64,000 nt of DNA from Candidatus Sumerlaea chitinivorans (GTDB lineage: Bacteria > Sumerlaeota > Sumerlaeia > Sumerlaeales > Sumerlaeaceae): positions 2,616,572-2,680,571 of the forward strand of contig CP030759.1 of NCBI GenBank assembly GCA_003290465.1. Reading direction: 5' to 3'. This document shows, in pieces, positions 1-64,000 of the stretch (the first letter of the stretch is position 1; every line of letters starts with the position of its first letter). The notes beneath the pieces were generated by a model. That model was not told the DNA's origin. It saw nothing but the letters and a program-made list of their open reading frames with translations, and ran no database searches. The translations under genes and the position numbers were made by a program.

Positions 1-690
1 ATAAGTAAGATCCTTGAGATTGGGCATTTTTACTCGCTCAGTACCCACATGGCAGTAGGTCAGAGGATCAGAGCCTGCCCAACCTTTGAAAGGCGGAGAA
101 GCAAATGGATTCACAGGCACCAAATTCGATTCGATCTGTGCGGCCGCGTAAATATGGCCGTTCACCGTGGGCTTATCTTTGAAATCAAAGTCCCAGTTCG
201 AGCGGTTATCACCATTGCCTGTGATGCTTGAACCCCACCACCAGCCCCAGTTGTTTAGGAAGTACTCGTGGTTAAAGACTTGCGATGGGGGACGGTACTG
301 GACACGCGCCTGGAGGGTCCGGCGCTTGCCATTCACATTCGCGGTTGCCGTCACTAAATGGTAAGTTGGCACATTCTGCGGATCCGGCCCTATCGTAAAG
401 GTAACTTCCTTGACATCTCCGTCAGGAGTGTTCGGGAGACTCGACGCCGTGTACGTCCCATAAATCGACTGCACGGTTTGGGTCGCTGGCACATCCGCGA
501 TCTTTTGGACACCTTCCAGCAACGCTACCTCAGCAGCATAGTACGCTTCGCTCCAGTGAATCCGGTTATATTGCCGGCTATGCTCGTAGCGGGTGAGACC
601 GAGCAGTCCCACACAAACGACAAGGAGAATCGCCGACACCACGGCACTCTGAAGGAGCACTGTTCCCTTAGCGTTTTTTGCGAGCCCCAT
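1..690 (-). CDS. PilX-like pilus assembly protein (partial, runs off left edge)
   Basis: An open frame of 230 codons starts at ATG 690 and has no stop before the window edge, so the C-terminus is missing. The start is preceded by GGAGG at 8 nt. The N-terminus has a short charged stretch, then a hydrophobic segment (about residues 11-31, SAVVSAILLVVCVGLLGL), then HWSEAYYAAEVALLEG. That pattern (hydrophobic helix followed by an A-E-A-like helix) is what PilX/DUF4900-type minor pilus components show; family assignment is an inference from this pattern only. The rest is rich in Trp, Asn and Gly (NNWGWWWGSS), as in secreted beta-rich domains. Likely acts at the inner membrane or in a pilus. A broken reading frame overlaps its start by 23 bp, suggesting a former operon. 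Confidence 0.6.
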   Translation of the reverse strand, partial: MGLAKNAKGTVLLQSAVVSAILLVVCVGLLGLTRYEHSRQYNRIHWSEAYYAAEVALLEGVQKIADVPATQTVQSIYGTYTASSLPNTPDGDVKEVTFTIGPDPQNVPTYHLVTATANVNGKRRTLQARVQYRPPSQVFNHEYFLNNWGWWWGSSITGNGDNRSNWDFDFKDKPTVNGHIYAAAQIESNLVPVNPFASPPFKGWAGSDPLTYCHVGTERVKMPNLKDLTY

Positions 691-916
691 GTGAGAAAGA
701 CCTCCGAACTTCTTTCGAGCAATCCTCCGGATCCCCAGGAAATAAGAGCCAACATGGGCAGTCCGTTGAGGAGCTGTCGTCGATGGGAAACCAGAATTGG
801 GCCAACGGGGTATTCACCACAGTGCCACTGAGTTTTACCTATCCCGACGGAGCCTCAAAGACTTGATGGACATATTGACTGGCCCCTGTTCCCCCAGAAA
901 TACTGTTGATAAAGCA
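668..916 (-). pseudogene. Possible remnant of a gene upstream of the PilX-like gene
   Basis: One minus-strand frame reads as protein-like sequence (INSISGGTGASQYVHQVFEA, then after a TAG at 841-839, LSGTVVNTPLAQFWFPIDDS) and ends at TAA 670-668, inside the start of the PilX-like gene. The frame is interrupted by TAG and has no good start; it opens after a TAA at 919-917. A different frame just upstream (VARYGTRVLDEIL) could be its continuation across a frameshift. This would suit a decayed minor pilin gene in the same operon, but I do not recognise a family. It could also be chance. Confidence 0.22.
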
Positions 917-919
917 TTA

Positions 920-1486
920 AATATCAATATCTCATCTAAAACTCGCGTCCCGTACCTGGCAACGAGTCCGACCCGCAAGGTAAGTAACAATGGCGATGGA
1001 CAATGAACGCATTTCCTCGGAGTCCTTGCCTCAGGCGATTTGTTGCACAATTGTTGTGCGCTCAAAAATTGTGCTCTGTGTTCGCGGCCGCACACTTGGG
1101 GGCTGCGTTTCCCCAAATCCCCAACCTCAGACTTTCTTCACAATTCTTGCGCAATCTTTGCATTGCCACGCGAACGGGGGTGTTGAGCACACGAACGCAG
1201 GTTCAAAACGCGTGTGTGCAGAGTTGAGTAGCTGGAGGTTCAGTCAGCGCGGCAGACTCGCAACAGCTGGGGTCGCACTGGATGCTTCCCATTGGACTTC
1301 GCTTTCGCCACCCCGATCAGGCTACCAACGCAAATAAATAAAAATTTCTGCCTTAGTGGTACTAAGTAAGCGGCGGCAAGTGATAAAGTTGGCCAACATG
1401 CCTCCCCGAGCTTTCAGCAGAACCCAAGTGAACGGGGGAGGGGGGAGTGTGGACACCCCGCCCTTGCAATCAAGGAGAGCTCAGAA
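920..1486. other. Intergenic stretch, no gene seen
   Basis: No reading frame here has a convincing start or a recognisable product. A short perfect inverted repeat TTAGTGGTACTAA lies at 1353-1365, about 120 bp upstream of the GroES-like gene, and could be an operator. I see no CIRCE-like element, which would have been expected for a HrcA-controlled groES. Confidence 0.4.
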
Positions 1487-1879
1487 ATGCGGATCGGTAC
1501 AAAAGAGATCTTGGTGGTTGGGGATCGCGTGCTCATCAAGCCCGATAACCCTGAAGAACTCACCAAAGTGGGCCTCGTCCTGCCCCAGAGCGTGGTGGAA
1601 AAAGAGCCCGTCCAATCTGGGCGTGTTGTGGCTGTCGGTCCCGGCATCGCCATCCCAAACTTTGCTGTGGACGACACCGAACCGTGGAAAGATCATCATC
1701 CAAGATCCCAAATTCGCTACATTCCTGTGCAGGCGGAGATCGGTGACTATGCTCTTTTCCTTCGAAAAGAGGCCGTGGAGATTCGCTATTGTGGCGAGCA
1801 CTTCGTGGTCGTACCGCAGTCGGCGATCTTACTTCTCATCCGCGATGAGGATCTGACCGCGACGCTTCTTGAGCCTTAA
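1487..1879 (+). CDS. GroES-like co-chaperonin (Cpn10 family)
   Basis: The 130-residue product starts with a Cpn10-type beta strand (VVGDRVLIKP), followed by a segment that aligns with the GroES mobile loop region (TKVGLVLPQSVVEKEPVQ) and the typical GRVVAVGPG turn. It ends with FVVVPQSAILLLI, comparable to the GroES C-terminal strand. Usual GroES is about 95-100 residues; the extra length comes from an insert around residues 60-85 (DDTEPWKDHHPRSQIRYIP). ATG is preceded by GGAG. No groEL follows, so this is probably a diverged paralogue rather than the main co-chaperonin. Role: likely a ring-forming cytosolic protein; whether it caps a GroEL is unknown. Confidence 0.75.
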   Translation: MRIGTKEILVVGDRVLIKPDNPEELTKVGLVLPQSVVEKEPVQSGRVVAVGPGIAIPNFAVDDTEPWKDHHPRSQIRYIPVQAEIGDYALFLRKEAVEIRYCGEHFVVVPQSAILLLIRDEDLTATLLEP

Positions 1880-1961
1880 GGTGCTGCGCCCTCTCCAAAT
1901 GGATTAGGAGGGAATGACTTTCTTGGAGGCTCCTGCCCAAACTTCTTCTTCCCCGTGTGGT

Positions 1962-2993
1962 CTATCCCAACGCCTTCAAGAGTTCTTCGGCGAACTCGTC
2001 CACGGACGAAAATCGCTCCTCAGGCACTACCGCCAGCGCTCGGGCAAAGACGGCATCCACGGCCGCTGGCAAATCGGGGTTGAGTTCGCTCGCCTTCTTT
2101 AATTGGGTAGGATCAGGCAGCTGGGTCGTGAACAAGCGGTAGAACGTCACCGCTAATGCATAAATATCCGATGCGGGCGTGGGATAATGAGTGCCGGCAA
2201 TTAGCTCAGGCGCCACGTATGGCCCCGTCCCAAATCGCAGGGCTTCGCTCGTTGCACCGTTGCAGTCGCACACCAGCCCAAAATCTATGAGTTTCACCGC
2301 CCCCTCTCGGCTCACATAAATGTGCGAGGGCTTCAGGTCACAATGCAGGAACCCCTCCTTGTGAAGGTAAGCCACGGCAGCACACACGTGCTTCACCAAG
2401 TGGCGCAACTGCTCACGGCTCAAATCCAGCATTCTCATCAGCTGGCTAAGCGCCACTCCGTCCACAAGCTCCAACACCACAAACGGCTTGCCGGCATGGA
2501 CCCCGTAACCAAGCACGTTGACAATTCCCGGGTGCGAGAGCCGATGCAATGTCTGGGCCTCCCGAAACATTGCGTCCACAAGTAGCTGGTTGGAAGCAAC
2601 CGAAGGCCTGAGCAGTTTCAACGCCACAACTTCCCCCGTGGCTTGGTGAGCAGCACGGTAAACTACGCTCATTCCCCCCGCGGCAAGCACGCCCTCGATT
2701 CGGAAGGCACCAAATTCCTCGTGCCCTGCCTCGAGCGGTTCGTCCCCCACGGCGGGTAGCGGTTGCGCGGGGGTTTCTGGAATGTCTCGTGAAGGTTCTA
2801 ACTTCAGCGGCAGCCCCGACAGGCGCCCCCCTTTCTCGTCCTGTCCCAAGGCAACCCTGAATGGAAATGGTGTCTCTTCCGTCACGAACCCGCCCACAAA
2901 ACAATAAGTAGAGCTAAACTTCCTTCTTATAGACGCTCGCACAGGACGAAAAGTTCCCATCATTGCAAAATGGGGAGAACCCTTCGGCCCCAA
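1962..2993 (-). CDS. Serine/threonine protein kinase-like protein
   Basis: Residues about 94-343 form a Hanks-type kinase domain. Visible are the ATP lysine in VALKLL (K126), the helix-C glutamate in FREAQTL (E145), the catalytic loop HCDLKPSH (217-224), DFG (237-239) and APE (261-263). Two substitutions stand out: HRD is HCD, and the Mg-binding Asn of the loop (HRDxKxxN) is His224. The glycine loop reads LAAGGMSVVY, also degenerate. The catalytic Asp219 and Lys221 remain. There is no transmembrane segment or PASTA domain, so it is probably cytosolic. The first 90 residues are of unknown nature and the start is uncertain; GTG at 2885 is an alternative. It converges with the GroES-like gene. 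Confidence 0.8.
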   Translation of the reverse strand: MGPKGSPHFAMMGTFRPVRASIRRKFSSTYCFVGGFVTEETPFPFRVALGQDEKGGRLSGLPLKLEPSRDIPETPAQPLPAVGDEPLEAGHEEFGAFRIEGVLAAGGMSVVYRAAHQATGEVVALKLLRPSVASNQLLVDAMFREAQTLHRLSHPGIVNVLGYGVHAGKPFVVLELVDGVALSQLMRMLDLSREQLRHLVKHVCAAVAYLHKEGFLHCDLKPSHIYVSREGAVKLIDFGLVCDCNGATSEALRFGTGPYVAPELIAGTHYPTPASDIYALAVTFYRLFTTQLPDPTQLKKASELNPDLPAAVDAVFARALAVVPEERFSSVDEFAEELLKALG

Positions 2994-3275
2994 ATTTCGA
3001 ACTTTTGTATATCCTCTTCACAAAGATCCACCCTTGTCTCGAGCTTTCCCTGCCTCGAGCAGCCCAGAAAGTAGCCGCCGAGCCCCAGCGCCTTCATGGA
3101 GGATGCTTGCAGGAAACTTTTTTCCAATGCAGTTGCGCGAATCGTTGTACTAATTCCGCGGTTGCATGCCGTTCACCTACAGTTGGTTGTGATGGGGTGC
3201 AGGCCCGTCCCGCACGCAAACGATCGCGGCAGCAGCTGGTTTCGTTTCGTATAGAGTTCGGAGGAGACACGGTTC

Positions 3276-4688
3276 GTGATGCCAGAGAACGAAGGCTCAG
3301 TTCAGGAAAACAGCGATCAGCAGTCGCAAGAAAGCATCTTGGAACAAGCTCGGCAGAAGATTCGGCAGCAAAAGGAAGAAGTTGTCCCCCACAATATCCT
3401 CGAAGACCTTCCGCTCCCAGAGTCGCGCCGCAAACTGACGATCGAAATCGCCCAAGAAGATTGGGAACGGCGCCTTGACGAGCTATTCGAAGAGTTTCGT
3501 CGTTCAGCGACCATCGAGGGTTTCCGCAAGGGCAAAGCCCCTGTGAAGCTTCTGCAGCGTCGCTTTATGAAAGAGGCACGCGAAGAACTTGCTGAGCGTA
3601 TTCTCCCACCGATTCTCCAGAAGTACGCGGAAGCCAAGAAGACCGTCATCTATGGCAAGCCCGTCCTGACCGATCAACAATATGAAAGTGGGAAAGCACC
3701 CCGCCTCACCCTCGAGATTGAGGTGAAACCAGAAATTGACCCCGTCGGCTACGAGTCCGTGGAGGTTGAAGTCGAGGAGGTCGTCGTCCCGCCGGATGCT
3801 GTGGACGCGAACCTCGAGCGCCTCCGCCAGGAGAACGCCTACCTCGAGGAAGTGCAGGAGCCGGCGAATTCGGATGACGACGTCGTCGTCGTGGACATTC
3901 TCGCTGTAGGCAAGGACGGGAAAACTCTCGACCGCCGGAGTGACGTCTCTTTACAAATCGGCGTTCCACAAAGCGCCCAGCTGCCGGATGCCGTGCGCGA
4001 GGCCCTAAAAGGCAAGGCTGCAGGCGAGACGATTGAGCTCGATGCCTCAACCCCCGACGGCACTCCCGCCCACTACACGGTGAATGTGAAGAGCGTCAAA
4101 AAACTGCGCATCCCCGAGCTTGATGACGAGTTTGCCAAAGACCTTGGCCAAGAAAACTTGGCAGCTCTTCGCGCCCACGTCGAAGCACGCATTCGCGAGC
4201 AGGTCGAGGAAGAGAAAAAGGATCGCGCGTTCAATGCGGTCGTCGCCGAACTTGTGAAGAAAGTCGAATTCGACGTGCCGCCTTCGCTTAAAGCACAAGT
4301 TGAGCAGGACCTTATGAAGCGCGATCTCACGCACCTCTACATGACTGGCCGCATGCCGCAGCACGCGCGGGGTCTATCGCGCGAAGAGTACCGGCAACGA
4401 ATCTCTGACGATGCCGACCAGCGGGTGAAGGGTTACCTCCTGCTCGACGCCATTGGCATCAAAGAGAACATCGAGGCGACCGAAGAGGACATTCAGGCAG
4501 CCCTCGAAGCCCGCGCAAAAGCCGAAGGGCGCAAGCCGCTTGCCGTGCGCGCTGCCCTCGAGAAGCGCCGCGAGTGGGATAGCTTCGTTGAAGAAGTGCG
4601 CTTCGAGAAAATCCGGAACTTTGTCCTCAGCAAAGCGAAGATCCGCTGGGTCCCACCCAAGCAGAGCGAGCAACCGGCCGAAGCCTAA
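3276..4688 (+). CDS. tig: Trigger factor
   Basis: A 470-residue ribosome-associated chaperone with peptidyl-prolyl isomerase activity that receives nascent chains at the exit tunnel. The ribosome-binding tail motif is visible as GFRKGKAP at residues 82-89. The middle (about 200-290) matches the FKBP-like domain (DDDVVVVDILAVGKDGK), and the long charged helical C-terminal part (about 290-450) is the chaperone body. An extra 45-residue acidic/Gln-rich N-terminal extension precedes the normal start of the family (RRKLTIEIAQEDW). GTG 3276 or ATG 3279 follow GGAGGAG by about 9 nt. It is not followed by clpP/clpX, which is the common arrangement elsewhere. Confidence 0.93.
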   Translation: MMPENEGSVQENSDQQSQESILEQARQKIRQQKEEVVPHNILEDLPLPESRRKLTIEIAQEDWERRLDELFEEFRRSATIEGFRKGKAPVKLLQRRFMKEAREELAERILPPILQKYAEAKKTVIYGKPVLTDQQYESGKAPRLTLEIEVKPEIDPVGYESVEVEVEEVVVPPDAVDANLERLRQENAYLEEVQEPANSDDDVVVVDILAVGKDGKTLDRRSDVSLQIGVPQSAQLPDAVREALKGKAAGETIELDASTPDGTPAHYTVNVKSVKKLRIPELDDEFAKDLGQENLAALRAHVEARIREQVEEEKKDRAFNAVVAELVKKVEFDVPPSLKAQVEQDLMKRDLTHLYMTGRMPQHARGLSREEYRQRISDDADQRVKGYLLLDAIGIKENIEATEEDIQAALEARAKAEGRKPLAVRAALEKRREWDSFVEEVRFEKIRNFVLSKAKIRWVPPKQSEQPAEA

Positions 4689-5024
4689 CGCCGACCACAC
4701 TCGAGCGCACCTCTGGTGCCTTGTTTGGTTGCGAGTTTTCGTCGCGACCTCAAGGGAGTGTTGGCGCTTTCTTCGCTGTGGCTTATGTTTTTTTTCGTGT
4801 GCCGGTAGCCAGCGCGATTCTCTTCACCTTTGCGGGATCGAGTCGAGCAGCATTTGCACCCCGAAACAGTTGTCGCGGATGGCCCTTCCCCACACGAATC
4901 TCCGCCGAAAAGGAACCGATTGCGCTCACACCGATCGAGTTGGATCGCGCTGCCCGAATTCGGCAAGGAAAGGCCCACGCGTCCGGCATCCGGCAAGAGG
5001 CGGGTTTGAGCCTCTCCCCTATCG
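4689..5024. other. Intergenic between convergent genes
   Basis: About 336 bp between trigger factor and the convergent FAD oxidoreductase. No credible gene. A T-rich run (about 4787-4795) could serve in termination of tig transcription, but I do not see a strong hairpin before it. Confidence 0.35.
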
Positions 5025-6434
5025 CTAAGCGAACAGCCCGTCGCGGGCGAGCGTTTCGTGGACGATGCGCCCGTCGAGCTCGTCGGTGCGGTAGCCGCCG
5101 ATGGCGCAGAGCGCCGCAGCCGTACCCGCCGCCTGCCCCAGCGCTTGACAGACCCGCGAAATCCGAATAGCCGCTTGCGCCTCAAATGTGGCCGAAATGC
5201 ACCGACCCGCCACAAGTAGGTTCGTGACTCCCTCCGGCACAAGGCAACCGTACGGAATGTCGCAGTAGTCGCCGGGGGCCAGCTTCATCTTCTTTTCCTC
5301 CAAGACCAGCCCCTCCCCCTCGCGCGGCGAGTGAATGTCGGGGGGCCAATTGTTGCGCGCGACCGCATCGGGGAATTTTCGGCCCGAGAGCACATCCTCC
5401 GCCGTCAGGGTGACGCGACCCCGAATTCGGCGCGAACTCCGCACCCCTAACATCGGCGCAATGCTCACAAGGTAGCAATTCTCAAAACCGACAAGGTACT
5501 TGCGGCAAAACCGAATGAGCTCCCGGATGCGCCGCCGCCCTTCCACGAGCGCCCGGCTAAGCTCAAAGGCGTCGCATGGATCTTTGAGGCGTAGCTCGGG
5601 ACAATTGAAAGTCACCTCGCCCGGCCGACCGTCGAGCGCAAAGAATTGGAAGTATCGCATCGTCTCCGCTGAGACGCAACCATCCGCAATGGCTTTCTTT
5701 ATGAGGGATTCGAGCTCTTTGGCCCCTCCACCCTCGGCATAGCTTACTGTGGGAAGTTCAACATGCGTCAGGCCTTGCTCGCGAAGAAAACGCGCCGCGC
5801 GTTCCCAGTCCACGTTTCCAAGGGTGAAACGAAGCGAGGCTGGCTGATTCAGCCCATCACTGGGCCGCCCGCTCTCGCAGGGGACTCCCGCCCGATAGGC
5901 AACATCCGCATCGCCCGTCGCATCCACATAACACTCGGCTTGGAGCGCGAGGCGTCCGCTTTTGTTCTCGACCGCAAGGTGGTCGATCCGCCCCGCCTTC
6001 ACCTCCGCCGCGCTCAACCACGTGTGGAAGAGCACTTCCACACCGGCCTCCGTGACCATGTCATCCAGCACACATTTGAGCATCTCGTGGTCGAACCATG
6101 GCCACTCACGGGGCCCGTAACGCCCCTCCCTGCGCTTTCCAGCCGCACCAAGCGCCGCCATGCGGTCCCAGATTTCCTGTCCAATGCCCAAGGTGAGCGG
6201 CGTGCCATCCGCGAGATAATTCGGCGCCACCGGCCCCACCAACGCACCCGCTTGGGTGCCTCCCAAAAAACCAAATTGCTCAACCAACAAGGTGCGCGCG
6301 CCATGCCGCGCCGACGCAATCGCTGCACACACACCCGCGGTCCCACCGCCCACCACAATCACATCCCATTTCCCAAGCGACTTTCCGGCCTGCAAAGACT
6401 CTGTTTGCGCCACTCTGTTTCCCTCTTCTTTCAT
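5025..6434 (-). CDS. FAD-dependent oxidoreductase
   Basis: The 469-residue product has an N-terminal dinucleotide-binding fold (WDVIVVGGGTAGVCAAIASA, GxGxxG at about 29-34), then LLVEQFGFLGGTQAG, which is typical of the FAD_oxidored family (PF12831). A second FAD motif, VDATGDADVAYRAGVP, lies mid-protein, and the C-terminal NLLVAGRCISATFEAQAAIR is the family's flavin-contacting end. Substrate is unknown; members act on various small molecules or sugars. ATG 6434 was chosen because it follows GGAAAAG at 5-8 nt; the frame is open to a TTG at 6470. No signal peptide, so likely cytosolic. Confidence 0.85.
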   Translation of the reverse strand: MKEEGNRVAQTESLQAGKSLGKWDVIVVGGGTAGVCAAIASARHGARTLLVEQFGFLGGTQAGALVGPVAPNYLADGTPLTLGIGQEIWDRMAALGAAGKRREGRYGPREWPWFDHEMLKCVLDDMVTEAGVEVLFHTWLSAAEVKAGRIDHLAVENKSGRLALQAECYVDATGDADVAYRAGVPCESGRPSDGLNQPASLRFTLGNVDWERAARFLREQGLTHVELPTVSYAEGGGAKELESLIKKAIADGCVSAETMRYFQFFALDGRPGEVTFNCPELRLKDPCDAFELSRALVEGRRRIRELIRFCRKYLVGFENCYLVSIAPMLGVRSSRRIRGRVTLTAEDVLSGRKFPDAVARNNWPPDIHSPREGEGLVLEEKKMKLAPGDYCDIPYGCLVPEGVTNLLVAGRCISATFEAQAAIRISRVCQALGQAAGTAAALCAIGGYRTDELDGRIVHETLARDGLFA

Positions 6435-6578
6435 AAACTCTTTTCCGCTTTCCTGGTGATGCGCGCACAATCTCTGAGTCCCTACGCAGGGGACAGAACA
6501 GGAAGCTGGACGCTCCAGCCCACTGCATCATGGAGATTGTGGGACGTGTCCATACCGTCCCCTCGCTTACTTCCTCCG

Positions 6579-8276
<1,698 letters not shown>

Positions 8277-8521
8277 CTAAGGAAGGCGCCGTGTAAAGAT
8301 GAAAAAACGCGTTTCCATGCCACGCCGACGAAAAATTTGCTCTCGCGGACCCGCCTCCTCGCGCAAAGCACAAGCCTGTGTCCCCCTTTCCTCCGAGGAG
8401 GCGCAGTCACCGCCAATCGCGACCCAGAATCTATAAGCGCCCACAGGCCTCTCGAATCGAAAGCAGCGCCATTCTGCCCCCCGTATATTCTGAACGCTCC
8501 CTTGGCGCCTCTTCCTGAAGA

Positions 8522-9970
8522 TCACTTTGTCCCCGTGGTTCCCTCGTCCTCCCACGGCAGCCAGCCCTTTTTCTGCAACCGATAGGTGAGAACCTCGTGG
8601 TAGCCGTAGACGTCGTTCATTGCGGAAATGAGTGTGGGACCGAACGCTGAGTAACCTCCTCGAAAAGTCGCCGAGCTTATGCTCCACACGAGATACCGAT
8701 ACTCCTGCCAAAAAGGCCCCGGTATACGAAGCAACTCTTGCGCACTAAAGAACAAGGGAAAAACACCAAAGTCGATCCCTTCTGGACCATATTTGCGATA
8801 AAATGCGTCGATACAAGCAAGTCGAAGGTCGGTGCTCATCCGCAGGAAGCGAAGCTCTTCCTCCCGTTGAAGCTCCCTTCCCAAATTCGTTAGGAGCCGG
8901 TTAAGTTCTTCGGAGCCCCCAACCAGGGTTCCGTCAAAGAATGTGAATGCATTTGGGTAACAGTCGGCAATCAACTCAAGCGCGGCTGCACGCACCGGTA
9001 TGCGTCTGAGCTCAACCTCCCACAAGGTTGCGAGCTCGGGGAATGGGGGGCGGGGAAGACGTGTTCGTCCTTCAAAATCTGTGATGTCCCAGAGGCGTAC
9101 CAACGGGCGGATGTCGCTCGTATCAACGCAGAACAATATTAGCAATGGCAAGTACGCTGGCGTTGGGGCGTTCAACTCAGGAGTCACAAACCGGTAGCCC
9201 GACCAATGGTCAAAGAACACGTTCCACCGCGCTGAGGTGGTGGCCGTATCTAAATACGTGCGTATTTTCGTCAAGAGTTCTTCCGAGCTTCTGCGCAGTC
9301 GATAACGTTCCAATAAGGGAGGAGTAGAAGTCTGGTTGTGAGCTTGCGTTGAAACTTCCAATGCCTCGAACCGCTGACTTACAAAAGGTTTGAGCTCCTC
9401 TGGGACCTCGCACCCGATGGGTTTGCCGAGGAGGACATCCTTGTAGACACCGATGATGCGCCGGGTGCGAAGCGCGAGGGCCTTCTGTTTGACCTCTTTC
9501 TGCTCCTCAGGGGTCCCGCGCACATAGACAATTGCCCCAGCCACTGACTCCTCGGGGGTATACAGAAACTCCGCTTTTTTCACCACACCGCGCGCCCACT
9601 CCAGTGACCCCGTTGTGTCCGGACTCAGCGCCCGTTGCGCCAATGCCCGACGCTCCTCCTGGGCCGGTAACTTGTCTGAGGCAAGCACCCTGGCCCAGTA
9701 GCCCGGAGGCTCGTCTAGCCCTTCATACGCCCACAAGAGCACGTCTTCGAGAAGGGCTTGGGTCGGAGCCTTCTCGCCGCGGTTGATCGCTTCCCCATCC
9801 ACCAACTGCGCCCGCAACAACGCCCACAAACCGGGGTTCGCTACGCGAACCATGCCAACTCCTTGACCCTGCCCAGTCGCAACGAGAAGAAAAATTGTAA
9901 GAGCCCCGACGATGGCGGCTTTCCACCATTGGATATGCTGTCCCACTCTTCCTTCCGGGTTCCTCATCAT
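8522..9970 (-). CDS. Module 1 protein A (A1), exported protein of unknown family
   Basis: The 482-residue product starts at ATG 9970, 23 nt after the stop of B1 and preceded by GGAGAGG. It has a hydrophobic export segment at about 17-33 (AAIVGALTIFLLVATG). Residues about 38-190 (NPGLWALLRAQLVDGEAIN, then LSPDTTGSLEWARGVVKKAE) are nearly identical to A2 and similar to A3. The middle (about 200-455) is diverged, and the tail (YHEVLTYRLQKKGWLPWEDE) is again conserved. The helical, Leu-rich sequence might form HEAT/TPR-like repeats, but I do not recognise the family. It is the last gene of the last module; downstream lies pyrG. Confidence 0.8.
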   Translation of the reverse strand: MMRNPEGRVGQHIQWWKAAIVGALTIFLLVATGQGQGVGMVRVANPGLWALLRAQLVDGEAINRGEKAPTQALLEDVLLWAYEGLDEPPGYWARVLASDKLPAQEERRALAQRALSPDTTGSLEWARGVVKKAEFLYTPEESVAGAIVYVRGTPEEQKEVKQKALALRTRRIIGVYKDVLLGKPIGCEVPEELKPFVSQRFEALEVSTQAHNQTSTPPLLERYRLRRSSEELLTKIRTYLDTATTSARWNVFFDHWSGYRFVTPELNAPTPAYLPLLILFCVDTSDIRPLVRLWDITDFEGRTRLPRPPFPELATLWEVELRRIPVRAAALELIADCYPNAFTFFDGTLVGGSEELNRLLTNLGRELQREEELRFLRMSTDLRLACIDAFYRKYGPEGIDFGVFPLFFSAQELLRIPGPFWQEYRYLVWSISSATFRGGYSAFGPTLISAMNDVYGYHEVLTYRLQKKGWLPWEDEGTTGTK

Positions 9971-9993
9971 CCTATTCGCCTCTCCAGTCCACC

Positions 9994-11466
9994 TTAGCGT
10001 GAAATGCGAAACCTTGGATCTTCCGGAAACAACCTGTGGAGTTGCTCTTGGCACGGTTTGATCCACTCCGAATTCGGAAAATACCGCAAGAAGGTCGCGA
10101 AAGCCTCTGGACCCCGCCGCGAATCTTTCCCTTCGAGCGAGAACAGACTTACAATCTTTATGAAATAGGCATGTTGGACATGCCAAAAGCCTGTCTCGGG
10201 AGGCCACAGTTCGCGATCTGGCGAGGCACTAATGCATTGCTCAGCGTATCGAAGAGCTTCCTTCATGTTTCCAACGGTAAAAAACCCCCGCGCTGCAAAG
10301 TAAGCAGCGTTTGCTTGCTCCAAAGTGGTCTGCTCATCTCGGAACTCAGTGAGAAACCGTGCACCCTCCTCCGCGACTTTCGCCCATTCATTGTGCCACT
10401 GGTAAGTCTCCAAGTACATCAGCCGGGCCCGCGCCTTATCCACCGGCTTCGTGCAAATGGCCTCCGCATCCTTGCAGAACTGCCGCACCCGCTCCCATGC
10501 TTCGAGGGGGATCGCCTCCCTCGCTTTCCATTTGCGGATGTAAATCTCAAACAGCACTCCCGCCGCCTGCAACGCAGCTGTCTCTTGGTAGTAGCGCGGG
10601 AGCTTAGAATCCATGAGCTCCAGATACGCCGCATGCGATTCCTCCCGCCGGTCGCCTCGATGGAGGAGCGCCGCCAGCCGAAGTTTACTCTCCAAAACCA
10701 AGCGCGACTGCGGCGCGATCGGCTCAAACAAATCCACAATCTCACGGAACACCTCGTAGGCCTCCTCGTCCCGCCGCTCTTTGATTAACAGGTGCCCGTA
10801 CGAAGAATACGCTCGCCGGCCGGCTCCTGTATCCGGATACGTGTCCCAGATCCGCTTGAGCTCCTTGAGCGCATCCTCCACGCGGCCGATCTTCGCCTGC
10901 GACGTCGCGTCATCGTATGCCGCCGATGCCTTGAGCTCGCGCTCGAGCCGCTCCGCAAGCGACTGAGTTGTTTGCCCCGCCGCCTCACGCATCGCGATCT
11001 CCACACGAATCCCATACGACGAATCCGGATGCAGCGTCCGCATGCGCGTCGCCATCTCCAACGCCGTGGACGTATCGCCCTCCGCAAACGCAACCTTCAG
11101 CGCGCGGTACGTCGCCTCGCTCGCATCGTACGTTAGCGGATCCATCTCGATCGCCTGACGATAGCTTGCCAGAGCCTTCGCTCGATTGCCCAGCCGCTCC
11201 CAGCAGCGTCCCTTGCGGATCGCACTGTTTTGTGCCGTCGGGTTCAGCGCAATCACTTCCTCAAACTTCTGGATCGCCTCCGCGTAGCGCCCCTGCCGCT
11301 CCAGCTCAAGCGCCTCCTTGCGTTGTTTCTTTATAATTTCTTTCTGAGCAAGCACTGGCGCACATTCGGCACTAGACACACCCAGTAGGGCCAACATCAG
11401 CACTGCACACGCCGCAGTGCGGCAGACACCAGTGTGGTTTCGATCTTTGACTTGTACCAATCGCAT
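9994..11466 (-). CDS. Module 1 protein B (B1), exported TPR protein
   Basis: 490 residues with an N-terminal signal peptide (about 1-36, ACAVLMLALLGVSSAECA). The mature part contains tetratricopeptide repeats: ALELERQGRYAEAIQKFEEV, then ERLGNRAKALASYRQAIEMD and further helical hairpins (GRVEDALKELKRIWDTYPDT). TPR domains mediate protein-protein contacts, here probably in the periplasm or at the cell surface. From RKEALELE onward it is almost identical to B2. Start ATG follows AGGAGGAG. It sits 24 nt after C1 and 23 nt before A1, consistent with one operon. Confidence 0.85.
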   Translation of the reverse strand: MRLVQVKDRNHTGVCRTAACAVLMLALLGVSSAECAPVLAQKEIIKKQRKEALELERQGRYAEAIQKFEEVIALNPTAQNSAIRKGRCWERLGNRAKALASYRQAIEMDPLTYDASEATYRALKVAFAEGDTSTALEMATRMRTLHPDSSYGIRVEIAMREAAGQTTQSLAERLERELKASAAYDDATSQAKIGRVEDALKELKRIWDTYPDTGAGRRAYSSYGHLLIKERRDEEAYEVFREIVDLFEPIAPQSRLVLESKLRLAALLHRGDRREESHAAYLELMDSKLPRYYQETAALQAAGVLFEIYIRKWKAREAIPLEAWERVRQFCKDAEAICTKPVDKARARLMYLETYQWHNEWAKVAEEGARFLTEFRDEQTTLEQANAAYFAARGFFTVGNMKEALRYAEQCISASPDRELWPPETGFWHVQHAYFIKIVSLFSLEGKDSRRGPEAFATFLRYFPNSEWIKPCQEQLHRLFPEDPRFRISR

Positions 11467-11490
11467 GATGACTCCTCCTTCTTGCTTCCC

Positions 11491-12771
11491 TCATTTCTGT
11501 CCTGGTTCTCTAAGAAAACGATCTGTTATTCTGAGCGCTGTGTGAATCTCATTGCGCACAAACAGTAATGTTTTGACGTCGGGTGGGGGATAGCGACGTG
11601 CTTCTAAATTCGAATACGTGGGGGATACAGAATTCCCGAGGGCGTTGTAAAGCCACTCTAAAAGTACCTGATTCCACCGCGCCACTGAACCCAGCTCCGT
11701 TGGAAATGCGAGAATCACGGAGTATAGAAACCCTTGAATCTGAGGAGAGCTTGCGTCCCGGAGCAGCCGAGAGAGTAGTGGGGTGGGACCAACGACGTCA
11801 AGGGAGAACGGGTTTCCATACCAGTCCATAAGTTGCGCCAAGGTTCTGTCCCTATCGCTTGGATGTAAGTAGAAGTTCCTCCCAGCCGAGGAGACCAGAT
11901 CATGCTTCCAAAGATTCAAATAAGAGTCGTCACGATCATCAAGCACATCCATCAGATACTCGGTATCCGTTGGCAGGCCACATTCGGATAGGGCTAAGAG
12001 GCAATCTCGACGAAGTAAGGAGTATACCGCATTGATTCGCGATTTCGCGAAGAAAAAGCGTTGCGGAAGGCCTCTGTATACGCGGGCATCTTCAATCACC
12101 GCCAGAGGTTGGAATTCATCGAGAAGCAGTTCGGTCGGGCTTTGGTAAAGCTGCTGCAAGGTTTTCACTGCCGCAGTAGTGTACGAAATCTTCCGGCGAG
12201 TATACAGGCCCCGGTTGAGGTAAAAGTCCTTGTAACCTAAAAAGATACCTAAAGTATAGTCGCTCGCAGTGTTTGCACGCAGCCACACGGGCCTTCGGAG
12301 CCTCGAGAACTCGGTCCCAGCCACCCACTCTCGCCTTTCAGCGAGAGGCACCTTGTCTATCTCAAAAGCAGGGGGGTAACGCCTCGCGAGCCCCCGCCAC
12401 GTCGGAAACAAGTTGTAGTGGTAAGCCAAAAACGTGGCCATGCCTTCTCCGGGTGTCGGATCCGGCAGCTCCTTGCTCATTTTGAGGAGCTGATCTATCG
12501 CTTGTAAAACGGTGCTCGTGCTTTCCGTGTGACTCAAGCATGAATCTACGGTACGTGCCAATTGATGATTACCGTAACAAGCAATGGACAATAGTCGTTG
12601 CTTGGCCACCACTGTCGTCTCAGCGTTAACATTGCGCGCTTCGAGAAGAATCGTGATCTCCCTCTCTTGATCTTGAGCAAAACTTCCTGAGATAAATGAA
12701 GCCGCCAAAACGAGGTTTAGAAGGGTTCTTCGAACAACTCGAATGATTCGCGAAGTTGGGGGGGTGTGCAT
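11491..12771 (-). CDS. Module 1 protein C (C1), exported protein of unknown family
   Basis: 426 residues from ATG 12771, which has an AGGAGG at 7 nt and lies 55 nt inside the 3' end of D1, suggesting translational coupling. A signal peptide is visible (TLLNLVLAASFISGSFAQ). The sequence is diverged from C2 and C3, but a shared C-terminal pattern remains: LLEWLYNALGNS, then VRNEIHTALRITDRFL, which matches VEWLYNCLGSS / LIREQMGTGVSIMNYF in C2 and LKFLHNCAG / LIQDQMQAGLQITDYF in C3. I do not recognise the family. Confidence 0.75.
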   Translation of the reverse strand: MHTPPTSRIIRVVRRTLLNLVLAASFISGSFAQDQEREITILLEARNVNAETTVVAKQRLLSIACYGNHQLARTVDSCLSHTESTSTVLQAIDQLLKMSKELPDPTPGEGMATFLAYHYNLFPTWRGLARRYPPAFEIDKVPLAERREWVAGTEFSRLRRPVWLRANTASDYTLGIFLGYKDFYLNRGLYTRRKISYTTAAVKTLQQLYQSPTELLLDEFQPLAVIEDARVYRGLPQRFFFAKSRINAVYSLLRRDCLLALSECGLPTDTEYLMDVLDDRDDSYLNLWKHDLVSSAGRNFYLHPSDRDRTLAQLMDWYGNPFSLDVVGPTPLLSRLLRDASSPQIQGFLYSVILAFPTELGSVARWNQVLLEWLYNALGNSVSPTYSNLEARRYPPPDVKTLLFVRNEIHTALRITDRFLREPGQK

Positions 12772-14042
12772 TGCCAATCCTCCTTTCCAAAGGATGCGCA
12801 CTGTGGGTACGATTCGGGCGACTGAAATTCTGAATCAGGCTGCGATGTGTAAGTTAAGCCGACCAGGTAGAATTTACGCACATCTATCATCTCTCGAAAA
12901 GCATCGGTGTTGACTGGATCCCCCCAGTTCTTTACCAAAACATACGGATTCGGAAATTCGTCTTCCCTTCTATAATACGCTACAAATTTCTCAACATAGT
13001 AAACGCGAGAGACTTGGAATATACTTTGAGTCACGTACAACCCTTTTTTGCCTTTCGCCAATACCCCACTAAAATTTGCTTGTCCTACTATGAGTTCGTC
13101 GGTTGGAATTTGTAGATTCACGCTAATCCCAGCGCTTATTAATTCAGATACTTTTATCTCGGGAGCTAGGGCGACACCTTCGATTATGTTGCCATCTCGT
13201 ACGGTTCCCACCTGAAAATTAGCTGTTCCCGTAAAGCAATCCTCTTCGCACCCGCTTATGCACTTCGCTAATGCGGGGAAACGAGTTGCGACGTGCTGCA
13301 TTCGATAGTAAGTGAGCTCAAGGCCATCAATGCCGGAAATGTGAAGGAGCAACGGTCTGCTAGTAAGACCAGCGCGCTGCGCGGATCTCGTATCCGAAAG
13401 GCAGGCTGGCACTCGGTAACGGACTGGTTTTACTACAACTTTAATGGTTACGCCCGTCGTCTCGCGCGCGTTAGCCTCTACCGCCAGCCCGCCAAGCATT
13501 TCAAATCGCTGCGGATTATCAGCAACAAAATTGAGCGTGTAGGTTGTAGCTTGCGTAAGCGTCAACGGTTTTACCTGCGAATCACCTTCAGGGCGACCAT
13601 ACTCGATCCTGGTTGTAACTTCATCATCTATCACCTGGATCTTGCAGGTTTGGGTTGTCCAGTTTGTCCCATCAGGAAGCTGAATGCCATGGTAGTAGAT
13701 TCGTAAATCCTGGTCCGACGCTGAAAGGCGTAGACCAAGGAGCCTTGCCCATTTCTCCGGTGTCATATCCGGCTCCGGGTCGTGACAGCAGCCGTTGGTA
13801 GTTATCACATCGATAATTCCGCACAACGTTATTGACGAACCAGGATCCACCTTCCAACTTGGACTCGTGCAAGGATCCTCTGGCTCGGGGGCAGGCGTAG
13901 GCACAGGAGTCGGCTCAGGAGGAGGTAGAACGGGCGGCCCCGGCTCCCCCGCGGTCAGTGCACAGGTGAGCAGTTGAGTAGTCAACACCAGGAGAAACCG
14001 CGCAACTGTTGGTGTTCTCAGCGCCAGCCTAATTCGTCGCAA
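12717..14042 (-). CDS. Module 1 protein D (D1), secreted Pro/Thr-linker Cys-rich protein
   Basis: The frame opens at TTG 14042 with a full signal peptide (VARFLLVLTTQLLTCALTAG), then a Pro/Glu/Thr linker (about 35-55, PPPEPTPVPTPAPEPED), then a Cys-containing domain. The start of the mature domain is shared by all three D proteins: SITLCGIIDV...CCHDPEPDMTPEKWARLLGL. The rest is variable. An alternative, better-placed start is the leader ATG at 14089 (GGAG Shine-Dalgarno), which is out of frame here because of the CCTCT repeat count (4); 3 or 6 units would put it in frame. Family unknown; probably cell-surface or secreted. Confidence 0.75.
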   Translation of the reverse strand: MRRIRLALRTPTVARFLLVLTTQLLTCALTAGEPGPPVLPPPEPTPVPTPAPEPEDPCTSPSWKVDPGSSITLCGIIDVITTNGCCHDPEPDMTPEKWARLLGLRLSASDQDLRIYYHGIQLPDGTNWTTQTCKIQVIDDEVTTRIEYGRPEGDSQVKPLTLTQATTYTLNFVADNPQRFEMLGGLAVEANARETTGVTIKVVVKPVRYRVPACLSDTRSAQRAGLTSRPLLLHISGIDGLELTYYRMQHVATRFPALAKCISGCEEDCFTGTANFQVGTVRDGNIIEGVALAPEIKVSELISAGISVNLQIPTDELIVGQANFSGVLAKGKKGLYVTQSIFQVSRVYYVEKFVAYYRREDEFPNPYVLVKNWGDPVNTDAFREMIDVRKFYLVGLTYTSQPDSEFQSPESYPQCASFGKEDWQCTPPQLRESFELFEEPF

Positions 14043-14057
14043 CAGTGCACGAGGAGG

Positions 14058-14077
14058 AGAGGAGAGGAGAGGAGAGG
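14058..14077 (-). repeat. Pentanucleotide CCTCT repeat, 4 perfect units, module 1
   Basis: On the minus strand four CCTCT units plus an imperfect CCTCC follow ATGAATAAACGT (ATG at 14089). Read from that ATG the peptide is MNKRPLLSSPLLL and stops after 23 codons. Removing one unit would fuse MNKRPLLSSPP to the D1 signal peptide without a stop. Confidence 0.9.
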
Positions 14078-14294
14078 ACGTTTATTCATCGTTCTTTCTC
14101 CACCACATTTCAATCTTCTCGGTTGCGGCCTTTAGCTGTGGCTGAGGTTGAGTGTCAACAAAAAAATCAACTGAAATTGTTGGTTTTTGCCCTCTTGGCG
14201 TTCGAATCAGGCGATCCCCGACACCCAAAGCGCCACCCGTACCATTGTAAACCACTGCCCGTGACTAAAAAGCCTCCCACCACGTTGGTGAAGC
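14078..14294 (-). promoter_or_regulatory. Conserved module leader 1
   Basis: About 220 bp between the stop of A2 and the repeat tract. It is nearly identical to the leader at 19900-20115. It holds, on the minus strand, TTGACA (14158-14153) as a candidate -35 element after a T-rich run, a weak TAAAGG about 18 nt further on, and GGTGGAGAAAGAACG directly before ATG 14089, a good ribosome binding site with 8-nt spacing. A small CACC/GGTG hairpin followed by TTTTT lies just after the A2 stop and could terminate module 2. Confidence 0.6.
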
Positions 14295-15692
14295 TCATCT
14301 CGTCCCCGTGGTTCCCTCATCGTCCCACGGCAGCCAGCCCTTTTTCTGCAGCCGGTAGGTGAGAACCTCGTGGTAGCCAAATACTTGACTCATTGCTGGT
14401 ACGAGTTTGGCATCTTTTTGCTTAGCCTTAAAGTGTGACGAAGCACAGTTCCACACGAGGTAGCTATACTCGGGCCAAAAAGGACCGGGGACCCGGAGAA
14501 TATCGTAGGGTTCATAGAACCCTATTTCTCTGAACAGCTGACCATACCCCCGATAGAAGGCATCAATACTTGCAAGCCGCAGCTCCTGACTGATCTTCAA
14601 ATCTCTTCCGGATTCCTTCTTCAAATCCGCAGCGAGCTCTGCTAAAACGCGTACCGTCGCACTCTGCTGGAACCACGCGTTATCTGATGTTGAAGATGCT
14701 GCGTCAGAGTTCGTCACCAAGTTATGATCGGAATCATGGGGAGGGATAATATCTGCTAAGAGTTCCAGAACCGCCGCGCGAATAGGAATCCGGCGCATCT
14801 CCACCGTCCGAGCAAAAGAAAAATCCTCCTTCGGTTCTACAAACGCGAGTGGTCTCCCCTCCTGATCTTGTATCCGCCAGAGCCGCAAGAGCGGATCAAG
14901 ATCCCCACTCTCCTGACAGTAAAGTACCAGAAGAGGTAGATAGGGTGGCGCCGGAGAATCCGGGTCATAAGGCACATACCGATACCCTGACCAATGATGG
15001 AAAAACACGTGCCAGCGCGCAGTGGTTGTTTCGGCATCAAGATACCCACGGATTTTGGCCAATAAGTCTGGTGCCAACTTGGTGGACTGAAGTTCCTGCG
15101 GGAGGAGTTGCCTGACCACCTCGGGAACCTCACAGCCGATGGGTTTGCCGAGGAGGACATCCTTGTAGACACCGATGATGCGTCGAGTGCGAAGCGCGAG
15201 GGCCTTCTGTTTGACCTCTTTCTGTTCCTCAGGCGTCCCACGCACATAGACAATTGCCCCAGCCACTGACTCCTCGGGGGTATACAGAAACTCCGCTTTT
15301 TTCACCACACCGCGCGCCCACTCCAGTGACCCCGTTGTGTCCGGACTCAGCGCCCGTTGCGCCAACGCCCGACGCTCCTCCTCTGCCGGTAACTTCCCCG
15401 AGGCAAGCACCCGGGCCCAGTAGCCCGGAGGCTCGTCTAGCCCTTCATACGCCCACAAGAGCACGTCTTCGAGAAGGGCTTGGGTCGGAGCCTTCTCGCC
15501 GCGGTTGATCGCTTCCCCATCCACCAACTGCGCGCGCAGCAACGCCCACAAGCCGGGGTTCGCTACGCGAACCATGCCAACTCCTTGACCCTGCCCAATC
15601 GCAACGAGAAGAAAAATTGTAAGAGCCCCGACGATGGCGGCCTTCCACCATTGGATATGCTGTCCCACTCTTTCTTTCGGGTTCCTCATCAT
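14295..15692 (-). CDS. Module 2 protein A (A2), exported protein of unknown family
   Basis: 465 residues from ATG 15692, 24 nt after the B2 stop. Export segment at about 17-33. Residues 1 to about 190 differ from A1 at only a few positions. The sequence then diverges fully (from KPIGCEVPE onward) and becomes conserved again at YHEVLTYRLQKKGWLPW near the end. The switch between near-identity and divergence within one gene suggests a mosaic made by recombination. Function unknown; see A1. Confidence 0.8.
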   Translation of the reverse strand: MMRNPKERVGQHIQWWKAAIVGALTIFLLVAIGQGQGVGMVRVANPGLWALLRAQLVDGEAINRGEKAPTQALLEDVLLWAYEGLDEPPGYWARVLASGKLPAEEERRALAQRALSPDTTGSLEWARGVVKKAEFLYTPEESVAGAIVYVRGTPEEQKEVKQKALALRTRRIIGVYKDVLLGKPIGCEVPEVVRQLLPQELQSTKLAPDLLAKIRGYLDAETTTARWHVFFHHWSGYRYVPYDPDSPAPPYLPLLVLYCQESGDLDPLLRLWRIQDQEGRPLAFVEPKEDFSFARTVEMRRIPIRAAVLELLADIIPPHDSDHNLVTNSDAASSTSDNAWFQQSATVRVLAELAADLKKESGRDLKISQELRLASIDAFYRGYGQLFREIGFYEPYDILRVPGPFWPEYSYLVWNCASSHFKAKQKDAKLVPAMSQVFGYHEVLTYRLQKKGWLPWDDEGTTGTR

Positions 15693-15715
15693 CCTATTCG
15701 CCTCTCCAGTCCACC

Positions 15716-17176
15716 TTAGCGTGAAATGCGAAACCTTGGATCTTGCGGAAACATGCGCTGAAGTTGCTCTTGGCACGGTTTGATCCACTCCGAATTTGGA
15801 AAATATCTCAGAAAGCTCTCGTAAGCCTCCTGACCTCGCACCGAGTCTTTCCCCTCGAGTGAGAACAGACTCACAATCTTCATGTGGTAGGCATGCTGGA
15901 CATGCCAAAAGCCCGTCTCGGGCCACAGCTCACGATCCGGCGAAGCGCTGAGGCATTGCTCCGCATACCGAAGAGCTTCCTTCATGTTTCCAATGGTAAA
16001 GAATCCCCGCGCCGCAAAGTAAGCAGCGGAGGCTTGCTCCCGCGTCGTCTGGTCATCTCGGAACTCAGTGAGAAACCGTGCACCCTCCTCCGCGACTTTT
16101 GCCCATTCATTGTGCCACTGGTAGGTCTCCAAGTACATGAGCCGCGCTCGAGCTTTGTCCACCGGCTTCGAGCAAATGGCCTCCGCATCCTTGCAGAATT
16201 GCCGCACCCGCTCCCATGCTTCGAGGGGGATCGCCTCCCTCGCCTTCCATTTGCGGATGTAAATCTCAAACAGCACTCCCGCCGCCTGCAAAGCCGCTGT
16301 CTCTTGGTAGTAGCGCGGGTACTTAGAATCCATCAGCTCCAGATACGCCGCATGCGATTCCTCCCGCCGGTCGCCTCGATGGAGGAGCGCCGCTAGCCGA
16401 AGTTTACTCTCCAAAACCAAGCGCGACTGCGGCGCGATCGGCTCAAACAAATCCACAATCTCCCGGAATACCTCGTACGCCTCCTCGTCCCGCCGCTCTT
16501 TGATTAACAGGTGCCCATACGAAGAGTACGCCCGTCGGCCGGCTGCTGTATCCGGATACGTGTCCCAGATCCGCTTGAGCTCCTTGAGCGCATCCTCCAC
16601 GCGGCCAACCTTCGCCTGCGACGTCGCGTCATCGTATGCCGCCGATGCCTTGAGCTCGCGCTCGAGCCGCTCCGCAAGCGGCTGAGTCGTTTGCCCCGCC
16701 GCCTCACGCATCGCCATCTCCACACGAATCCCATACGACGAATCCGGATGCAGCGTCCGCATGCGCGTCGCCATCTCCAACGCCGTGGACGTATCGCCCT
16801 CCGCAAGTGCAACCTTTAGCGCGCGGTACGTCGCCTCGCTCGCATCGTACGTTAGCGGATCCATCTCGATCGCCTGACGATAGCTTTCCAGGGCTTTCGC
16901 TCGATTGCCCAGCCGCTCCCAGCAGCGTCCCTTGCGGATCGCACTGTTCTGTGCCGTCGGGTTCAGCGCAATCACTTCCTCAAACTTCTGGATCGCTTCC
17001 GCGTAGCGCCCCTCCCGCTCCAGCTCAAGCGCCTCCTTGCGACGCTCCGTTGCCTTTTTTAAAGGAGATCCCTCACTGGCGGCGTCCAGTTGAGCGCCTG
17101 CACATGCAAGCAGCAACCCCAATACCGCATACGGAATGCCTTTAATACCTTTGTTGATAGCAGATTTGAGATGCAT
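15716..17176 (-). CDS. Module 2 protein B (B2), exported TPR protein
   Basis: 486 residues, start ATG 17176 after GAGGAGGAAG. The signal peptide (about 10-33, GIPYAVLGLLLACAGAQLDA) is unrelated to that of B1, but from RRKEALELERE the mature protein is almost identical to B1 through its C-terminus (QLQRMFPQDPRFRISR). Several TPR-like helical hairpins are visible. Expected to act outside the cytoplasm as a scaffold for the other module proteins; that role is an inference from operon position and TPR content. Confidence 0.85.
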   Translation of the reverse strand: MHLKSAINKGIKGIPYAVLGLLLACAGAQLDAASEGSPLKKATERRKEALELEREGRYAEAIQKFEEVIALNPTAQNSAIRKGRCWERLGNRAKALESYRQAIEMDPLTYDASEATYRALKVALAEGDTSTALEMATRMRTLHPDSSYGIRVEMAMREAAGQTTQPLAERLERELKASAAYDDATSQAKVGRVEDALKELKRIWDTYPDTAAGRRAYSSYGHLLIKERRDEEAYEVFREIVDLFEPIAPQSRLVLESKLRLAALLHRGDRREESHAAYLELMDSKYPRYYQETAALQAAGVLFEIYIRKWKAREAIPLEAWERVRQFCKDAEAICSKPVDKARARLMYLETYQWHNEWAKVAEEGARFLTEFRDDQTTREQASAAYFAARGFFTIGNMKEALRYAEQCLSASPDRELWPETGFWHVQHAYHMKIVSLFSLEGKDSVRGQEAYESFLRYFPNSEWIKPCQEQLQRMFPQDPRFRISR

Positions 17177-17224
17177 AGCTTACTTCCTCCTCTTATAAAA
17201 ACGTTTACTCGTATCCTTACTAAC

Positions 17225-18514
17225 TTACCTGCCCATTTTAAGGTGGTCTGAAAAGTAATTCATTATAGATACGCCAGTTCCCATTTGTTCCCTTATAAGT
17301 GAGACATACTCAACATCTGCGGGTATCAACGAAGCGTCTTTGCCAGCCTTAGCTTCTATTGAACTTCCCAGACAATTGTACAACCATTCCACCATTTCCA
17401 CCTGCTCGAGCATTTTCCTTGACCATTCATCCGGCAGATTGCTGGACACTTCGAATAAGAACGCTTTTACACTCGGACATGACGACCAAAATAGGAGCAA
17501 AGTGATCTCCGGCGGCGCGAATAATGCTGGAAAGATCGCTACCCCACGCCTCTCTTTAGAGGATAACTGGGCAATTCGGCGTAAGTCTTCCCGTATTAAC
17601 TTTAGACTTTCATCTCCTTTGGGCGTTTTTCGTTCTGCACTTGATAGATAGAGACCTCCCAATATTTCAACAAGTTGCTCCACCTTTCTTGGGTACAACC
17701 ACCATGACGCATCCAAGAAGTGCGGTGATGCCCACGTCGCATCCAACTCCGGCTCGCCATACAGGTACTCATAATAATTAAAGTAAGGACCAAGCAACGC
17801 AAAATTTCGCGCAGCGGAGCCAAATGGTAGCTCTTTGCTAATCTTCGGGTCCCTTGCTTCGACTTCTGCCAACAAGATTGGATAAAGATCATCAAGCAGC
17901 CTAACGTTCGCTTCCAGAAAATTCGGAGCATACACTTGTCGCATGTACTTCCAGGCATCTCGCTTCGGAATGTCGGAACGCGAAGGTGCGGGCAGACGAT
18001 ATCCCAATATCCACAAGTTACTAACGATCTCGCGGTAAGGTGTCCACAGGTTTGCTCGGACCTCAGGGGGTAGCCAAAGGAGAGTGTTGGTGGTGATTTC
18101 CAACCACCTCGACTTGTCTATTTTCTCCTTTCGAACGCTCGGCTTGCCGTTCACTTGTTCCGAATATAGGCCGGAACCCAATCCAAGAGCTACCGCAAGA
18201 CTCTCTGAAATGGTCGTTTCTGGCGCAGTCCTTCCTAATGCAAATAGCTTATTGCACACGCTTGATACCGTGTCCCCCGTCGCTCGGATCGAAAAACAGG
18301 CATCCAGCTCTTTCGCAAGATCTTCGTTGCCACACGCGATGGCATATAGCATCTGCTCTCGAATTTCTGTCGTGTTTTGTTCCAAGCGAGAAACTGTTAA
18401 CCGAAACAGAAGCTCACTAATAGGAACTGGGTGGGCTACCGTTCTGCCAGGATTGGCGAAACAGGAAACCGTTATGAGAAATATACTTCCGAAAACAGTG
18501 AAGACGTTTCGCAT
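17225..18514 (-). CDS. Module 2 protein C (C2), exported protein of unknown family
   Basis: 429 residues from ATG 18514, with AGGAG 10 nt upstream; a TTG at 18523 is less likely. Signal peptide VFTVFGSIFLITVSCFANPG. Overall diverged from C1 and C3 but keeps the C-terminal hallmarks VEWLYNCLGSSIEA and LIREQMGTGVSIMNYFSDHL. Located 22 nt after D2 and 48 nt before B2. Codon use looks AT-richer than in B2 beside it, as is also true for the D genes. Confidence 0.75.
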   Translation of the reverse strand: MRNVFTVFGSIFLITVSCFANPGRTVAHPVPISELLFRLTVSRLEQNTTEIREQMLYAIACGNEDLAKELDACFSIRATGDTVSSVCNKLFALGRTAPETTISESLAVALGLGSGLYSEQVNGKPSVRKEKIDKSRWLEITTNTLLWLPPEVRANLWTPYREIVSNLWILGYRLPAPSRSDIPKRDAWKYMRQVYAPNFLEANVRLLDDLYPILLAEVEARDPKISKELPFGSAARNFALLGPYFNYYEYLYGEPELDATWASPHFLDASWWLYPRKVEQLVEILGGLYLSSAERKTPKGDESLKLIREDLRRIAQLSSKERRGVAIFPALFAPPEITLLLFWSSCPSVKAFLFEVSSNLPDEWSRKMLEQVEMVEWLYNCLGSSIEAKAGKDASLIPADVEYVSLIREQMGTGVSIMNYFSDHLKMGR

Positions 18515-18536
18515 AGGAAACAAGCTCCTGTAGGAA

Positions 18537-19808
18537 TTAATAATGCTCAGCGTTTATCCAAGACTGCATCACTGAGTCATAAACCGTAATTGGTTGCAAA
18601 GGAACTTCCGGTAGTGGAGTATTGCCTATAGGCATGTCTTGTACCACTTGCTGTTGGCTGGGAAGAAGATCTGGCCGTCCAGCACAAGTAAAACGAGGGA
18701 TAAATTCATCCGTTTTTTCACGTATCGGACTTGCGGCAATCAGCGTCCATTCTGTTGCAGTTGCCCCTGGACCTCCTTGGGGATTAAATAAGAATTGTTC
18801 GTCGGTCCAGAGATACTCCTCGCTGTTAAATCTGAAGTAAACGCGGCCCTGCGCTTCGTAAACAGCTCCGTCGTAGCCGCGCTCCTTCTGGAATCCTTGT
18901 AGCAAGCAAAACCTACACTCCGGCAAGGTGTAAGACACGGTGGATATGAAAGCTTCTATGTTTGTGTATTCGTCGTGCGGGAGGGTAAATGAAATGCTAC
19001 CACCAAGCTTGACAAGCTTCTTAATTGTTACCTCGCCACACACGGTGCCACCCGTAATACCCCCATCTGTGTGGGTGCCAATCTGTGCAGATATTTTAGA
19101 GAGCTGAATGGTGGTGTTTTGACGCTGGCACGAACTGCCACTTTGAGAGACAAGCGGGGTAAAAATCGTCTTAATGTGGCGAACTCGTGCATACTGGCTG
19201 TATACCAGAACGCGCTCTCCCAAGAACGTCCCCAACCTCTCAACTTTTGTCGTGAAAGCGTCTGAATCAGGCATATGAGCATCTTTCAGTTGCTCTATCT
19301 CGGTTCCTTCCACTATCTCCCGAACAGGAATATGAACGTCTACTATTGTCGTTTCATCAGCATTCGCCCAATACCACGCACCCGCGTGCCAGGGATCGGG
19401 TTCCTGGCGGGGTGGTGTGCTGGCGTATAACCTGAGGACATAATCACCCGGAATCGTTAACGTTATTAAGGGTGTACCGAAGCCCCACTCCCACTGGACT
19501 TCATCATCGAATAACCATTCACTACATACTATATCTGTCGTCTCCTTTCCGATTTCTACCGTCTTCCTGAGCCGTAACACGTCTTTGTCCTTAATCGTTG
19601 GGGACAAGCCGAAGTAGTCTGCCCAATCTTGCGGCGTCATGTTTTCCTTTGGATCACAGCACCGTACGGGTTGGGTTGTAATGTCATGCACGCCAGTCAC
19701 CGTGATGGGGGGGCCCGCCAACGCGATGGGGTAGCAGTCGCTACTGGGAGTTGGAGCGGGCGTGGGAGTCGGAGTAGGATTTGGTTCGACGGCATAAAGG
19801 GGGAGCAT
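18537..19808 (-). CDS. Module 2 protein D (D2), secreted protein, apparently out of frame with its start
   Basis: The first ATG in frame (19808) lies after the hydrophobic core of the signal peptide, which is encoded just upstream without any ATG, GTG or TTG (FRWPKRLLIAAAVIGSMLPL). The mature part begins with a Thr/Pro linker (EPNPTPTPTPAPTPSSDC), then the shared PPITVTGVHDI...CCDPKENMTPQDWADYFGL block and a variable region with paired cysteines. The natural start is probably ATG 19911 in the leader, which needs 4 or 7 CCTCT units instead of the present 6. Secreted or surface protein of unknown family. Confidence 0.75.
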   Translation of the reverse strand: MLPLYAVEPNPTPTPTPAPTPSSDCYPIALAGPPITVTGVHDITTQPVRCCDPKENMTPQDWADYFGLSPTIKDKDVLRLRKTVEIGKETTDIVCSEWLFDDEVQWEWGFGTPLITLTIPGDYVLRLYASTPPRQEPDPWHAGAWYWANADETTIVDVHIPVREIVEGTEIEQLKDAHMPDSDAFTTKVERLGTFLGERVLVYSQYARVRHIKTIFTPLVSQSGSSCQRQNTTIQLSKISAQIGTHTDGGITGGTVCGEVTIKKLVKLGGSISFTLPHDEYTNIEAFISTVSYTLPECRFCLLQGFQKERGYDGAVYEAQGRVYFRFNSEEYLWTDEQFLFNPQGGPGATATEWTLIAASPIREKTDEFIPRFTCAGRPDLLPSQQQVVQDMPIGNTPLPEVPLQPITVYDSVMQSWINAEHY

Positions 19809-19869
19809 GGACCCGATGACTGCAGCTGCGATCAGCAGACGTTTAGGCCAACGAAATACCGATGAAAGG

Positions 19870-19899
19870 AGAGGAGAGGAGAGGAGAGGAGAGGAGAGG
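19870..19899 (-). repeat. Pentanucleotide CCTCT repeat, 6 perfect units, module 2
   Basis: Six CCTCT units on the minus strand follow ATGAATAAACGC (ATG at 19911) and are followed by CCTTT. From this ATG the present frame gives MNKRPLLSSPLLSSPF and stops after 22 codons. With 4 or 7 units it would continue into the D2 signal peptide. Confidence 0.92.
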
Positions 19900-20115
19900 G
19901 CGTTTATTCATCGTTCTTTCTCCACCACATTTCAATCTTCTCGGTTGCGGCCTTTAGCTGTGGCTGAGGTTGAGTGTCAACAAAAAAATCAACTGAAATT
20001 GTTGGTTTTTGCCCTCTTGGCGTTCGAATCAGGCGATCCCCGACACCCAAAGCGCCACCCGTACCATTGTAAACCACTGCCCGTGACTAAAAAGCCCCCA
20101 CCCCGTTGGTGAAGC
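19900..20115 (-). promoter_or_regulatory. Conserved module leader 2
   Basis: Nearly identical to leader 1 over its whole length, from the stop of A3 to the start ATG 19911: CACC/GGTG hairpin with TTTTT, T-rich run, TTGACA, weak TAAAGG and the GGTGGAG Shine-Dalgarno. The identity of this non-coding sequence between copies, while the following D genes have diverged, indicates functional constraint or recent homogenisation. Confidence 0.6.
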
Positions 20116-21453
20116 TTATCTCGTCCCTGTGGTTCCCTCGTCCTCCCACGGCAGCCAGCCCTTTTTCTGCAGCCAGTAAGTGAGTATCTGGGAGCAATCG
20201 TAGACCTCATTCATCACTTGGATAGCGGAATGCATCTGGCCCGGGTCAAACTTGGTGGAGTGGATATTCCAGACCAAGTAGGCGTACTCAGGCCAGAACG
20301 GACCGGGGGCCCGAAGTACTTTGTCCCATGCATACAAATGCGAATCGATACCCGCGCGGTAGTAGGCATCCACACTGGCAAGCCGCAGTTCTGGGCTTAT
20401 GCGAAGATCCCTTGCCTCATTCGCTTTAAGATCTTGTGACAGATCTGAAAGAAGGCTTTTCACTGCCTCGGATTGAGAGGGAAGGTCCGCAAGGATCTCC
20501 AGAACAGCAGCTCGCACGGGAAGCCGACGCGTTTCGATTTGGAAATAGAAATTGTCCGTGGAGACCTTAGTGTTAGGGGTTATGATGCTGTTCGACGGCC
20601 ACGGTCGCCCTTCCGCATCATGAATCTCCCACAGTCGCTGTAGGCGCTTTAGCCCCTGCGCCTCCTCGTCTACACAAAGAAGCACGAGCAATGGCAAATA
20701 GGGAGGCTTCACGGCGTCCGGTTCTGGGGTTATATAGCGATAACCCGACCAGTGGTCGAAGAAAACGTACCAACGTGCTCGAGTTGTCTCGGTGTCAATG
20801 TACGTACTAATCTTCCCAAGCAGTTCTGGCGAACTCTCTGCAGACGCGAAACGCTGCTGGACGAGTGGCTTGAGTTCGTCGGGCACCCGACAGCCGATGG
20901 GTTTGCCGAGGAGCACATCCTTGTAGACACCGATAATACGTCGCGTGCGTAGCGCGAGGGCCTTCTCTTTGACCTCTTTCTGCTCCTCCGGCGTCCCGCG
21001 CACATACACAATCGCCCCCGCCACCGCTTCCTCGGGGCTATACAGAAATCGCGCCTTTTTCACCACACCGCGCGCCCACTCCAGCGAACCTGTTGTGTCA
21101 GGGCTTAGTGCCCGCTGCGCCAATGCCCGACGCTCCTCCTGGGCCGGCAACTTCCCCGAGGCAAGCACTTGCACCCAGTAGCCCGGAGGCTCGTCTAGCC
21201 CTTCATACGCCCACAAGAGCACATCTTCGAGAAACGCTTGGGTCGGAGCCCTCTCGCCCCGGTTGATCGCTTCCCCGTCCACCAACTGCGCGCGCAGCAC
21301 AGCCCGCAGGGCGGGATTGAGGACCCGCTTACGCGATACCTCCTGTGCCTGCGTCAGGAGGCTCATCCATCCCACTGCGATGCCAAAGACGACAATAAGG
21401 AGGGAACGATTTGTCCACTGCCGAACCCTGCGTTCACTTCTTTGGTGAGCCAT
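20116..21453 (-). CDS. Module 3 protein A (A3), exported protein of unknown family
   Basis: 445 residues from ATG 21453. Signal peptide about 14-37 (RSLLIVVFGIAVGWMSLLTQ). The block ALRAVLRAQLVDGEAINRGE to GKPIGCRVPDELKPL is close to A1/A2 but with more substitutions. The middle is variable and the end is YWLQKKGWLPWEDEGTTGTR. Lies 54 nt after B3. Shorter than A1 and A2, with the length difference in the variable middle. Confidence 0.8.
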   Translation of the reverse strand: MAHQRSERRVRQWTNRSLLIVVFGIAVGWMSLLTQAQEVSRKRVLNPALRAVLRAQLVDGEAINRGERAPTQAFLEDVLLWAYEGLDEPPGYWVQVLASGKLPAQEERRALAQRALSPDTTGSLEWARGVVKKARFLYSPEEAVAGAIVYVRGTPEEQKEVKEKALALRTRRIIGVYKDVLLGKPIGCRVPDELKPLVQQRFASAESSPELLGKISTYIDTETTRARWYVFFDHWSGYRYITPEPDAVKPPYLPLLVLLCVDEEAQGLKRLQRLWEIHDAEGRPWPSNSIITPNTKVSTDNFYFQIETRRLPVRAAVLEILADLPSQSEAVKSLLSDLSQDLKANEARDLRISPELRLASVDAYYRAGIDSHLYAWDKVLRAPGPFWPEYAYLVWNIHSTKFDPGQMHSAIQVMNEVYDCSQILTYWLQKKGWLPWEDEGTTGTR

Positions 21454-21507
21454 AAACGTGACTACCCCTCTTTCTCCAAAAATTGGTCTTTACCACCGCG
21501 CCCCGCT

Positions 21508-22944
21508 CTAATCCTTTCTTATCCCCAATTCTCTCTCTGCGTAGGGGATAAATTCAGAACGCGGGAAATACGTTTTGAGGGTCTGGTAAAGGGCTTCCGC
21601 CCGCTGCCGAGAACCACCCGTCTTGATTAGACACGAGATCAGGTGGAAGTACGCGCGCTGGACGTGATAGAAGGGAACTTCAGGCCATAACTCTCGGTTC
21701 GGAGACCACTCGATGCAGCGCTCAAAATAGGGCATCGCTTCCGCGTACTTACCAATCCAGTAGAACCCCCGGCCGGTAAAGAATGTCGCCGTGGCTTGCT
21801 CCAGAGTCGTCTGCTCGTCACGGAAGTCCGTCAGGAAGCGCTGTCCCTCGATAGCAACCTTCTCCCATTGGTCATCCCATTGAAAACTTTCCAAGTACAT
21901 GAGTCGCGCTCGAGCTTTGTCCACCGGCTTCGAGCAAATGGCCTCGGCATCCTTACAGAACTGCCGCACCCGCTCCCACGCTTCGGCAGGGACTGGCTGG
22001 TTCGCATTTCGTTTATTAATGTAAATCTCAAACAACACCCCGGCCCCTTGCAGAGCTGCCGTCTCAAGGTAGTATCGGGGAACTTTCGAACTCATGAGCT
22101 CCAGATACGCCGCATGCGACTCCTCGTGGCGATTCCCCCGATGGAGGAGCGCCGCTAGCCGAAGTTTACTCTCCAAAACCAAGCGCGACTGCGGCGCGAT
22201 CGGCTCAAACAAATCCACAATCTCACGGAACACCTCGTAGGCCTCCTCGTCCCGCCGCTCTTTGATTAACAGGTGCCCGTACGATGAGTACGCCCGCCGT
22301 CCGGCTGCTGTATCCGGATACGTGTCCCAGATCCGCTTGAGCTCCTTGAGCGCATCCTCCACGCGGCCAACCTTCGCCTGCGACGTCGCGTCATCGTACG
22401 CCGCCGACGCCTTGAGCTCGCGTTCGAGGCGCTCCGCAAGCGGTTGAGTCGTTTGCCCCGCCGCCTCACGCATCGCGATCTCCACCCGAATCCCATACGA
22501 CGAATCCGGATGCAGCGTCCGCATGCGCGTCGCCATCTCCAACGCCGTGGACGTATCGCCCTCCGCAAACGCAACCTTTAGCGCCCGGTACGTCGCCTCG
22601 CTCGCATCGTACGTTAGCGGATCCATCTCGATCGCCTGACGATAGCTTTCCAGGGCTTTCGCTCGATTGCCCAGCCGCTCCCAGCAGCGTCCCTTGCGGA
22701 TCGCACTGTTCTGTGCCGTCGGGTTCAGCGCAATCACTTCCTCAAACTTCTGGATCGCTTCCGCGTAGCGCCCCTCCCGCTCCAGCTCAAGCGCCTCCTT
22801 GCGACGCTGCAAGGCATCCTCGTGTACTGAGGATCTCCCATACACTGGCGAAAAAAACACCAACGTGAGCCCCAATAGCAAGACCCCCCTAAGGACGTGT
22901 TCGCCCCTTGGCAAGTTTTCAGTGTTTCGATTTCGGACTTTCAT
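21508..22944 (-). CDS. Module 3 protein B (B3), exported TPR protein
   Basis: 478 residues from ATG 22944 (GGAGG at 7 nt). Signal peptide about 17-36 (VLRGVLLLGLTLVFFSPVYG), different from B1 and B2. From RRKEALELEREGRYAEAIQK to about residue 285 the protein is nearly identical to B1/B2. The C-terminal third is diverged in this copy (YAEAMPYFERCIEWSPNREL) but keeps the same plan. TPR scaffold, probably periplasmic or surface. Confidence 0.85.
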   Translation of the reverse strand: MKVRNRNTENLPRGEHVLRGVLLLGLTLVFFSPVYGRSSVHEDALQRRKEALELEREGRYAEAIQKFEEVIALNPTAQNSAIRKGRCWERLGNRAKALESYRQAIEMDPLTYDASEATYRALKVAFAEGDTSTALEMATRMRTLHPDSSYGIRVEIAMREAAGQTTQPLAERLERELKASAAYDDATSQAKVGRVEDALKELKRIWDTYPDTAAGRRAYSSYGHLLIKERRDEEAYEVFREIVDLFEPIAPQSRLVLESKLRLAALLHRGNRHEESHAAYLELMSSKVPRYYLETAALQGAGVLFEIYINKRNANQPVPAEAWERVRQFCKDAEAICSKPVDKARARLMYLESFQWDDQWEKVAIEGQRFLTDFRDEQTTLEQATATFFTGRGFYWIGKYAEAMPYFERCIEWSPNRELWPEVPFYHVQRAYFHLISCLIKTGGSRQRAEALYQTLKTYFPRSEFIPYAERELGIRKD

Positions 22945-23029
22945 ACTTATGCCTCCTCTGTTTCTCCACTCATGTCCCTAATCTTTCCTGCAAAGCTAAG
23001 CCTCTCTGTGTCCGCGGTCGGACTCGCGT

Positions 23030-24157
23030 TTAGTTGCTCTTCCGCTGCTTCCAAACCTCCTCAGCAAAATAATCCGTAATCTGAAGACCCGCTTGCATTT
23101 GGTCTTGTATGAGAAGTGCATTTCTTACATCCGCAGGTCTCCCCTCATCCACGCCCGACTGGCAATTTACAGTCAAAGCAACTCCAGCACAGTTGTGTAA
23201 GAATTTCAGCATTCCCGGATTATCCCACACATCAGGCGAGAGCTGGTCTGGCGAACACGTATGAAGTATTTTCCACACGAGAGCAGCCATTGAAGGCTGG
23301 GTTGCAGCTTGCATCAGAGCAAAATTATACAGAGCTGGATGTATACTGACGGTCGTAGTAATATCATGCACGAGCGAGGGATAAGCCCGCCCAATTTTCG
23401 ACAGATACGCCCGCTCAGCCATCGATATGAGCTCCTCTTCCTCAATCTGTGTGAAATCGTCATAGATATTACCGCGGGTAATTCTCAGGTATCGCACTCG
23501 CAGGAAAAACAAAAGCCATGGATCAGAGCCTTTAAGAGCTGGTAGGCCTGCCTCCGCATCGACAACGTATCGAAAATAATCGGTTTCTATATCATGTGCC
23601 TCGTAGAGTTTAAGCAATACAGCGGTATCCGGTACGGATGCCCTTTTGCGGAATCCATCCAATACGGTCCGGACTGTAAACCATTCTCTCACGTAAGGGG
23701 AATGGAGATTTGCCATAATTGCCTGAATCTCTTGGCTATTCTCTTGACTCGTTATCCACTTTCGATCCTTAGTTGGCTGTTCCGGAAATACGCTCGGTCG
23801 CCAAGTTAGATACAGTACTACCGCCGCCCCCTCCGCTGGCGTCAGTCCCGGCGATTTTCTGCCATAAAGGAGAAGGTTTTGTATCGTCTCGCGAACCTCA
23901 GGCAAAGGTGCATCGTTACTCAGCGACCTAACAATCTTCTTTGCCAATTCCGGATTGCCAGGAACTGTGCTTTCAGCAACCTGAATTATGTAATCCTGAA
24001 GGTTATATCTACCGAGCATTAATTCATAATAGAGCTTGTTGACGTGCAAAGACCAATTGGCTTGCTCTGCACTTACAACATTCCAGCCCCAGCCTAATGC
24101 TAAGAGGATGAGGGCGGTCCGCACGTGATATTTCCAAGTGAATTGTGTTAAACGCAT
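23030..24157 (-). CDS. Module 3 protein C (C3), exported protein of unknown family
   Basis: 375 residues, start ATG 24157 after GGAAGG. Signal peptide VRTALILLALGWGWNVVSAE. Shorter than C1 and C2 and barely alignable, except for the C-terminal pattern LKFLHNCAG and LIQDQMQAGLQITDYFAEEV. Lies 47 nt after D3 and 85 nt before B3. Family not recognised. Confidence 0.72.
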   Translation of the reverse strand: MRLTQFTWKYHVRTALILLALGWGWNVVSAEQANWSLHVNKLYYELMLGRYNLQDYIIQVAESTVPGNPELAKKIVRSLSNDAPLPEVRETIQNLLLYGRKSPGLTPAEGAAVVLYLTWRPSVFPEQPTKDRKWITSQENSQEIQAIMANLHSPYVREWFTVRTVLDGFRKRASVPDTAVLLKLYEAHDIETDYFRYVVDAEAGLPALKGSDPWLLFFLRVRYLRITRGNIYDDFTQIEEEELISMAERAYLSKIGRAYPSLVHDITTTVSIHPALYNFALMQAATQPSMAALVWKILHTCSPDQLSPDVWDNPGMLKFLHNCAGVALTVNCQSGVDEGRPADVRNALLIQDQMQAGLQITDYFAEEVWKQRKSN

Positions 24158-24204
24158 AATTGCGACACCTTCCTTTTCTAAGTGTCCTCTTCATGCCACA
24201 CGCG

Positions 24205-25413
24205 TCAGTTGGCCGAGTTTTGATTTGTGTCACAGATCGGCACAGGCAATTCTTTGATCCGTTGTAATTGAATTTGTCCTCCCGAGTAATTGTTTACGGG
24301 GCGAATGTCTTCGTCTTCGCCCCATTCGCAGGCGATATTGCGAATCTCGTCAACGGAAGTAAGCAGGAGTTCTGACCACACCCCCTGGTCCGATAGGAAA
24401 GTCTCGTAGGTTTCTACTCTGTCGGTAACCAAGAAATAGCGAATGGGTTTAAACAACTGCAGCAACCCGAATTTGTTCTCTTTAGCAGGCAAGGTCCACG
24501 TTCGACCAACAACGTTTATTGGCTCTGGTGGAGATGGCCTAGTAAAATGCACTGATACCTCAACGACGTCTAAGGCACCCACAGTCAGATCAACTCCTTC
24601 GAATTGAAGTCCACCACTGGTGTCGCGATTCACGAACTGCGTGCCTCGATAGGAAGTTAAAGTTGAAATAGAGACCGGGGATTCGCAATTCGCGTTTGCA
24701 CTGGCAAGGAACCCCAGCTTGGTCCCGAGATAGTGTTTAGTGTAGTTGTGATATTGGACCTCCAGTCCGAGAATTCCCAGGATGGGTTTAGTGGTGGTGG
24801 CGCGCCAGTGTTCATCAGGCGGTGCTTCTTCCAACAGTTCAATACAATTAGGGATTCGTTCTACTGGCGATTCAGAGACGTATACCCACACTAAAACGTT
24901 GGTTGTCTCCTTAGCATTTGCATCGAGGAGAATCGTTGTCCCGTCATCCCGAGTGTACACGGTTGTCCGTTGCGGGTTTTCGAGCTGAGAGGCAAGACAG
25001 TAAAAGCCCGGCTGTGTGAGAGTGACAGGGCAACCACCAAAACAGAATCCCCATTGGCTCGTTACCTCGTCCTCAATCTCCGTAACGCAGAATTCTGTAA
25101 CATTCTGATCCAGCGTGTAGTCCCAACACATCCACTCGTGTACCAAGTAATCCTCATCGCTCCCCCCGATATTCAGCCCGAAAAAGCTTGCCCACTGCTC
25201 AGCGGTGGTAAAACCTGGATCTTTGCAACGCTGCTCTACGGTCGGAACCTCCGCCGGTAAGCCGCTTACGGTTATTGGTGGACCGTCTGTTGGTTGCCAC
25301 GGCTGGCTGCACACATCGACTGAGAAGCAAGGATCAGGGGCTGGCGTTGGACTCGGTTGAGGTGTGGGCGTAGGATTATTCGGAGCCGTTGCTGCGGAGA
25401 GACAATTGCACAT
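24205..25413 (-). CDS. Module 3 protein D (D3), secreted Cys-rich protein, apparently out of frame with its start
   Basis: The only in-frame ATG (25413) falls inside the hydrophobic signal segment (IARAVRVLLFAIMCNCLSAA), so translation from it would lack the positively charged start. The open frame continues upstream to the leader without another standard start codon. Mature part: Pro/Thr linker (NNPTPTPQPSPTPAPDPC), then GPPITVSGLPAEV...CKDPGFTTAEQWASFFGLN shared with D1/D2, then a variable region with many cysteines. Proposed true start: leader ATG 25555, in frame with 3 or 6 CCTCT units; 5 are present. Confidence 0.73.
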   Translation of the reverse strand: MCNCLSAATAPNNPTPTPQPSPTPAPDPCFSVDVCSQPWQPTDGPPITVSGLPAEVPTVEQRCKDPGFTTAEQWASFFGLNIGGSDEDYLVHEWMCWDYTLDQNVTEFCVTEIEDEVTSQWGFCFGGCPVTLTQPGFYCLASQLENPQRTTVYTRDDGTTILLDANAKETTNVLVWVYVSESPVERIPNCIELLEEAPPDEHWRATTTKPILGILGLEVQYHNYTKHYLGTKLGFLASANANCESPVSISTLTSYRGTQFVNRDTSGGLQFEGVDLTVGALDVVEVSVHFTRPSPPEPINVVGRTWTLPAKENKFGLLQLFKPIRYFLVTDRVETYETFLSDQGVWSELLLTSVDEIRNIACEWGEDEDIRPVNNYSGGQIQLQRIKELPVPICDTNQNSAN

Positions 25414-25518
25414 TATCGCAAAGAGAAGAACTCTAACGGCTCTTGCGATTTTCCCCGCGCACAGGGTTTGGAGCAGGCGCCCCGTGCTGTCCTCCCTGAA
25501 ACTAACGGAAATATGAGG

Positions 25519-25543
25519 AGAGGAGAGGAGAGGAGAGGAGAGG
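25519..25543 (-). repeat. Pentanucleotide CCTCT repeat, 5 perfect units, module 3
   Basis: Five CCTCT units on the minus strand follow ATGAATAAACGC (ATG at 25555). The present frame reads MNKRPLLSSPLLSSYFR and stops. Gain of one unit or loss of two opens the frame into D3. Confidence 0.92.
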
Positions 25544-25636
25544 GCGTTTATTCATCGTTCTTTCTCCACCACATTTCAATCTTCTCGGTTGCGGCCTTTA
25601 GCTGTGGCTGAGGTTGAGTGTCAACAAAAAAATCAA
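25544..25636 (-). promoter_or_regulatory. Conserved module leader 3
   Basis: This copy shares only the part nearest to D: T-rich run, TTGACA, weak TAAAGG and GGTGGAG before ATG 25555. Identity to leaders 1 and 2 stops abruptly at about 25636, where no A gene lies upstream. The conserved remainder therefore defines the minimal leader, about 95 bp, and includes the candidate promoter. The stretch 25637-25745 up to the next gene shows nothing further. Confidence 0.6.
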
Positions 25637-25745
25637 TTCCACTCTAATTTTTCCGCTCTCAGCCTCAAACAAGGCGGTCGGGCACCTAAGCGTGAACCGT
25701 TCAAAAAGTCCGAACCGATAATAGTGACCGCCCCTCTCCCCTCAT

Positions 25746-26387
25746 TCACTCGACCTTCCGTACGAGCGAAAAGGCGATCTCGGGGGAGGCTTTGAGTGTG
25801 ACTACAATGCGGATGAGAAGCATCCCGAGCGCTTCGAGATAGCGCGCACTCGAGAGTGGGCCGCAGTCAACTGGGTCAAAGCCGGCGTCGGCCACAAGCA
25901 GCGCGACGACCTGCTTTGCCGCGCCATCGTCACCGCAGTAGAATCCGCTGACTTTCTGCCCCGCCACGCGGCACCCCTCGAGAGCCAGCACAGGCGAAGG
26001 AATCGTGTTCAGCGCTTTTACGACGCGTGCCTGCGGGACAAGTCTTGCAATCTCTTCGGACGCACTCGTGGTGAAACCAAACTCGAGATCGCTGAAGTCG
26101 GGTTTCACAGGATTGATGATATCAATAAGGATTTTCCCCTCAAGCGAGCCACATTCCTCAAGAGCTGATTTGCATTGCGCCCAGTGGGTGGCCAGAAGAA
26201 CGATGTCACACCATGCTGCCGTCTCGCGGATGGAGCCGGCTCGAGCCCCGTGCCCGACCTCCTCGGCAAGGGCGCGCATTTCTTCCAAACCCCGCACATC
26301 GCTAAACATCACCTCGTGACCTGCGTGCGCCCAAAGGCGCCCAAGTCCGCCCCCCATTCGACCAGAACCCACTATCCCAATACGCAT
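25746..26387 (-). CDS. NADPH-dependent F420 reductase-like protein
   Basis: 213 residues from ATG 26387 (GGAGG at 8 nt). The N-terminus is a Rossmann nucleotide-binding motif (MRIGIVGSGRMGGGLGRLWA) followed by GHEVMFSD. Other family marks are DIVLLATHW, ILIDIINPV, VVKALNTIPSPV and FYCGDDGAAKQVVALL. These fit the NpdG/Fno-like group (F420H2:NADP oxidoreductase), which also includes many proteins not using F420; ferric reductase-like Steap homologues are related. Cofactor F420 use is not shown by anything in the window. It stands alone between the modules and the TonB operon. Confidence 0.75.
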   Translation of the reverse strand: MRIGIVGSGRMGGGLGRLWAHAGHEVMFSDVRGLEEMRALAEEVGHGARAGSIRETAAWCDIVLLATHWAQCKSALEECGSLEGKILIDIINPVKPDFSDLEFGFTTSASEEIARLVPQARVVKALNTIPSPVLALEGCRVAGQKVSGFYCGDDGAAKQVVALLVADAGFDPVDCGPLSSARYLEALGMLLIRIVVTLKASPEIAFSLVRKVE

Positions 26388-26585
26388 CGTCGCTACCTCC
26401 AAATGTGATGCATCAGATTTAGTCCATCGAATAGCTTTACCATGCCGCCTTTCACAGGACTCTGGCTGCAGGCGTCATCTTCGGAAGGCAACGATAAAGT
26501 CCGCTGCAAGGCAATATGTTTGCGGCCTCCTGCGAGAATGATGTGCGCCCGGCGGCAATCGGCCGCCTCCATTTCTTGGCTAAGG

Positions 26586-27716
26586 TCATCGGGAGGGAGG
26601 CGGGGACGGTGACGCGGTGGTTGCCTCAGCGTTATCACCCGCAAAGACGAACGTCAGCGAAGTCCAAATGGAGCTTTTCCCAAATTCAGGTGGGAGTGGG
26701 CCAAGGTTCCCAGTCTTGCGGAGAGCGTCGATCGCGCAGGCGTCGTATTGGGCAACTCCCGTGGATTTCACCACGCGGATGTTCTGAATCGTTCCATCGC
26801 GGAGAATCTCCCATTCGACAACACACGTCAGGTTGGGATCGTTGACTCCTGGCGGGACGGTGAAGTTCGACTGGATTTTCATCCGGGCCCGGGTGGTGTA
26901 AAGCATCGAAAGTATGCTTTGGTTGCGATCCAAGGGTAGGGGAGCGCCCTCCACACCTTCGGGAACTCCGGGAATGCCAACTTCCTGACCGGGCAGAGCC
27001 TCGCCCACCGTGGCGCCGGCAGGGGTCTGACGCGGTAGGTCCACTCCGGTAAAACGGTTTCCGCCCGGGGCCGCCGAAGCCAGCTCATAGGCACTGGCAA
27101 TTCCCTTTTCTTTGGGTGTGGGCTTTGGCGTCTGCTTCGCAGCGGATTTCGTGGGAGTCCCCTTCTGTTGCGGTCTTGTGTTTGGACTAATTTGAGCCGT
27201 GGATTTCGCCGTCGCTTTAGTACTGGTGGCCCGCGGAGTAGGCGATTTCGTAGCTTTCGGTGACGCTGTTGCGGTAGGGGTTGCTCGAGGAGTGATTGCG
27301 ATCGTCTTCGCTGGCGTCGGGGTAGGCGCCGCCGTCGGCGATAGGGTGGGCGTCGGCGTTAGCAACACGGGTGTTGGGGAGGACGCTGGCGTTGCAGACG
27401 AGACTTCGGGGGTTCCTCGCGCCGACTCTTGTGTTTGTATGGCGGTTTGTGTTGGTGAGGGTGTGACCGATGCCACGGGAGATGGTGTGGGTGTGGGCGA
27501 CGCCGTGGGGGAGGATTGCGCTCCTCCAGGTGGCGCGGGGCGATTCATTGCCTCCACAACCTCTTTGGTCATCACGGCGTTTAGGCTCGTGCCTTTTGGG
27601 AGTATGACAAACTGTAGGTTTTTGTGCTTGCGCTCGGGCGCAAGAAATGTCCAAGCAGCCAGCATCGCGAACAAGAGGCCATGCAACAGGAGCGAATATT
27701 TGAAGTAGCGCACCAT
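26586..27716 (-). CDS. TonB/TolA-like energy transducer
   Basis: 376 residues. One N-terminal membrane anchor (about 5-25, YSLLLHGLLFAMLAAWTFL), a long Pro/Thr/Ser/Lys-rich spacer (about 60-205) suited to span the periplasm, and a C-terminal TonB-like domain (about 270-365: MKIQSNFTVPPGVND, LTCVVEWEILRDGTIQNIRV, STGVAQYDACAIDALRKTG). It would transmit proton-motive force from the TolQR/ExbBD complex to the outer membrane. It directly follows the TolR-like gene by 14 nt. The low-complexity spacer with repeated (S)PTPT is notable and could vary in length. Confidence 0.82.
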   Translation of the reverse strand: MVRYFKYSLLLHGLLFAMLAAWTFLAPERKHKNLQFVILPKGTSLNAVMTKEVVEAMNRPAPPGGAQSSPTASPTPTPSPVASVTPSPTQTAIQTQESARGTPEVSSATPASSPTPVLLTPTPTLSPTAAPTPTPAKTIAITPRATPTATASPKATKSPTPRATSTKATAKSTAQISPNTRPQQKGTPTKSAAKQTPKPTPKEKGIASAYELASAAPGGNRFTGVDLPRQTPAGATVGEALPGQEVGIPGVPEGVEGAPLPLDRNQSILSMLYTTRARMKIQSNFTVPPGVNDPNLTCVVEWEILRDGTIQNIRVVKSTGVAQYDACAIDALRKTGNLGPLPPEFGKSSIWTSLTFVFAGDNAEATTASPSPPPSR

Positions 27717-27730
27717 GGGCGCTTGTCACC

Positions 27731-28228
27731 TCACTTGCCCTCTGGACGGTCCATTGGCTCGGCCAAGGTCGAGGCCCCACTCGCAGGCCTGTTGGGAGCT
27801 GTAACCCGCCCCGCCTCCACAGGTAGCCCAACTGCTTCGATGCCAGCCCGGCGCAGAGCAGCCACCACTTGAATGAAGATGTCATAGGGCACGTCGCGGT
27901 CGGCTTGGATTTCTACCGAAGGCATGCGGCCGTTTTCGCGCTGAAGCCGAAGACGCATTTCGATATCCCGTAAGGTTACAGGCTCGTCATTTAGGAAGAA
28001 TTGCTGTTCGCTTTGCGAGGGTTTGGGTACGACAATCGTAAAAAGCTGAGTTTGATTCTGCGTAAGCTGGGGAGCCCCTTCTTGAACGGTGGGCAGATCA
28101 AGGTCGATCCCATATTTCAGGGCCGGCGCCACAATCATAAACGCGATCAGCAGCACAAACGTCACGTCCAGCAGCGAGGTGAGGTTGATCTGGGAAATTG
28201 GAGCAAGGTCTTTATGGTGCCGGCGCAT
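27731..28228 (-). CDS. ExbD/TolR biopolymer transport protein
   Basis: 165 residues. One membrane helix (about 17-37) contains the family's critical Asp in LLDVTFVLLIAFMIV (Asp21), which carries protons in TolR/ExbD. The periplasmic domain includes VEIQADRDVPYDIFIQVVAAL, typical of the family. Forms the inner-membrane motor with the upstream TolQ-like protein; the genes are separated by 2 nt. Whether the complex serves the Tol system or TonB-dependent uptake cannot be told, since tolB and pal are not nearby. Confidence 0.9.
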   Translation of the reverse strand: MRRHHKDLAPISQINLTSLLDVTFVLLIAFMIVAPALKYGIDLDLPTVQEGAPQLTQNQTQLFTIVVPKPSQSEQQFFLNDEPVTLRDIEMRLRLQRENGRMPSVEIQADRDVPYDIFIQVVAALRRAGIEAVGLPVEAGRVTAPNRPASGASTLAEPMDRPEGK

Positions 28229-28230
28229 GG

Positions 28231-28965
28231 CTACTCTTCCGCGTATTCTTTGAGAATTCGCTTCTGAATTACGTTGGCGAGCTCAAGCGCGAATGCATCC
28301 ATTCGGCTCGTCAAGATAGCAATTTTATTTGTTAAATAGTTATAAAACACACTTGCTGGAATTGCAGCGAGCAGCCCCGCAATGGTTGCTGTGAGCGCTG
28401 TGGCCATTCCCGGAGCAAGAGCCGTGAGAGCAGCACTCCCGGCTCGACTAAGCGACTGGAAGGCGCCAAGGACGCCCCACACAGTACCAAACAGCCCGAT
28501 AAACGGCGCGACATTTGAAGTTGTGGCTAAAAAAATGAGGTAAGTCTCAAGGATGCGAATCTCCTCCGAAATCGTTCGCTCCAACACCCGTTCTAATCCC
28601 ACTCGAGCGGCAGTTAGGCGCTGTTCGGGGGTATAGCGAGGATTGCGATACCAGTTCTCAAGCTGCATCTCGAGATAGGCCTCACGAAAAATCTGTGCAA
28701 GGGGACTCTCTGGGTAGTCGTTCGAATGGCGAAACGCCTCCTCAAGGCTACCGCTCCCACCCATGCACCGTTCCATAAATTCGTCTGATTGCTTCGAAGC
28801 CGCATGGATACGTACCAACTTGTAAAAAATGATCGCCCACGAGATGATCGACAGCACGATGCATGCGATGAGGCAGAGTAGCCCCATGAAGTCACTATCA
28901 CGGATTGCTTGAAAGATGTTGACGTGATTTACGGCAATGCCACCAAGACTCAGCACCTTGTCCAC
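28231..28965 (-). CDS. ExbB/TolQ MotA-like proton channel protein
   Basis: 244 residues, GTG start 28965 after GGTGGAG. Three membrane segments: about 26-48 (FMGLLCLIACIVLSIISWAI), about 155-180 (APFIGLFGTVWGVLGAFQSL) and about 185-215 (APGMATALTATIAGLLAAIP). The GLFGTVWG and the conserved second cytosolic loop fit TolQ/ExbB. First gene of a three-gene operon with TolR- and TonB-like proteins. Confidence 0.92.
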   Translation of the reverse strand: MDKVLSLGGIAVNHVNIFQAIRDSDFMGLLCLIACIVLSIISWAIIFYKLVRIHAASKQSDEFMERCMGGSGSLEEAFRHSNDYPESPLAQIFREAYLEMQLENWYRNPRYTPEQRLTAARVGLERVLERTISEEIRILETYLIFLATTSNVAPFIGLFGTVWGVLGAFQSLSRAGSAALTALAPGMATALTATIAGLLAAIPASVFYNYLTNKIAILTSRMDAFALELANVIQKRILKEYAEE

Positions 28966-29054
28966 CTTACTCCACCTTATCAGCTTGATCTGCAGTCACT
29001 TAGCCAACATTGAGTCTCCGGCGGATGCTTTGGAGAGCAAACCGGCTCGCTGGG

Positions 29055-29987
29055 TTATTCGTCCGCGACGCCAAGTTGCGCACAGATCCGATCGAGCTCA
29101 TCTAACGATGTGTAATGAATCTCAATCTTTCCTCGTTGTGAATCGAATACCCTTACCTGTACCCGGCAAGCAAGGACCTCTTCAAGTCGATTGCGAAGGC
29201 GTTCAGCGAATTCGTCCTCTGCGCGCCTCTGCCTCGGTCGAGGCTTCCGCTCTGCTTTCGTTTTTTCCCCAAGCATTCGAAGCACCAACGCTTCGGTGTC
29301 CCGAACCGACAATCCCTTCTGCAGGACCTCGTTACGGACTTGGAGGCGCTCTTCGTCTGTGGGCAAAGCCAAGAGAGCGCGTCCGTGGCCAGCCGATAGA
29401 CGCCCTTCCTCAATGTCTCGCTGGAGAATTTCAGGTAAGTTAAGCAGGCGCAGTGTGTTAGCTACAGCCGGCCGGCTTTTTTCCACGCGGCTGGCAACCT
29501 CTTCATGAGTCAATCCGAAACGCTCGATGAGCACTTGATAGGCTCTCGCCTCTTCGATAGGATTTAAGTTTTCCCGCTGCAGGTTTTCGATGAGCGCATA
29601 CTCGAGTAATTCTTGGTCCGATAGTTTCAGCTCAATTGCTGGAATATGCTCCAAGCCCGCGAGTTGCGCAGCCCTCCAGCGGCGTTCACCTGCAACAAGC
29701 ACCCATTTGCTATCGCGGCGGGCAACGAGGACCGGCTGAATCACCCCCCGCACTCGAACGGATTCGGCCAACTCGCGCAGCCCTTCCTCATCGAAGACCT
29801 CCCGGGGCTGAAATGGATTTGGGGCCAAGTCGCTCACTGGGAGGTGACGGATGGATTGACTAGTGTCCCGAAAGTCCGAAGTCGGAGTAACCGCAACTTC
29901 CTCAGCCGGACGTGGATTACCTGAGGAGCCCGGGACAGGAAGAAGCGCCGCAAGGCCCTTACCGAGTCCGCGTTTTTTCGACTGCAT
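29055..29987 (-). CDS. parB: Chromosome partitioning protein ParB
   Basis: 310 residues from ATG 29987 (GGAGG at 6 nt), overlapping the end of parA by 29 bp. The N-terminus SKKRGLGKGLAALLP is the ParA-contacting peptide. The CTP-binding ParB/Srx domain is visible: PNPFQPREVFDEEGLRELAE, GVIQPVLVARR and AGERRWRAAQLAG. The HTH centre (LTHEEVASRVEKSRPAVANT) follows, with a dimerisation domain at the C-terminus. It binds parS, loads as a CTP-dependent clamp and works with ParA in origin segregation. Confidence 0.96.
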   Translation of the reverse strand: MQSKKRGLGKGLAALLPVPGSSGNPRPAEEVAVTPTSDFRDTSQSIRHLPVSDLAPNPFQPREVFDEEGLRELAESVRVRGVIQPVLVARRDSKWVLVAGERRWRAAQLAGLEHIPAIELKLSDQELLEYALIENLQRENLNPIEEARAYQVLIERFGLTHEEVASRVEKSRPAVANTLRLLNLPEILQRDIEEGRLSAGHGRALLALPTDEERLQVRNEVLQKGLSVRDTEALVLRMLGEKTKAERKPRPRQRRAEDEFAERLRNRLEEVLACRVQVRVFDSQRGKIEIHYTSLDELDRICAQLGVADE

Positions 29988-30729
29988 GAATGACCTCCTC
30001 CGTGAGGGCGATGTAATTTTGAGCACCGGCACTACGCCAGTCATAAAAGATGATTGGTTTGCCGTGACTTGGAGCTTCGGCAAGCCGCACGGACCGTGCA
30101 ATGGGAGTGCGAAAAACTCGGTCGCCAAAATGGGCGCGAACTTCTGACACCACCTGCTGGGCAATGTTTAAACGCCCATCGTACATGGTCATCACGATCC
30201 CCAAGATGTCGAGCGACGGGTTGATGGAAGCGCGAACCCGCTCGATCGTTTGAAGCAGAAGCGTCAGTCCTTCCAATGCGTAATACTCGCATTGGACAGG
30301 GATGATTAGGCTTTCGGCTGCCGCCAGAACGTTCAGGGTTAAGATCCCTAAGGAGGGGGGGGCATCTAACAAGATATACTGATACGAGGATGACACCTCG
30401 GCGAGTGCATCACGAAGTCTAAACTCGCGCCTTTCAAAATCGAGCAGTTCGATTTCGGCACCGTAGAGATTGGCTTCTGACGGCACAAGCGACAGGTGCT
30501 CAACAAACGTTTCGCGGGTCGCGCTTAGGATCGGCACACCTTCGATGAGTACATTGTAAATCGAAGGCGGCGACTTCTCAACACCCACGGCCGAGGTGGT
30601 GTTGGCTTGGGGGTCAACATCTACGAGAAGGACGGAGCGTTGCGCGGCTGCCAGACAAGCCGCCAGATTCACCGCTGTGGTCGTTTTTCCAACTCCCCCC
30701 TTTTGATTCACAAATCCAATGACTGGCAC
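29959..30729 (-). CDS. parA: Chromosome partitioning ATPase ParA (Soj-like)
   Basis: 256 residues. Deviant Walker A motif at 10-17 (KGGVGKTT), Walker A' segment SVLLVDVDPQAN and YILLDAPPSLGILT. No N-terminal HTH, as in chromosomal Soj-type proteins. It forms DNA-bound dimers released by ParB. Upstream (30730-30905) lie two parS sites. Confidence 0.96.
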   Translation of the reverse strand: MPVIGFVNQKGGVGKTTTAVNLAACLAAAQRSVLLVDVDPQANTTSAVGVEKSPPSIYNVLIEGVPILSATRETFVEHLSLVPSEANLYGAEIELLDFERREFRLRDALAEVSSSYQYILLDAPPSLGILTLNVLAAAESLIIPVQCEYYALEGLTLLLQTIERVRASINPSLDILGIVMTMYDGRLNIAQQVVSEVRAHFGDRVFRTPIARSVRLAEAPSHGKPIIFYDWRSAGAQNYIALTEEVIHAVEKTRTR

Positions 30730-30832
30730 CCTCTTCTCCTTTGCCTGCCGTCGAAAGACTAACGCTACTTGGGGTAGAAAGCCAAGGAAGATCTACCAGT
30801 AGTGGATAGATTGTATTGCTCAACAAAAAAAA

Positions 30833-30848
30833 TGTTTCACGTGAAACT
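30833..30848. promoter_or_regulatory. parS site, one mismatch
   Basis: TGTTTCACGTGAAACT differs from the canonical 16-bp parS palindrome at its last base. It lies 104 bp upstream of parA. Confidence 0.85.
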
Positions 30849-30883
30849 TCGCTCAGAGGCCCAAATCAAAAAGCCTGCCCACC

Positions 30884-30899
30884 TGTTTCACGTGAAACA
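30884..30899. promoter_or_regulatory. parS site, perfect
   Basis: TGTTTCACGTGAAACA is the exact canonical parS palindrome bound by ParB. It is 51 bp from the other site, just downstream of the FmdB-type gene's stop. Confidence 0.95.
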
Positions 30900-30905
30900 C
30901 CGTGC

Positions 30906-31166
30906 CTACTCAGATTTGCTCGAGTCTGTCTTTTCCGCCGACTTGTTTTCCCCCGACTTTGTTTCCTTTGACGATCCGTTCCCGCTGCGCTTATAGTCCG
31001 TAATGTAAAAACCGCTTCCTTTAAAGATGAGGCCCGACCCCGAACTTACCAAGCGTTCCAGCCGTCCACCACATTTTTCGCAGACCTTCTTCGGCTCCTC
31101 ACTCATCCGCTGGAAGTACTCGAACTCCTCGCCACAGCTTGTGCACGCATATTCGTAAGTCGGCAT
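30906..31166 (-). CDS. FmdB-family zinc ribbon protein
   Basis: 86 residues from ATG 31166 (GGAGGTGAGG before it). The N-terminus MPTYEYACTSCGEEFEYFQR is the hallmark of the family (CxxC, then KVCEKCGG as the second zinc knuckle). The C-terminal half is a Lys/Ser/Glu-rich tail. FmdB proteins are called putative regulatory proteins, but their role is not established. The frame extends upstream to 31403, but only the proposed start fits the family. Confidence 0.88.
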   Translation of the reverse strand: MPTYEYACTSCGEEFEYFQRMSEEPKKVCEKCGGRLERLVSSGSGLIFKGSGFYITDYKRSGNGSSKETKSGENKSAEKTDSSKSE

Positions 31167-31262
31167 CGCATCCTCACCTCCGCATGATTTGAGTTGCAAT
31201 TTGCCTCTAACATACACAAGACGCCGAATGTTCATTTGGCGAGCTGAACCGCGAGGTGCTGC

Positions 31263-32717
31263 GTGACTAAGGTGTTTCTCATTGGTCCGGGACCTATCTG
31301 GGGGCCGGAGACAACGTTTTTCAATGCTCAGGCGCTTCGGACATGGCAAATTGCCACGGTCTTGCGGGAATCCGGTCACGAGGTCATCCTCACCATCCTC
31401 CAAACCGAAGGCGCTGCAAGAAAGGAACCAAATCAGCCTCCTTTAATAGCGGGAGAAAAGGACGGTCTACCTTACGCAACAGTCAATGCCGCCGACCCAG
31501 CTGAAATTGTGCCCATTGTTCAATCGCGGTTCGACCAATATGAATCGGATTGTCTCGTGGCTATCAATCTCAACGCCGCCTGGATCGCAAGCCAACTCGC
31601 CACATCTCACCCCATGTGGGTGGACCTCTATGGGCACTTGATGGGAGAAGCGCAAGCAAAAAGCTGCCGTTACAATTCTGACGACTATCTCGCCCACTTC
31701 TGGGCTCGAGAGCGTCTTGTCCTACGGCGGGGGGACCGGTTCTCCACCGCATCCTATTGCCAAATGTACGCCACACTCGGTGAGCTGGGCGCAGTCGGGC
31801 GCCTAAATCAATACACCCCAACCCATCCCTTCGTGGACGTAATTCCCGCGGCGGCAAGCCGGATATTTCTCGAAATCCCAAACCTCCGTCCCCCCTTCTT
31901 ATTTCGCGGAAAGCGATTTCCACCTGACGCTTTCGCTGTGCTATGGAGTGGGGGCTTCAATACGTGGACAGATCCCCAAGCCCTTGCGGGGGCTTTGTCC
32001 TTAGCAATGGAGCGCGACAAAAACATCTATTTCGTCGCGACCGGCGCGGCCATCCCCGGCCACGATGAAATCACCTACCAGCAGTTTGTCTCAGAAATGG
32101 AAAAGTCCGGGTACGCGGATCGCTGCCTGCTTCTCGGCTGGATCGAAGCGAAAGATCTACCAGCCCTCTACCGTGAGTGCGACCTCGGGCTCAATATGGA
32201 TGCTTTGAACTACGAAACACTCTTCGGCACGAGGACGCGTCTCGTAAATATGATGGCTGCGGGACTCCCAATCCTCACCACCCTTGGAACAGAACTTTCT
32301 GAAATCATCCGCGAATACCAACTTGGTTACACCGTGAAAGTGGGAGACGTCCAAGGTTACGCCGACATGATTCTACACGCAGCCCGCAACACTGCCGAGC
32401 GGCGCACTCTTGCGGCGAAAGCCCGTCAATACGCGCTTACCCATTTCTCAGAGCAAGCTGTCGCTCGCCCACTTCTGCGTTGGATTCAAAACCCGAGCCG
32501 CGCGCCCGATAACGAAGAAAAAATTCACCGCTTCCCAAATATCAAAAACCCCCTCGAGGCCGCCTTGTCCCCCCTTGAACTTGAACTTAAGACTCTCAGC
32601 GAAATCCCGCTGGAAGAACTGCTTGCAGCCCACCGGGATCTCCGAATAATTCGCAACAAACCATTGGTGCGGATATACCGGAGCCTAAAGCGATGGTTTC
32701 GGACGCCCGAACAGTAG
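31263..32717 (+). CDS. Glycosyltransferase, GT4-like
   Basis: 484 residues, GTG start. The N-terminal Rossmann domain starts VFLIGPGPIWGPETTFFNAQ. The C-terminal domain shows the GT-B pattern: VLWSGGFNTWTDPQALAGAL, then RCLLLGWIEAKDLPALYREC and a donor-binding region with ETLFGTRTRLVNMMAAGLPI. This suits a nucleotide-sugar dependent retaining transferase acting on surface glycans. No neighbouring glycan genes indicate a substrate. It converges with the next gene, with 13 bp between the stops. Confidence 0.75.
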   Translation: MTKVFLIGPGPIWGPETTFFNAQALRTWQIATVLRESGHEVILTILQTEGAARKEPNQPPLIAGEKDGLPYATVNAADPAEIVPIVQSRFDQYESDCLVAINLNAAWIASQLATSHPMWVDLYGHLMGEAQAKSCRYNSDDYLAHFWARERLVLRRGDRFSTASYCQMYATLGELGAVGRLNQYTPTHPFVDVIPAAASRIFLEIPNLRPPFLFRGKRFPPDAFAVLWSGGFNTWTDPQALAGALSLAMERDKNIYFVATGAAIPGHDEITYQQFVSEMEKSGYADRCLLLGWIEAKDLPALYRECDLGLNMDALNYETLFGTRTRLVNMMAAGLPILTTLGTELSEIIREYQLGYTVKVGDVQGYADMILHAARNTAERRTLAAKARQYALTHFSEQAVARPLLRWIQNPSRAPDNEEKIHRFPNIKNPLEAALSPLELELKTLSEIPLEELLAAHRDLRIIRNKPLVRIYRSLKRWFRTPEQ

Positions 32718-32730
32718 CATCGTCGCTGCT

Positions 32731-33729
32731 TTACTTGCCCGCGGTAAGTGAGAATTCCCGAATCTCAACCGGTGTCAACGTGCGATCCTCTTTCACAAAC
32801 TGTTGTACCAATACCCCCGAGATTTCAACCGGTCCGCTTGTCGTTGAACTTGTTCGCCTTGCCTGAATGCTTACGGTTGGTTGTTCCGCAAAAACCTTTA
32901 AACGTCCGACCTTCGTCGCCACCTCGCTGACCTTTCCGACAAGCTTTGGTGTATCCACGATCCAACCTTTGACCGGATTCGGGAAAAAGTACAATCCACG
33001 CGCCTCTCCCGAATCCTCCCTGACAATCCCAAATGTTTTTGGAGGAACTTCAGCTCGAAGCTCAGCTGTCAGGCCCGACGAAGTGATCGTCGTATCAACT
33101 CGAACATTCTCCGGGATGCCCTCAACCGGCACTAAACTCGCAAAACGCTCAAAAATCTCGCGGTTGGCCGGCTGCGCCTCGCCCACGGGCAACTCCATCT
33201 CCAACGACTTCCTTGCATCGCGACACTCATCCTCGCGACACATCAGCCACCGAACCCTTGCTCTCACCTTAACGTTTTTTGCCTCTGGCCTCAGGGTAAC
33301 GTCCCTGACCGTCACAAACAACAGCGTCTCACCGGCGTAGCCGTAGGATATCACCCCACCGGCACCTCGAAACACCACTGGAACAGGATAGACAGTTTCC
33401 ACTGAACTCGTCGTGATTTCGCCCAAATCCCATTCTATCTTCGTAGCAAACCCGCTTTCCCCCGGATTTTTCCAATAAATGTGCCACGCAGGAGCAATCT
33501 GAAACCTCACGCCGAGACGGATCACGCCACCCTGCGTTACAGCTGTCCTGTCCGCTAAGAGGTCAAGGGCTACAGGTATATCCTGTGGTTGGGGGCTACT
33601 TGCTAAGAGGCTCGTCGTCCCCCAAAGGCCAAATGCCAATGCCGTCAAGATTTGTTTATACCAATGCGTTCCCACAGATAGAAATGGCGGTTTTCCCAAA
33701 TCTTTTCTGCTTGCTTTCAACATTGTCAT
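32731..33729 (-). CDS. Exported protein with DsbD N-terminal-type domain
   Basis: 332 residues from ATG 33729 (GAGG at 6 nt). A signal peptide (about 26-44, QILTALAFGLWGTTSLLA) leads into a domain with APAWHIYWKNPGESG and VRWLMCREDECRDAR, characteristic of the DsbD N-terminal (alpha) domain and related periplasmic proteins. The two cysteines in CREDEC may be redox active. Full DsbD has eight membrane helices and a thioredoxin domain; both are absent, so this is a stand-alone periplasmic domain. A partner is not seen here. Confidence 0.72.
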   Translation of the reverse strand: MTMLKASRKDLGKPPFLSVGTHWYKQILTALAFGLWGTTSLLASSPQPQDIPVALDLLADRTAVTQGGVIRLGVRFQIAPAWHIYWKNPGESGFATKIEWDLGEITTSSVETVYPVPVVFRGAGGVISYGYAGETLLFVTVRDVTLRPEAKNVKVRARVRWLMCREDECRDARKSLEMELPVGEAQPANREIFERFASLVPVEGIPENVRVDTTITSSGLTAELRAEVPPKTFGIVREDSGEARGLYFFPNPVKGWIVDTPKLVGKVSEVATKVGRLKVFAEQPTVSIQARRTSSTTSGPVEISGVLVQQFVKEDRTLTPVEIREFSLTAGK

Positions 33730-33755
33730 CTCTGACCTCACAATTGTTAGGATAT

Positions 33756-35009
33756 TTACTGAACTATTCTTTGTCCCACCGAGACGATGGTCGGCTCAAC
33801 AAGGTATTTGCGCGCAACCCGATGGAGTTCATCCGTTCCTACTTTTCGAATGAGCTCTGGGTAGAGCTCATCCATGGCATAACCCCGTCCGACGGTTTCC
33901 CAATAGCCAAGGTAAAAGGCTCGTCGAGCGTTTCGTTGATGGTCAATCAGGTTCTTCCCTACCACATAGTTCTTGGCCCGCTCGAGCTCTTCTTCCGGTA
34001 CACGTTCTTCTCGAATTCTCGAGAACTCTTCGAGCATGAGGTCGCGAGCCAGCTCAACCGACTCGTGCTTCGTCCCAATATACCCAGCTAAATGACCGCC
34101 CCGGACGTGGAAGCTCACGAGGGACCCCGTAGCATACGCCAACCCCATCCCCTCCCGCAGCTTGACAAATAGCCTACTTGACATCCCTTCGCCGAGAACG
34201 CTGTTTAAGACCCTCAGCGCCACCCAATCTTCGCTCGATATCGGACAAGCCGGAAACCCCACGATGAGGAAGCTTTGCTCAAATTCCCGATCAATATGTA
34301 TAGTTTTATTCCTCACATACAAGGGTTCAGGGATCACTCCCTCCATCGGAGCTGTCGGGCGAGCAATAACGACGGCGTTTAAGAGCTCTCGGACCCGATC
34401 GGGGTCAAAATTCCCCACACAAACATAGAGAGCCGCCGATGGGTCCACGAAGTTTCCATAAAGAGCCACCGCCTGCTCGGCGCGAAACTCCTTAACAGTC
34501 TCCAGTTCTCCTAGCCGCGAAAACCCATAGGAGTGTTCCCCATAGAGGGCTCGGAGGAAAGCCCGCTGCGTCACCGCAAGTTTATCGTCCATTTGCTCGC
34601 GAATTGCTGCAAGGGTGCTTTGGCGCTCCTTCTCAAACTCTGCCGGCTCGAAGCTTGGCTCCTGCAGCACCTCAAAAAAGATGTTCAGCGACGGCTCCAG
34701 TGCATCATCCGTGCAAACCATGCTCCCTAAACTGAAATCTTGAAATACCTCGAAGGAGATCGAGGTTCCTAAACTTTCGATAGCGAAGGCGAGTTCATCG
34801 GCAGTCCTACGCTTCGTGCCCCTGAGTAACATTCGCAGCGTGATGCCCACAAGTCCGGCTTCGTCTGCCCGCTCTATCGCACCGGGGATTGGTAGAAACG
34901 CGCAAAGAGCAACTATCTGATTTGCCTGCGAAGGCACCAAGAGCACCCGAGCTCCACACGTCAGTCTTTCGTCAATAATGTTACTTGACATTGGTTCGCG
35001 GTTTCCCAA
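33756..35009 (-). CDS. M16-family peptidase-like protein, catalytically inactive subunit
   Basis: 417 residues with M16 fold features (EFEKERQSTLAAIREQMDDK, LFVKLREGMGLAYATGS, FYLGYWETVGRG). The region that should hold the zinc motif HxxEH reads GLVGITLRMLLRGT, so all three metal/catalytic residues are missing. Bacterial M16B proteases work as pairs of one active and one inactive chain; the gene lies 6 nt after the active one. The start is TTG 35009 (GGAG at 9 nt) or ATG 34991. Confidence 0.85.
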   Translation of the reverse strand: MGNREPMSSNIIDERLTCGARVLLVPSQANQIVALCAFLPIPGAIERADEAGLVGITLRMLLRGTKRRTADELAFAIESLGTSISFEVFQDFSLGSMVCTDDALEPSLNIFFEVLQEPSFEPAEFEKERQSTLAAIREQMDDKLAVTQRAFLRALYGEHSYGFSRLGELETVKEFRAEQAVALYGNFVDPSAALYVCVGNFDPDRVRELLNAVVIARPTAPMEGVIPEPLYVRNKTIHIDREFEQSFLIVGFPACPISSEDWVALRVLNSVLGEGMSSRLFVKLREGMGLAYATGSLVSFHVRGGHLAGYIGTKHESVELARDLMLEEFSRIREERVPEEELERAKNYVVGKNLIDHQRNARRAFYLGYWETVGRGYAMDELYPELIRKVGTDELHRVARKYLVEPTIVSVGQRIVQ

Positions 35010-35015
35010 CTATAT

Positions 35016-36296
35016 TCACTCCACGCTATGCGTTCCCGACTTTGGTGTGACTGAAACGACTGTCTCCTCGGAGAGAAGGTAATCCGTGACACACCTAACC
35101 ACGTCCTCGCGGGTGATACTCATAACTTCTGCCAGATACCTCTCGTAAAACTCCAGTCCCCCCGTTAGCGTCAGATAGTACCCGATCATGCTGGATTGGC
35201 CAGTTGTAGTCTCAGTTCCAAAACAAAACTCGTTTCGCAGCACGCGCTTAGCCTTCGCCAACTCCTCCTCCGAAGGTGGAGAAACTCTCAGACCACGAAT
35301 GACAGAGATTGCTTCCTCGACTGCGCGTTCCGCCCGAGCCTCGTCGCACGTGGCCCCGACATAGAACACGCTTTCAAACCGATGGGTCGGGAAACCCGCC
35401 CAAATCGTGTCCACAAGCTGCAATTCGTGCTTCAGCTTCCGATAGAGTCTCGAACTTCGTCCCTCACCCAAGATCGTGGCGGCAACGTCCATTGCCAAAA
35501 CATCCCGACGCCGTTCCAACGAGGGAGCAGGCAGAACGATCGCAAGGTAGACCTCGCTCACGTCCTTTGGATGCGTCACTCGGCGCCCACAATTGTAGCG
35601 AGTCTCAGATTCGGGCAATGCAGGCTCTTCAAAAGCTCTCTGGAACTGCTCGAACGAACGCGCCACAGCTGAATATGCATCGTCTGAGTGCACATCCCCT
35701 ACAATCAAGACACTCATGTTTGAAGGCGCGTACATGCGCCGGTAGTAGTCAACCAACTGCGAGTGCTTGAGATTTGAAATGGACTCAAACGTGCCAAGGA
35801 CGGTACGCCGGTAAGGTCCAGACGCGTACGCCACTCCATAGAGTGCATCAAATAAGAAGCCCCATGGATCGTCCTGTTTGCGCCGAAATTCCTCCAGGAT
35901 GACTTCCCGTTCTTTTTCGAACTCTTTCGGATCTAACGTAGGGCGCTGGATCATCTCTGAAATTGCATCAAGCGCAACGTCGAAAAAAGCAGCCCCAACC
36001 GTGACGTGGTAGTGGGTAAAATCCATCGAAGTTGCGGCATTCCATACTCCACCAACACTTGTAATGAGCTTGTCGAGTTCCCCCACTCCGTACCGCTCCG
36101 TTCCTTTGAACATCATGTGCTCGAGGAAATGTGAGACCCCGTTGATCTCATCGTTTTCATATGCCGAACCCGCTTTGACCCACACATCGATGGTCACGAC
36201 GCGGTTGGGCATGGACTTCGTCACAACGGTAAGACCATTCTCCAGCCGTCGCACTTTTGCCTCAGAGGGATTCCCTAAACTCATTCTTGTACTCAT
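35016..36296 (-). CDS. M16-family zinc peptidase, active subunit
   Basis: 426 residues from ATG 36296. The inverted zinc motif is HFLEH (56-60), with Glu59 as the general base. Other family marks are GTERYGVGELDKLITSVGGV, EREVILEEFRRKQDDPWGFL and LYRKLKHELQLVDTIWAG. No signal peptide is obvious from this start; the frame extends further upstream to 36377. It forms an operon with the inactive partner. Probably degrades peptides; the cellular role is unknown. Confidence 0.9.
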   Translation of the reverse strand: MSTRMSLGNPSEAKVRRLENGLTVVTKSMPNRVVTIDVWVKAGSAYENDEINGVSHFLEHMMFKGTERYGVGELDKLITSVGGVWNAATSMDFTHYHVTVGAAFFDVALDAISEMIQRPTLDPKEFEKEREVILEEFRRKQDDPWGFLFDALYGVAYASGPYRRTVLGTFESISNLKHSQLVDYYRRMYAPSNMSVLIVGDVHSDDAYSAVARSFEQFQRAFEEPALPESETRYNCGRRVTHPKDVSEVYLAIVLPAPSLERRRDVLAMDVAATILGEGRSSRLYRKLKHELQLVDTIWAGFPTHRFESVFYVGATCDEARAERAVEEAISVIRGLRVSPPSEEELAKAKRVLRNEFCFGTETTTGQSSMIGYYLTLTGGLEFYERYLAEVMSITREDVVRCVTDYLLSEETVVSVTPKSGTHSVE

Positions 36297-36462
36297 CTTA
36301 GACTCTACACTACCGCAAAAGGGCAAAGATCTGGTCCAATTTTCTGCGAAATGTGGCATTCGCATGACATTATGCAAATCTCAAAAAAAGACGAATGCAT
36401 CCGTTTTCCTGTGGTAGCGTTCGCCTGAAACGTCCTAAGCTTGCTGGGTTGTAGGCAAAAAC

Positions 36463-36482
36463 GAGTATTGAATACGATACTC
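36463..36482. promoter_or_regulatory. Inverted repeat upstream of the DUF4912 gene
   Basis: GAGTAT and ATACTC flank an 8-nt centre (TGAATACG), about 100 bp before the DUF4912 gene and between divergent genes. It could be an operator for either; no regulator is known. Confidence 0.3.
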
Positions 36483-36579
36483 ATTATCGTGTGAACCGAA
36501 TGCGGGCGCGGAGAGATGCGCTTTGCGAATCATCATTCCGCAATGCCCCGTCGGGAACTGACGTAGGGAGCTGCGAGAA

Positions 36580-37863
36580 ATGGCCACAAAAAAGAAAACT
36601 CAAGAACCCGAAAACACTGAAAAAGAACTGAAAACCAAGGCCTCTTCTAAGAAGAAAACCGAGGCAAAATCGGCGGCGACGAAGAAAACCTCTTCAAAGT
36701 CCGCATCGAAAGCCGAGACACCCAAGACGACTCGGAAGAAGTCGGCAGCTGAGGCTGCGGAATCAAAAACCAAAACCACCAAGAGCAAAACGTCTGCGAA
36801 GGCTGACGCTGGGAAGAAAACCTCTGCGAAAACCGCAAAAACGGCCGCAGCGAAAACGACCTCGACAAAGAAAAGCACGAGTTCGCGGGCTCGGACCAAG
36901 AAAGCTGCCGCGACCACTCCGACAATCTCGGAAGCACCCGCACCGCGCGAAATCCGTGAGGAGACTCTGGTTGGCGCAGCGCCGACCGACGTGCGCGAGC
37001 ATTACTTCCAAGAGCATCGCGGTGCCCCGCCGCTACCCGAGGTCCCCGAGCTTCCCTCGGAGTACGGCGACACGAAAATCGTGCTGCTTGTTCGCGACCC
37101 GGAGTGGGTTTACGCATACTGGGAAATCAACGACGCCGTTCGGGCCGAGTACAATCTTCCTCGCCACGGCCATTCTCGCCGCATGGTGATTCGTCTTTAC
37201 AACATCACCGGGCGGAACTGGCCCACAGAAAATGCCCACTACTTCTTCGATATCGATATCAGCCCATACGCCAACAATTGGTACATCAAAGTTCCTGAGC
37301 CAGATCAGCAGTGGGTGGCAGAACTTGGGACGTTCGACGAGCGAGGCGAGTATTTGCCAATCGTTCAGTCGAACATTGTCCGTACGCCTCGCGACCGCAT
37401 GAGCGACGAGACCGATGCCGATTGGATGGTCGTCGAAGAAACGTGGCAGAAAATTTATGGAATGAGTGGAGCGCTGCGCCCACTCGATTCTTCGTGGGCC
37501 GGTAGCGAAGAGCTTCTGCGCCACCTCCAAAAGCAAGTTTACCCAGCGCTGCGCGGCGAAGGTGGCTTTGCGGGGAGCGGCGCCCTCGGCAGCGCCAATG
37601 TCGCCGTCCAGCCAAAACCTGGAGCTGCAAAGCCCTCCGCCTTCTGGTTGCGCACAGAGACCGAACTCATCCTCTACGGCGCGACAGAGCCCGATGCCTC
37701 TGTCACCGTAAACGGTGAAGCCGTTGTGCTCCGTTCGGATGGCAGCTTCACTCTACGCTTTGCCCTCCCAGACGGCGAACACCAGCTTGAGGTGCGCGCA
37801 CTTAGCCGTGACGGGAATCACCAACGCGACATCGCCATCCACGTCAAAAAACAAACAAAGTAG
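36580..37863 (+). CDS. DUF4912 protein with Lys/Ala/Thr-rich histone-H1-like N-terminal tail
   Basis: 427 residues. Residues 1 to about 115 are almost only Lys, Ala, Ser and Thr (KKTSSKSASKAETPKTTRKK and similar), like linker-histone tails or bacterial H1-like proteins. Residues about 155-290 match DUF4912 (DTKIVLLVRDPEWVYAYWEI, FDIDISPYANNWYIKVPEP). A C-terminal beta-sandwich-like part follows (TELILYGATEPDASVTVNGE). DUF4912 function is unknown; the tail suggests binding to nucleic acid or another polyanion. Monocistronic by appearance. Confidence 0.8.
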   Translation: MATKKKTQEPENTEKELKTKASSKKKTEAKSAATKKTSSKSASKAETPKTTRKKSAAEAAESKTKTTKSKTSAKADAGKKTSAKTAKTAAAKTTSTKKSTSSRARTKKAAATTPTISEAPAPREIREETLVGAAPTDVREHYFQEHRGAPPLPEVPELPSEYGDTKIVLLVRDPEWVYAYWEINDAVRAEYNLPRHGHSRRMVIRLYNITGRNWPTENAHYFFDIDISPYANNWYIKVPEPDQQWVAELGTFDERGEYLPIVQSNIVRTPRDRMSDETDADWMVVEETWQKIYGMSGALRPLDSSWAGSEELLRHLQKQVYPALRGEGGFAGSGALGSANVAVQPKPGAAKPSAFWLRTETELILYGATEPDASVTVNGEAVVLRSDGSFTLRFALPDGEHQLEVRALSRDGNHQRDIAIHVKKQTK

Positions 37864-37941
37864 TTGACCGCAACGGTGCCGCGGGCGCATACAAAAAGGT
37901 TTACTAAACACTCGTAGATTCATTGTCACAGGGGCCAAGCT

Positions 37942-38412
37942 ATGACGGTACAAGAAGGTGCTATTGCACCCGATTTCACGCTGCTTGCGTCTAACGGAAA
38001 GAATGTTTCGCTTTCCGACTTTCGCGGCAAATGGGTTGTCCTTTACTTTTACCCAAAAGACGATACCTCTGGGTGCACGCGCGAAGCATGCAGCTTCCGC
38101 GACAACATCAAGAAGCTTGAATCGCTCGGCGCCGTAGTCATCGGGGTGAGTCCCGATGATCTGAAGTCCCACGACCGTTTCATCAATAAGTACAGCTTGC
38201 CGTTCTTGCTTCTCAGCGACCCCGACCACAAAGTCGCGGAGCTCTACGGCGTCTGGAAAGAAAAGAACATGTATGGGCGCAAGATCATGGGCATCCAGCG
38301 GTCCACTTTTCTGATCGCTCCGGATGGCCGACTGCATAAGGCGTGGCGCAAAGTAAAAGTCGACACGCACGTGGACGAAGTGCTGGACGAACTCAAGCTC
38401 GTGGCGGCATAG
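37942..38412 (+). CDS. bcp: Thiol peroxidase Bcp (peroxiredoxin Q)
   Basis: 156 residues. Thioredoxin fold with peroxidatic Cys45 and the adjacent resolving Cys50 in DDTSGCTREACSFRD, the Bcp arrangement. It reduces hydroperoxides using thioredoxin. Other marks: FRGKWVVLYFYPKD and RSTFLIAPDGRL. Cytosolic. Start ATG 37942. Located 78 bp after the DUF4912 gene. Confidence 0.93.
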   Translation: MTVQEGAIAPDFTLLASNGKNVSLSDFRGKWVVLYFYPKDDTSGCTREACSFRDNIKKLESLGAVVIGVSPDDLKSHDRFINKYSLPFLLLSDPDHKVAELYGVWKEKNMYGRKIMGIQRSTFLIAPDGRLHKAWRKVKVDTHVDEVLDELKLVAA

Positions 38413-38463
38413 TCCGTTCTTGCGCTTGTTATCAGCTTTGCGAGGCCTCATTGGGAGGCTGGG

Positions 38464-39870
38464 CTACAACGTGCCCAACCGCTGAAGAATGCGCGACCGG
38501 CGTCGGTGAAGCATTTCAACCGCAGCGCACCAACGGACGCCAAACGCTCCTGAGAGCAGGTGTATCCCACGTAAAAACTCATACTGACGAAGCGCGCGAT
38601 CGATCACCTGCAAACCAAGCTCCAAGTCACGGAGTTCCCGCTCTGCGACCTTTGCCCACTCGACAAACAGCTCAGGGACGTGCCCACCTCTCGTCGTGCA
38701 CTCTGTTTCAAGCACACGCGCCGCCAAGTGGGGCTGGCGTAGCCGCCGGTAACAGCGCACAAACTCGCGGACGACCTGAATGCGCTCGGGGTAACGCCTT
38801 GCCTTACCTTCATCGGGCTCAACCGACGGCCATTCCGTTGCAAGCGCGCGCTCGTAGTGCTGGACCGCCAACGGCAAATCGCCTGCTTTGACTGCCAGCC
38901 GCGCCAACGCCACCGACTCAGCAGCCGATGCGAGGTGCGGATGCTCTGGCGCATGAAAAGTGTCTGCAATATGCAGAAGCAGTGCGCCAAGCGAGACAAT
39001 ATCCTGCACATTGTGGTCCACGACCAGAGCCAAGCGTTCGCGTCCCATACCTCTCAGGTGGTCGAAGTATACTTGGGGGATCATGCTGCCCGGGATATCG
39101 TGCTCACGCTCAATTCCCAGGACACAGGCCTCCACGTTGCGCAAGGAACACGAGCCAATCCGCGGCTTAAAAAGCCGACGCGCTACCGGCAAGAGGTCGA
39201 GGTGCACTTTTGTTCCAAGCCCAAGCCGCACACGATTGAGTATTCCTCGTGATTCGAGGAGTGGAAGATCATAGCCCGCTCCATTATACGTCACCAAGGC
39301 CCGAAAATCCGCGAGCCTCTCCCGCAAAACCTTGAGAAGCGCGGGCTCGTGGCAATAGTCTTCCACAAAGTATTGTTCACAAACAAACGTTGCGCCAAGA
39401 AACGAATCATCGTTCAGTCGGAAGTATCCCAACCCCACAAGGAACGCCATCGTCCCCGCTCCCCCGACCAGCCCCGTGGTCTCAGTATCCAAGAATGCGA
39501 TCTGCGGCAACGCCACTCCACCAACTTCTGCATCTTGAACCACAACCTGAAAAAGCCGCCCAATGCATTGCGGCTTCGTGAGCGCTTCTTCACGAAGAAC
39601 CCGAAACCAGTATCCACGTTCATGCGTAGCCTCACCCGTCGGGCTCACAGGAACCTCCGCAATTCCCCGATACACAGCCCCCTCGCCGATCTCGACGCGC
39701 TGAAAATGAGGAAGGACGCACGCAAGCGGAAGAGTGCGTGTTTCAGCTCGCGCCCGGCTTTCGCCCAACTCACTTGCAAGGCGCAATTTTCCCCCAGCGG
39801 CCTTCAGGGCTTCCTGAATCCGCTCCCGTTTCCGGCGTGCAATCTCGTCGAGCTTGTCTTCGAACGACAT
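38464..39870 (-). CDS. DEDDh-type exonuclease, YprB ribonuclease H-like domain
   Basis: 468 residues. The RNase H-like exonuclease core has DTETTG (Asp128, Glu130), TYNGAGYDLPLL (Asp201) and HNVQDIVSLG (His286, Asp290), a complete DEDDh set. The C-terminal 160 residues are helical repeats of TPR type (ALARLAVKAGDLPLAVQHYE). B. subtilis YprB is the named relative; it usually sits beside a DEAD-box helicase gene (yprA), which is missing here. Likely cytosolic nuclease; substrate unknown. Confidence 0.82.
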   Translation of the reverse strand: MSFEDKLDEIARRKRERIQEALKAAGGKLRLASELGESRARAETRTLPLACVLPHFQRVEIGEGAVYRGIAEVPVSPTGEATHERGYWFRVLREEALTKPQCIGRLFQVVVQDAEVGGVALPQIAFLDTETTGLVGGAGTMAFLVGLGYFRLNDDSFLGATFVCEQYFVEDYCHEPALLKVLRERLADFRALVTYNGAGYDLPLLESRGILNRVRLGLGTKVHLDLLPVARRLFKPRIGSCSLRNVEACVLGIEREHDIPGSMIPQVYFDHLRGMGRERLALVVDHNVQDIVSLGALLLHIADTFHAPEHPHLASAAESVALARLAVKAGDLPLAVQHYERALATEWPSVEPDEGKARRYPERIQVVREFVRCYRRLRQPHLAARVLETECTTRGGHVPELFVEWAKVAERELRDLELGLQVIDRALRQYEFLRGIHLLSGAFGVRWCAAVEMLHRRRSRILQRLGTL

Positions 39871-40209
39871 ACCTTCCCTTTACCCTTCCCCCCTGATGTG
39901 GAATTAACATGTTCAGGCTCTGCACCCAACTCCCATTTTTGTCTTTGTCGGCCACTGCTTCTACTGTCCATAAAAACTCGTGAGGACCAGTTTTCCTTCA
40001 TCTTTCGATCGCCTGGAACGCCGATCTGCCTTAGGGAATCCCCATTATGTGTTCAGAGTCCATGAATACGAACCAAATTAGTACTGTTTTTCTACGTGTG
40101 TCACCTAATCCGTTACTCGCAATCGCTTCTTACAGAGAACCGATCCTGCTTGCACACAATCCAGACTGTTTTGAAAATGGTCCGCGAACTCTAACGGGAG
40201 GCAATACCT
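39871..40209. other. Divergent intergenic region
   Basis: About 340 bp between the exonuclease (minus) and the aldo/keto reductase (plus), so it should hold two promoters. GGGAGG at about 40196 is the ribosome binding site of the latter. No gene or clear structure seen. Confidence 0.35.
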
Positions 40210-41109
40210 GTGATTGAACGAAGAAAGTTCGGCGCAACCGACATGGAGGTCTCGATCCTTGGTTTTGGTGGCGCAGAGATCGGTTATGAAAACGCACCCC
40301 AAGAAGATGTAAACAAGCTCCTCAACGAAGCGCTCGACGCGGGCCTCAATGTCATCGATACTGCAGAATGCTATCCTAATAGCGAAGAAAAGATCGGCAA
40401 GGCCGTTGGTCATCGTCGCAAGGAATTCTACCTCTTTACGAAATGTGGCCACACTGACGATTGGAAAAGCGATTGGCGCAAGGAGTCGCTACTCGCCAGC
40501 ATTGAGCGAAGCCTGCGGCGACTGAAAACCGATTATGTAGACCTTGTCCAGCTTCACAGTTGCGACGAGGCCACTCTGCGCGCGGGTGAAGCTATCGAAG
40601 CGCTCGAAGAAGCCAAGCGTCGGGGTTACACCCGCTACATTGGCTACAGCGGCGACAGCACAGCGGCTCTCTATGCCATCGAATGCGGACGGTTCGACAC
40701 TCTTCAGACTTCTATCAATGTGGCCGATCAGGAAGCGCTGGAGCTCACTCTTCCGAAAGCGCGCGCTCGAAACATGGGCGTGATTGCAAAGCGACCCGTG
40801 GCCAATGCCGCATGGCGTTATGGCGACACTCCGCCCACCGAACCCTATCATACCGTCTATTGGGAGCGGCTCCGCAAACTTAATTACCCATTTACCCAAA
40901 AGCCGCTCAGCGAAGCCGTAGCAATCGCCTTGCGCTTCACCCTGAGTCAGCCGGGCGTCCACACGGCCATCGTGGGCACCAAAAAACCCGGACGCTGGCT
41001 CGAAAACGCTCGCGCACTGAGTGCAGGCCCCTTGCCGCAGCACGAGATCGAAAACATTCGTAAGCGATGGAAGGAAATTGCGCAGCCCGACTGGATCGGT
41101 CAGGTGTAG
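40210..41109 (+). CDS. Aldo/keto reductase
   Basis: 299 residues from GTG 40210 (GGGAGG at 9 nt). The catalytic tetrad is complete: Asp50, Tyr55 (IDTAECYPNSEE), Lys78 and His81 (FTKCGHTD). The barrel ends with HTAIVGTKKPGRWLENARAL, which binds NADP(H). Reduces carbonyl compounds; the substrate is unknown. Single gene. Confidence 0.92.
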   Translation: MIERRKFGATDMEVSILGFGGAEIGYENAPQEDVNKLLNEALDAGLNVIDTAECYPNSEEKIGKAVGHRRKEFYLFTKCGHTDDWKSDWRKESLLASIERSLRRLKTDYVDLVQLHSCDEATLRAGEAIEALEEAKRRGYTRYIGYSGDSTAALYAIECGRFDTLQTSINVADQEALELTLPKARARNMGVIAKRPVANAAWRYGDTPPTEPYHTVYWERLRKLNYPFTQKPLSEAVAIALRFTLSQPGVHTAIVGTKKPGRWLENARALSAGPLPQHEIENIRKRWKEIAQPDWIGQV

Positions 41110-41210
41110 ATCGTGGGCTCTTTCTCGTCTCCCCAGTGGGCAAGCGATTACTGACAAGTTTCACCAACATTTAAGGCCGAACGGCAAAAAGTAGAGAAAG
41201 GAGCAGCAAC

Positions 41211-41888
41211 ATGAAAACGCGATCAATCCTCCTCACAAGTCTTCTGAGCTTCGCAGTTCTCTCCACCGCTATCGCAGCCCCAGAAAGCTACACAATTGAT
41301 CCAGTCCACTCATCCATCACTTTTAGCGTGCGGCATCTCGGCGTGAGCTCAGTAAAAGGGAGATTCACTGAGTTCTCAGGATCGATTTTCTACGATGAAG
41401 CCGATGTGACACAGTCGAGTGCCAGCGTCGTCATCAAAGCCGCCAGCATCAACACCGATAACCCGCAACGCGACGAGCACCTCCGTGGCGCGGATTTCTT
41501 CGACGTCGAGAAGTACCCTGAGATCCGGTTCCGCACCACCGCAATTCGCAAGGATGGTGACAAGCTCACCGCTGTCGGTTTTCTCGTGATGCATGGCAAC
41601 ACCAAGGAAATCGAGATCCCATTTGAGATCGTTGGGAAAACTACCGACCCGTGGGGCAAAGTCCGCTTGGGGTTCGAAGGGCACACTACAATCAACCGCC
41701 AAGACTTTGGGATTTCCTATTCTAAGATGCTCGACAATGGTTCGCTCGTCATCGGTAACGACGTAAAAATTGAGCTGGCGATCGAGGCAACCCGGAACGA
41801 ACCAGCGGGGCCTCCCGCAAAACCAGCAAAGGAAGCCAAACCGGCTGAAGCGAACGAGAAACTGACATCTGAGAAATCCGACAACTAA
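41211..41888 (+). CDS. YceI-family periplasmic lipid-binding-type protein
   Basis: 225 residues. Signal peptide 1 to about 23 (SILLTSLLSFAVLSTAIAAP), then the lipocalin-like YceI domain: YTIDPVHSSITFSVRHLGVS, VKGRFTEFSG, DNPQRDEHLRGADFFDVEKY and INRQDFGISYSK. These bind isoprenoid-like ligands in the periplasm. The last 35 residues form a Pro/Ala/Lys/Glu-rich tail not usual for the family. GGAG before ATG 41211. Confidence 0.92.
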   Translation: MKTRSILLTSLLSFAVLSTAIAAPESYTIDPVHSSITFSVRHLGVSSVKGRFTEFSGSIFYDEADVTQSSASVVIKAASINTDNPQRDEHLRGADFFDVEKYPEIRFRTTAIRKDGDKLTAVGFLVMHGNTKEIEIPFEIVGKTTDPWGKVRLGFEGHTTINRQDFGISYSKMLDNGSLVIGNDVKIELAIEATRNEPAGPPAKPAKEAKPAEANEKLTSEKSDN

Positions 41889-41953
41889 CGCAGCCACAGC
41901 TCCAGCGCCGGGCACTCAAGGCCGGATTCCGAACTCACGTGGTCTTGGCTTAT

Positions 41954-43534
41954 TTAGAGGACTCGGCTGTATTCCTCCCGAGGCAATCGCCAAACGGTCA
42001 CGCCGCAGAAGCGATCGCCCTCGGGACAATAGGGGTTCTTGCGGGCTCGGGCTCGAATGGTGCATGGTGGCAAAAGCCAGCGCCCAATCTCGGGGTGCAC
42101 CCTCGTAATCGCCTGCGCTTCCTCCAGACAGGCGCGCCAGATCTCTTCTTGAGCATTGTAGCACAACCGCATCGCCATTTTGTGATGAAGGTTCAGGAGG
42201 TCCGCGGACTCCGTAAAACGGACGTGAACTGCATTCGGCAGCAAGTACGCAGCATCCTCCGGGGATTCGCCATCGTTGAGCAGGCGGTTGATCTGCTCCC
42301 ACGTATCACGCATCGCGGCGTCATAACGTTCGCGAAGTTCAGGAATCCGCTCGATGAGGACTGGCGTGTAGTAATCCGGTTCCCCAGTGTAGTGCCTCAT
42401 GAGGATTGGTCGCGAACCGGGTGTGAACCGGTGCCGCTGATCCTGAGAATCCGCCGCATGGCTCAGGCGTTTGCGAAACACGTAACGAACGTGAAACAGC
42501 GTCCGGTTTAGCTTCGAGAGCGTGGTCAGATTCATCGCCTCCCCAAGGATGCGATTCTCGGCAGGATCAAGGACGAGACGAATTGCCTCTTCGTCGCTGA
42601 GGTCAGCTTGCGCGACTCCCAGCACTTCGCGCACACTTTCGGCCAAGACCGTCTCGCTGCGCTCGCTATAATCCACAAGCACGCTAAGGGCACCGTCGAG
42701 CTGCGAGTCAAATTCCGTCACAAACCGGCGCGCATTGTCCACGTCCACTTCCGTGAAGCCCCGTAGCGCAAAAAACGCATATTCCGGCGTGTCCTCAATT
42801 GGCATCGGTTCCTGCAGAATGTGGCGAAACGCTGGCTCTCTCTCCAACAGCGCCTCAACCATCCGTTCCACCACCAGCCGCTGCTCCGTTGAGGTGTCAA
42901 ACTCCTGTGCGATTCGGTAGTATCGGAACAGAGTGATCAGGCTGATTGTGTGATACAGGTACGCGAGGGTCGCTACCGGCAGGACGTAGCGTGCCAGCTC
43001 TTGGGCTTTTCTTCGTATATCTACCTCGGCCCGCTGCGAGCCCCTACGCCCTGAAAATATCTCGAAGTAGTGTTGCCCAACGTACGGAGCGAGCGCATCG
43101 CAAAGTTCTTGGTAATCGCGCATGCGCGCTTGAATCGTGGACGCAAAAATCCTCTGTCCGCGTTCCCCTAACGAATCCGGCACATAAAAATTCCCTTCGT
43201 GCACCGCAACATAACGCTGGCTCACCTGCTCGGAGTTGTAGAATGGATGTGAGTGAAGAAAGCTCCAGATGCAGTGGCGTGAGATCCCCTCGATCGCGAA
43301 TTGCAGATGGGTATGCTGCAGGGTCGTGTGGTGGCCCGCTTGAAACAGACTTTTCGCCAGCGCATGCTTGCGCTGCCTTCGGCGCTCGATTTCTGAAGGC
43401 TCGGCAACGGCGGACTCGGCGACGTCCTCCACGCCTACGATGCCCCGCGAACTGTAGCACGTACGCGCTGTCGCCACAAAGTTATCGAAGGCATGATCAA
43501 AAATGTTTACCAGCCTGACCCGAAGCGATTGCAT
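41954..43534 (-). CDS. thyX: FAD-dependent thymidylate synthase-like protein, two-domain form
   Basis: 526 residues from ATG 43534, about twice the normal ThyX length of 220-250. The first half keeps ThyX features (RLVNIFDHAFDNFVATARTC, LFQAGHHTTLQHTHLQFAI, then ISRHCIWSFLHSHPFYNSEQ and VSQRY in place of the classical RHRxxSxNExSxRY). The second half is a weaker repeat (MNLTTLSKLNRTLFHVRYVF, QDQRHRFTPGSRP). Some deep-branching bacteria have such fused forms. It would make dTMP using flavin and methylene-THF; activity of either half is not certain. Confidence 0.8.
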   Translation of the reverse strand: MQSLRVRLVNIFDHAFDNFVATARTCYSSRGIVGVEDVAESAVAEPSEIERRRQRKHALAKSLFQAGHHTTLQHTHLQFAIEGISRHCIWSFLHSHPFYNSEQVSQRYVAVHEGNFYVPDSLGERGQRIFASTIQARMRDYQELCDALAPYVGQHYFEIFSGRRGSQRAEVDIRRKAQELARYVLPVATLAYLYHTISLITLFRYYRIAQEFDTSTEQRLVVERMVEALLEREPAFRHILQEPMPIEDTPEYAFFALRGFTEVDVDNARRFVTEFDSQLDGALSVLVDYSERSETVLAESVREVLGVAQADLSDEEAIRLVLDPAENRILGEAMNLTTLSKLNRTLFHVRYVFRKRLSHAADSQDQRHRFTPGSRPILMRHYTGEPDYYTPVLIERIPELRERYDAAMRDTWEQINRLLNDGESPEDAAYLLPNAVHVRFTESADLLNLHHKMAMRLCYNAQEEIWRACLEEAQAITRVHPEIGRWLLPPCTIRARARKNPYCPEGDRFCGVTVWRLPREEYSRVL

Positions 43535-43780
43535 GAGCTCCAACTCCACCCAGCAAGACGTTCACGGGCAAGCCTGAAAAAAGCTGCATCCCACTCCCGG
43601 ACTCCGCAAAAGCATTTTTTCATTGACAACGCGGTAACCCACCATGCGCACTGAAGCGTTTTGTAACATTGCGGTTTACATTTCAATTGCGTGCCTTATC
43701 CCCACCCCGCGGGGAGCACGCTACGGGGCACGCCCCAAATCCCTGCAGGTGGAGTTCTCCCAAGAGGGTAAGACAACACG

Positions 43781-44854
43781 ATGCACACCCAAATCAAGCA
43801 ACGAACGAAGAGTCCTGCTGGGCGACCATTTTTCCGTTTCCCCTCTCTTGCCGTGTTATTCCCTGCAATCGTTTGGGCTGCACTCTTCATCCCTGCGATC
43901 GGTTGGTCGTGGAACCCAAGTGCAGGCGATTTTTCAAAGGCCAGCCCGTCCGACGTTCGGCTCATGGCCTACAATACTGCCCGCAACTTTATCTCCGTCA
44001 GCGCTGCAGATTCGACTTTCAGCCGCATTCTCAAAGCGATCGATCCAGACGTGATCGCCTTCGAGGAAATTCGCGATAACATCACAACAACGCAGCTCGT
44101 CAGCCGTCTGAATTCTATCCTTCCGCTTGCGGGTGGTCAGTCGTGGAAAGTTCACCTTGGTAAAAGCGATGGCACCATTCGCACAGTCTTAGCCAGCCGC
44201 ACCACCCAGACCCTCCAAATGCTCGACACGGTGCCCGCCTCAGAAGTTCGCGGCGTGAACGGTGCCCTCGTCCAGATGCCTCGCCCAACCTATGATTTTG
44301 ATCTCTACGTCATGGCCGTGCATCTCAAGGCCTTGGCGGGGGGCACGAACACGCAGCGACGCCAAAAGGCCTGCGATGCTTTGGCCAAATGGTTTGGCGA
44401 CTTGCGGACGCCCGGCGGCGCAATTGATCTACCTACTTCCACTCCGGCGATCGTCATGGGTGACTTCAATTTTGTGGACCCCGACCCTCAGCAGCCCGAA
44501 GTGACCTTGCGCACAGGCGACATCGTGGACAACGCTACCTATGGTCCTGATATCAAGCCAGATTGGGACGCGAGTGACCTCCTCGACGTAACCCCCCGCG
44601 ACCCTTACACGAACGCCACCTACACCTATCCGAACTTTACCCCACCCTCGCGTATCGACCGCTTTTATCTCACCGACAGTGTCGCCATCGTGAAGAATGC
44701 CTTTATCCTGAATACGAAATCGATGACGCAGACTCAGCTAAGCGCCGCCGGTCTCGATGCGCACGACACGGAACTTGCTTCTGACCACCTGCCGATCGTT
44801 ATGGACATTTGGTTCCCGGTGCCAGTGACCTTGTCCGCATTCTCAATTGAATGA
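43781..44854 (+). CDS. Exported endonuclease/exonuclease/phosphatase-family protein
   Basis: 357 residues with an N-terminal hydrophobic export segment (about 22-43, LAVLFPAIVWAALFIPAIGW). EEP motifs: VRLMAYNTARN, DPDVIAFEEIRDN (metal Glu), YVMAVHLKA, IVMGDFNFVDP and SDHLPIVMDIW (catalytic His). Such enzymes cleave nucleic acids or phosphoesters using a divalent metal. The protein ends PVTLSAFSIE, which resembles the start of a cell-surface sorting tail but stops there. The neighbour is an exported OB-fold protein. Confidence 0.82.
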   Translation: MHTQIKQRTKSPAGRPFFRFPSLAVLFPAIVWAALFIPAIGWSWNPSAGDFSKASPSDVRLMAYNTARNFISVSAADSTFSRILKAIDPDVIAFEEIRDNITTTQLVSRLNSILPLAGGQSWKVHLGKSDGTIRTVLASRTTQTLQMLDTVPASEVRGVNGALVQMPRPTYDFDLYVMAVHLKALAGGTNTQRRQKACDALAKWFGDLRTPGGAIDLPTSTPAIVMGDFNFVDPDPQQPEVTLRTGDIVDNATYGPDIKPDWDASDLLDVTPRDPYTNATYTYPNFTPPSRIDRFYLTDSVAIVKNAFILNTKSMTQTQLSAAGLDAHDTELASDHLPIVMDIWFPVPVTLSAFSIE

Positions 44855-45010
44855 ATTTTGCCCTATGTCTTTGAACACAAATTTTAAATCGAAGCCCGAT
44901 CGTCGTTGCCCACCCCTTGCTCGCATTTTTTTGTCGAAAAGCGCTTTTCATTACTCGTAAAGTTAGTGGTTATGAGATGTAAAATCCCATCTGCCTCAAG
45001 GAGGTTCACA

Positions 45011-46105
45011 ATGCGCTCAATACTTGTCGGCCTCGCGTGCCTGACGTTCATACTGGCTGTACCTCAGCTCTACGCTGAGAAGGTTTCCGAGGTCACCAAA
45101 GAGAAACTCAGACAGCAGGTGGAGCTCACAGGAACAGTCGAGTCCTTTCAAGCTTCCCGCAGCGAACGTGCCCCGAATTCTTTCAAACTGAAAGACGACT
45201 CCGGGACGATCCGCGTTTGCATTTGGCCGGATGTTTTCGAGAAAGTTCAGGGACGCGATGCCTTGAAGCCCGGAGCCAAGGTTTCCCTCAAGGGTTCGGT
45301 CGCCGAGTTCCGCGATGCTATCGAGGTCCACGTCAAGGCCCCAGAGGACATCAAGATCGAGGGCGCCGCTGCCACCGCAACTGCCCCTGCTACCTCGTCC
45401 TCAGCTCCATCGTCGGCCTCCAGTGCGCCCGCACCCGCTGCTGCCGCCTCTTCCTCGGACGTGACACCGATCTCCTCAATCACGAACAGCGCCATCGGCC
45501 AAAACTTTACGATCCAAGGGGAAGTCGTGAGCGCACGCGCTCCCAGCTCCGACCGTGCCCCCTACATCCTCAAGGTAAAAGATGCCACGGGTTCGATCGA
45601 CGTCGTCTTCTGGAAAGACTTCGCCGAGAAACTTTCCGATGGGCAAAAAGTGAACACCGGCGACAAAGTTCGCGTGACTGGCAAGCTCGGAGAGTTCCGC
45701 GGTTCGCTGCAGCTCAAGCCTGAATCGCCGTCCGACATCAAGACGCCCAAAACCGACCCAGCCCTTTTCAAAGATTCGCAGACCCAAAAGCCCGCTGAGC
45801 AGCCACAAGGGGCCGCTCAGCGGGTCCCCCTTTCCCAAATTGCAAGTGCGGCCCCCGGACAAATCGTCACAGTGTCGGGGAAAGTTGTCACAGTCGAAAA
45901 GATGCGTCTCGGGCAAAAAGTCGTGCTCAGCGACGGCAACAGCCGAGCCACTGTCCTGATTTGGTCCACGGCCTCCGGACTCAAGCCCGCCATCGAGCGG
46001 TTGCGCGGTGGCGAACAACTACAGCTTCGGGCCCGAGTGGATCGCTTGGATTCTACCCCCATCCTCGTTGTCACCAAGCCCGAAGAAATCCTCTACATTG
46101 GGTAG
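45011..46105 (+). CDS. Exported protein with three OB-fold domains
   Basis: 364 residues from ATG 45011 (AAGGAGGTTCACA before it). Signal peptide 1-22 (ILVGLACLTFILAVPQLYA). Three similar nucleic-acid-binding-type OB domains follow: about 35-118 (VELTGTVESFQ, IRVCIWPDVFEK), about 160-250 (FTIQGEVVSAR, IDVVFWKDFAEK) and about 280-364 (VTVSGKVVTVEK, ATVLIWSTASGL), separated by Ala/Ser/Thr/Pro linkers. The domain type is known for single-stranded DNA or RNA binding; the ligand outside the cytoplasm is unknown. Follows the nuclease-like gene on the same strand. Confidence 0.72.
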   Translation: MRSILVGLACLTFILAVPQLYAEKVSEVTKEKLRQQVELTGTVESFQASRSERAPNSFKLKDDSGTIRVCIWPDVFEKVQGRDALKPGAKVSLKGSVAEFRDAIEVHVKAPEDIKIEGAAATATAPATSSSAPSSASSAPAPAAAASSSDVTPISSITNSAIGQNFTIQGEVVSARAPSSDRAPYILKVKDATGSIDVVFWKDFAEKLSDGQKVNTGDKVRVTGKLGEFRGSLQLKPESPSDIKTPKTDPALFKDSQTQKPAEQPQGAAQRVPLSQIASAAPGQIVTVSGKVVTVEKMRLGQKVVLSDGNSRATVLIWSTASGLKPAIERLRGGEQLQLRARVDRLDSTPILVVTKPEEILYIG

Positions 46106-46200
46106 CGGCCAAAGAAAAGCGCGGTCCAACAGGCCCCTGTGAAGTTCAAGCCCGCGCATTCAATCGGAACTCCACACCCCGCAAGTTTACATTTCGCAAA

Positions 46201-46494
46201 TCAGTTCTCCCACGCCCCACAAAATCCCACGGTCTTCATCCCCTTAAGAAGACTGGCAGCTTGATAGATCAGAAGAGGGAAGTTCCCCCCGCCCTTATCG
46301 CCCAAGTATCCTGCGCCTAATTTAGCTCCCTGCATTACGTACAGGAGACGCCGCGCCAGCGACACTTGGGCATCCTCGAAGGGGTGAAAATAGTAGTGCC
46401 CGCCGGCCTGGGGGGAGCCGGCGGGCGTCTCCGGGAGGGGGGGTGGAGAAACAGCCACAGGGGGGGTGGCTGAACTTGTCCACTCAAACCTCAA
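46201..46494 (-). CDS. Possible small hypothetical protein
   Basis: 97 codons, ATG to TGA. The C-terminal 60 residues have a protein-like composition (ARRLLYVMQGAKLGAGYLGD, then GGGNFPLLIYQAASLLKGMK), but there is no recognisable family. A perfect 10-bp hairpin lies inside the frame, which argues against coding. It could also be a structured RNA. Low confidence. Confidence 0.22.
   Translation of the reverse strand: MRFEWTSSATPPVAVSPPPLPETPAGSPQAGGHYYFHPFEDAQVSLARRLLYVMQGAKLGAGYLGDKGGGNFPLLIYQAASLLKGMKTVGFCGAWEN
46398..46426. repeat. Perfect hairpin next to a second G-rich hairpin
   Basis: GCCCGCCGGC and GCCGGCGGGC flank CTGGGGGGA. A second hairpin, CAGCCAC/GTGGCTG with a G-run loop, follows at about 46454-46473. 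The pair lies downstream of the OB-fold gene. On the minus strand the second hairpin is followed by TTT and the first by ACTATTTT. It could be a bidirectional terminator or a REP-like element. Confidence 0.5.
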
Positions 46495-46744
46495 ACTTTA
46501 TAATCATCACCCTACAATCGAGCAAAACCCGTGCCAGATGAGGCAACCCAATTTCCGATACGGAGGAAAATCGTTTCGAACAGTGCCCGCATTTCTTTCG
46601 AAGCACTCTGCTCGATTGCGTTCCTATTTACAGCAAACAGTTGTATATTCTTCAACAAATATAGACAGTAGTCGTTGTAGATGAACACTTCTGCGGGGAA
46701 AAGCACTCTAACCTACGCAATTTCAATAATCAGAGAAAAAAGAT

Positions 46745-46985
46745 CTCGTGTGGATTTTTTCGTAAGCCGTGTGCTCGTACGTGGAGAAATTCCCTGCGGA
46801 AATTTGCCAACCCTATGTCTTCCACAACCCTACCGCTACCTGTGGATGGTTGCTCAACGAATCCATGCGCCTGAGATGTATGAAACGCCTAAAGCGAAAT
46901 GACACTCAGGCTTGCTTTTGTCCGCGACTTTTCACGTTTTCCACACAAACTCTCCACACGATTCTCACACCTCTGGAAAACGTCT
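46745..46985. other. Cluster of DnaA-box-like sequences, weak oriC candidate
   Basis: Within 240 bp are TTTTCCACA (46937-46945, one mismatch to TTATCCACA), TGTGGATTT (46749-46757), TGTGGATGG (46841-46849), TCTTCCACA (46818-46826) and CTCTCCACA (46950-46958). A more AT-rich stretch lies at about 46490-46750. ParABS is 16 kb away, and parS clusters are usually near the origin. No dnaA, dnaN or gyrB lies beside it, so this stays a candidate. Confidence 0.25.
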
Positions 46986-47007
46986 TTCCGTCCCGTATTT
47001 CAGGGGG

Positions 47008-47418
47008 CTATCCCCGCCGAATGGGCTCATTTTTCCGGTACACGGTGCCGTGAAAGACGGCAACCAAGCGCTCTTGTTCGTCCCGGATCATTACGTCATA
47101 GTGTGCGAGCGTGCGACCGCGCGACAGTTCCCGGGCTTCCGCAGTCAAGGTACCGGTGAACGCGGGCCGAAGAAAGGAAATACTGCAATCCGTCGCCACC
47201 GCCACTGTCCCGTGCGAATTCGACGCCGCAGCAAATGCGAAGTCTGCCAACGTAAAAAGCGCCCCACCCATCACACTTCCGACAGCGTTGTAATGCCGAG
47301 GCTCAATAGCCATCCGCGCCACAGCTCGCCCTGGCCCAATCTCCACCAGCTCGATTCCATTCCCCGTTGCGAATTGATCCTTCGCAAAATGTGCCTGCCA
47401 CTGTTTTAAAGTATCCAT
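47008..47418 (-). CDS. PaaI-family hotdog thioesterase
   Basis: 136 residues. Single hotdog fold: GRAVARMAIEPRHYNAVGSV, then MGGALFTLADFAFAAASN on the central helix, where the Asp of TLADFA matches the catalytic acid position of PaaI enzymes. Ends with RDEQERLVAVFHGTVYRK. Hydrolyses acyl-CoA thioesters; the substrate is unknown. Stand-alone. Confidence 0.88.
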   Translation of the reverse strand: MDTLKQWQAHFAKDQFATGNGIELVEIGPGRAVARMAIEPRHYNAVGSVMGGALFTLADFAFAAASNSHGTVAVATDCSISFLRPAFTGTLTAEARELSRGRTLAHYDVMIRDEQERLVAVFHGTVYRKNEPIRRG

Positions 47419-47842
47419 AGTACGCTGACTTTTCTGGAAGAGTTGCCTGTTTTCAATCTCTCATTTTGAATTGTCCCATGTCATGAAGGAACTTGCCGCC
47501 CCCGTCCCGCAGCTTCGAGGCATTTCCCATGTCCGGTTTCCACCGAAGCGCTGTGGAGCACAGCCGGAAATGGCAGCTTACCTCCCCCGCCACGCGTGCT
47601 GATCTTCCCCACCCCGCATTTCGGCAAAACCCCTGACCCCGAGCCAGAGATTTCCGTCAACCCTCGCCCCTCCACAGGCCGCAGCTTCCACCGGTCACTG
47701 CCTCTCGGAAGCTCACACCGTTCGATATTCTGGTTGCGGAGATCCCCAACCACCGCCGGACGAGTTCCACGACTTTGTGCTTTACACCTCTCGAGATCTC
47801 TCCGTATCAGCGTATCTTGCATCTTTAGGGAGGTAACTCAGC
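47419..47842. other. Intergenic region, no gene seen
   Basis: About 420 bp between divergent genes. Frames on both strands are rich in Arg, Ser and Pro and look like chance frames. GGGAGG at about 47829 is the ribosome binding site for the Nif3-like gene. Confidence 0.35.
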
Positions 47843-49012
47843 ATGCCCGCGACCGTACGGGATCTACTCGAGGTTCTCGACCGCCTGTGTCCATTCCGAT
47901 TGGCCTACGATTGGGATAATGTCGGCCTGCAGATTGGCGACCCGAGCGCTGTAGTCGAGCGCGTGGGGATTGGCCTCGAGGTCAACCAGCCATTTCTCGA
48001 TTTTGCAGCCTCGCGCGATTGTCAGCTCCTGCTCGTTCATCATCCGCTCATCTTTAGTCCACTCAAATCCCTGCGCTACGACACCTTGGTAGGCGCGCTG
48101 GTGGCGGAGCTCGTGGCCGCGCGTCGTGCCCTCGTCGTCGCTCACACGAATCTCGACCGCGTTCTTCATGGCACTGCGTCGGTCATCGCCAAGTACCTTG
48201 CATTGCGCCATGTCCACCCCCTCGAGCCAGCCGAGCTTGAGCCCCGCATGAAATTTGTGGTCTTTGTGCCCAAAACCCACACCCCCGCCGTCATCGAGGC
48301 CATCCACCGCGGCGGTGGCGGCATCATCGGCAATTATTCCCACTGCACTTTCCGTGCCCCGGGCACCGGCACCTACGTCCCAGAGAGTGGGGCCAACCCC
48401 TATCAGGGCACGGTCGGCAAGTTTGAGGAGGCTGAGGAGGATCGCCTCGAAGCCGTGGTTCCGCGGCGATGTATCCGCTCGGTCCTGCGCGAAGTGCTCG
48501 CGGTGCACCCTTATGAAGAGGTCGCCTATGATATCTACCCGCTCATCGAGGGGCAGCCGAGCGCAGGCCTTGGTTTAGTGGGGGAACTCGAGCGTCCCAG
48601 CACCGTCGCCGCCATTGCGGAGTGCCTCGCCCGCGCCTGTGGGGTGGATCACGTTTCACTGGTGGGCCGCCCGAGTGCACGCGTTCGGCGGGTGGCAATA
48701 GTGACCGGCAGTGCGGGCTCTTCCGTGGATCACGTCGGGCCGGCAGATGCCGATCTCTTCATCACGGGCGAACTTAACTATCACCGTGCCGCCGAGGCAA
48801 AGCAGCGCGGACTCAACGTGCTGTGCGTGGGACACGCCGCCAGCGAGAAGCTCGTCGCCCCCCATCTGGCCGAGCTCTTGCGCGCCGACCCGCTCCTCCG
48901 CCAATCCGGCGTCGAGCTACACGTCTTCACAAAGTACGACGAACCCCTCACGCCGCTCAGCCTTGCCGCTTCTCCTACCCGACAACCGAAAACCAGACGC
49001 CGAAAAACGTAA
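47843..49012 (+). CDS. Nif3-like dinuclear metal-centre protein
   Basis: 389 residues. The NIF3 family pattern is complete: FRLAYDWDNVGLQIGDPSAV, LLLVHHPLIFSPLKSL (metal His), VAHTNLD, an inserted middle domain (about 130-240, FVVFVPKTHTPAVIEAIHRG), then DADLFITGELNYHRAAEAKQ, and a His in GHAASEK. Forms hexamers with two metal ions per subunit; the reaction is not established (sometimes listed as a GTP cyclohydrolase homologue). The neighbouring zinc-ribbon gene, 18 nt downstream, is a common partner of nif3-like genes in bacteria. Confidence 0.92.
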   Translation: MPATVRDLLEVLDRLCPFRLAYDWDNVGLQIGDPSAVVERVGIGLEVNQPFLDFAASRDCQLLLVHHPLIFSPLKSLRYDTLVGALVAELVAARRALVVAHTNLDRVLHGTASVIAKYLALRHVHPLEPAELEPRMKFVVFVPKTHTPAVIEAIHRGGGGIIGNYSHCTFRAPGTGTYVPESGANPYQGTVGKFEEAEEDRLEAVVPRRCIRSVLREVLAVHPYEEVAYDIYPLIEGQPSAGLGLVGELERPSTVAAIAECLARACGVDHVSLVGRPSARVRRVAIVTGSAGSSVDHVGPADADLFITGELNYHRAAEAKQRGLNVLCVGHAASEKLVAPHLAELLRADPLLRQSGVELHVFTKYDEPLTPLSLAASPTRQPKTRRRKT

Positions 49013-49030
49013 CGCCAAGTGGAGGGTGCC

Positions 49031-49753
49031 ATGGACACCGCGCGCATCATGCAACTCCTACTCGACCTACAGGATATCGTGAGCAACTGGGAGCGCACCC
49101 GCGCTCAAATCGAAGCCAAGCGCGCACGAATTGCGGAGCTCGAGCGCCATCAGGCCGCCCGCACTCAAAAGCTCGAGCAGTGCGCTCGCGAGCTTGAGGC
49201 CACCAAACGCACCCGAACCCAACTCGAGCAGCGCCTTGCCGAACTCGAAGCCCAGCGCGCCCATGCCCGCCGCCGCATGCAGGAAGTTCGCACCCCCAAA
49301 GAACTCGATGCTATGACCCACCAAATCGAGGCGATCGAACAACAAATCAGCCAAGTGGAGGAGCAAGCGCTCCAAAGCATGGAGCAAGAGGAGACCCTTC
49401 AGCGAGAGCTTCAAGAGCGGCAACGTCAGCATGCCAGCCGTTCCGAAGCTGAAACGGAGGAGATTGAGCGGCTCCGCAAGCTTCTCGCAACCGAGGAAGA
49501 ACTTCGGCGTGGACTTGAGTCCGATCGTGACCGCGTGGCCGCAGCGTTCCCCGATCCCGAGATTGTGGCGATTTTCAACTGGCTACACGAAAAGAATGGG
49601 CTTCCAGTGGTCGTCTCCCTTGAAGGAGATGCATGCGGTGGATGTCGGGCCATCCTCCCGACCAGCATGATCGCAGAGATTCGCAGCGGCACCGGGGAAC
49701 TCCACCATTGCCCCCAGTGCCGCCGACTTCTCTACGCGCCCAGCAAGGTGTAG
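49031..49753 (+). CDS. Coiled-coil C4 zinc-ribbon protein (CT398-like)
   Basis: 240 residues from ATG 49031 (GGAGG at 5 nt; the frame is open to GTG 49019). A long coiled coil covers about 5-165 (REVRTP-like MQEVRTPKELDAMTHQIEAI). The C-terminal zinc ribbon has GDACGGCRAILP and LHHCPQCRRLLY (two CxxC pairs). Family members often sit beside nif3-like genes and RNase H or RNA polymerase partners. Function is not established. Confidence 0.88.
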   Translation: MDTARIMQLLLDLQDIVSNWERTRAQIEAKRARIAELERHQAARTQKLEQCARELEATKRTRTQLEQRLAELEAQRAHARRRMQEVRTPKELDAMTHQIEAIEQQISQVEEQALQSMEQEETLQRELQERQRQHASRSEAETEEIERLRKLLATEEELRRGLESDRDRVAAAFPDPEIVAIFNWLHEKNGLPVVVSLEGDACGGCRAILPTSMIAEIRSGTGELHHCPQCRRLLYAPSKV

Positions 49754-49823
49754 AGGCTCGAAGCACAGGGCAAAGACGCCGATTCTCACGATAGTGCGAG
49801 ACCTCCCAGTACCTTGCGCATTC

Positions 49824-49857
49824 GTTGGGAGGCCGCAAGTCACAATGACCTCCCAAC
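49824..49857. repeat. Inverted repeat abutting the distal end of the I-C array
   Basis: GTTGGGAGG (49824-49832) pairs with CCTCCCAAC (49849-49857), ending exactly where the first repeat begins. A further CCTCCCA lies at 49802. No U-tract follows on the minus strand. It could stop or process the array transcript. Confidence 0.5.
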
Positions 49858-50156
49858 GTTTCAATCCACGCGCCCGCGCGGGGCGCGACGAGGCAATGCC
49901 TTTGTCGTCGCGCGAGACGGGCGTGTTTCAATCCACGCGCCCGCGCGGGGCGCGACTACTTGCGTTTGCAGCCGACATCGGATCCACGTAGTTTCAATCC
50001 ACGCGCCCGCGCGGGGCGCGACGCGCCGGATGAGTCGGCTCTTGTCCGTATTCCTCAAAGTTTCAATCCACGCGCCCGCGCGGGGCGCGACTAGACACAA
50101 AAATACCATCATCTACGGCCCCAAGTTTCAATCCACGCGCCCGCGCGGGGCGCGAC
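49858..50156 (-). CRISPR. Type I-C CRISPR array, 5 repeats, 4 spacers
   Basis: Five identical 32-bp repeats at 49858, 49925, 49991, 50060 and 50125, with spacers of 35, 34, 37 and 33 bp. Read on the minus strand the repeat starts GTCGCGCCCC and ends GCGTGGATTGAAAC, the usual I-C type with its GTGGATTGAAAC handle. The stem is 7 bp (CGCGCCC/GGGCGCG). Transcription should be leftward, away from cas2. The array is short and repeats are perfect, which suits either recent activity or low acquisition. Confidence 0.98.
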
Positions 50157-50404
50157 CGGGTGCTTCTAACCCCAGTATTATCAGTTGCGATTTGCGCATT
50201 TTGCGCAGACCCCGTCAAGAGAAATCGTCCTATTCCCTGTTTTTGGTATGAGAACACCAGAGAATACTGATAAACCGTTACTTACACTTTGCGCAGACCC
50301 CATTTTTGGATCGCCACCCATAAATCACTGATTCCACAATTCTTATGGCACAAAATCCGCCCCAACCGCTTCCGCACACTTGGGGTCGGCGCAAAAGGCA
50401 GGGG
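50157..50404 (-). promoter_or_regulatory. Leader of the type I-C array
   Basis: 248 bp between the cas2 stop and the first repeat. It holds two direct copies of TTTGCGCAGACCCC (plus strand 50200-50213 and 50288-50301), with a third, weaker relative (GGGGTCGGCGCAAAA, inverted) near 50384. Such repeats inside leaders are candidates for integration-factor or Cas1-Cas2 docking sites. No gene seen. Confidence 0.65.
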
Positions 50405-50695
50405 TCAGATCACAAGTGGGCCTTCTGGATCGTACGCTGGCTTGGCGCCCACGTGCTCAACTCTTCCGCGCCACGATTTGCCGAGAAAGTAAAAACGCAG
50501 GCTGTCGGTCGCGGGGTCAATGATCGAACACAGGTCGTGCCGCAGTTGGGCCCACTGGGCGGGCTCCAGCAGGCATTCGAATACCGACTTTTGCACGCGT
50601 TGCCCGTGATTGAGGCACGCTTTCGCCACTTGGCGTAGCCGGCGCCGACCTTCGGGGGTTTCCGTGTTCACATCGTAGGTAATGAGCACCATCAT
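50405..50695 (-). CDS. cas2: Type I-C Cas2
   Basis: 96 residues. Ferredoxin-like fold starting MMVLITYDVNTETPEGRRRL with the conserved Asp8 in the first strand. Ends with KPAYDPEGPLVI. Forms the integration complex with Cas1. Last gene of the I-C operon, 3 nt after cas1; GGAGG at 6 nt before ATG. Confidence 0.96.
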   Translation of the reverse strand: MMVLITYDVNTETPEGRRRLRQVAKACLNHGQRVQKSVFECLLEPAQWAQLRHDLCSIIDPATDSLRFYFLGKSWRGRVEHVGAKPAYDPEGPLVI

Positions 50696-50698
50696 GGT

Positions 50699-51730
50699 TC
50701 ACCTCCAGATAAAAGCCGGGTAGCTCTCGAGATCGCCGCGCAGAAACCGAGCCAACAGGAGGCCTTGGACGTGTGGAACAAGTCCGAGCGGGATCTTTTC
50801 GTTCAGAAAGGGATGGGTGAGTTCTTCGCGTTTTCGTTCCTGGTAGGCGACAAGGATCGTGCGGCGCGTCTCGTCCGTAAGATAAACCGCGCCGTTTTCT
50901 GTTGTCACAAAGCCCTCGGGCAGGACTTGCCGCCGATTGATCAATGTCAGAGCAAGGCGATCTGCGAGCACAGGGCGGAGTTCCTCCATGAGGTCGAGGG
51001 CGAGGCTTGGTCGGCCGGGCCGAATGCGGTGCAGAAAGCCCACCGCTGGATCCAATCCCACGCCGTCGAGGGCGGAGGCGTAGTCGTGGGCCAGCAGGGC
51101 ATAGAGGAAGCTCAGGAGGGCGTTGAGTGGATCGCGGGGCGGCCGGCGGTTGCGCTGCCGCATAAAGAACGTCGATGGGTTCTCCAGCACGAGCGCATTC
51201 ATACTTTCAAAGTAGTGCGTTGCGGCTTCACCCTCGAAACCGCGCAGTTCCTCGACCGCATGGTTTGGATGAATCTGCTCAATGATCTGTCGGAGTTTGG
51301 CTTCTGCGGCTGCGAGCTGAGCATGGCGAGAAGCGTAAGCGTCCATGACAAGGGCCCGCTGCAGGACGCGCCGGCAATTCAAGAGCTTGGCCAGTACAAT
51401 GGGATAAACAATCGCTTGGGCGGTCGCTGGCTCATCGTAAGCGCGGTACTGGGCGCGCCGCAGGAGCACATTGCCGGTGGTGGGACCTACGGCCCGCGCC
51501 AGGAGCCGCCCGTGTTCGCTGAAGAAGCTGACGCCCACGCGATGCTCCGCGCACAAATGGAGCGCCGGAGGCGACATCATCACACGCCCAAAACATGCAA
51601 TGGATTGCAAAGTGTGCGCTGGCACCTGGAGGCGCACCTCACCGTCCAAAGAGACCACAAGCGTGGTACCTTCGCGGTTGATGTAGCTGCCTTGAGTCGT
51701 GACGTAAAGGGTGTTCAAGAGTCGTTTCAT
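50699..51730 (-). CDS. cas1: Type I-C Cas1 integrase
   Basis: 343 residues from ATG 51730 (MKRLLNTLYVTTQGSYINRE). The N-terminal beta domain includes SIACFGRVMMSPPALHLCAE. The C-terminal helical domain carries the catalytic residues, visible in GLDPAVGFLHRIRPGRPSLA (His) and LDLMEELRPVLADRLAL. It integrates new spacers. An internal 147-bp stretch (51453-51599) recurs at 58542-58688. The frame is open further upstream, overlapping cas4, but the family start is as given. Confidence 0.96.
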   Translation of the reverse strand: MKRLLNTLYVTTQGSYINREGTTLVVSLDGEVRLQVPAHTLQSIACFGRVMMSPPALHLCAEHRVGVSFFSEHGRLLARAVGPTTGNVLLRRAQYRAYDEPATAQAIVYPIVLAKLLNCRRVLQRALVMDAYASRHAQLAAAEAKLRQIIEQIHPNHAVEELRGFEGEAATHYFESMNALVLENPSTFFMRQRNRRPPRDPLNALLSFLYALLAHDYASALDGVGLDPAVGFLHRIRPGRPSLALDLMEELRPVLADRLALTLINRRQVLPEGFVTTENGAVYLTDETRRTILVAYQERKREELTHPFLNEKIPLGLVPHVQGLLLARFLRGDLESYPAFIWR

Positions 51731-51734
51731 GCGT

Positions 51735-52430
51735 CTATAGATGCTCCGAAAACGGTGGGTTGCGGAGCGCCTCGCGTCGCATCTCCTCGAGGTAAGTTTT
51801 CGAACGCATGCGCAACGGGTCCAACTGAGGCATACAGAGTTCGACGAGCGAGCATTGATGGCATTTGGACGTGTAGACGGGAGCGGGCGTCGTTGCGGAT
51901 TCAAGGAGTTGTCGGACGTTTGCGATACACTCGATGGTGGCGCGGCGCAGGTCTTCGTGAAACATAACAACCTGCCGACGCCGTGGCCGGGCATAATAGA
52001 TGCAACCTTGCGTAATCTCACAGCTCAGCATTTCTTCGAGGCACAAGGCCTGCGCGCAAAGTTGGATGTGATCCGAGAGGTCGGGTTTGTAAGTGCCGTG
52101 TTTATACTCTACTGGATGGACCACCCAGAAACCTTCGCAATTCGATAGGCTTTTACCCATGCTCGGTGACGGTGCTGGAATGAACTCCACTACATCCGCC
52201 TTACCCACCAACCCGTAGCGCTCGGAACGCAGAGGCAGGGCCCGCGCAATGCGGACCCCACCACGTTCTTCTGTTGCCCCAGAATCCGCTTTTTCGTGAA
52301 GTAGCCGCCCTTCAACAGTAAGAAGATTTTCTTCCCACTGTTGCTCAACGTACATCAAGGCGCACTGCCGTGGACAAAAAATATAGTGCTGAAGTGAAGC
52401 AATGGGGACAAGCTCTTCGTCCCAACTCAT
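51735..52430 (-). CDS. cas4: Cas4 exonuclease
   Basis: 231 residues. Four iron-sulphur cysteines: FCPRQC near the N-terminus (Cys19, Cys23) and KCHQCSLVELC near the C-terminus. RecB-like nuclease residues lie in HPVEYKHGTYKPDLSDHIQL. Helps choose PAM-proximal prespacers for Cas1-Cas2. GGAGGG before ATG; 4 nt from cas1. Confidence 0.95.
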   Translation of the reverse strand: MSWDEELVPIASLQHYIFCPRQCALMYVEQQWEENLLTVEGRLLHEKADSGATEERGGVRIARALPLRSERYGLVGKADVVEFIPAPSPSMGKSLSNCEGFWVVHPVEYKHGTYKPDLSDHIQLCAQALCLEEMLSCEITQGCIYYARPRRRQVVMFHEDLRRATIECIANVRQLLESATTPAPVYTSKCHQCSLVELCMPQLDPLRMRSKTYLEEMRREALRNPPFSEHL

Positions 52431-52455
52431 GCTTTGCCCTCCGTTCGGGCCTACG

Positions 52456-53358
52456 TCAGATAAGCTCGTGGAGCTTCACGCCTTGAGGCAGTCTCTCTTT
52501 CGCAATGTGTACCTCATAATCCTCGAAAGAGCGGGCAGGCATCTGCGGCTCCTTCGGCTTGACTTGGATCAGTGAAAACAATTCGTGCGCACGAGCTTCT
52601 CCGAGAGGCGACGCGTGTTCAAAGACCAAGAGCTTTCGTGTGGCCATTTCGCCTCGTGCTGCGGAGCGATCGAGTTCAAACATATTGGCCAACGCGTCGA
52701 GCAGAAGCAATAAATCCTCCCGATTAAATCCTGTCTGTTGTGCGAGGAACGGGTTGACGAACCCATGGGCGACGTACAAAGCATAGGGGACAATCTCTTT
52801 TCGCCCCATCGTGCGGTTGCCACCCTCTTGACTTTGAGATTCGCGCTCGGTGGTGACGGCCATACGGGTAATTGCCTGCTCCAAGGAGACGATGGGCGCC
52901 ACGCTTCGCGCGAACGCAAACTGAACCGGACCGCGTACTTGGCCGCAATTGATGCCCGTGGACATGACGGCCCCAAACATCCGGATATCGAAGAACGTCT
53001 GACACATCCACGCGCGTGCTTTGTCAACGGCCTGTGATTCTTTGGTTTTTGGGTCAAGTCCCAGTGCAACGAAGGCGCGTTCGTGCTGCTTATTGAGAAT
53101 GGCCCCTTCCTTTACGTAGATGTCGTAACCTTGTTGTGGTTGGCCTTGGGCTCCACCTTTGACCAACCAAATGTAGTTGCGAATCTTCCGTTTTAGGCAG
53201 ACGTCGCTGACGAGCCCGTGACCCGTTTCCGGGTCCACGCGGGGAGCATTGCCAGCGTCTGGGTCACCATTCGGGTTTCCATCGCGGACGTCAAAAAGCA
53301 GAGCGATATCAAACCGGTTTTGAACCGGATCACCGATCGCTTCGAGATTGAGCTTCAT
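52456..53358 (-). CDS. cas7: Type I-C Cas7 (Csd2)
   Basis: 300 residues. Starts with the Csd2 pattern [20 protein letters not shown] and continues with [34 protein letters not shown] and the C-terminal [20 protein letters not shown]. Forms the helical backbone of the Cascade complex on crRNA. Start ATG follows GGAGG. Confidence 0.96.
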
Positions 53359-53376
53359 GCTTAATATCCTCCCGAT

Positions 53377-55308
53377 TTACGAATTTGAAGTTAGTAGATC
53401 ATGGTTTTCAAGCTCGCCGGAGACAGGGCTCTGTGAGCGAGCCCAAAAATAGATGGCTGGGGCATCGCTATGCTGTTGCTCCCACTTCCGACGCTCTTCC
53501 TCGGGTAACCATAGCCATTTGCGCATTTGGTGATAGCCGAGCACAAAGAGCCCCTGTTGTTCGAGATCGAGGTATGGCGGGAAATTGTTATTTGCCGGAT
53601 AAGCCCGACCGGGAGCCGTAAAGGCACTTGCAAGTTCGTCAATTAGTTTTTCTAAACGCAAGGCTAAGCCACGGTTGCCTTCTTGCCGTGCCTTCGAGGC
53701 ATGATGACGGGCATTTTTCAAGAGCCGCACAAATACGGTCCGTGGTGTCGCGCTTGCCCCCGAGAAGTACCGGTCCACAAGCGTTGCATTGATGTCCCCT
53801 TGAGCAAGTTGCTGAAGGCGTTCAAGCACGGCTAAGAGAGCTCCAAGAACATAGCCCGGCTGATGGTTGTTTGGATCGAACATCGGTTTCACCTCCTTCC
53901 ATGTGCCCCCAGAGTTTCCACGGTTCTTGCGATTCAACGTTGCCTTAATAAGTGCAGCACGCGTGTCGTTCAGCCAACGATGCTGGTCATCATCCAGCCC
54001 ACGCCTGTAGCGCTCGGCGGCTCGCACGAGAACAGCCAAGGGGTAAGAGGACCCGGTGATCGCCGCGCGAATGAGTGCTGTGGCCAGAGGATTCGGAATA
54101 CCCTCGCCGCTCTGTTCGGATGGATGGGCGAGGGCGTTCAGCAGGTTTCCAAGGCTCAGATACGTTAGCTTCCTATCCTCTAACCCATGGAGTTGAAGAT
54201 CCTCAAAATGCTGTCGAATGTTCTCAATGAGCGCATCCAAGGCGGTTTCAATCCAATCTCGGAGAATGATCCGCCCTTGCGCGCCGCTGAGAACCATTAG
54301 ATAGAAGTCTTGTGCGTCCAACTGAATAGAAGGTTTGCGGCCCAACCAAATAGACCGCAAAAACTGACCAAGATCCTGCTCGGTGGCTTGGGGAAGCCCT
54401 TCCTCATTGACGCTTAAAAGGTTCCCAAGCAGGCCTTCAAACACCGACGGCTTCGCACTCCAGTAGCAGAGTTTGGTATCGGCCGAGATTCGTAAGTTGA
54501 GACGGGGAAGTCTTCGTTCAGGGTTCGCCGGATTTTTGGGATCGTCGCTCACCAGACGTTCAAGCGCACGCGTACAAGCAACTGCGGCTTCTTCACTAAT
54601 GGGACAGTTTTCATTTCTCTCCAGATAGTACGATTCTGCAGCATTGAAGTTGAAAGACACAAGGGTCGCTCCGCTCGGTTGGGCTCCGGGCACACCCTTT
54701 ACTTTCGGAAAATTCGATGGCGAATTTATCTTGGTACCGGTCACAAGGCATTCAAAGCCTGCATCTGCGGGCGGCTGTGAATGCTGACTTGCTAATTGTT
54801 TCTTCCACCACTCAAGAATAGCTGGCCGCTGGCAAATCAGACACTCATCGGTGTTCAACTTGAAGGCTATGAGTTCGCCATCGTAATCCGGTGGGAGTTT
54901 TCTACGGGCTTCCTCAAAGGCGGAGTTGTTTGCATAAAACCTTTCGACGGCAAGCGCTCCGGTATCGTTGGTAGCCTGAGCAACCTTTCTGACTCGTTCC
55001 TTAAACAGGCTATGCCGCTTTTGGGCTCGCTCTTCTTTGGGAGGTTCAGCAATGCCAAAAAGATATTCGGCATTGTCGTAAAACAGAAATGGGTAATCCT
55101 GGGAGGTTCGTTGCTCGTCTCGAGGAACGCTGAAGGATTTGCCTTTCGCTTTCTTGCTTTTTCCTGTGACTTCATGTGTTGGCAAGTAGCCAACGAAATT
55201 TCCATCCGCCGTAATTTCTAAGAGCCAAGGTATCTCTTTTCGTTCAAGATGTGGATCAGCGAGGAGCTCGTCACGCTTGGCTAACTCATAGAGAGCTTGG
55301 AGGATCAT
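53377..55308 (-). CDS. cas8c: Type I-C Cas8c (Csd1)
   Basis: 643 residues from ATG 55308 (GGAAGGAG at 8 nt), overlapping the cas5 stop by 4 bp. Typical Csd1 start MILQALYELAKRDELLADPH. The conserved LVSFNFNAAESYYLERNENC is visible, as are LVSDDPKNPANPERRLPRLN and a C-terminal LFVLGYHQMRKWLWLPEEER. Large Cascade subunit that recognises the PAM and, in I-C, gives rise to the small subunit by internal initiation in other systems. Confidence 0.93.
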   Translation of the reverse strand: MILQALYELAKRDELLADPHLERKEIPWLLEITADGNFVGYLPTHEVTGKSKKAKGKSFSVPRDEQRTSQDYPFLFYDNAEYLFGIAEPPKEERAQKRHSLFKERVRKVAQATNDTGALAVERFYANNSAFEEARRKLPPDYDGELIAFKLNTDECLICQRPAILEWWKKQLASQHSQPPADAGFECLVTGTKINSPSNFPKVKGVPGAQPSGATLVSFNFNAAESYYLERNENCPISEEAAVACTRALERLVSDDPKNPANPERRLPRLNLRISADTKLCYWSAKPSVFEGLLGNLLSVNEEGLPQATEQDLGQFLRSIWLGRKPSIQLDAQDFYLMVLSGAQGRIILRDWIETALDALIENIRQHFEDLQLHGLEDRKLTYLSLGNLLNALAHPSEQSGEGIPNPLATALIRAAITGSSYPLAVLVRAAERYRRGLDDDQHRWLNDTRAALIKATLNRKNRGNSGGTWKEVKPMFDPNNHQPGYVLGALLAVLERLQQLAQGDINATLVDRYFSGASATPRTVFVRLLKNARHHASKARQEGNRGLALRLEKLIDELASAFTAPGRAYPANNNFPPYLDLEQQGLFVLGYHQMRKWLWLPEEERRKWEQQHSDAPAIYFWARSQSPVSGELENHDLLTSNS

Positions 55309-55991
55309 GAGTAAATCTCCTTCCCAGCCGCGAATTTCTCGAGCCACGGGGTGCACAAAGTGCCCTGATTGAGGTGTGCGGAGAAAAACATCGGTCTAAA
55401 ACACTTCTTGGAGGCGCCGTTATACTCGATCTCGTAAAGCATGCGGCCTAAATCTTTGGTCACAGGAATGGGCTGGAACTTTTCGGGTGCAGGCTCCACA
55501 TGAGCTACAAACTCGCGACAACCAAAATAGGGTTGGTGAAAGCGTTGCCCTTTGGCAAGCCGACGCTGGAACATCTCAACAAATTTCGTAACGTTGTCCT
55601 CGGACCCTGCTTGGTCGGTAAGCTCAAACTGCGCTTCGACGACATAGTCCACGTCACGAAGTGCCACTGTATTGCGCTGGACACGCGAGTCCTCGATAAG
55701 AAGCGCAGGAGGTGGCCCGCCGTTAGCGATCACTGAGGCCGGCGGTGCCACAGCTTTCTTGTCCACCTCATTGCGGCGGAGGGTAATAAAAGCAATCGGG
55801 TTGAGCACGTGAATTCGAACCACGTACCACCGAATTGCGGGTTTCCAAAGAATTGCCTCAAAAAGGCCACGGGCTGCAGTCGGTGTCATGACCGGATAAG
55901 AGACTCGCTCGACCTTGAGCTCCGGACGAGTAAAGCACGCAAAAGGCCCATGAGCTCGAAGCGATAAAACAGGGCTAACAGTTCGTGGCAT
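55305..55991 (-). CDS. cas5c: Type I-C Cas5 (Cas5d), crRNA-processing
   Basis: 228 residues. Cas5d features: SLRAHGPFACFTRPELKVER, VMTPTAARGLFEAILWKPAI, RNTVALRDVDYVVEAQFELT, then FHQPYFGCREFVAHVEPA. In I-C systems this protein processes pre-crRNA, since Cas6 is absent. GGAGG before ATG 55991. Confidence 0.95.
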   Translation of the reverse strand: MPRTVSPVLSLRAHGPFACFTRPELKVERVSYPVMTPTAARGLFEAILWKPAIRWYVVRIHVLNPIAFITLRRNEVDKKAVAPPASVIANGGPPPALLIEDSRVQRNTVALRDVDYVVEAQFELTDQAGSEDNVTKFVEMFQRRLAKGQRFHQPYFGCREFVAHVEPAPEKFQPIPVTKDLGRMLYEIEYNGASKKCFRPMFFSAHLNQGTLCTPWLEKFAAGKEIYS

Positions 55992-56027
55992 CGACGCTTT
56001 CCTCCCTATGGAATTTGCGTAACCCCC

Positions 56028-58337
56028 TTACAGAACTAACTTCTCTGGTGAAATCTCACCTCCCTCGGTCCAATTCAAGCCCAAAAAGTCCGAGTAACAC
56101 GCCGCATAGAGGGGAACAACGTACCACGGTCCCCTTATATCTTCAAAAATTCCCCTGACTGCTCCAACACGCCACATCTCTTGGAAAGTTTTCGAATATA
56201 TCTGAACTACGTATCGCTGTAGCTGGCGCATTATCTGCTTAAATGTAGGGGTACCGACAGAAGTTTTTGCTTGGTCGATAAGACTCAGAGACTCCCCATA
56301 GGGGACGACAACCGCGTATAAGTAGTCGTCCTCGATCAGTCGGAATTCCTTAGCGATGGTGTCAAACTTTAGCTGGCTGGTTAGTGTGGCGATACTCTTA
56401 GAGTCATTATCGCTCAGATAGTAGAGACTTGCAAAAAAACGCTCGACGGAATTGCAATCAAATGGATCCAACGATTGCTCCCCGGTTGAGCGAATCAGAT
56501 TCATGGTGACCTCGGTTGCTTTCCGAAGTACGCCCGGCGGAGGCTGGGAAGGGGGTTGAAAAATAATGACGCGACCAGTTTCCAATAGTCTCTCCCGGTT
56601 GCAGCGTCCTGCAGCTTGGACAACACTGTCCAAGCCGGCAAGAGCTCGATAAACCACTGGGAAGTCCAAATCTACTCCTGCTTCAACAAGTTGCGTTGAG
56701 ACAACGCGACAGGGTAAGGAGGTCGTAGAAAGCCTCTCGCGAATTCTCTGCAAAACGTCGAACCGATGAGCCGGACACATGAGAGCAGAGAGGTGGAAAA
56801 CGGAATCGCGTTCTTTGTCGTCGATAAAGGTTAGAAGCGCCTTCGCAAGTGCTTTTGCGTCTTCTCGTTTGGAAACCACTACAAGGACTCTATCGAGAAG
56901 TGCGATTTCTTGGGCAAGTTCTTCCCACGTCGAATAATACGCTTCTGAGTTTTCACGAGTAACGCGCCATTCCACCTTCACTTTCTGAACGGTCCTATAA
57001 GTTTCGGGGGGCGTGGAGATTAAGGGAACGATGTTTCCCAAGATGTTTCTTGTTTCAAACGCTGGGGGGGTCGCGGTCGAAAGCACCACCGTGCACCCAA
57101 AGTCGGTGACCAGTGCATTTAGTACATAAAGACACGGGTCAAGCAGGGCAACCGGTAACGTCTGAACCTCGTCGAGGATAATTACCGAGCGGGCAATGTT
57201 ATGGAGCTTTCGCAAAGGGGTGGGATGATTCGAAAAAAGTGTTTCGAAAAACTGGACGGTAGTGGTTACAATCACGGGTGCATCCCAGTTTTCGATCGCC
57301 AGTTCATAACGGGATGCGTAATCCTCAGGCTGATCACAAGTGTCAGGGATACGCCTGAAATCAAAGTTTGAATGATGTTCCAGAACGTTTTCTCGACCTA
57401 AGGCGTTTGCGTACTCAGCGGCATTTTGCTCAATGATGCTCGTGTAGGGAATTACGACAATGACACGATCTAAATCGTGGTGGGCGGCATGACCCAACGC
57501 GAAAACCATTGAAGAGAGGGTTTTTCCTAAGCCCGTGGGTAGAGTTAGCGAATAGGTGCCTTGTGGTTTGTCAGCAGCCTCTCGGCACTGCTCAAATGCG
57601 ACATTGCGCAAACGCATCAAGCTATCTGAAACACTGGGAGTTTCCCCACGCTGCTTGCTCGCCACATAGCTTATAAGCCGGGTTTGGAAAGCTCGGAAAT
57701 TAGGTTTCCCCCTACCCTGAAGCTGCGCAGGAATGCCATATTCGAAATATGCACTATCAAGGCGGTCGGCGTCTACCAGAGCAGAAAGAAGAAATCGCAG
57801 GAACAGGGCCACGCGAAACCAGCATTGAACCTCCTTCTGGCAGCCCGTCCGAGGCGGAGCATCCAGAAGCGAACGCAGCCAGTCAGGTAGCTTTGCGACG
57901 TGCTCTCCCACGGAACAGTCGCGCTGATCCGAAGGTAGTTCTTTGGCTACCGTTGGCCACAAGTTTAGATATTCCCTCCATTTCTCCCTAAACGTCTCGA
58001 GGTCGGGTAAACCAGTATGGTGCGAAGCAACAATCAGCGCTAGTAGCTGTAGCAGCTGAGCAGAAACGTTGTCGTTGGCGTTCGAGGCGCGTGTTAGTAG
58101 CCAAGCGCTCCCTACCCACGCATGGGGAGCGTGGTGCGTCTTTCCGCGGAGTCGCTGCTGGAACTTCTCCTGATATTTTCCGAGGTCGTGAGTCCACCCA
58201 AGCAAATGGCCTAACGAGCCGCATCCGACTTTTTCGGCCAATTGTTTGCAGAGGGCGGCAACGTTTGCTAAATGCTCTTGCAACAATTGGTAGCGCTCGC
58301 CCTCCGGCGTTTGTGTTTTTCTCGCGTAATAATCCAT
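56028..58337 (-). CDS. cas3: Type I-C Cas3 helicase-nuclease
   Basis: 769 residues from ATG 58337. N-terminal HD nuclease (His22; His50-Asp51 in WTHDLGKYQEKF), then an SF2 helicase: TLPTGLGKTLSSMVFALG (Walker A), DRVIVVIPYTSIIEQNAAEY, ILDEVQTLP (DEVQ in place of DEAH), VLSTATPP and VQAAGRCNRE. Recruited by Cascade to unwind and degrade the target. First gene of the I-C operon. The frame extends to TTG 58397. Confidence 0.95.
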   Translation of the reverse strand: MDYYARKTQTPEGERYQLLQEHLANVAALCKQLAEKVGCGSLGHLLGWTHDLGKYQEKFQQRLRGKTHHAPHAWVGSAWLLTRASNANDNVSAQLLQLLALIVASHHTGLPDLETFREKWREYLNLWPTVAKELPSDQRDCSVGEHVAKLPDWLRSLLDAPPRTGCQKEVQCWFRVALFLRFLLSALVDADRLDSAYFEYGIPAQLQGRGKPNFRAFQTRLISYVASKQRGETPSVSDSLMRLRNVAFEQCREAADKPQGTYSLTLPTGLGKTLSSMVFALGHAAHHDLDRVIVVIPYTSIIEQNAAEYANALGRENVLEHHSNFDFRRIPDTCDQPEDYASRYELAIENWDAPVIVTTTVQFFETLFSNHPTPLRKLHNIARSVIILDEVQTLPVALLDPCLYVLNALVTDFGCTVVLSTATPPAFETRNILGNIVPLISTPPETYRTVQKVKVEWRVTRENSEAYYSTWEELAQEIALLDRVLVVVSKREDAKALAKALLTFIDDKERDSVFHLSALMCPAHRFDVLQRIRERLSTTSLPCRVVSTQLVEAGVDLDFPVVYRALAGLDSVVQAAGRCNRERLLETGRVIIFQPPSQPPPGVLRKATEVTMNLIRSTGEQSLDPFDCNSVERFFASLYYLSDNDSKSIATLTSQLKFDTIAKEFRLIEDDYLYAVVVPYGESLSLIDQAKTSVGTPTFKQIMRQLQRYVVQIYSKTFQEMWRVGAVRGIFEDIRGPWYVVPLYAACYSDFLGLNWTEGGEISPEKLVL

Positions 58338-58443
58338 CTGTGTCAGCACTCCCCATCTCTGGATTACCGTGGCACTGTGACAAAATAGGTCACGCAATTT
58401 GACCTGAGCAATTTTTTCAACTCTCAGGGCAGGGGTAAATGTC

Positions 58444-58539
58444 TCACCACAGCGGGCCGGCGAGGGGGTCGGGGCGGTCGAGGAAGGTGCGGGCCCACGC
58501 TTCGAACATCAGCAGGGCCCAGAGTCGGTGCGCGTGGTT
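58444..58539 (-). pseudogene. Fragment resembling the C-terminus of asparagine synthetase
   Basis: 32 codons ending in TGA read NHAHRLWALLMFEAWARTFL and a short tail. HRLWALLMFELW-type ends are typical of glutamine-hydrolysing asparagine synthetases (AsnB, including glycan-cluster forms). No other part of such a gene is present. The fragment is 2 nt from the cas1 fragment, so two unrelated scraps abut here. Confidence 0.45.
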
Positions 58540-58541
58540 TT

Positions 58542-58688
58542 GCGCGCCGCAGGAGCACATTGCCGGTGGTGGGACCTACGGCCCGCGCCAGGAGCCGCCC
58601 GTGTTCGCTGAAGAAGCTCACGCCCACGCGATGCTCCGCGCACAAGTGGAGCGCCGGCGGCGACATCATCACACGCCCAAAACATGCA
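58542..58688 (-). pseudogene. 147-bp duplicated fragment of the I-C cas1 gene
   Basis: Matches 51453-51599 with about 3 mismatches and no gaps. It encodes MMSPPALHLCAEHRVGVSFF and following residues of the Cas1 N-terminal domain, without start or end. The near-identity shows a recent copy or exchange. The matching ends are abrupt on both sides. Confidence 0.9.
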
Positions 58689-58715
58689 TCCGTTCGCGAG
58701 CTGCGGATATTCGGT

Positions 58716-58820
58716 CATAAAAAGGTTGCCCGTCCGGCGCTATAAGGCGCCAGACGGGCAGAGCCTACGGACCTGAGTCCTTGTTATGAAAAGACTCGGG
58801 AAATGTTTGGTTACGCGCGT
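58716..58820 (-). ncRNA. tracrRNA of the type II-C system
   Basis: The anti-repeat spans 58815-58781 on the minus strand: CGTAACCAAAC, then ATTTCCC-GAG, ending CATAAC. It matches the plus-strand array repeat (CGTAACCAAACTTTCCCCGAG...CCACAAC) with small bulges, so it can pair with a crRNA made from the minus strand of the array. A GGAC-TCAG-GTCC stem-loop follows, then a strong hairpin with U-tract. The 5' end is not determined. It is divergent from cas9. Confidence 0.85.
58719..58759 (-). terminator. Intrinsic terminator of the tracrRNA
   Basis: On the minus strand GCCCGTCTGGCGC pairs with GCGCCGGACGGGC (one wobble pair) around a 6-nt loop and is followed by AACCTTTTT. Confidence 0.9.
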
Positions 58821-59044
58821 ATTCCCGCCAAACTTCTGCATCACATTTCAAGCGAAAAATGAAATCTATATGCAAGATTTCCGTACCCCCTGAGGCACAG
58901 AAAGGGGGATGACGAGAACTTCTCGCCAACAGGCTATTTTGAGCGGCAGCTAAACGCTTATGGAGCATTGACACTGCAACTCAAGGCCTACTAACAAAAG
59001 CCATCAAAACATTCCACAAAAGTTGGGGGAATAGGAGATTAACC

Positions 59045-62000
59045 ATGGAGACGAACAGCCTTTTCCGTTCTCAATCCACAAATTCACAGACCACAAGTGG
59101 TTGGGCGCTTGGACTAGACGTCGGCAGCAACTCCATAGGCTGGATGCTCGTGCGAGAGCAACCGGTGGATGGCGAGGTCAACGTCATTGGGGGGGTCCGT
59201 GTCTTCCCTGCGGGCACTGCAACCGAGAAAGCGACCGAGAAGTCCAAAACTGAGGAACGCCGAGTCGCGCGCGGAATGCGCCGTCAACATGACCGCCGCT
59301 CTCGCCGCAAGCGTCGCCTGACTTATGTCTTGCGCGAAATCGGGCTCTTACCGCCTCAGCCCGTGCCCATCGAGCCTATCCTGCAGGCGATCGATCCTTG
59401 GGAGGTCCGTGCCCGCGGATTAGATGAGCCTCTCAAGCCCGAGGAGTTTGCCCGCGCGCTCATTCACCTCAACCAGCGGCGCGGCTACCGTTCGAACCGA
59501 CGGGCCGATGCCAAGAAATCTGAAAGCGCAAGCATTCGCGAGAAAGCCGTGAAATTGAGGGAAGAAATCCACGAGCATGGTTGCCGAACGCTTGGCGAGT
59601 ACCTCTACAAGCATGTCCCTTCGATTCGCGAGCGGCGTCGCGGCCGTTTCTTCCTCCGCGAGATGGTTGAGGAGGAGTTCAAGCAATTGTGGAACCGGCA
59701 GGCGCAGGAGGATCCCCAACACTTCACCGACGCTGCAAAGGAAAAGGTGAAGGAGGCAATTTTCTATCAGCGCCCGTTCCTGAAGCGTGAGCGGCTCGAA
59801 GCACGCGTCGGACGCTGCGAGTTCGAGCCTTCCGAAAAACGCTGCCGAATTGGTCATCGCCTTGCCCAGCGCTTCCGAATCCTTCAAGAGGTCAACAACC
59901 TCCGTGTTATCCTCGGCTACACAGAACGAGCTTTGACACCTGAGGAACGCAAAGTCCTCATCGAGAAACTTGAGTCGTCGAAGGAAGTAACTCTGAAGAG
60001 AATCCCTAAGCTCTTGGGCTTGCCCGAGGACTGCGAAATCAATCTCGCGCGTGGCAACCGCACCAAGCTCCTTGGCAATAGCGCAGAAGCGGAATTTCGC
60101 AAGCTGCTCGGTGACCGCTGGCAGACGATGTCCGAGGAAGAAAAGGATCGCCTCTGCGAAGCAGTCCTCGAGGAAGAGGATGATGTGCTCGAGCGCAGAG
60201 CGCGGGAAGAGTTCGGGTTCACGGAAGAGCAAGTGAAGGGTCTCCTCGAAATCAGTTTGCGCGACCGTTTTGGCCGCGTGAGCCTCAAGGCGATTCGTCG
60301 GCTCCTCCCATTCCTCGAGCAAGGCCTCTCGCTTACAGAAGCTGCCAAAGAAGCTGGCTACGGCGATCGGCACAAAGTGGATCGTATCTACGAGTTGCTC
60401 CCCTTCCCACCGGGAACGCGGCTGACCACAAATCCCGAACGCGAACAGGAGCTCGTTCGGCAAGGACTCCTTCTCCCAAACGAAAACGAAATTACCAATC
60501 CCGTCGTACGAAAAGCGCTGTTTGAAGTGCGCAAAGTCGTGAACGCGATCATCCGCAAATACGGCAAACCCTCACGCATTGTGGTCGAGCTCGCTCGTGA
60601 AACACGGGGCAGCATTGAAGAGCGCAACGAGTACAACCGCAGAATCCGCGAGCGCGAAAAAGAGAATGAGCAGAACAAGGACGAGCTGAGGAAACTTGGA
60701 CTTGAGCAACCAACAGCCGAAGACGTCAGAAAGTATCGCCTTTGGAAAGAATGTATGGGCATCTGCCCCTACAGTGGACGCCGGATTACGGTCGAGCAAC
60801 TTTTCTCGGGCGAGGTGGAAGTCGAACACATTTGGCCCTACGATCGTTGTCTCGACAATAGCTTCGCCAACCTCACCCTCTGTTTCCGTGACTGGAATCA
60901 GCGGAAAGGTAATCGCACGCCCTACGAAGCTTTCCACCAGGAACCCTTTTGGCAAGAGATCCTCGAGCGCGTCAGTCGCTTCGAAGGCGAGTACCGATGG
61001 CAAAAGCTGCGGCGTTTTCGGTATGAGGGCGATCTCCAGTTGGACGACTTCGTGCGGCGTCAGCTACAAGATACTCAGTACATTGCTCGTGTCGTGCGTC
61101 GCTACTTGGAACTTCTTGGAGTTCCGGTAAATTGCACGCGGGGCCAAGTGACGGCCGCCCTTCGTCACCTCTGGGGATTGGATAGTATCCTCGCCCGCGA
61201 TGGGAACAGCGCGAAGAACCGCGACGACCATCGCCACCATGCGATTGATGCTGCGGTCATCGCCATGACGACTGCCAAGCATCTCCACAACCTATCTCGT
61301 CGCGAGCATTTCCGCCGCAACCGAATGAACTTCCCCGAGCCGTGGCCCGGCTTCCGTGTGGCGGTCAAACATGCGGTGGATTCTATCGTTGTTTCGCATG
61401 CCCCCACTCGCCGCGTGCGTGGACCGCTCCATGAGGAAACGAACTATGGCCTCGCTGTACAAGAGAAGCAGCAGTACGTCTACCGGAAACCACTTGAGGA
61501 GCTCTTCACCAGCGAAGTCAAATCAATCCGGGATCCGAAGATCCGCCGTATGGTCACGGAGCGACTTGACCAAGTCTGCCCAAATCGGCGCGAAAAAGGC
61601 CGAGACTCTCTCAAAAAGCTAAAGGCCTTAGAGAACCCCATCCTTCTACCAAATTCAAACGGTGAGCCAATCCCTGTCCGGCGTGTCCGTCTCACCACGA
61701 CTATCGGCAACGCCATCGGCTTGCCGCGCCAAGCACCTGTGCGTTACGTCAAACCGGGCGAAAACCACCACATTGAGATTTTCGAGCGCATGGACAAAAA
61801 GGGCCGAGTCCGCCGCGAGGTTGTCGCTGTGACGCTATTCGAGGCTGCCCAGCGGCTTCGAAATCGTCAACCCGTCGTCTCCCGCGTTCATCCCCAGTAC
61901 CCAGATGCGAAATTCCTCATGTCGCTTTGCAAAAATGACATGGTGCGCATCACGTGGTTGGAAGATGTGAAAAATGCCAAAGCTGGAGAGACGCGGATTT

Positions 62001-62182
62001 ATCGGGTGCAAAAGTTCTCTGTCTCAGACGGCCGGCCGGACATCATGTTCCGCGAACACGGCTCAGTCCGGGCTGATGACATGAGTCACTGCGAACGGGT
62101 CACGGATCTTTCGCCACGAAAGCTATTACTTGAGAAGATCACGGTTAGTGTTCTCGGGGAGGTGGAGGTAGCCCATGACTGA
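59045..62182 (+). CDS. cas9: Type II-C Cas9 nuclease
   Basis: 1045 residues, a compact II-C size. RuvC-I: GLDVGSNSIGW with Asp25. Arg-rich bridge helix about 72-95 (RRVARGMRRQHDRRSRRKRR). RuvC-II: RIVVELARE with Glu515. HNH: VEVEHIWPYDRCLDNS with His595, and FRDWNQRKGN with Asn618. RuvC-III: HRHHAIDAAVIA with His732 and Asp735. All catalytic residues are present, so it should be an active RNA-guided double-strand nuclease using the adjacent tracrRNA. AGGAG at 7 nt before ATG; a TTGACA lies at 58968. Overlaps cas1 by 8 bp. Confidence 0.98.
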   Translation: METNSLFRSQSTNSQTTSGWALGLDVGSNSIGWMLVREQPVDGEVNVIGGVRVFPAGTATEKATEKSKTEERRVARGMRRQHDRRSRRKRRLTYVLREIGLLPPQPVPIEPILQAIDPWEVRARGLDEPLKPEEFARALIHLNQRRGYRSNRRADAKKSESASIREKAVKLREEIHEHGCRTLGEYLYKHVPSIRERRRGRFFLREMVEEEFKQLWNRQAQEDPQHFTDAAKEKVKEAIFYQRPFLKRERLEARVGRCEFEPSEKRCRIGHRLAQRFRILQEVNNLRVILGYTERALTPEERKVLIEKLESSKEVTLKRIPKLLGLPEDCEINLARGNRTKLLGNSAEAEFRKLLGDRWQTMSEEEKDRLCEAVLEEEDDVLERRAREEFGFTEEQVKGLLEISLRDRFGRVSLKAIRRLLPFLEQGLSLTEAAKEAGYGDRHKVDRIYELLPFPPGTRLTTNPEREQELVRQGLLLPNENEITNPVVRKALFEVRKVVNAIIRKYGKPSRIVVELARETRGSIEERNEYNRRIREREKENEQNKDELRKLGLEQPTAEDVRKYRLWKECMGICPYSGRRITVEQLFSGEVEVEHIWPYDRCLDNSFANLTLCFRDWNQRKGNRTPYEAFHQEPFWQEILERVSRFEGEYRWQKLRRFRYEGDLQLDDFVRRQLQDTQYIARVVRRYLELLGVPVNCTRGQVTAALRHLWGLDSILARDGNSAKNRDDHRHHAIDAAVIAMTTAKHLHNLSRREHFRRNRMNFPEPWPGFRVAVKHAVDSIVVSHAPTRRVRGPLHEETNYGLAVQEKQQYVYRKPLEELFTSEVKSIRDPKIRRMVTERLDQVCPNRREKGRDSLKKLKALENPILLPNSNGEPIPVRRVRLTTTIGNAIGLPRQAPVRYVKPGENHHIEIFERMDKKGRVRREVVAVTLFEAAQRLRNRQPVVSRVHPQYPDAKFLMSLCKNDMVRITWLEDVKNAKAGETRIYRVQKFSVSDGRPDIMFREHGSVRADDMSHCERVTDLSPRKLLLEKITVSVLGEVEVAHD

Positions 62183-63131
62183 CCGGACCATCGAAATCTC
62201 AGGCTTCGACGCTCATCTGACCGCTCGCCTCAAGCAAATTCAGATCCGACACGAGGGTGAGATCGTGACTACCATTCCAGCCGAGGACATTGGTATCCTC
62301 GTGGTGGACACCCCGAATTCAAACTTTACGAACGAAACGCTCGTTTCGATTGTGCGGGGCGGTGGGCTTGTGATCCTGTGCGGTTCGGACCACTTGCCCG
62401 CCGCCTACGTCGTTCCTGTTGTGGGCAATTCGCTTCAAGTGCAACGTCAGCAACAGCAACTTGCCCTGAGCGATCGCCGCCGCAACCGCCTCTGGAGCCA
62501 CATCGTCCGCGCCAAAATCCAGAATCAAGCGCTCGCGGTGGAGGATGCGACTGTGCGTCAGCGACTCGAGATTTTGGCTGAGCGGGTGGGTTATGCCGAC
62601 CGCACGAACTGCGAAGCTTCCGCTGCCCGCATCTATTGGCCGACAATGGTCGGGAATCCGAACTTCCGACGCGAACGCGATGGGCCGCCACCCAACTTGT
62701 TCCTAAATTACGGGTATACCGTCCTGCGCGCCGCCGTGGCTCGCGCCCTTTGCGCCGCGGGCCTCAACTGTGCATTCGGGATTCACCACTCGAACCGAAA
62801 CGCAGGGTTCTGCCTTGCCGATGATCTCATGGAACCGTTACGCCCGTGGATTGACCTTGCGGCCGTCGAACTCCACCGCAAGGGACTCACAGAGCTCGAC
62901 AAGACAACCAAAGCCCGCCTCCTTGGGGTGCTCTATCAGCCAGCGTGGTTCGGGGAAGAACGTTCCACGGTGGGCAATGCAATTCCACGGATGGTGGGCA
63001 CACTTGTGCGCTACTACGAGCAAGCCACGGAGGAGGTCACCTTCCCACGATTACCGGAAAAGGAGGACCGACACATGGGGTCAAGCGCGAGCGGCTGCGT
63101 GCCCGACGCGAACGAGAACGACGGGCCCTAA
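62175..63131 (+). CDS. cas1: Type II Cas1 integrase
   Basis: 318 residues. N-terminal domain with GILVVDTPNSNFTNETLVSI and GGGLVILCGSDHLPAAYVVP. The catalytic helical domain has LNYGYTVLRAAVARALCAAG, FGIHHSNRNAGFCLADDLME (His, Asp) and LMEPLRPWIDLAAVELHRKG. It differs strongly from the I-C Cas1 in this window and matches type II families. Its last about 20 residues (GSSASGCVPDANENDGP) overlap the cas2 frame and look non-conserved. Confidence 0.96.
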   Translation: MTDRTIEISGFDAHLTARLKQIQIRHEGEIVTTIPAEDIGILVVDTPNSNFTNETLVSIVRGGGLVILCGSDHLPAAYVVPVVGNSLQVQRQQQQLALSDRRRNRLWSHIVRAKIQNQALAVEDATVRQRLEILAERVGYADRTNCEASAARIYWPTMVGNPNFRRERDGPPPNLFLNYGYTVLRAAVARALCAAGLNCAFGIHHSNRNAGFCLADDLMEPLRPWIDLAAVELHRKGLTELDKTTKARLLGVLYQPAWFGEERSTVGNAIPRMVGTLVRYYEQATEEVTFPRLPEKEDRHMGSSASGCVPDANENDGP

Positions 63132-63157
63132 TCCAGCGTTGGAGTGAGTGGCGGACC

Positions 63158-63463
63158 GTGTGGACCTTTGTGATGTTTGACCTGCCCGTCGCAACACCTG
63201 AACAGCGTCACGACTATGCGGTATTTCGCAAGCGCTTGCTCGAGCTTGGGTTTACGAAGCTCCAATACTCGGTTTATGCCCGCTTTCTTCCGAGCGAAGA
63301 GAAGGCGGAAGCGGTGGTGCGGCGGGTACGCGAAATTCTACCGCCAGAGGGGCAGGTCCGCATTCTCGAAATCACGGGTAAGCAATTCGAAAAGATGCAC
63401 GTTTTCTACGGAACTCGACAGCGACCGCCCGAAAACCCACCTCAACAGCTCGAATTATTCTGA
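63158..63463 (+). CDS. cas2: Type II Cas2, start uncertain
   Basis: About 102 residues from GTG 63158: first strand WTFVMFDLPV (metal Asp), FRKRLLELGFTKLQYSVYAR and ILEITGKQFEKMHVFYG. Type II Cas2 normally has about 20 residues before this; the same frame indeed reads RERLRARRERERRALIQRWS upstream, but it has no ATG, GTG or TTG between 62945 and 63158. A well-placed GGAGG-ATG at 63075 is one base out of frame with cas2 and in frame with cas1. See findings. Confidence 0.85.
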   Translation: MWTFVMFDLPVATPEQRHDYAVFRKRLLELGFTKLQYSVYARFLPSEEKAEAVVRRVREILPPEGQVRILEITGKQFEKMHVFYGTRQRPPENPPQQLELF

Positions 63464-63483
63464 AAGATTCACACCACAAACAC

Positions 63484-63510
63484 AAAAAAATGAGCGGCCT
63501 GCGGCCGCTC
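63484..63510 (-). terminator. Intrinsic terminator for leftward transcription of the II-C array
   Basis: GAGCGGCC-TGC-GGCCGCTC is a perfect 8-bp hairpin (63492-63510). On the minus strand it is followed by A and then TTTTTTT. On the plus strand there is no U-tract. It sits one base from the first array repeat, between cas2 and the array. Confidence 0.88.
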
Positions 63511-63511
63511 T

Positions 63512-64000
63512 ATCGTAACCAAACTTTCCCCGAGGTCAATCCACAACTGGGTTGATGCCATATATTTGGACAGAAACATCGTAACCAAACTTTCCCCGAG
63601 GTCAATCCACAACCGTCAGGTTCAATGACGAGCTCACGGTAGAATCGTAACCAAACTTTCCCCGAGGTCAATCCACAACGGGATGGTAGTGTTCTTAACT
63701 GGTGTTCTCATCGTAACCAAACTTTCCCCGAGGTCAATCCACAACGGTAGTGTTAGGATACGCTGGCGGGGAGAAATCGTAACCAAACTTTCCCCGAGGT
63801 CAATCCACAACCCGCGTGCAACACTTCTCTCAACCTCGCTCATCGTAACCAAACTTTCCCCGAGGTCAATCCACAACCCTCTGCTCCTGCGGTTGTCATC
63901 CCGCGCTATCGTAACCAAACTTTCCCCGAGGTCAATCCACAACCTGGGAGATTCCTTGAGCGCGAATCGATCAATCGTAACCAAACTTTCCCCGAGGTCA
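63512..64000 (-). CRISPR. Type II-C CRISPR array, at least 8 repeats, runs off right edge
   Basis: 36-bp repeats begin at 63512, 63578, 63644, 63710, 63776, 63842, 63908 and 63974 (the last cut at the window end). All seven visible spacers are 30 bp. In crRNA sense (minus strand) the repeat starts GTTGTGGATTGACC and ends TTTGGTTACGAT. Strand choice rests on the tracrRNA anti-repeat and the terminator at the left edge; the leader and newest spacers should therefore lie beyond the right edge. The 3' end TACGAT could act as a -10 element, as known for Neisseria II-C repeats. Confidence 0.98.

Follow-up and report, generated by a model that had tools for sequence, protein, structure and literature searches.

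Does the DNA opposite cas9 in Candidatus Sumerlaea chitinivorans encode the tracrRNA of its CRISPR-Cas9 locus, and is the anti-repeat found there unusually full, as a preliminary description made from the letters of the sequence proposed? The window considered here is the whole stretch of DNA that was analysed, 64,000 nucleotides in length, which corresponds to positions 2616572–2680571 of a complete-looking 3.29-Mb single-contig genome, and all coordinates are those of the window unless stated otherwise. The minus-strand element at about 58719–58817 is almost certainly the tracrRNA of a type II-C CRISPR-Cas9 locus, judged from the features set out below; the supposed fullness of its anti-repeat did not survive comparison with related loci.

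The cas9 locus and the element opposite it

The locus is ordered tracrRNA, cas9, cas1, cas2 and an array of 60 repeats (Table 1). Its three cas genes form an operon without csn2 or cas4, which assigns the locus to type II-C; the cas4 at 51735–52430 belongs to a type I-C operon. Cas9 has intact RuvC and HNH residues, with D25, E515, H595, N618, H729 and D735 invariant in an alignment of eight sequences. The protein had been called compact at 1045 residues, and while the length is correct and the gene intact, this size is ordinary for the clade. RNase III is also encoded in the genome.

Table 1. Features of the type II-C locus, in window coordinates
Feature	Position	Strand	Remarks
tracrRNA gene	58719..58817	−	5′ end inferred near 58817-58820; 3′ end is the U-tract
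AGG/CCU clamp, terminator hairpin and U-tract	58719..58767	−	stem 58727-58760, U-tract 58719-58723
Nexus stem-loop GGAC-UCAG-GUCC, 4 bp	58769..58780	−	predicted for the crRNA-bound state
Anti-repeat	58783..58815	−	spans 34/36 repeat positions with 30 pairs; internal loop at positions 9-10 of the repeat
TTGAAA, possible −35 of the tracrRNA promoter	58846..58851, approximate	−	near the position seen in relatives; weak
cas9, 1045 aa	59045..62182	+	RuvC and HNH residues intact
cas1, type II	62175..63131	+	
cas2, type II	62945..63463	+	homologous part from about residue 63 of the ORF
Array terminator hairpin at the cas2 end	63492..63510 (L009 164-182)	−	for the minus-strand pre-crRNA
CRISPR array	63512..64000 in the window, on to window-equivalent 67437	−	60 repeats in all

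The minus strand from 58820 to 58719 reads ACGCGCGUAACCAAACAUUUCCCGAGUCUUUUCAUAACAAGGACUCAGGUCCGUAGGCUCUGCCCGUCUGGCGCCUUAUAGCGCCGGACGGGCAACCUUUUU. It contains, outside the array, an anti-repeat complementary to the CRISPR repeat of the same locus and, after it, a nexus hairpin and a terminator, all in the place where the preliminary description had put a tracrRNA. Alignment of the anti-repeat to its own repeat gives 30 pairs, 27 of them Watson–Crick, with one 1-nt gap, so that nearly the whole 36-nt repeat is indeed covered, and the GGAC/GTCC stem-loop noted earlier is the 4-bp nexus. The terminator had been given as a 13-bp hairpin with a U-tract; the stem has 13 bp, or 14 with a closing U–A pair, and the tract has five U, but an AGG/CCU clamp with a small internal loop stands between the two, and the U-tract does not directly follow the stem. 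This terminator is present on the minus strand only.

The divergent position upstream of cas9 was also described correctly, with 227 nt between the 5′ edge of the anti-repeat and the cas9 ATG, a gap which exceeds that of nearly all relatives. The layout itself is normal; in a published survey 69.8% of tracrRNAs were reverse and 79.2% upstream of the effector, making divergent upstream the commonest arrangement (PMC10278012). An Rfam search of the tracrRNA returned nothing at gathering score, in a database which covers tracrRNAs sparsely (PMC9067536).

The alignment score of the anti-repeat is 45.5, compared to a best of 33.9 when the intergenic region was dinucleotide-shuffled 150 times, and the repeat:anti-repeat duplex is predicted at −42.7 kcal/mol, compared to a minimum of −27.6 among 1000 shuffled anti-repeats. 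Elsewhere in the window the seed pattern occurs solely in the CRISPR array itself, and a second degenerate repeat was looked for without success, the best remaining match scoring 31.1 and lying inside cas3. The promoter scan upstream of the window tracrRNA reached at best 8 of 12 consensus bases, a value which 24% of shuffles also reach, so the tracrRNA promoter is not recognisable above chance; no convincing −10 lies beside the TTGAAA candidate.

The neighbourhood of the locus has features of its own. To its left, the type I-C operon occupies 49854–58397 on the minus strand, with cas3, cas5c and cas8c, continuing with ORFs that read as cas7, cas4 and cas1, and with its own five-repeat array at 49854–50162 (repeat GTTTCAATCCACGCGCCCGCGCGGGGCGCGAC). 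A direct repeat of 105 bp brackets the II-C cassette, at 58446–58550 and at L009 4204–4308 (window-equivalent 67532–67636), the two copies being identical at 104 of 105 positions. To the right of the array it forms the 3′ end of an intact asparagine-synthase-like gene, while the copy made from it lies between cas3 and the tracrRNA; this arrangement suggests insertion of the cassette next to that gene. Directly after the 105-bp copy, a part of the I-C cas1 (51453–51599) recurs at 58542–58688 over 147 bp with 98% identity. Both copied pieces meet at a common 9-nt GCGCGCCGC, and the junction looks like the scar of template switching.

The CRISPR array and the strand of its crRNAs

In the same orientation as the tracrRNA strand quoted above, the repeat of the array beside cas2 is GTTGTGGATTGACCTCGGGGAAAGTTTGGTTACGAT, and all but three of the 60 repeats are identical. 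A promoter-like TTGACC-N16-TACGAT, which finishes exactly at the 3′ end of the repeat, is present on the minus strand in 59 of the 60, compared to 3.1 sites expected in the whole region; transcription from these putative promoters would run toward the cas genes. Between cas2 and the first repeat lies the array terminator, an 8-bp stem followed by ATTTTTTT. The oldest repeat (window-equivalent 67402–67437, in L009) has kept the promoter part but has CCGTTC in place of GTTGTG, a change which hits the six bases pairing with the tracrRNA next to the guide and leaves a weaker predicted duplex over the first 22 nt, at −15.0 kcal/mol instead of −24.0. The strand of the crRNAs is set by the 5′ GTT of the repeat, the in-repeat promoters and the array terminator.

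In type II-C systems each repeat has its own promoter (PMC3656092), new spacers enter at the last repeat, and the first, ‘extra’ repeat is mutated (PMC12080349). At the level of sequence, the putative promoters, terminator and degenerate oldest repeat of this array match that known biology. Spacers of the whole array had no match among phages and plasmids, nor did three spacers near cas2 among viral contigs, and no PAM can therefore be inferred.

The anti-repeat among related loci

Considering the question of fullness, cas9 loci were gathered from genome contigs (80) and viral contigs (9), together with those of the phylum itself; arrays were located and a single alignment procedure was then applied to all loci. 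An array and an estimated cas9 start were available for 65 loci, and 48 of these have a divergent anti-repeat scoring at least 40. The anti-repeat spans at least 34 repeat positions in 38 of these 48 loci and 36 in 27 of them, with a median of 36 out of 36 compared to 34 in the window; paired positions have a median of 32.5 compared to 30, and 40 of the 47 other loci pair at least as many. By pairing score, the window anti-repeat ranks 42nd of 48. The comparison with related tracrRNAs thus places it at or slightly below typical pairing, contrary to the claim that it is unusually full.

In the relatives, promoters resembling TTGACA-N16..18-TATAAT finish a few bases ahead of the anti-repeat, with at least 9 of 12 consensus bases in 27 of 50 loci, compared to 6% of shuffles. 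In those 27 loci the primary transcript should begin with the complete anti-repeat. Full anti-repeats are the rule in this clade, with transcription expected from the first base where the promoter is clear, and the window tracrRNA is an ordinary II-C tracrRNA without unusual fullness.

The evidence for selection on pairing lies in the contrast with swapped partners and not in the absolute figure; standard pairs occupy 93.2% of repeat:anti-repeat positions in 43 loci, a value biased upward because the anti-repeats were found by complementarity, compared to 64.4% with partners swapped (at most 69.3% over 500 shuffles). Cells that changed on both sides number 445 in the same 43 loci, compared to at most 180 after swapping. 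This covariation between anti-repeat and repeat among the relatives is seen in either half of the anti-repeat, the distal one (repeat 21–36) included. Pairing in the distal half is 98.6%, a figure that is too high for the very end, since a local alignment stops when it meets a mismatch. In the usual II-C model, this distal half is lost in processing. The anti-repeat of a locus is the best partner of its own repeat in 43 of the 48 loci, the window’s included.

These data also bear on other readings of the element. It could be a silent relic, i.e. an inverted copy of the repeat, old and now untranscribed, or part of a recently arrived II-C cassette that is unexpressed in this host, as the unrecognisable promoter, the low rank in pairing and the recent-looking duplications flanking the cassette would allow. 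This is very improbable, however, as the nexus, terminator and clamp are intact, the anti-repeat fits the repeat of its own genome best, the cas genes are intact and the repeats of the array are nearly uniform.

Slightly less probable still is a regulatory function, where a long tracrRNA or scaRNA-like RNA would steer Cas9 to its own promoter and not act as a plain crRNA partner. The tracr-L of S. pyogenes is a natural single guide of this type, with a 5′ extension carrying a guide that matches the cas promoter. The long gap ahead of cas9 would leave room for such a form, but the intergenic DNA contains no target that repeats a 10-mer from the upstream region, so an extension with a guide to the cas promoter like that of tracr-L was not found, and the failure to find a second degenerate repeat also speaks against it.

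Hardly credible at all is the idea that the functional transcript is on the plus strand, the DNA being a leader or promoter element of cas9 and not a tracrRNA gene: although the reverse strand of the anti-repeat keeps a repeat-like −10 in 32 of 49 loci, about 28–31 nt before the cas9 start in several (L083, L092, L093, L098 and L100 among them), the −10 of the window is TACGCG and far from cas9, the sole terminator is on the minus strand, and the crRNA strand is fixed independently by the array. With this −10 only 28–30 nt from the cas9 start in those named loci, the cas9 promoter must there be located inside the tracrRNA gene or past it, and the promoter of the tracrRNA extends into cas9. The reverse strand of the anti-repeat was separately considered as a cas9 promoter and rejected, as complementarity to the repeat already forces the −10 bases and the −35 bases are lost in most loci.

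Read as a tracrRNA, the element has close parallels. Type II-C tracrRNAs from Campylobacter jejuni (PMC3656092) and from metagenomic sets (PMC10278012) are alike in having an anti-repeat, nexus and terminator near cas9, and their systems in having promoter-bearing repeats, spacer gain at the last repeat and a mutated extra repeat; no qualitative difference was found, the pairing in the window being typical or slightly below for its own clade. The two-hairpin tracrRNAs of Cas9 clade V (SaCas9-like, PMC7606464) also have a nexus-like hairpin and then one larger fold, but they belong to another Cas9 clade, and the likeness is one of shape which does not imply common descent.

Nearer to the window, the Sumerlaeota loci L012, L013 and L014 have the same locus order, an anti-repeat reaching to the end of the repeat, and the same fused stem-loop/terminator with AGG/CCU clamp. 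In the window tracrRNA, the terminator itself appears to have developed out of the second stem-loop that relatives have (GCAGGCAACGCUC...). The closest relatives, L012 (about 620–770) and L013 (about 4874–4990), have an extra hairpin in the nexus whereas that of the window is plain, and the window has the longer gap to cas9.

The guide pair and the predicted fold of the free tracrRNA

As the preliminary description had anticipated, a model of the guide RNA pair can be written directly from the sequence. By analogy with established type II biology, the tracrRNA would pair with the repeat part of the minus-strand pre-crRNAs, RNase III would trim this duplex, and Cas9 would take the trimmed duplex together with the nexus and cut DNA guided by the spacer. 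Judging from the sequence, transcription of pre-crRNAs would be driven by the promoter inside each repeat, begin about 6–7 nt into the following spacer and stop at the terminator next to cas2.

The predicted minimum-energy fold of the free window tracrRNA is a different one, in which CCCGAGUCUU of the anti-repeat pairs with AAGGACUCAGG of the nexus region, the nexus is absent and the distal anti-repeat is single-stranded; the segment AAGGACUC lies within this self-fold. In silico, addition of 22 nt of the crRNA repeat abolishes the self-fold at 35 of the 43 loci, and in the window an addition of this type restores the nexus. It is likely, on this modelling, that the anti-repeat core of the free tracrRNA is paired with the nexus region and that the crRNA repeat opens the fold and lets the nexus form.

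The predicted self-fold, which hides the anti-repeat core, is not confined to the window, where taken alone its signal is modest (z about −1.4 to −1.5), but co-varies across the clade. At least six self-fold pairs are predicted in 39 of 43 related tracrRNAs, compared to a mean of 23.4 (maximum 29) for chimeras, i.e. tracrRNAs given the anti-repeat core of another locus. The energy of a core with its own nexus is 2.6 kcal/mol better than with swapped ones after row and column correction, which none of 5000 permutations equalled; in a thinned set of 12 dissimilar loci the observed value was reached by three of 5000. Comparison with GC-matched partners gives p = 1.6e-6, and the self-fold is largely missing in loci with shortened anti-repeats (p = 0.003, uncorrected for relatedness), these p-values serving as guides only because the test was devised after the fold of the window had been seen and the loci are related.

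These predictions allow the tentative suggestion, which we consider possible though rather less than probable, that full-length II-C tracrRNAs, that of the window included, act as a folding switch. The distal anti-repeat would be a landing site, and nothing but a true repeat could open the core by strand exchange and allow the nexus to form, so that Cas9 would be offered only tracrRNA that already holds a crRNA. Literature searches yielded no description of such a switch, which is weak evidence of novelty.

For a sparsely sampled phylum, the locus provides a ready guide-RNA model for its Cas9. The switch, if true, would explain why near-perfect complementarity is kept in the distal anti-repeat despite its presumed removal in processing, and the self-fold, if real, would bear on how the loading of Cas9 with empty tracrRNA or with repeat-like cellular RNAs is avoided.
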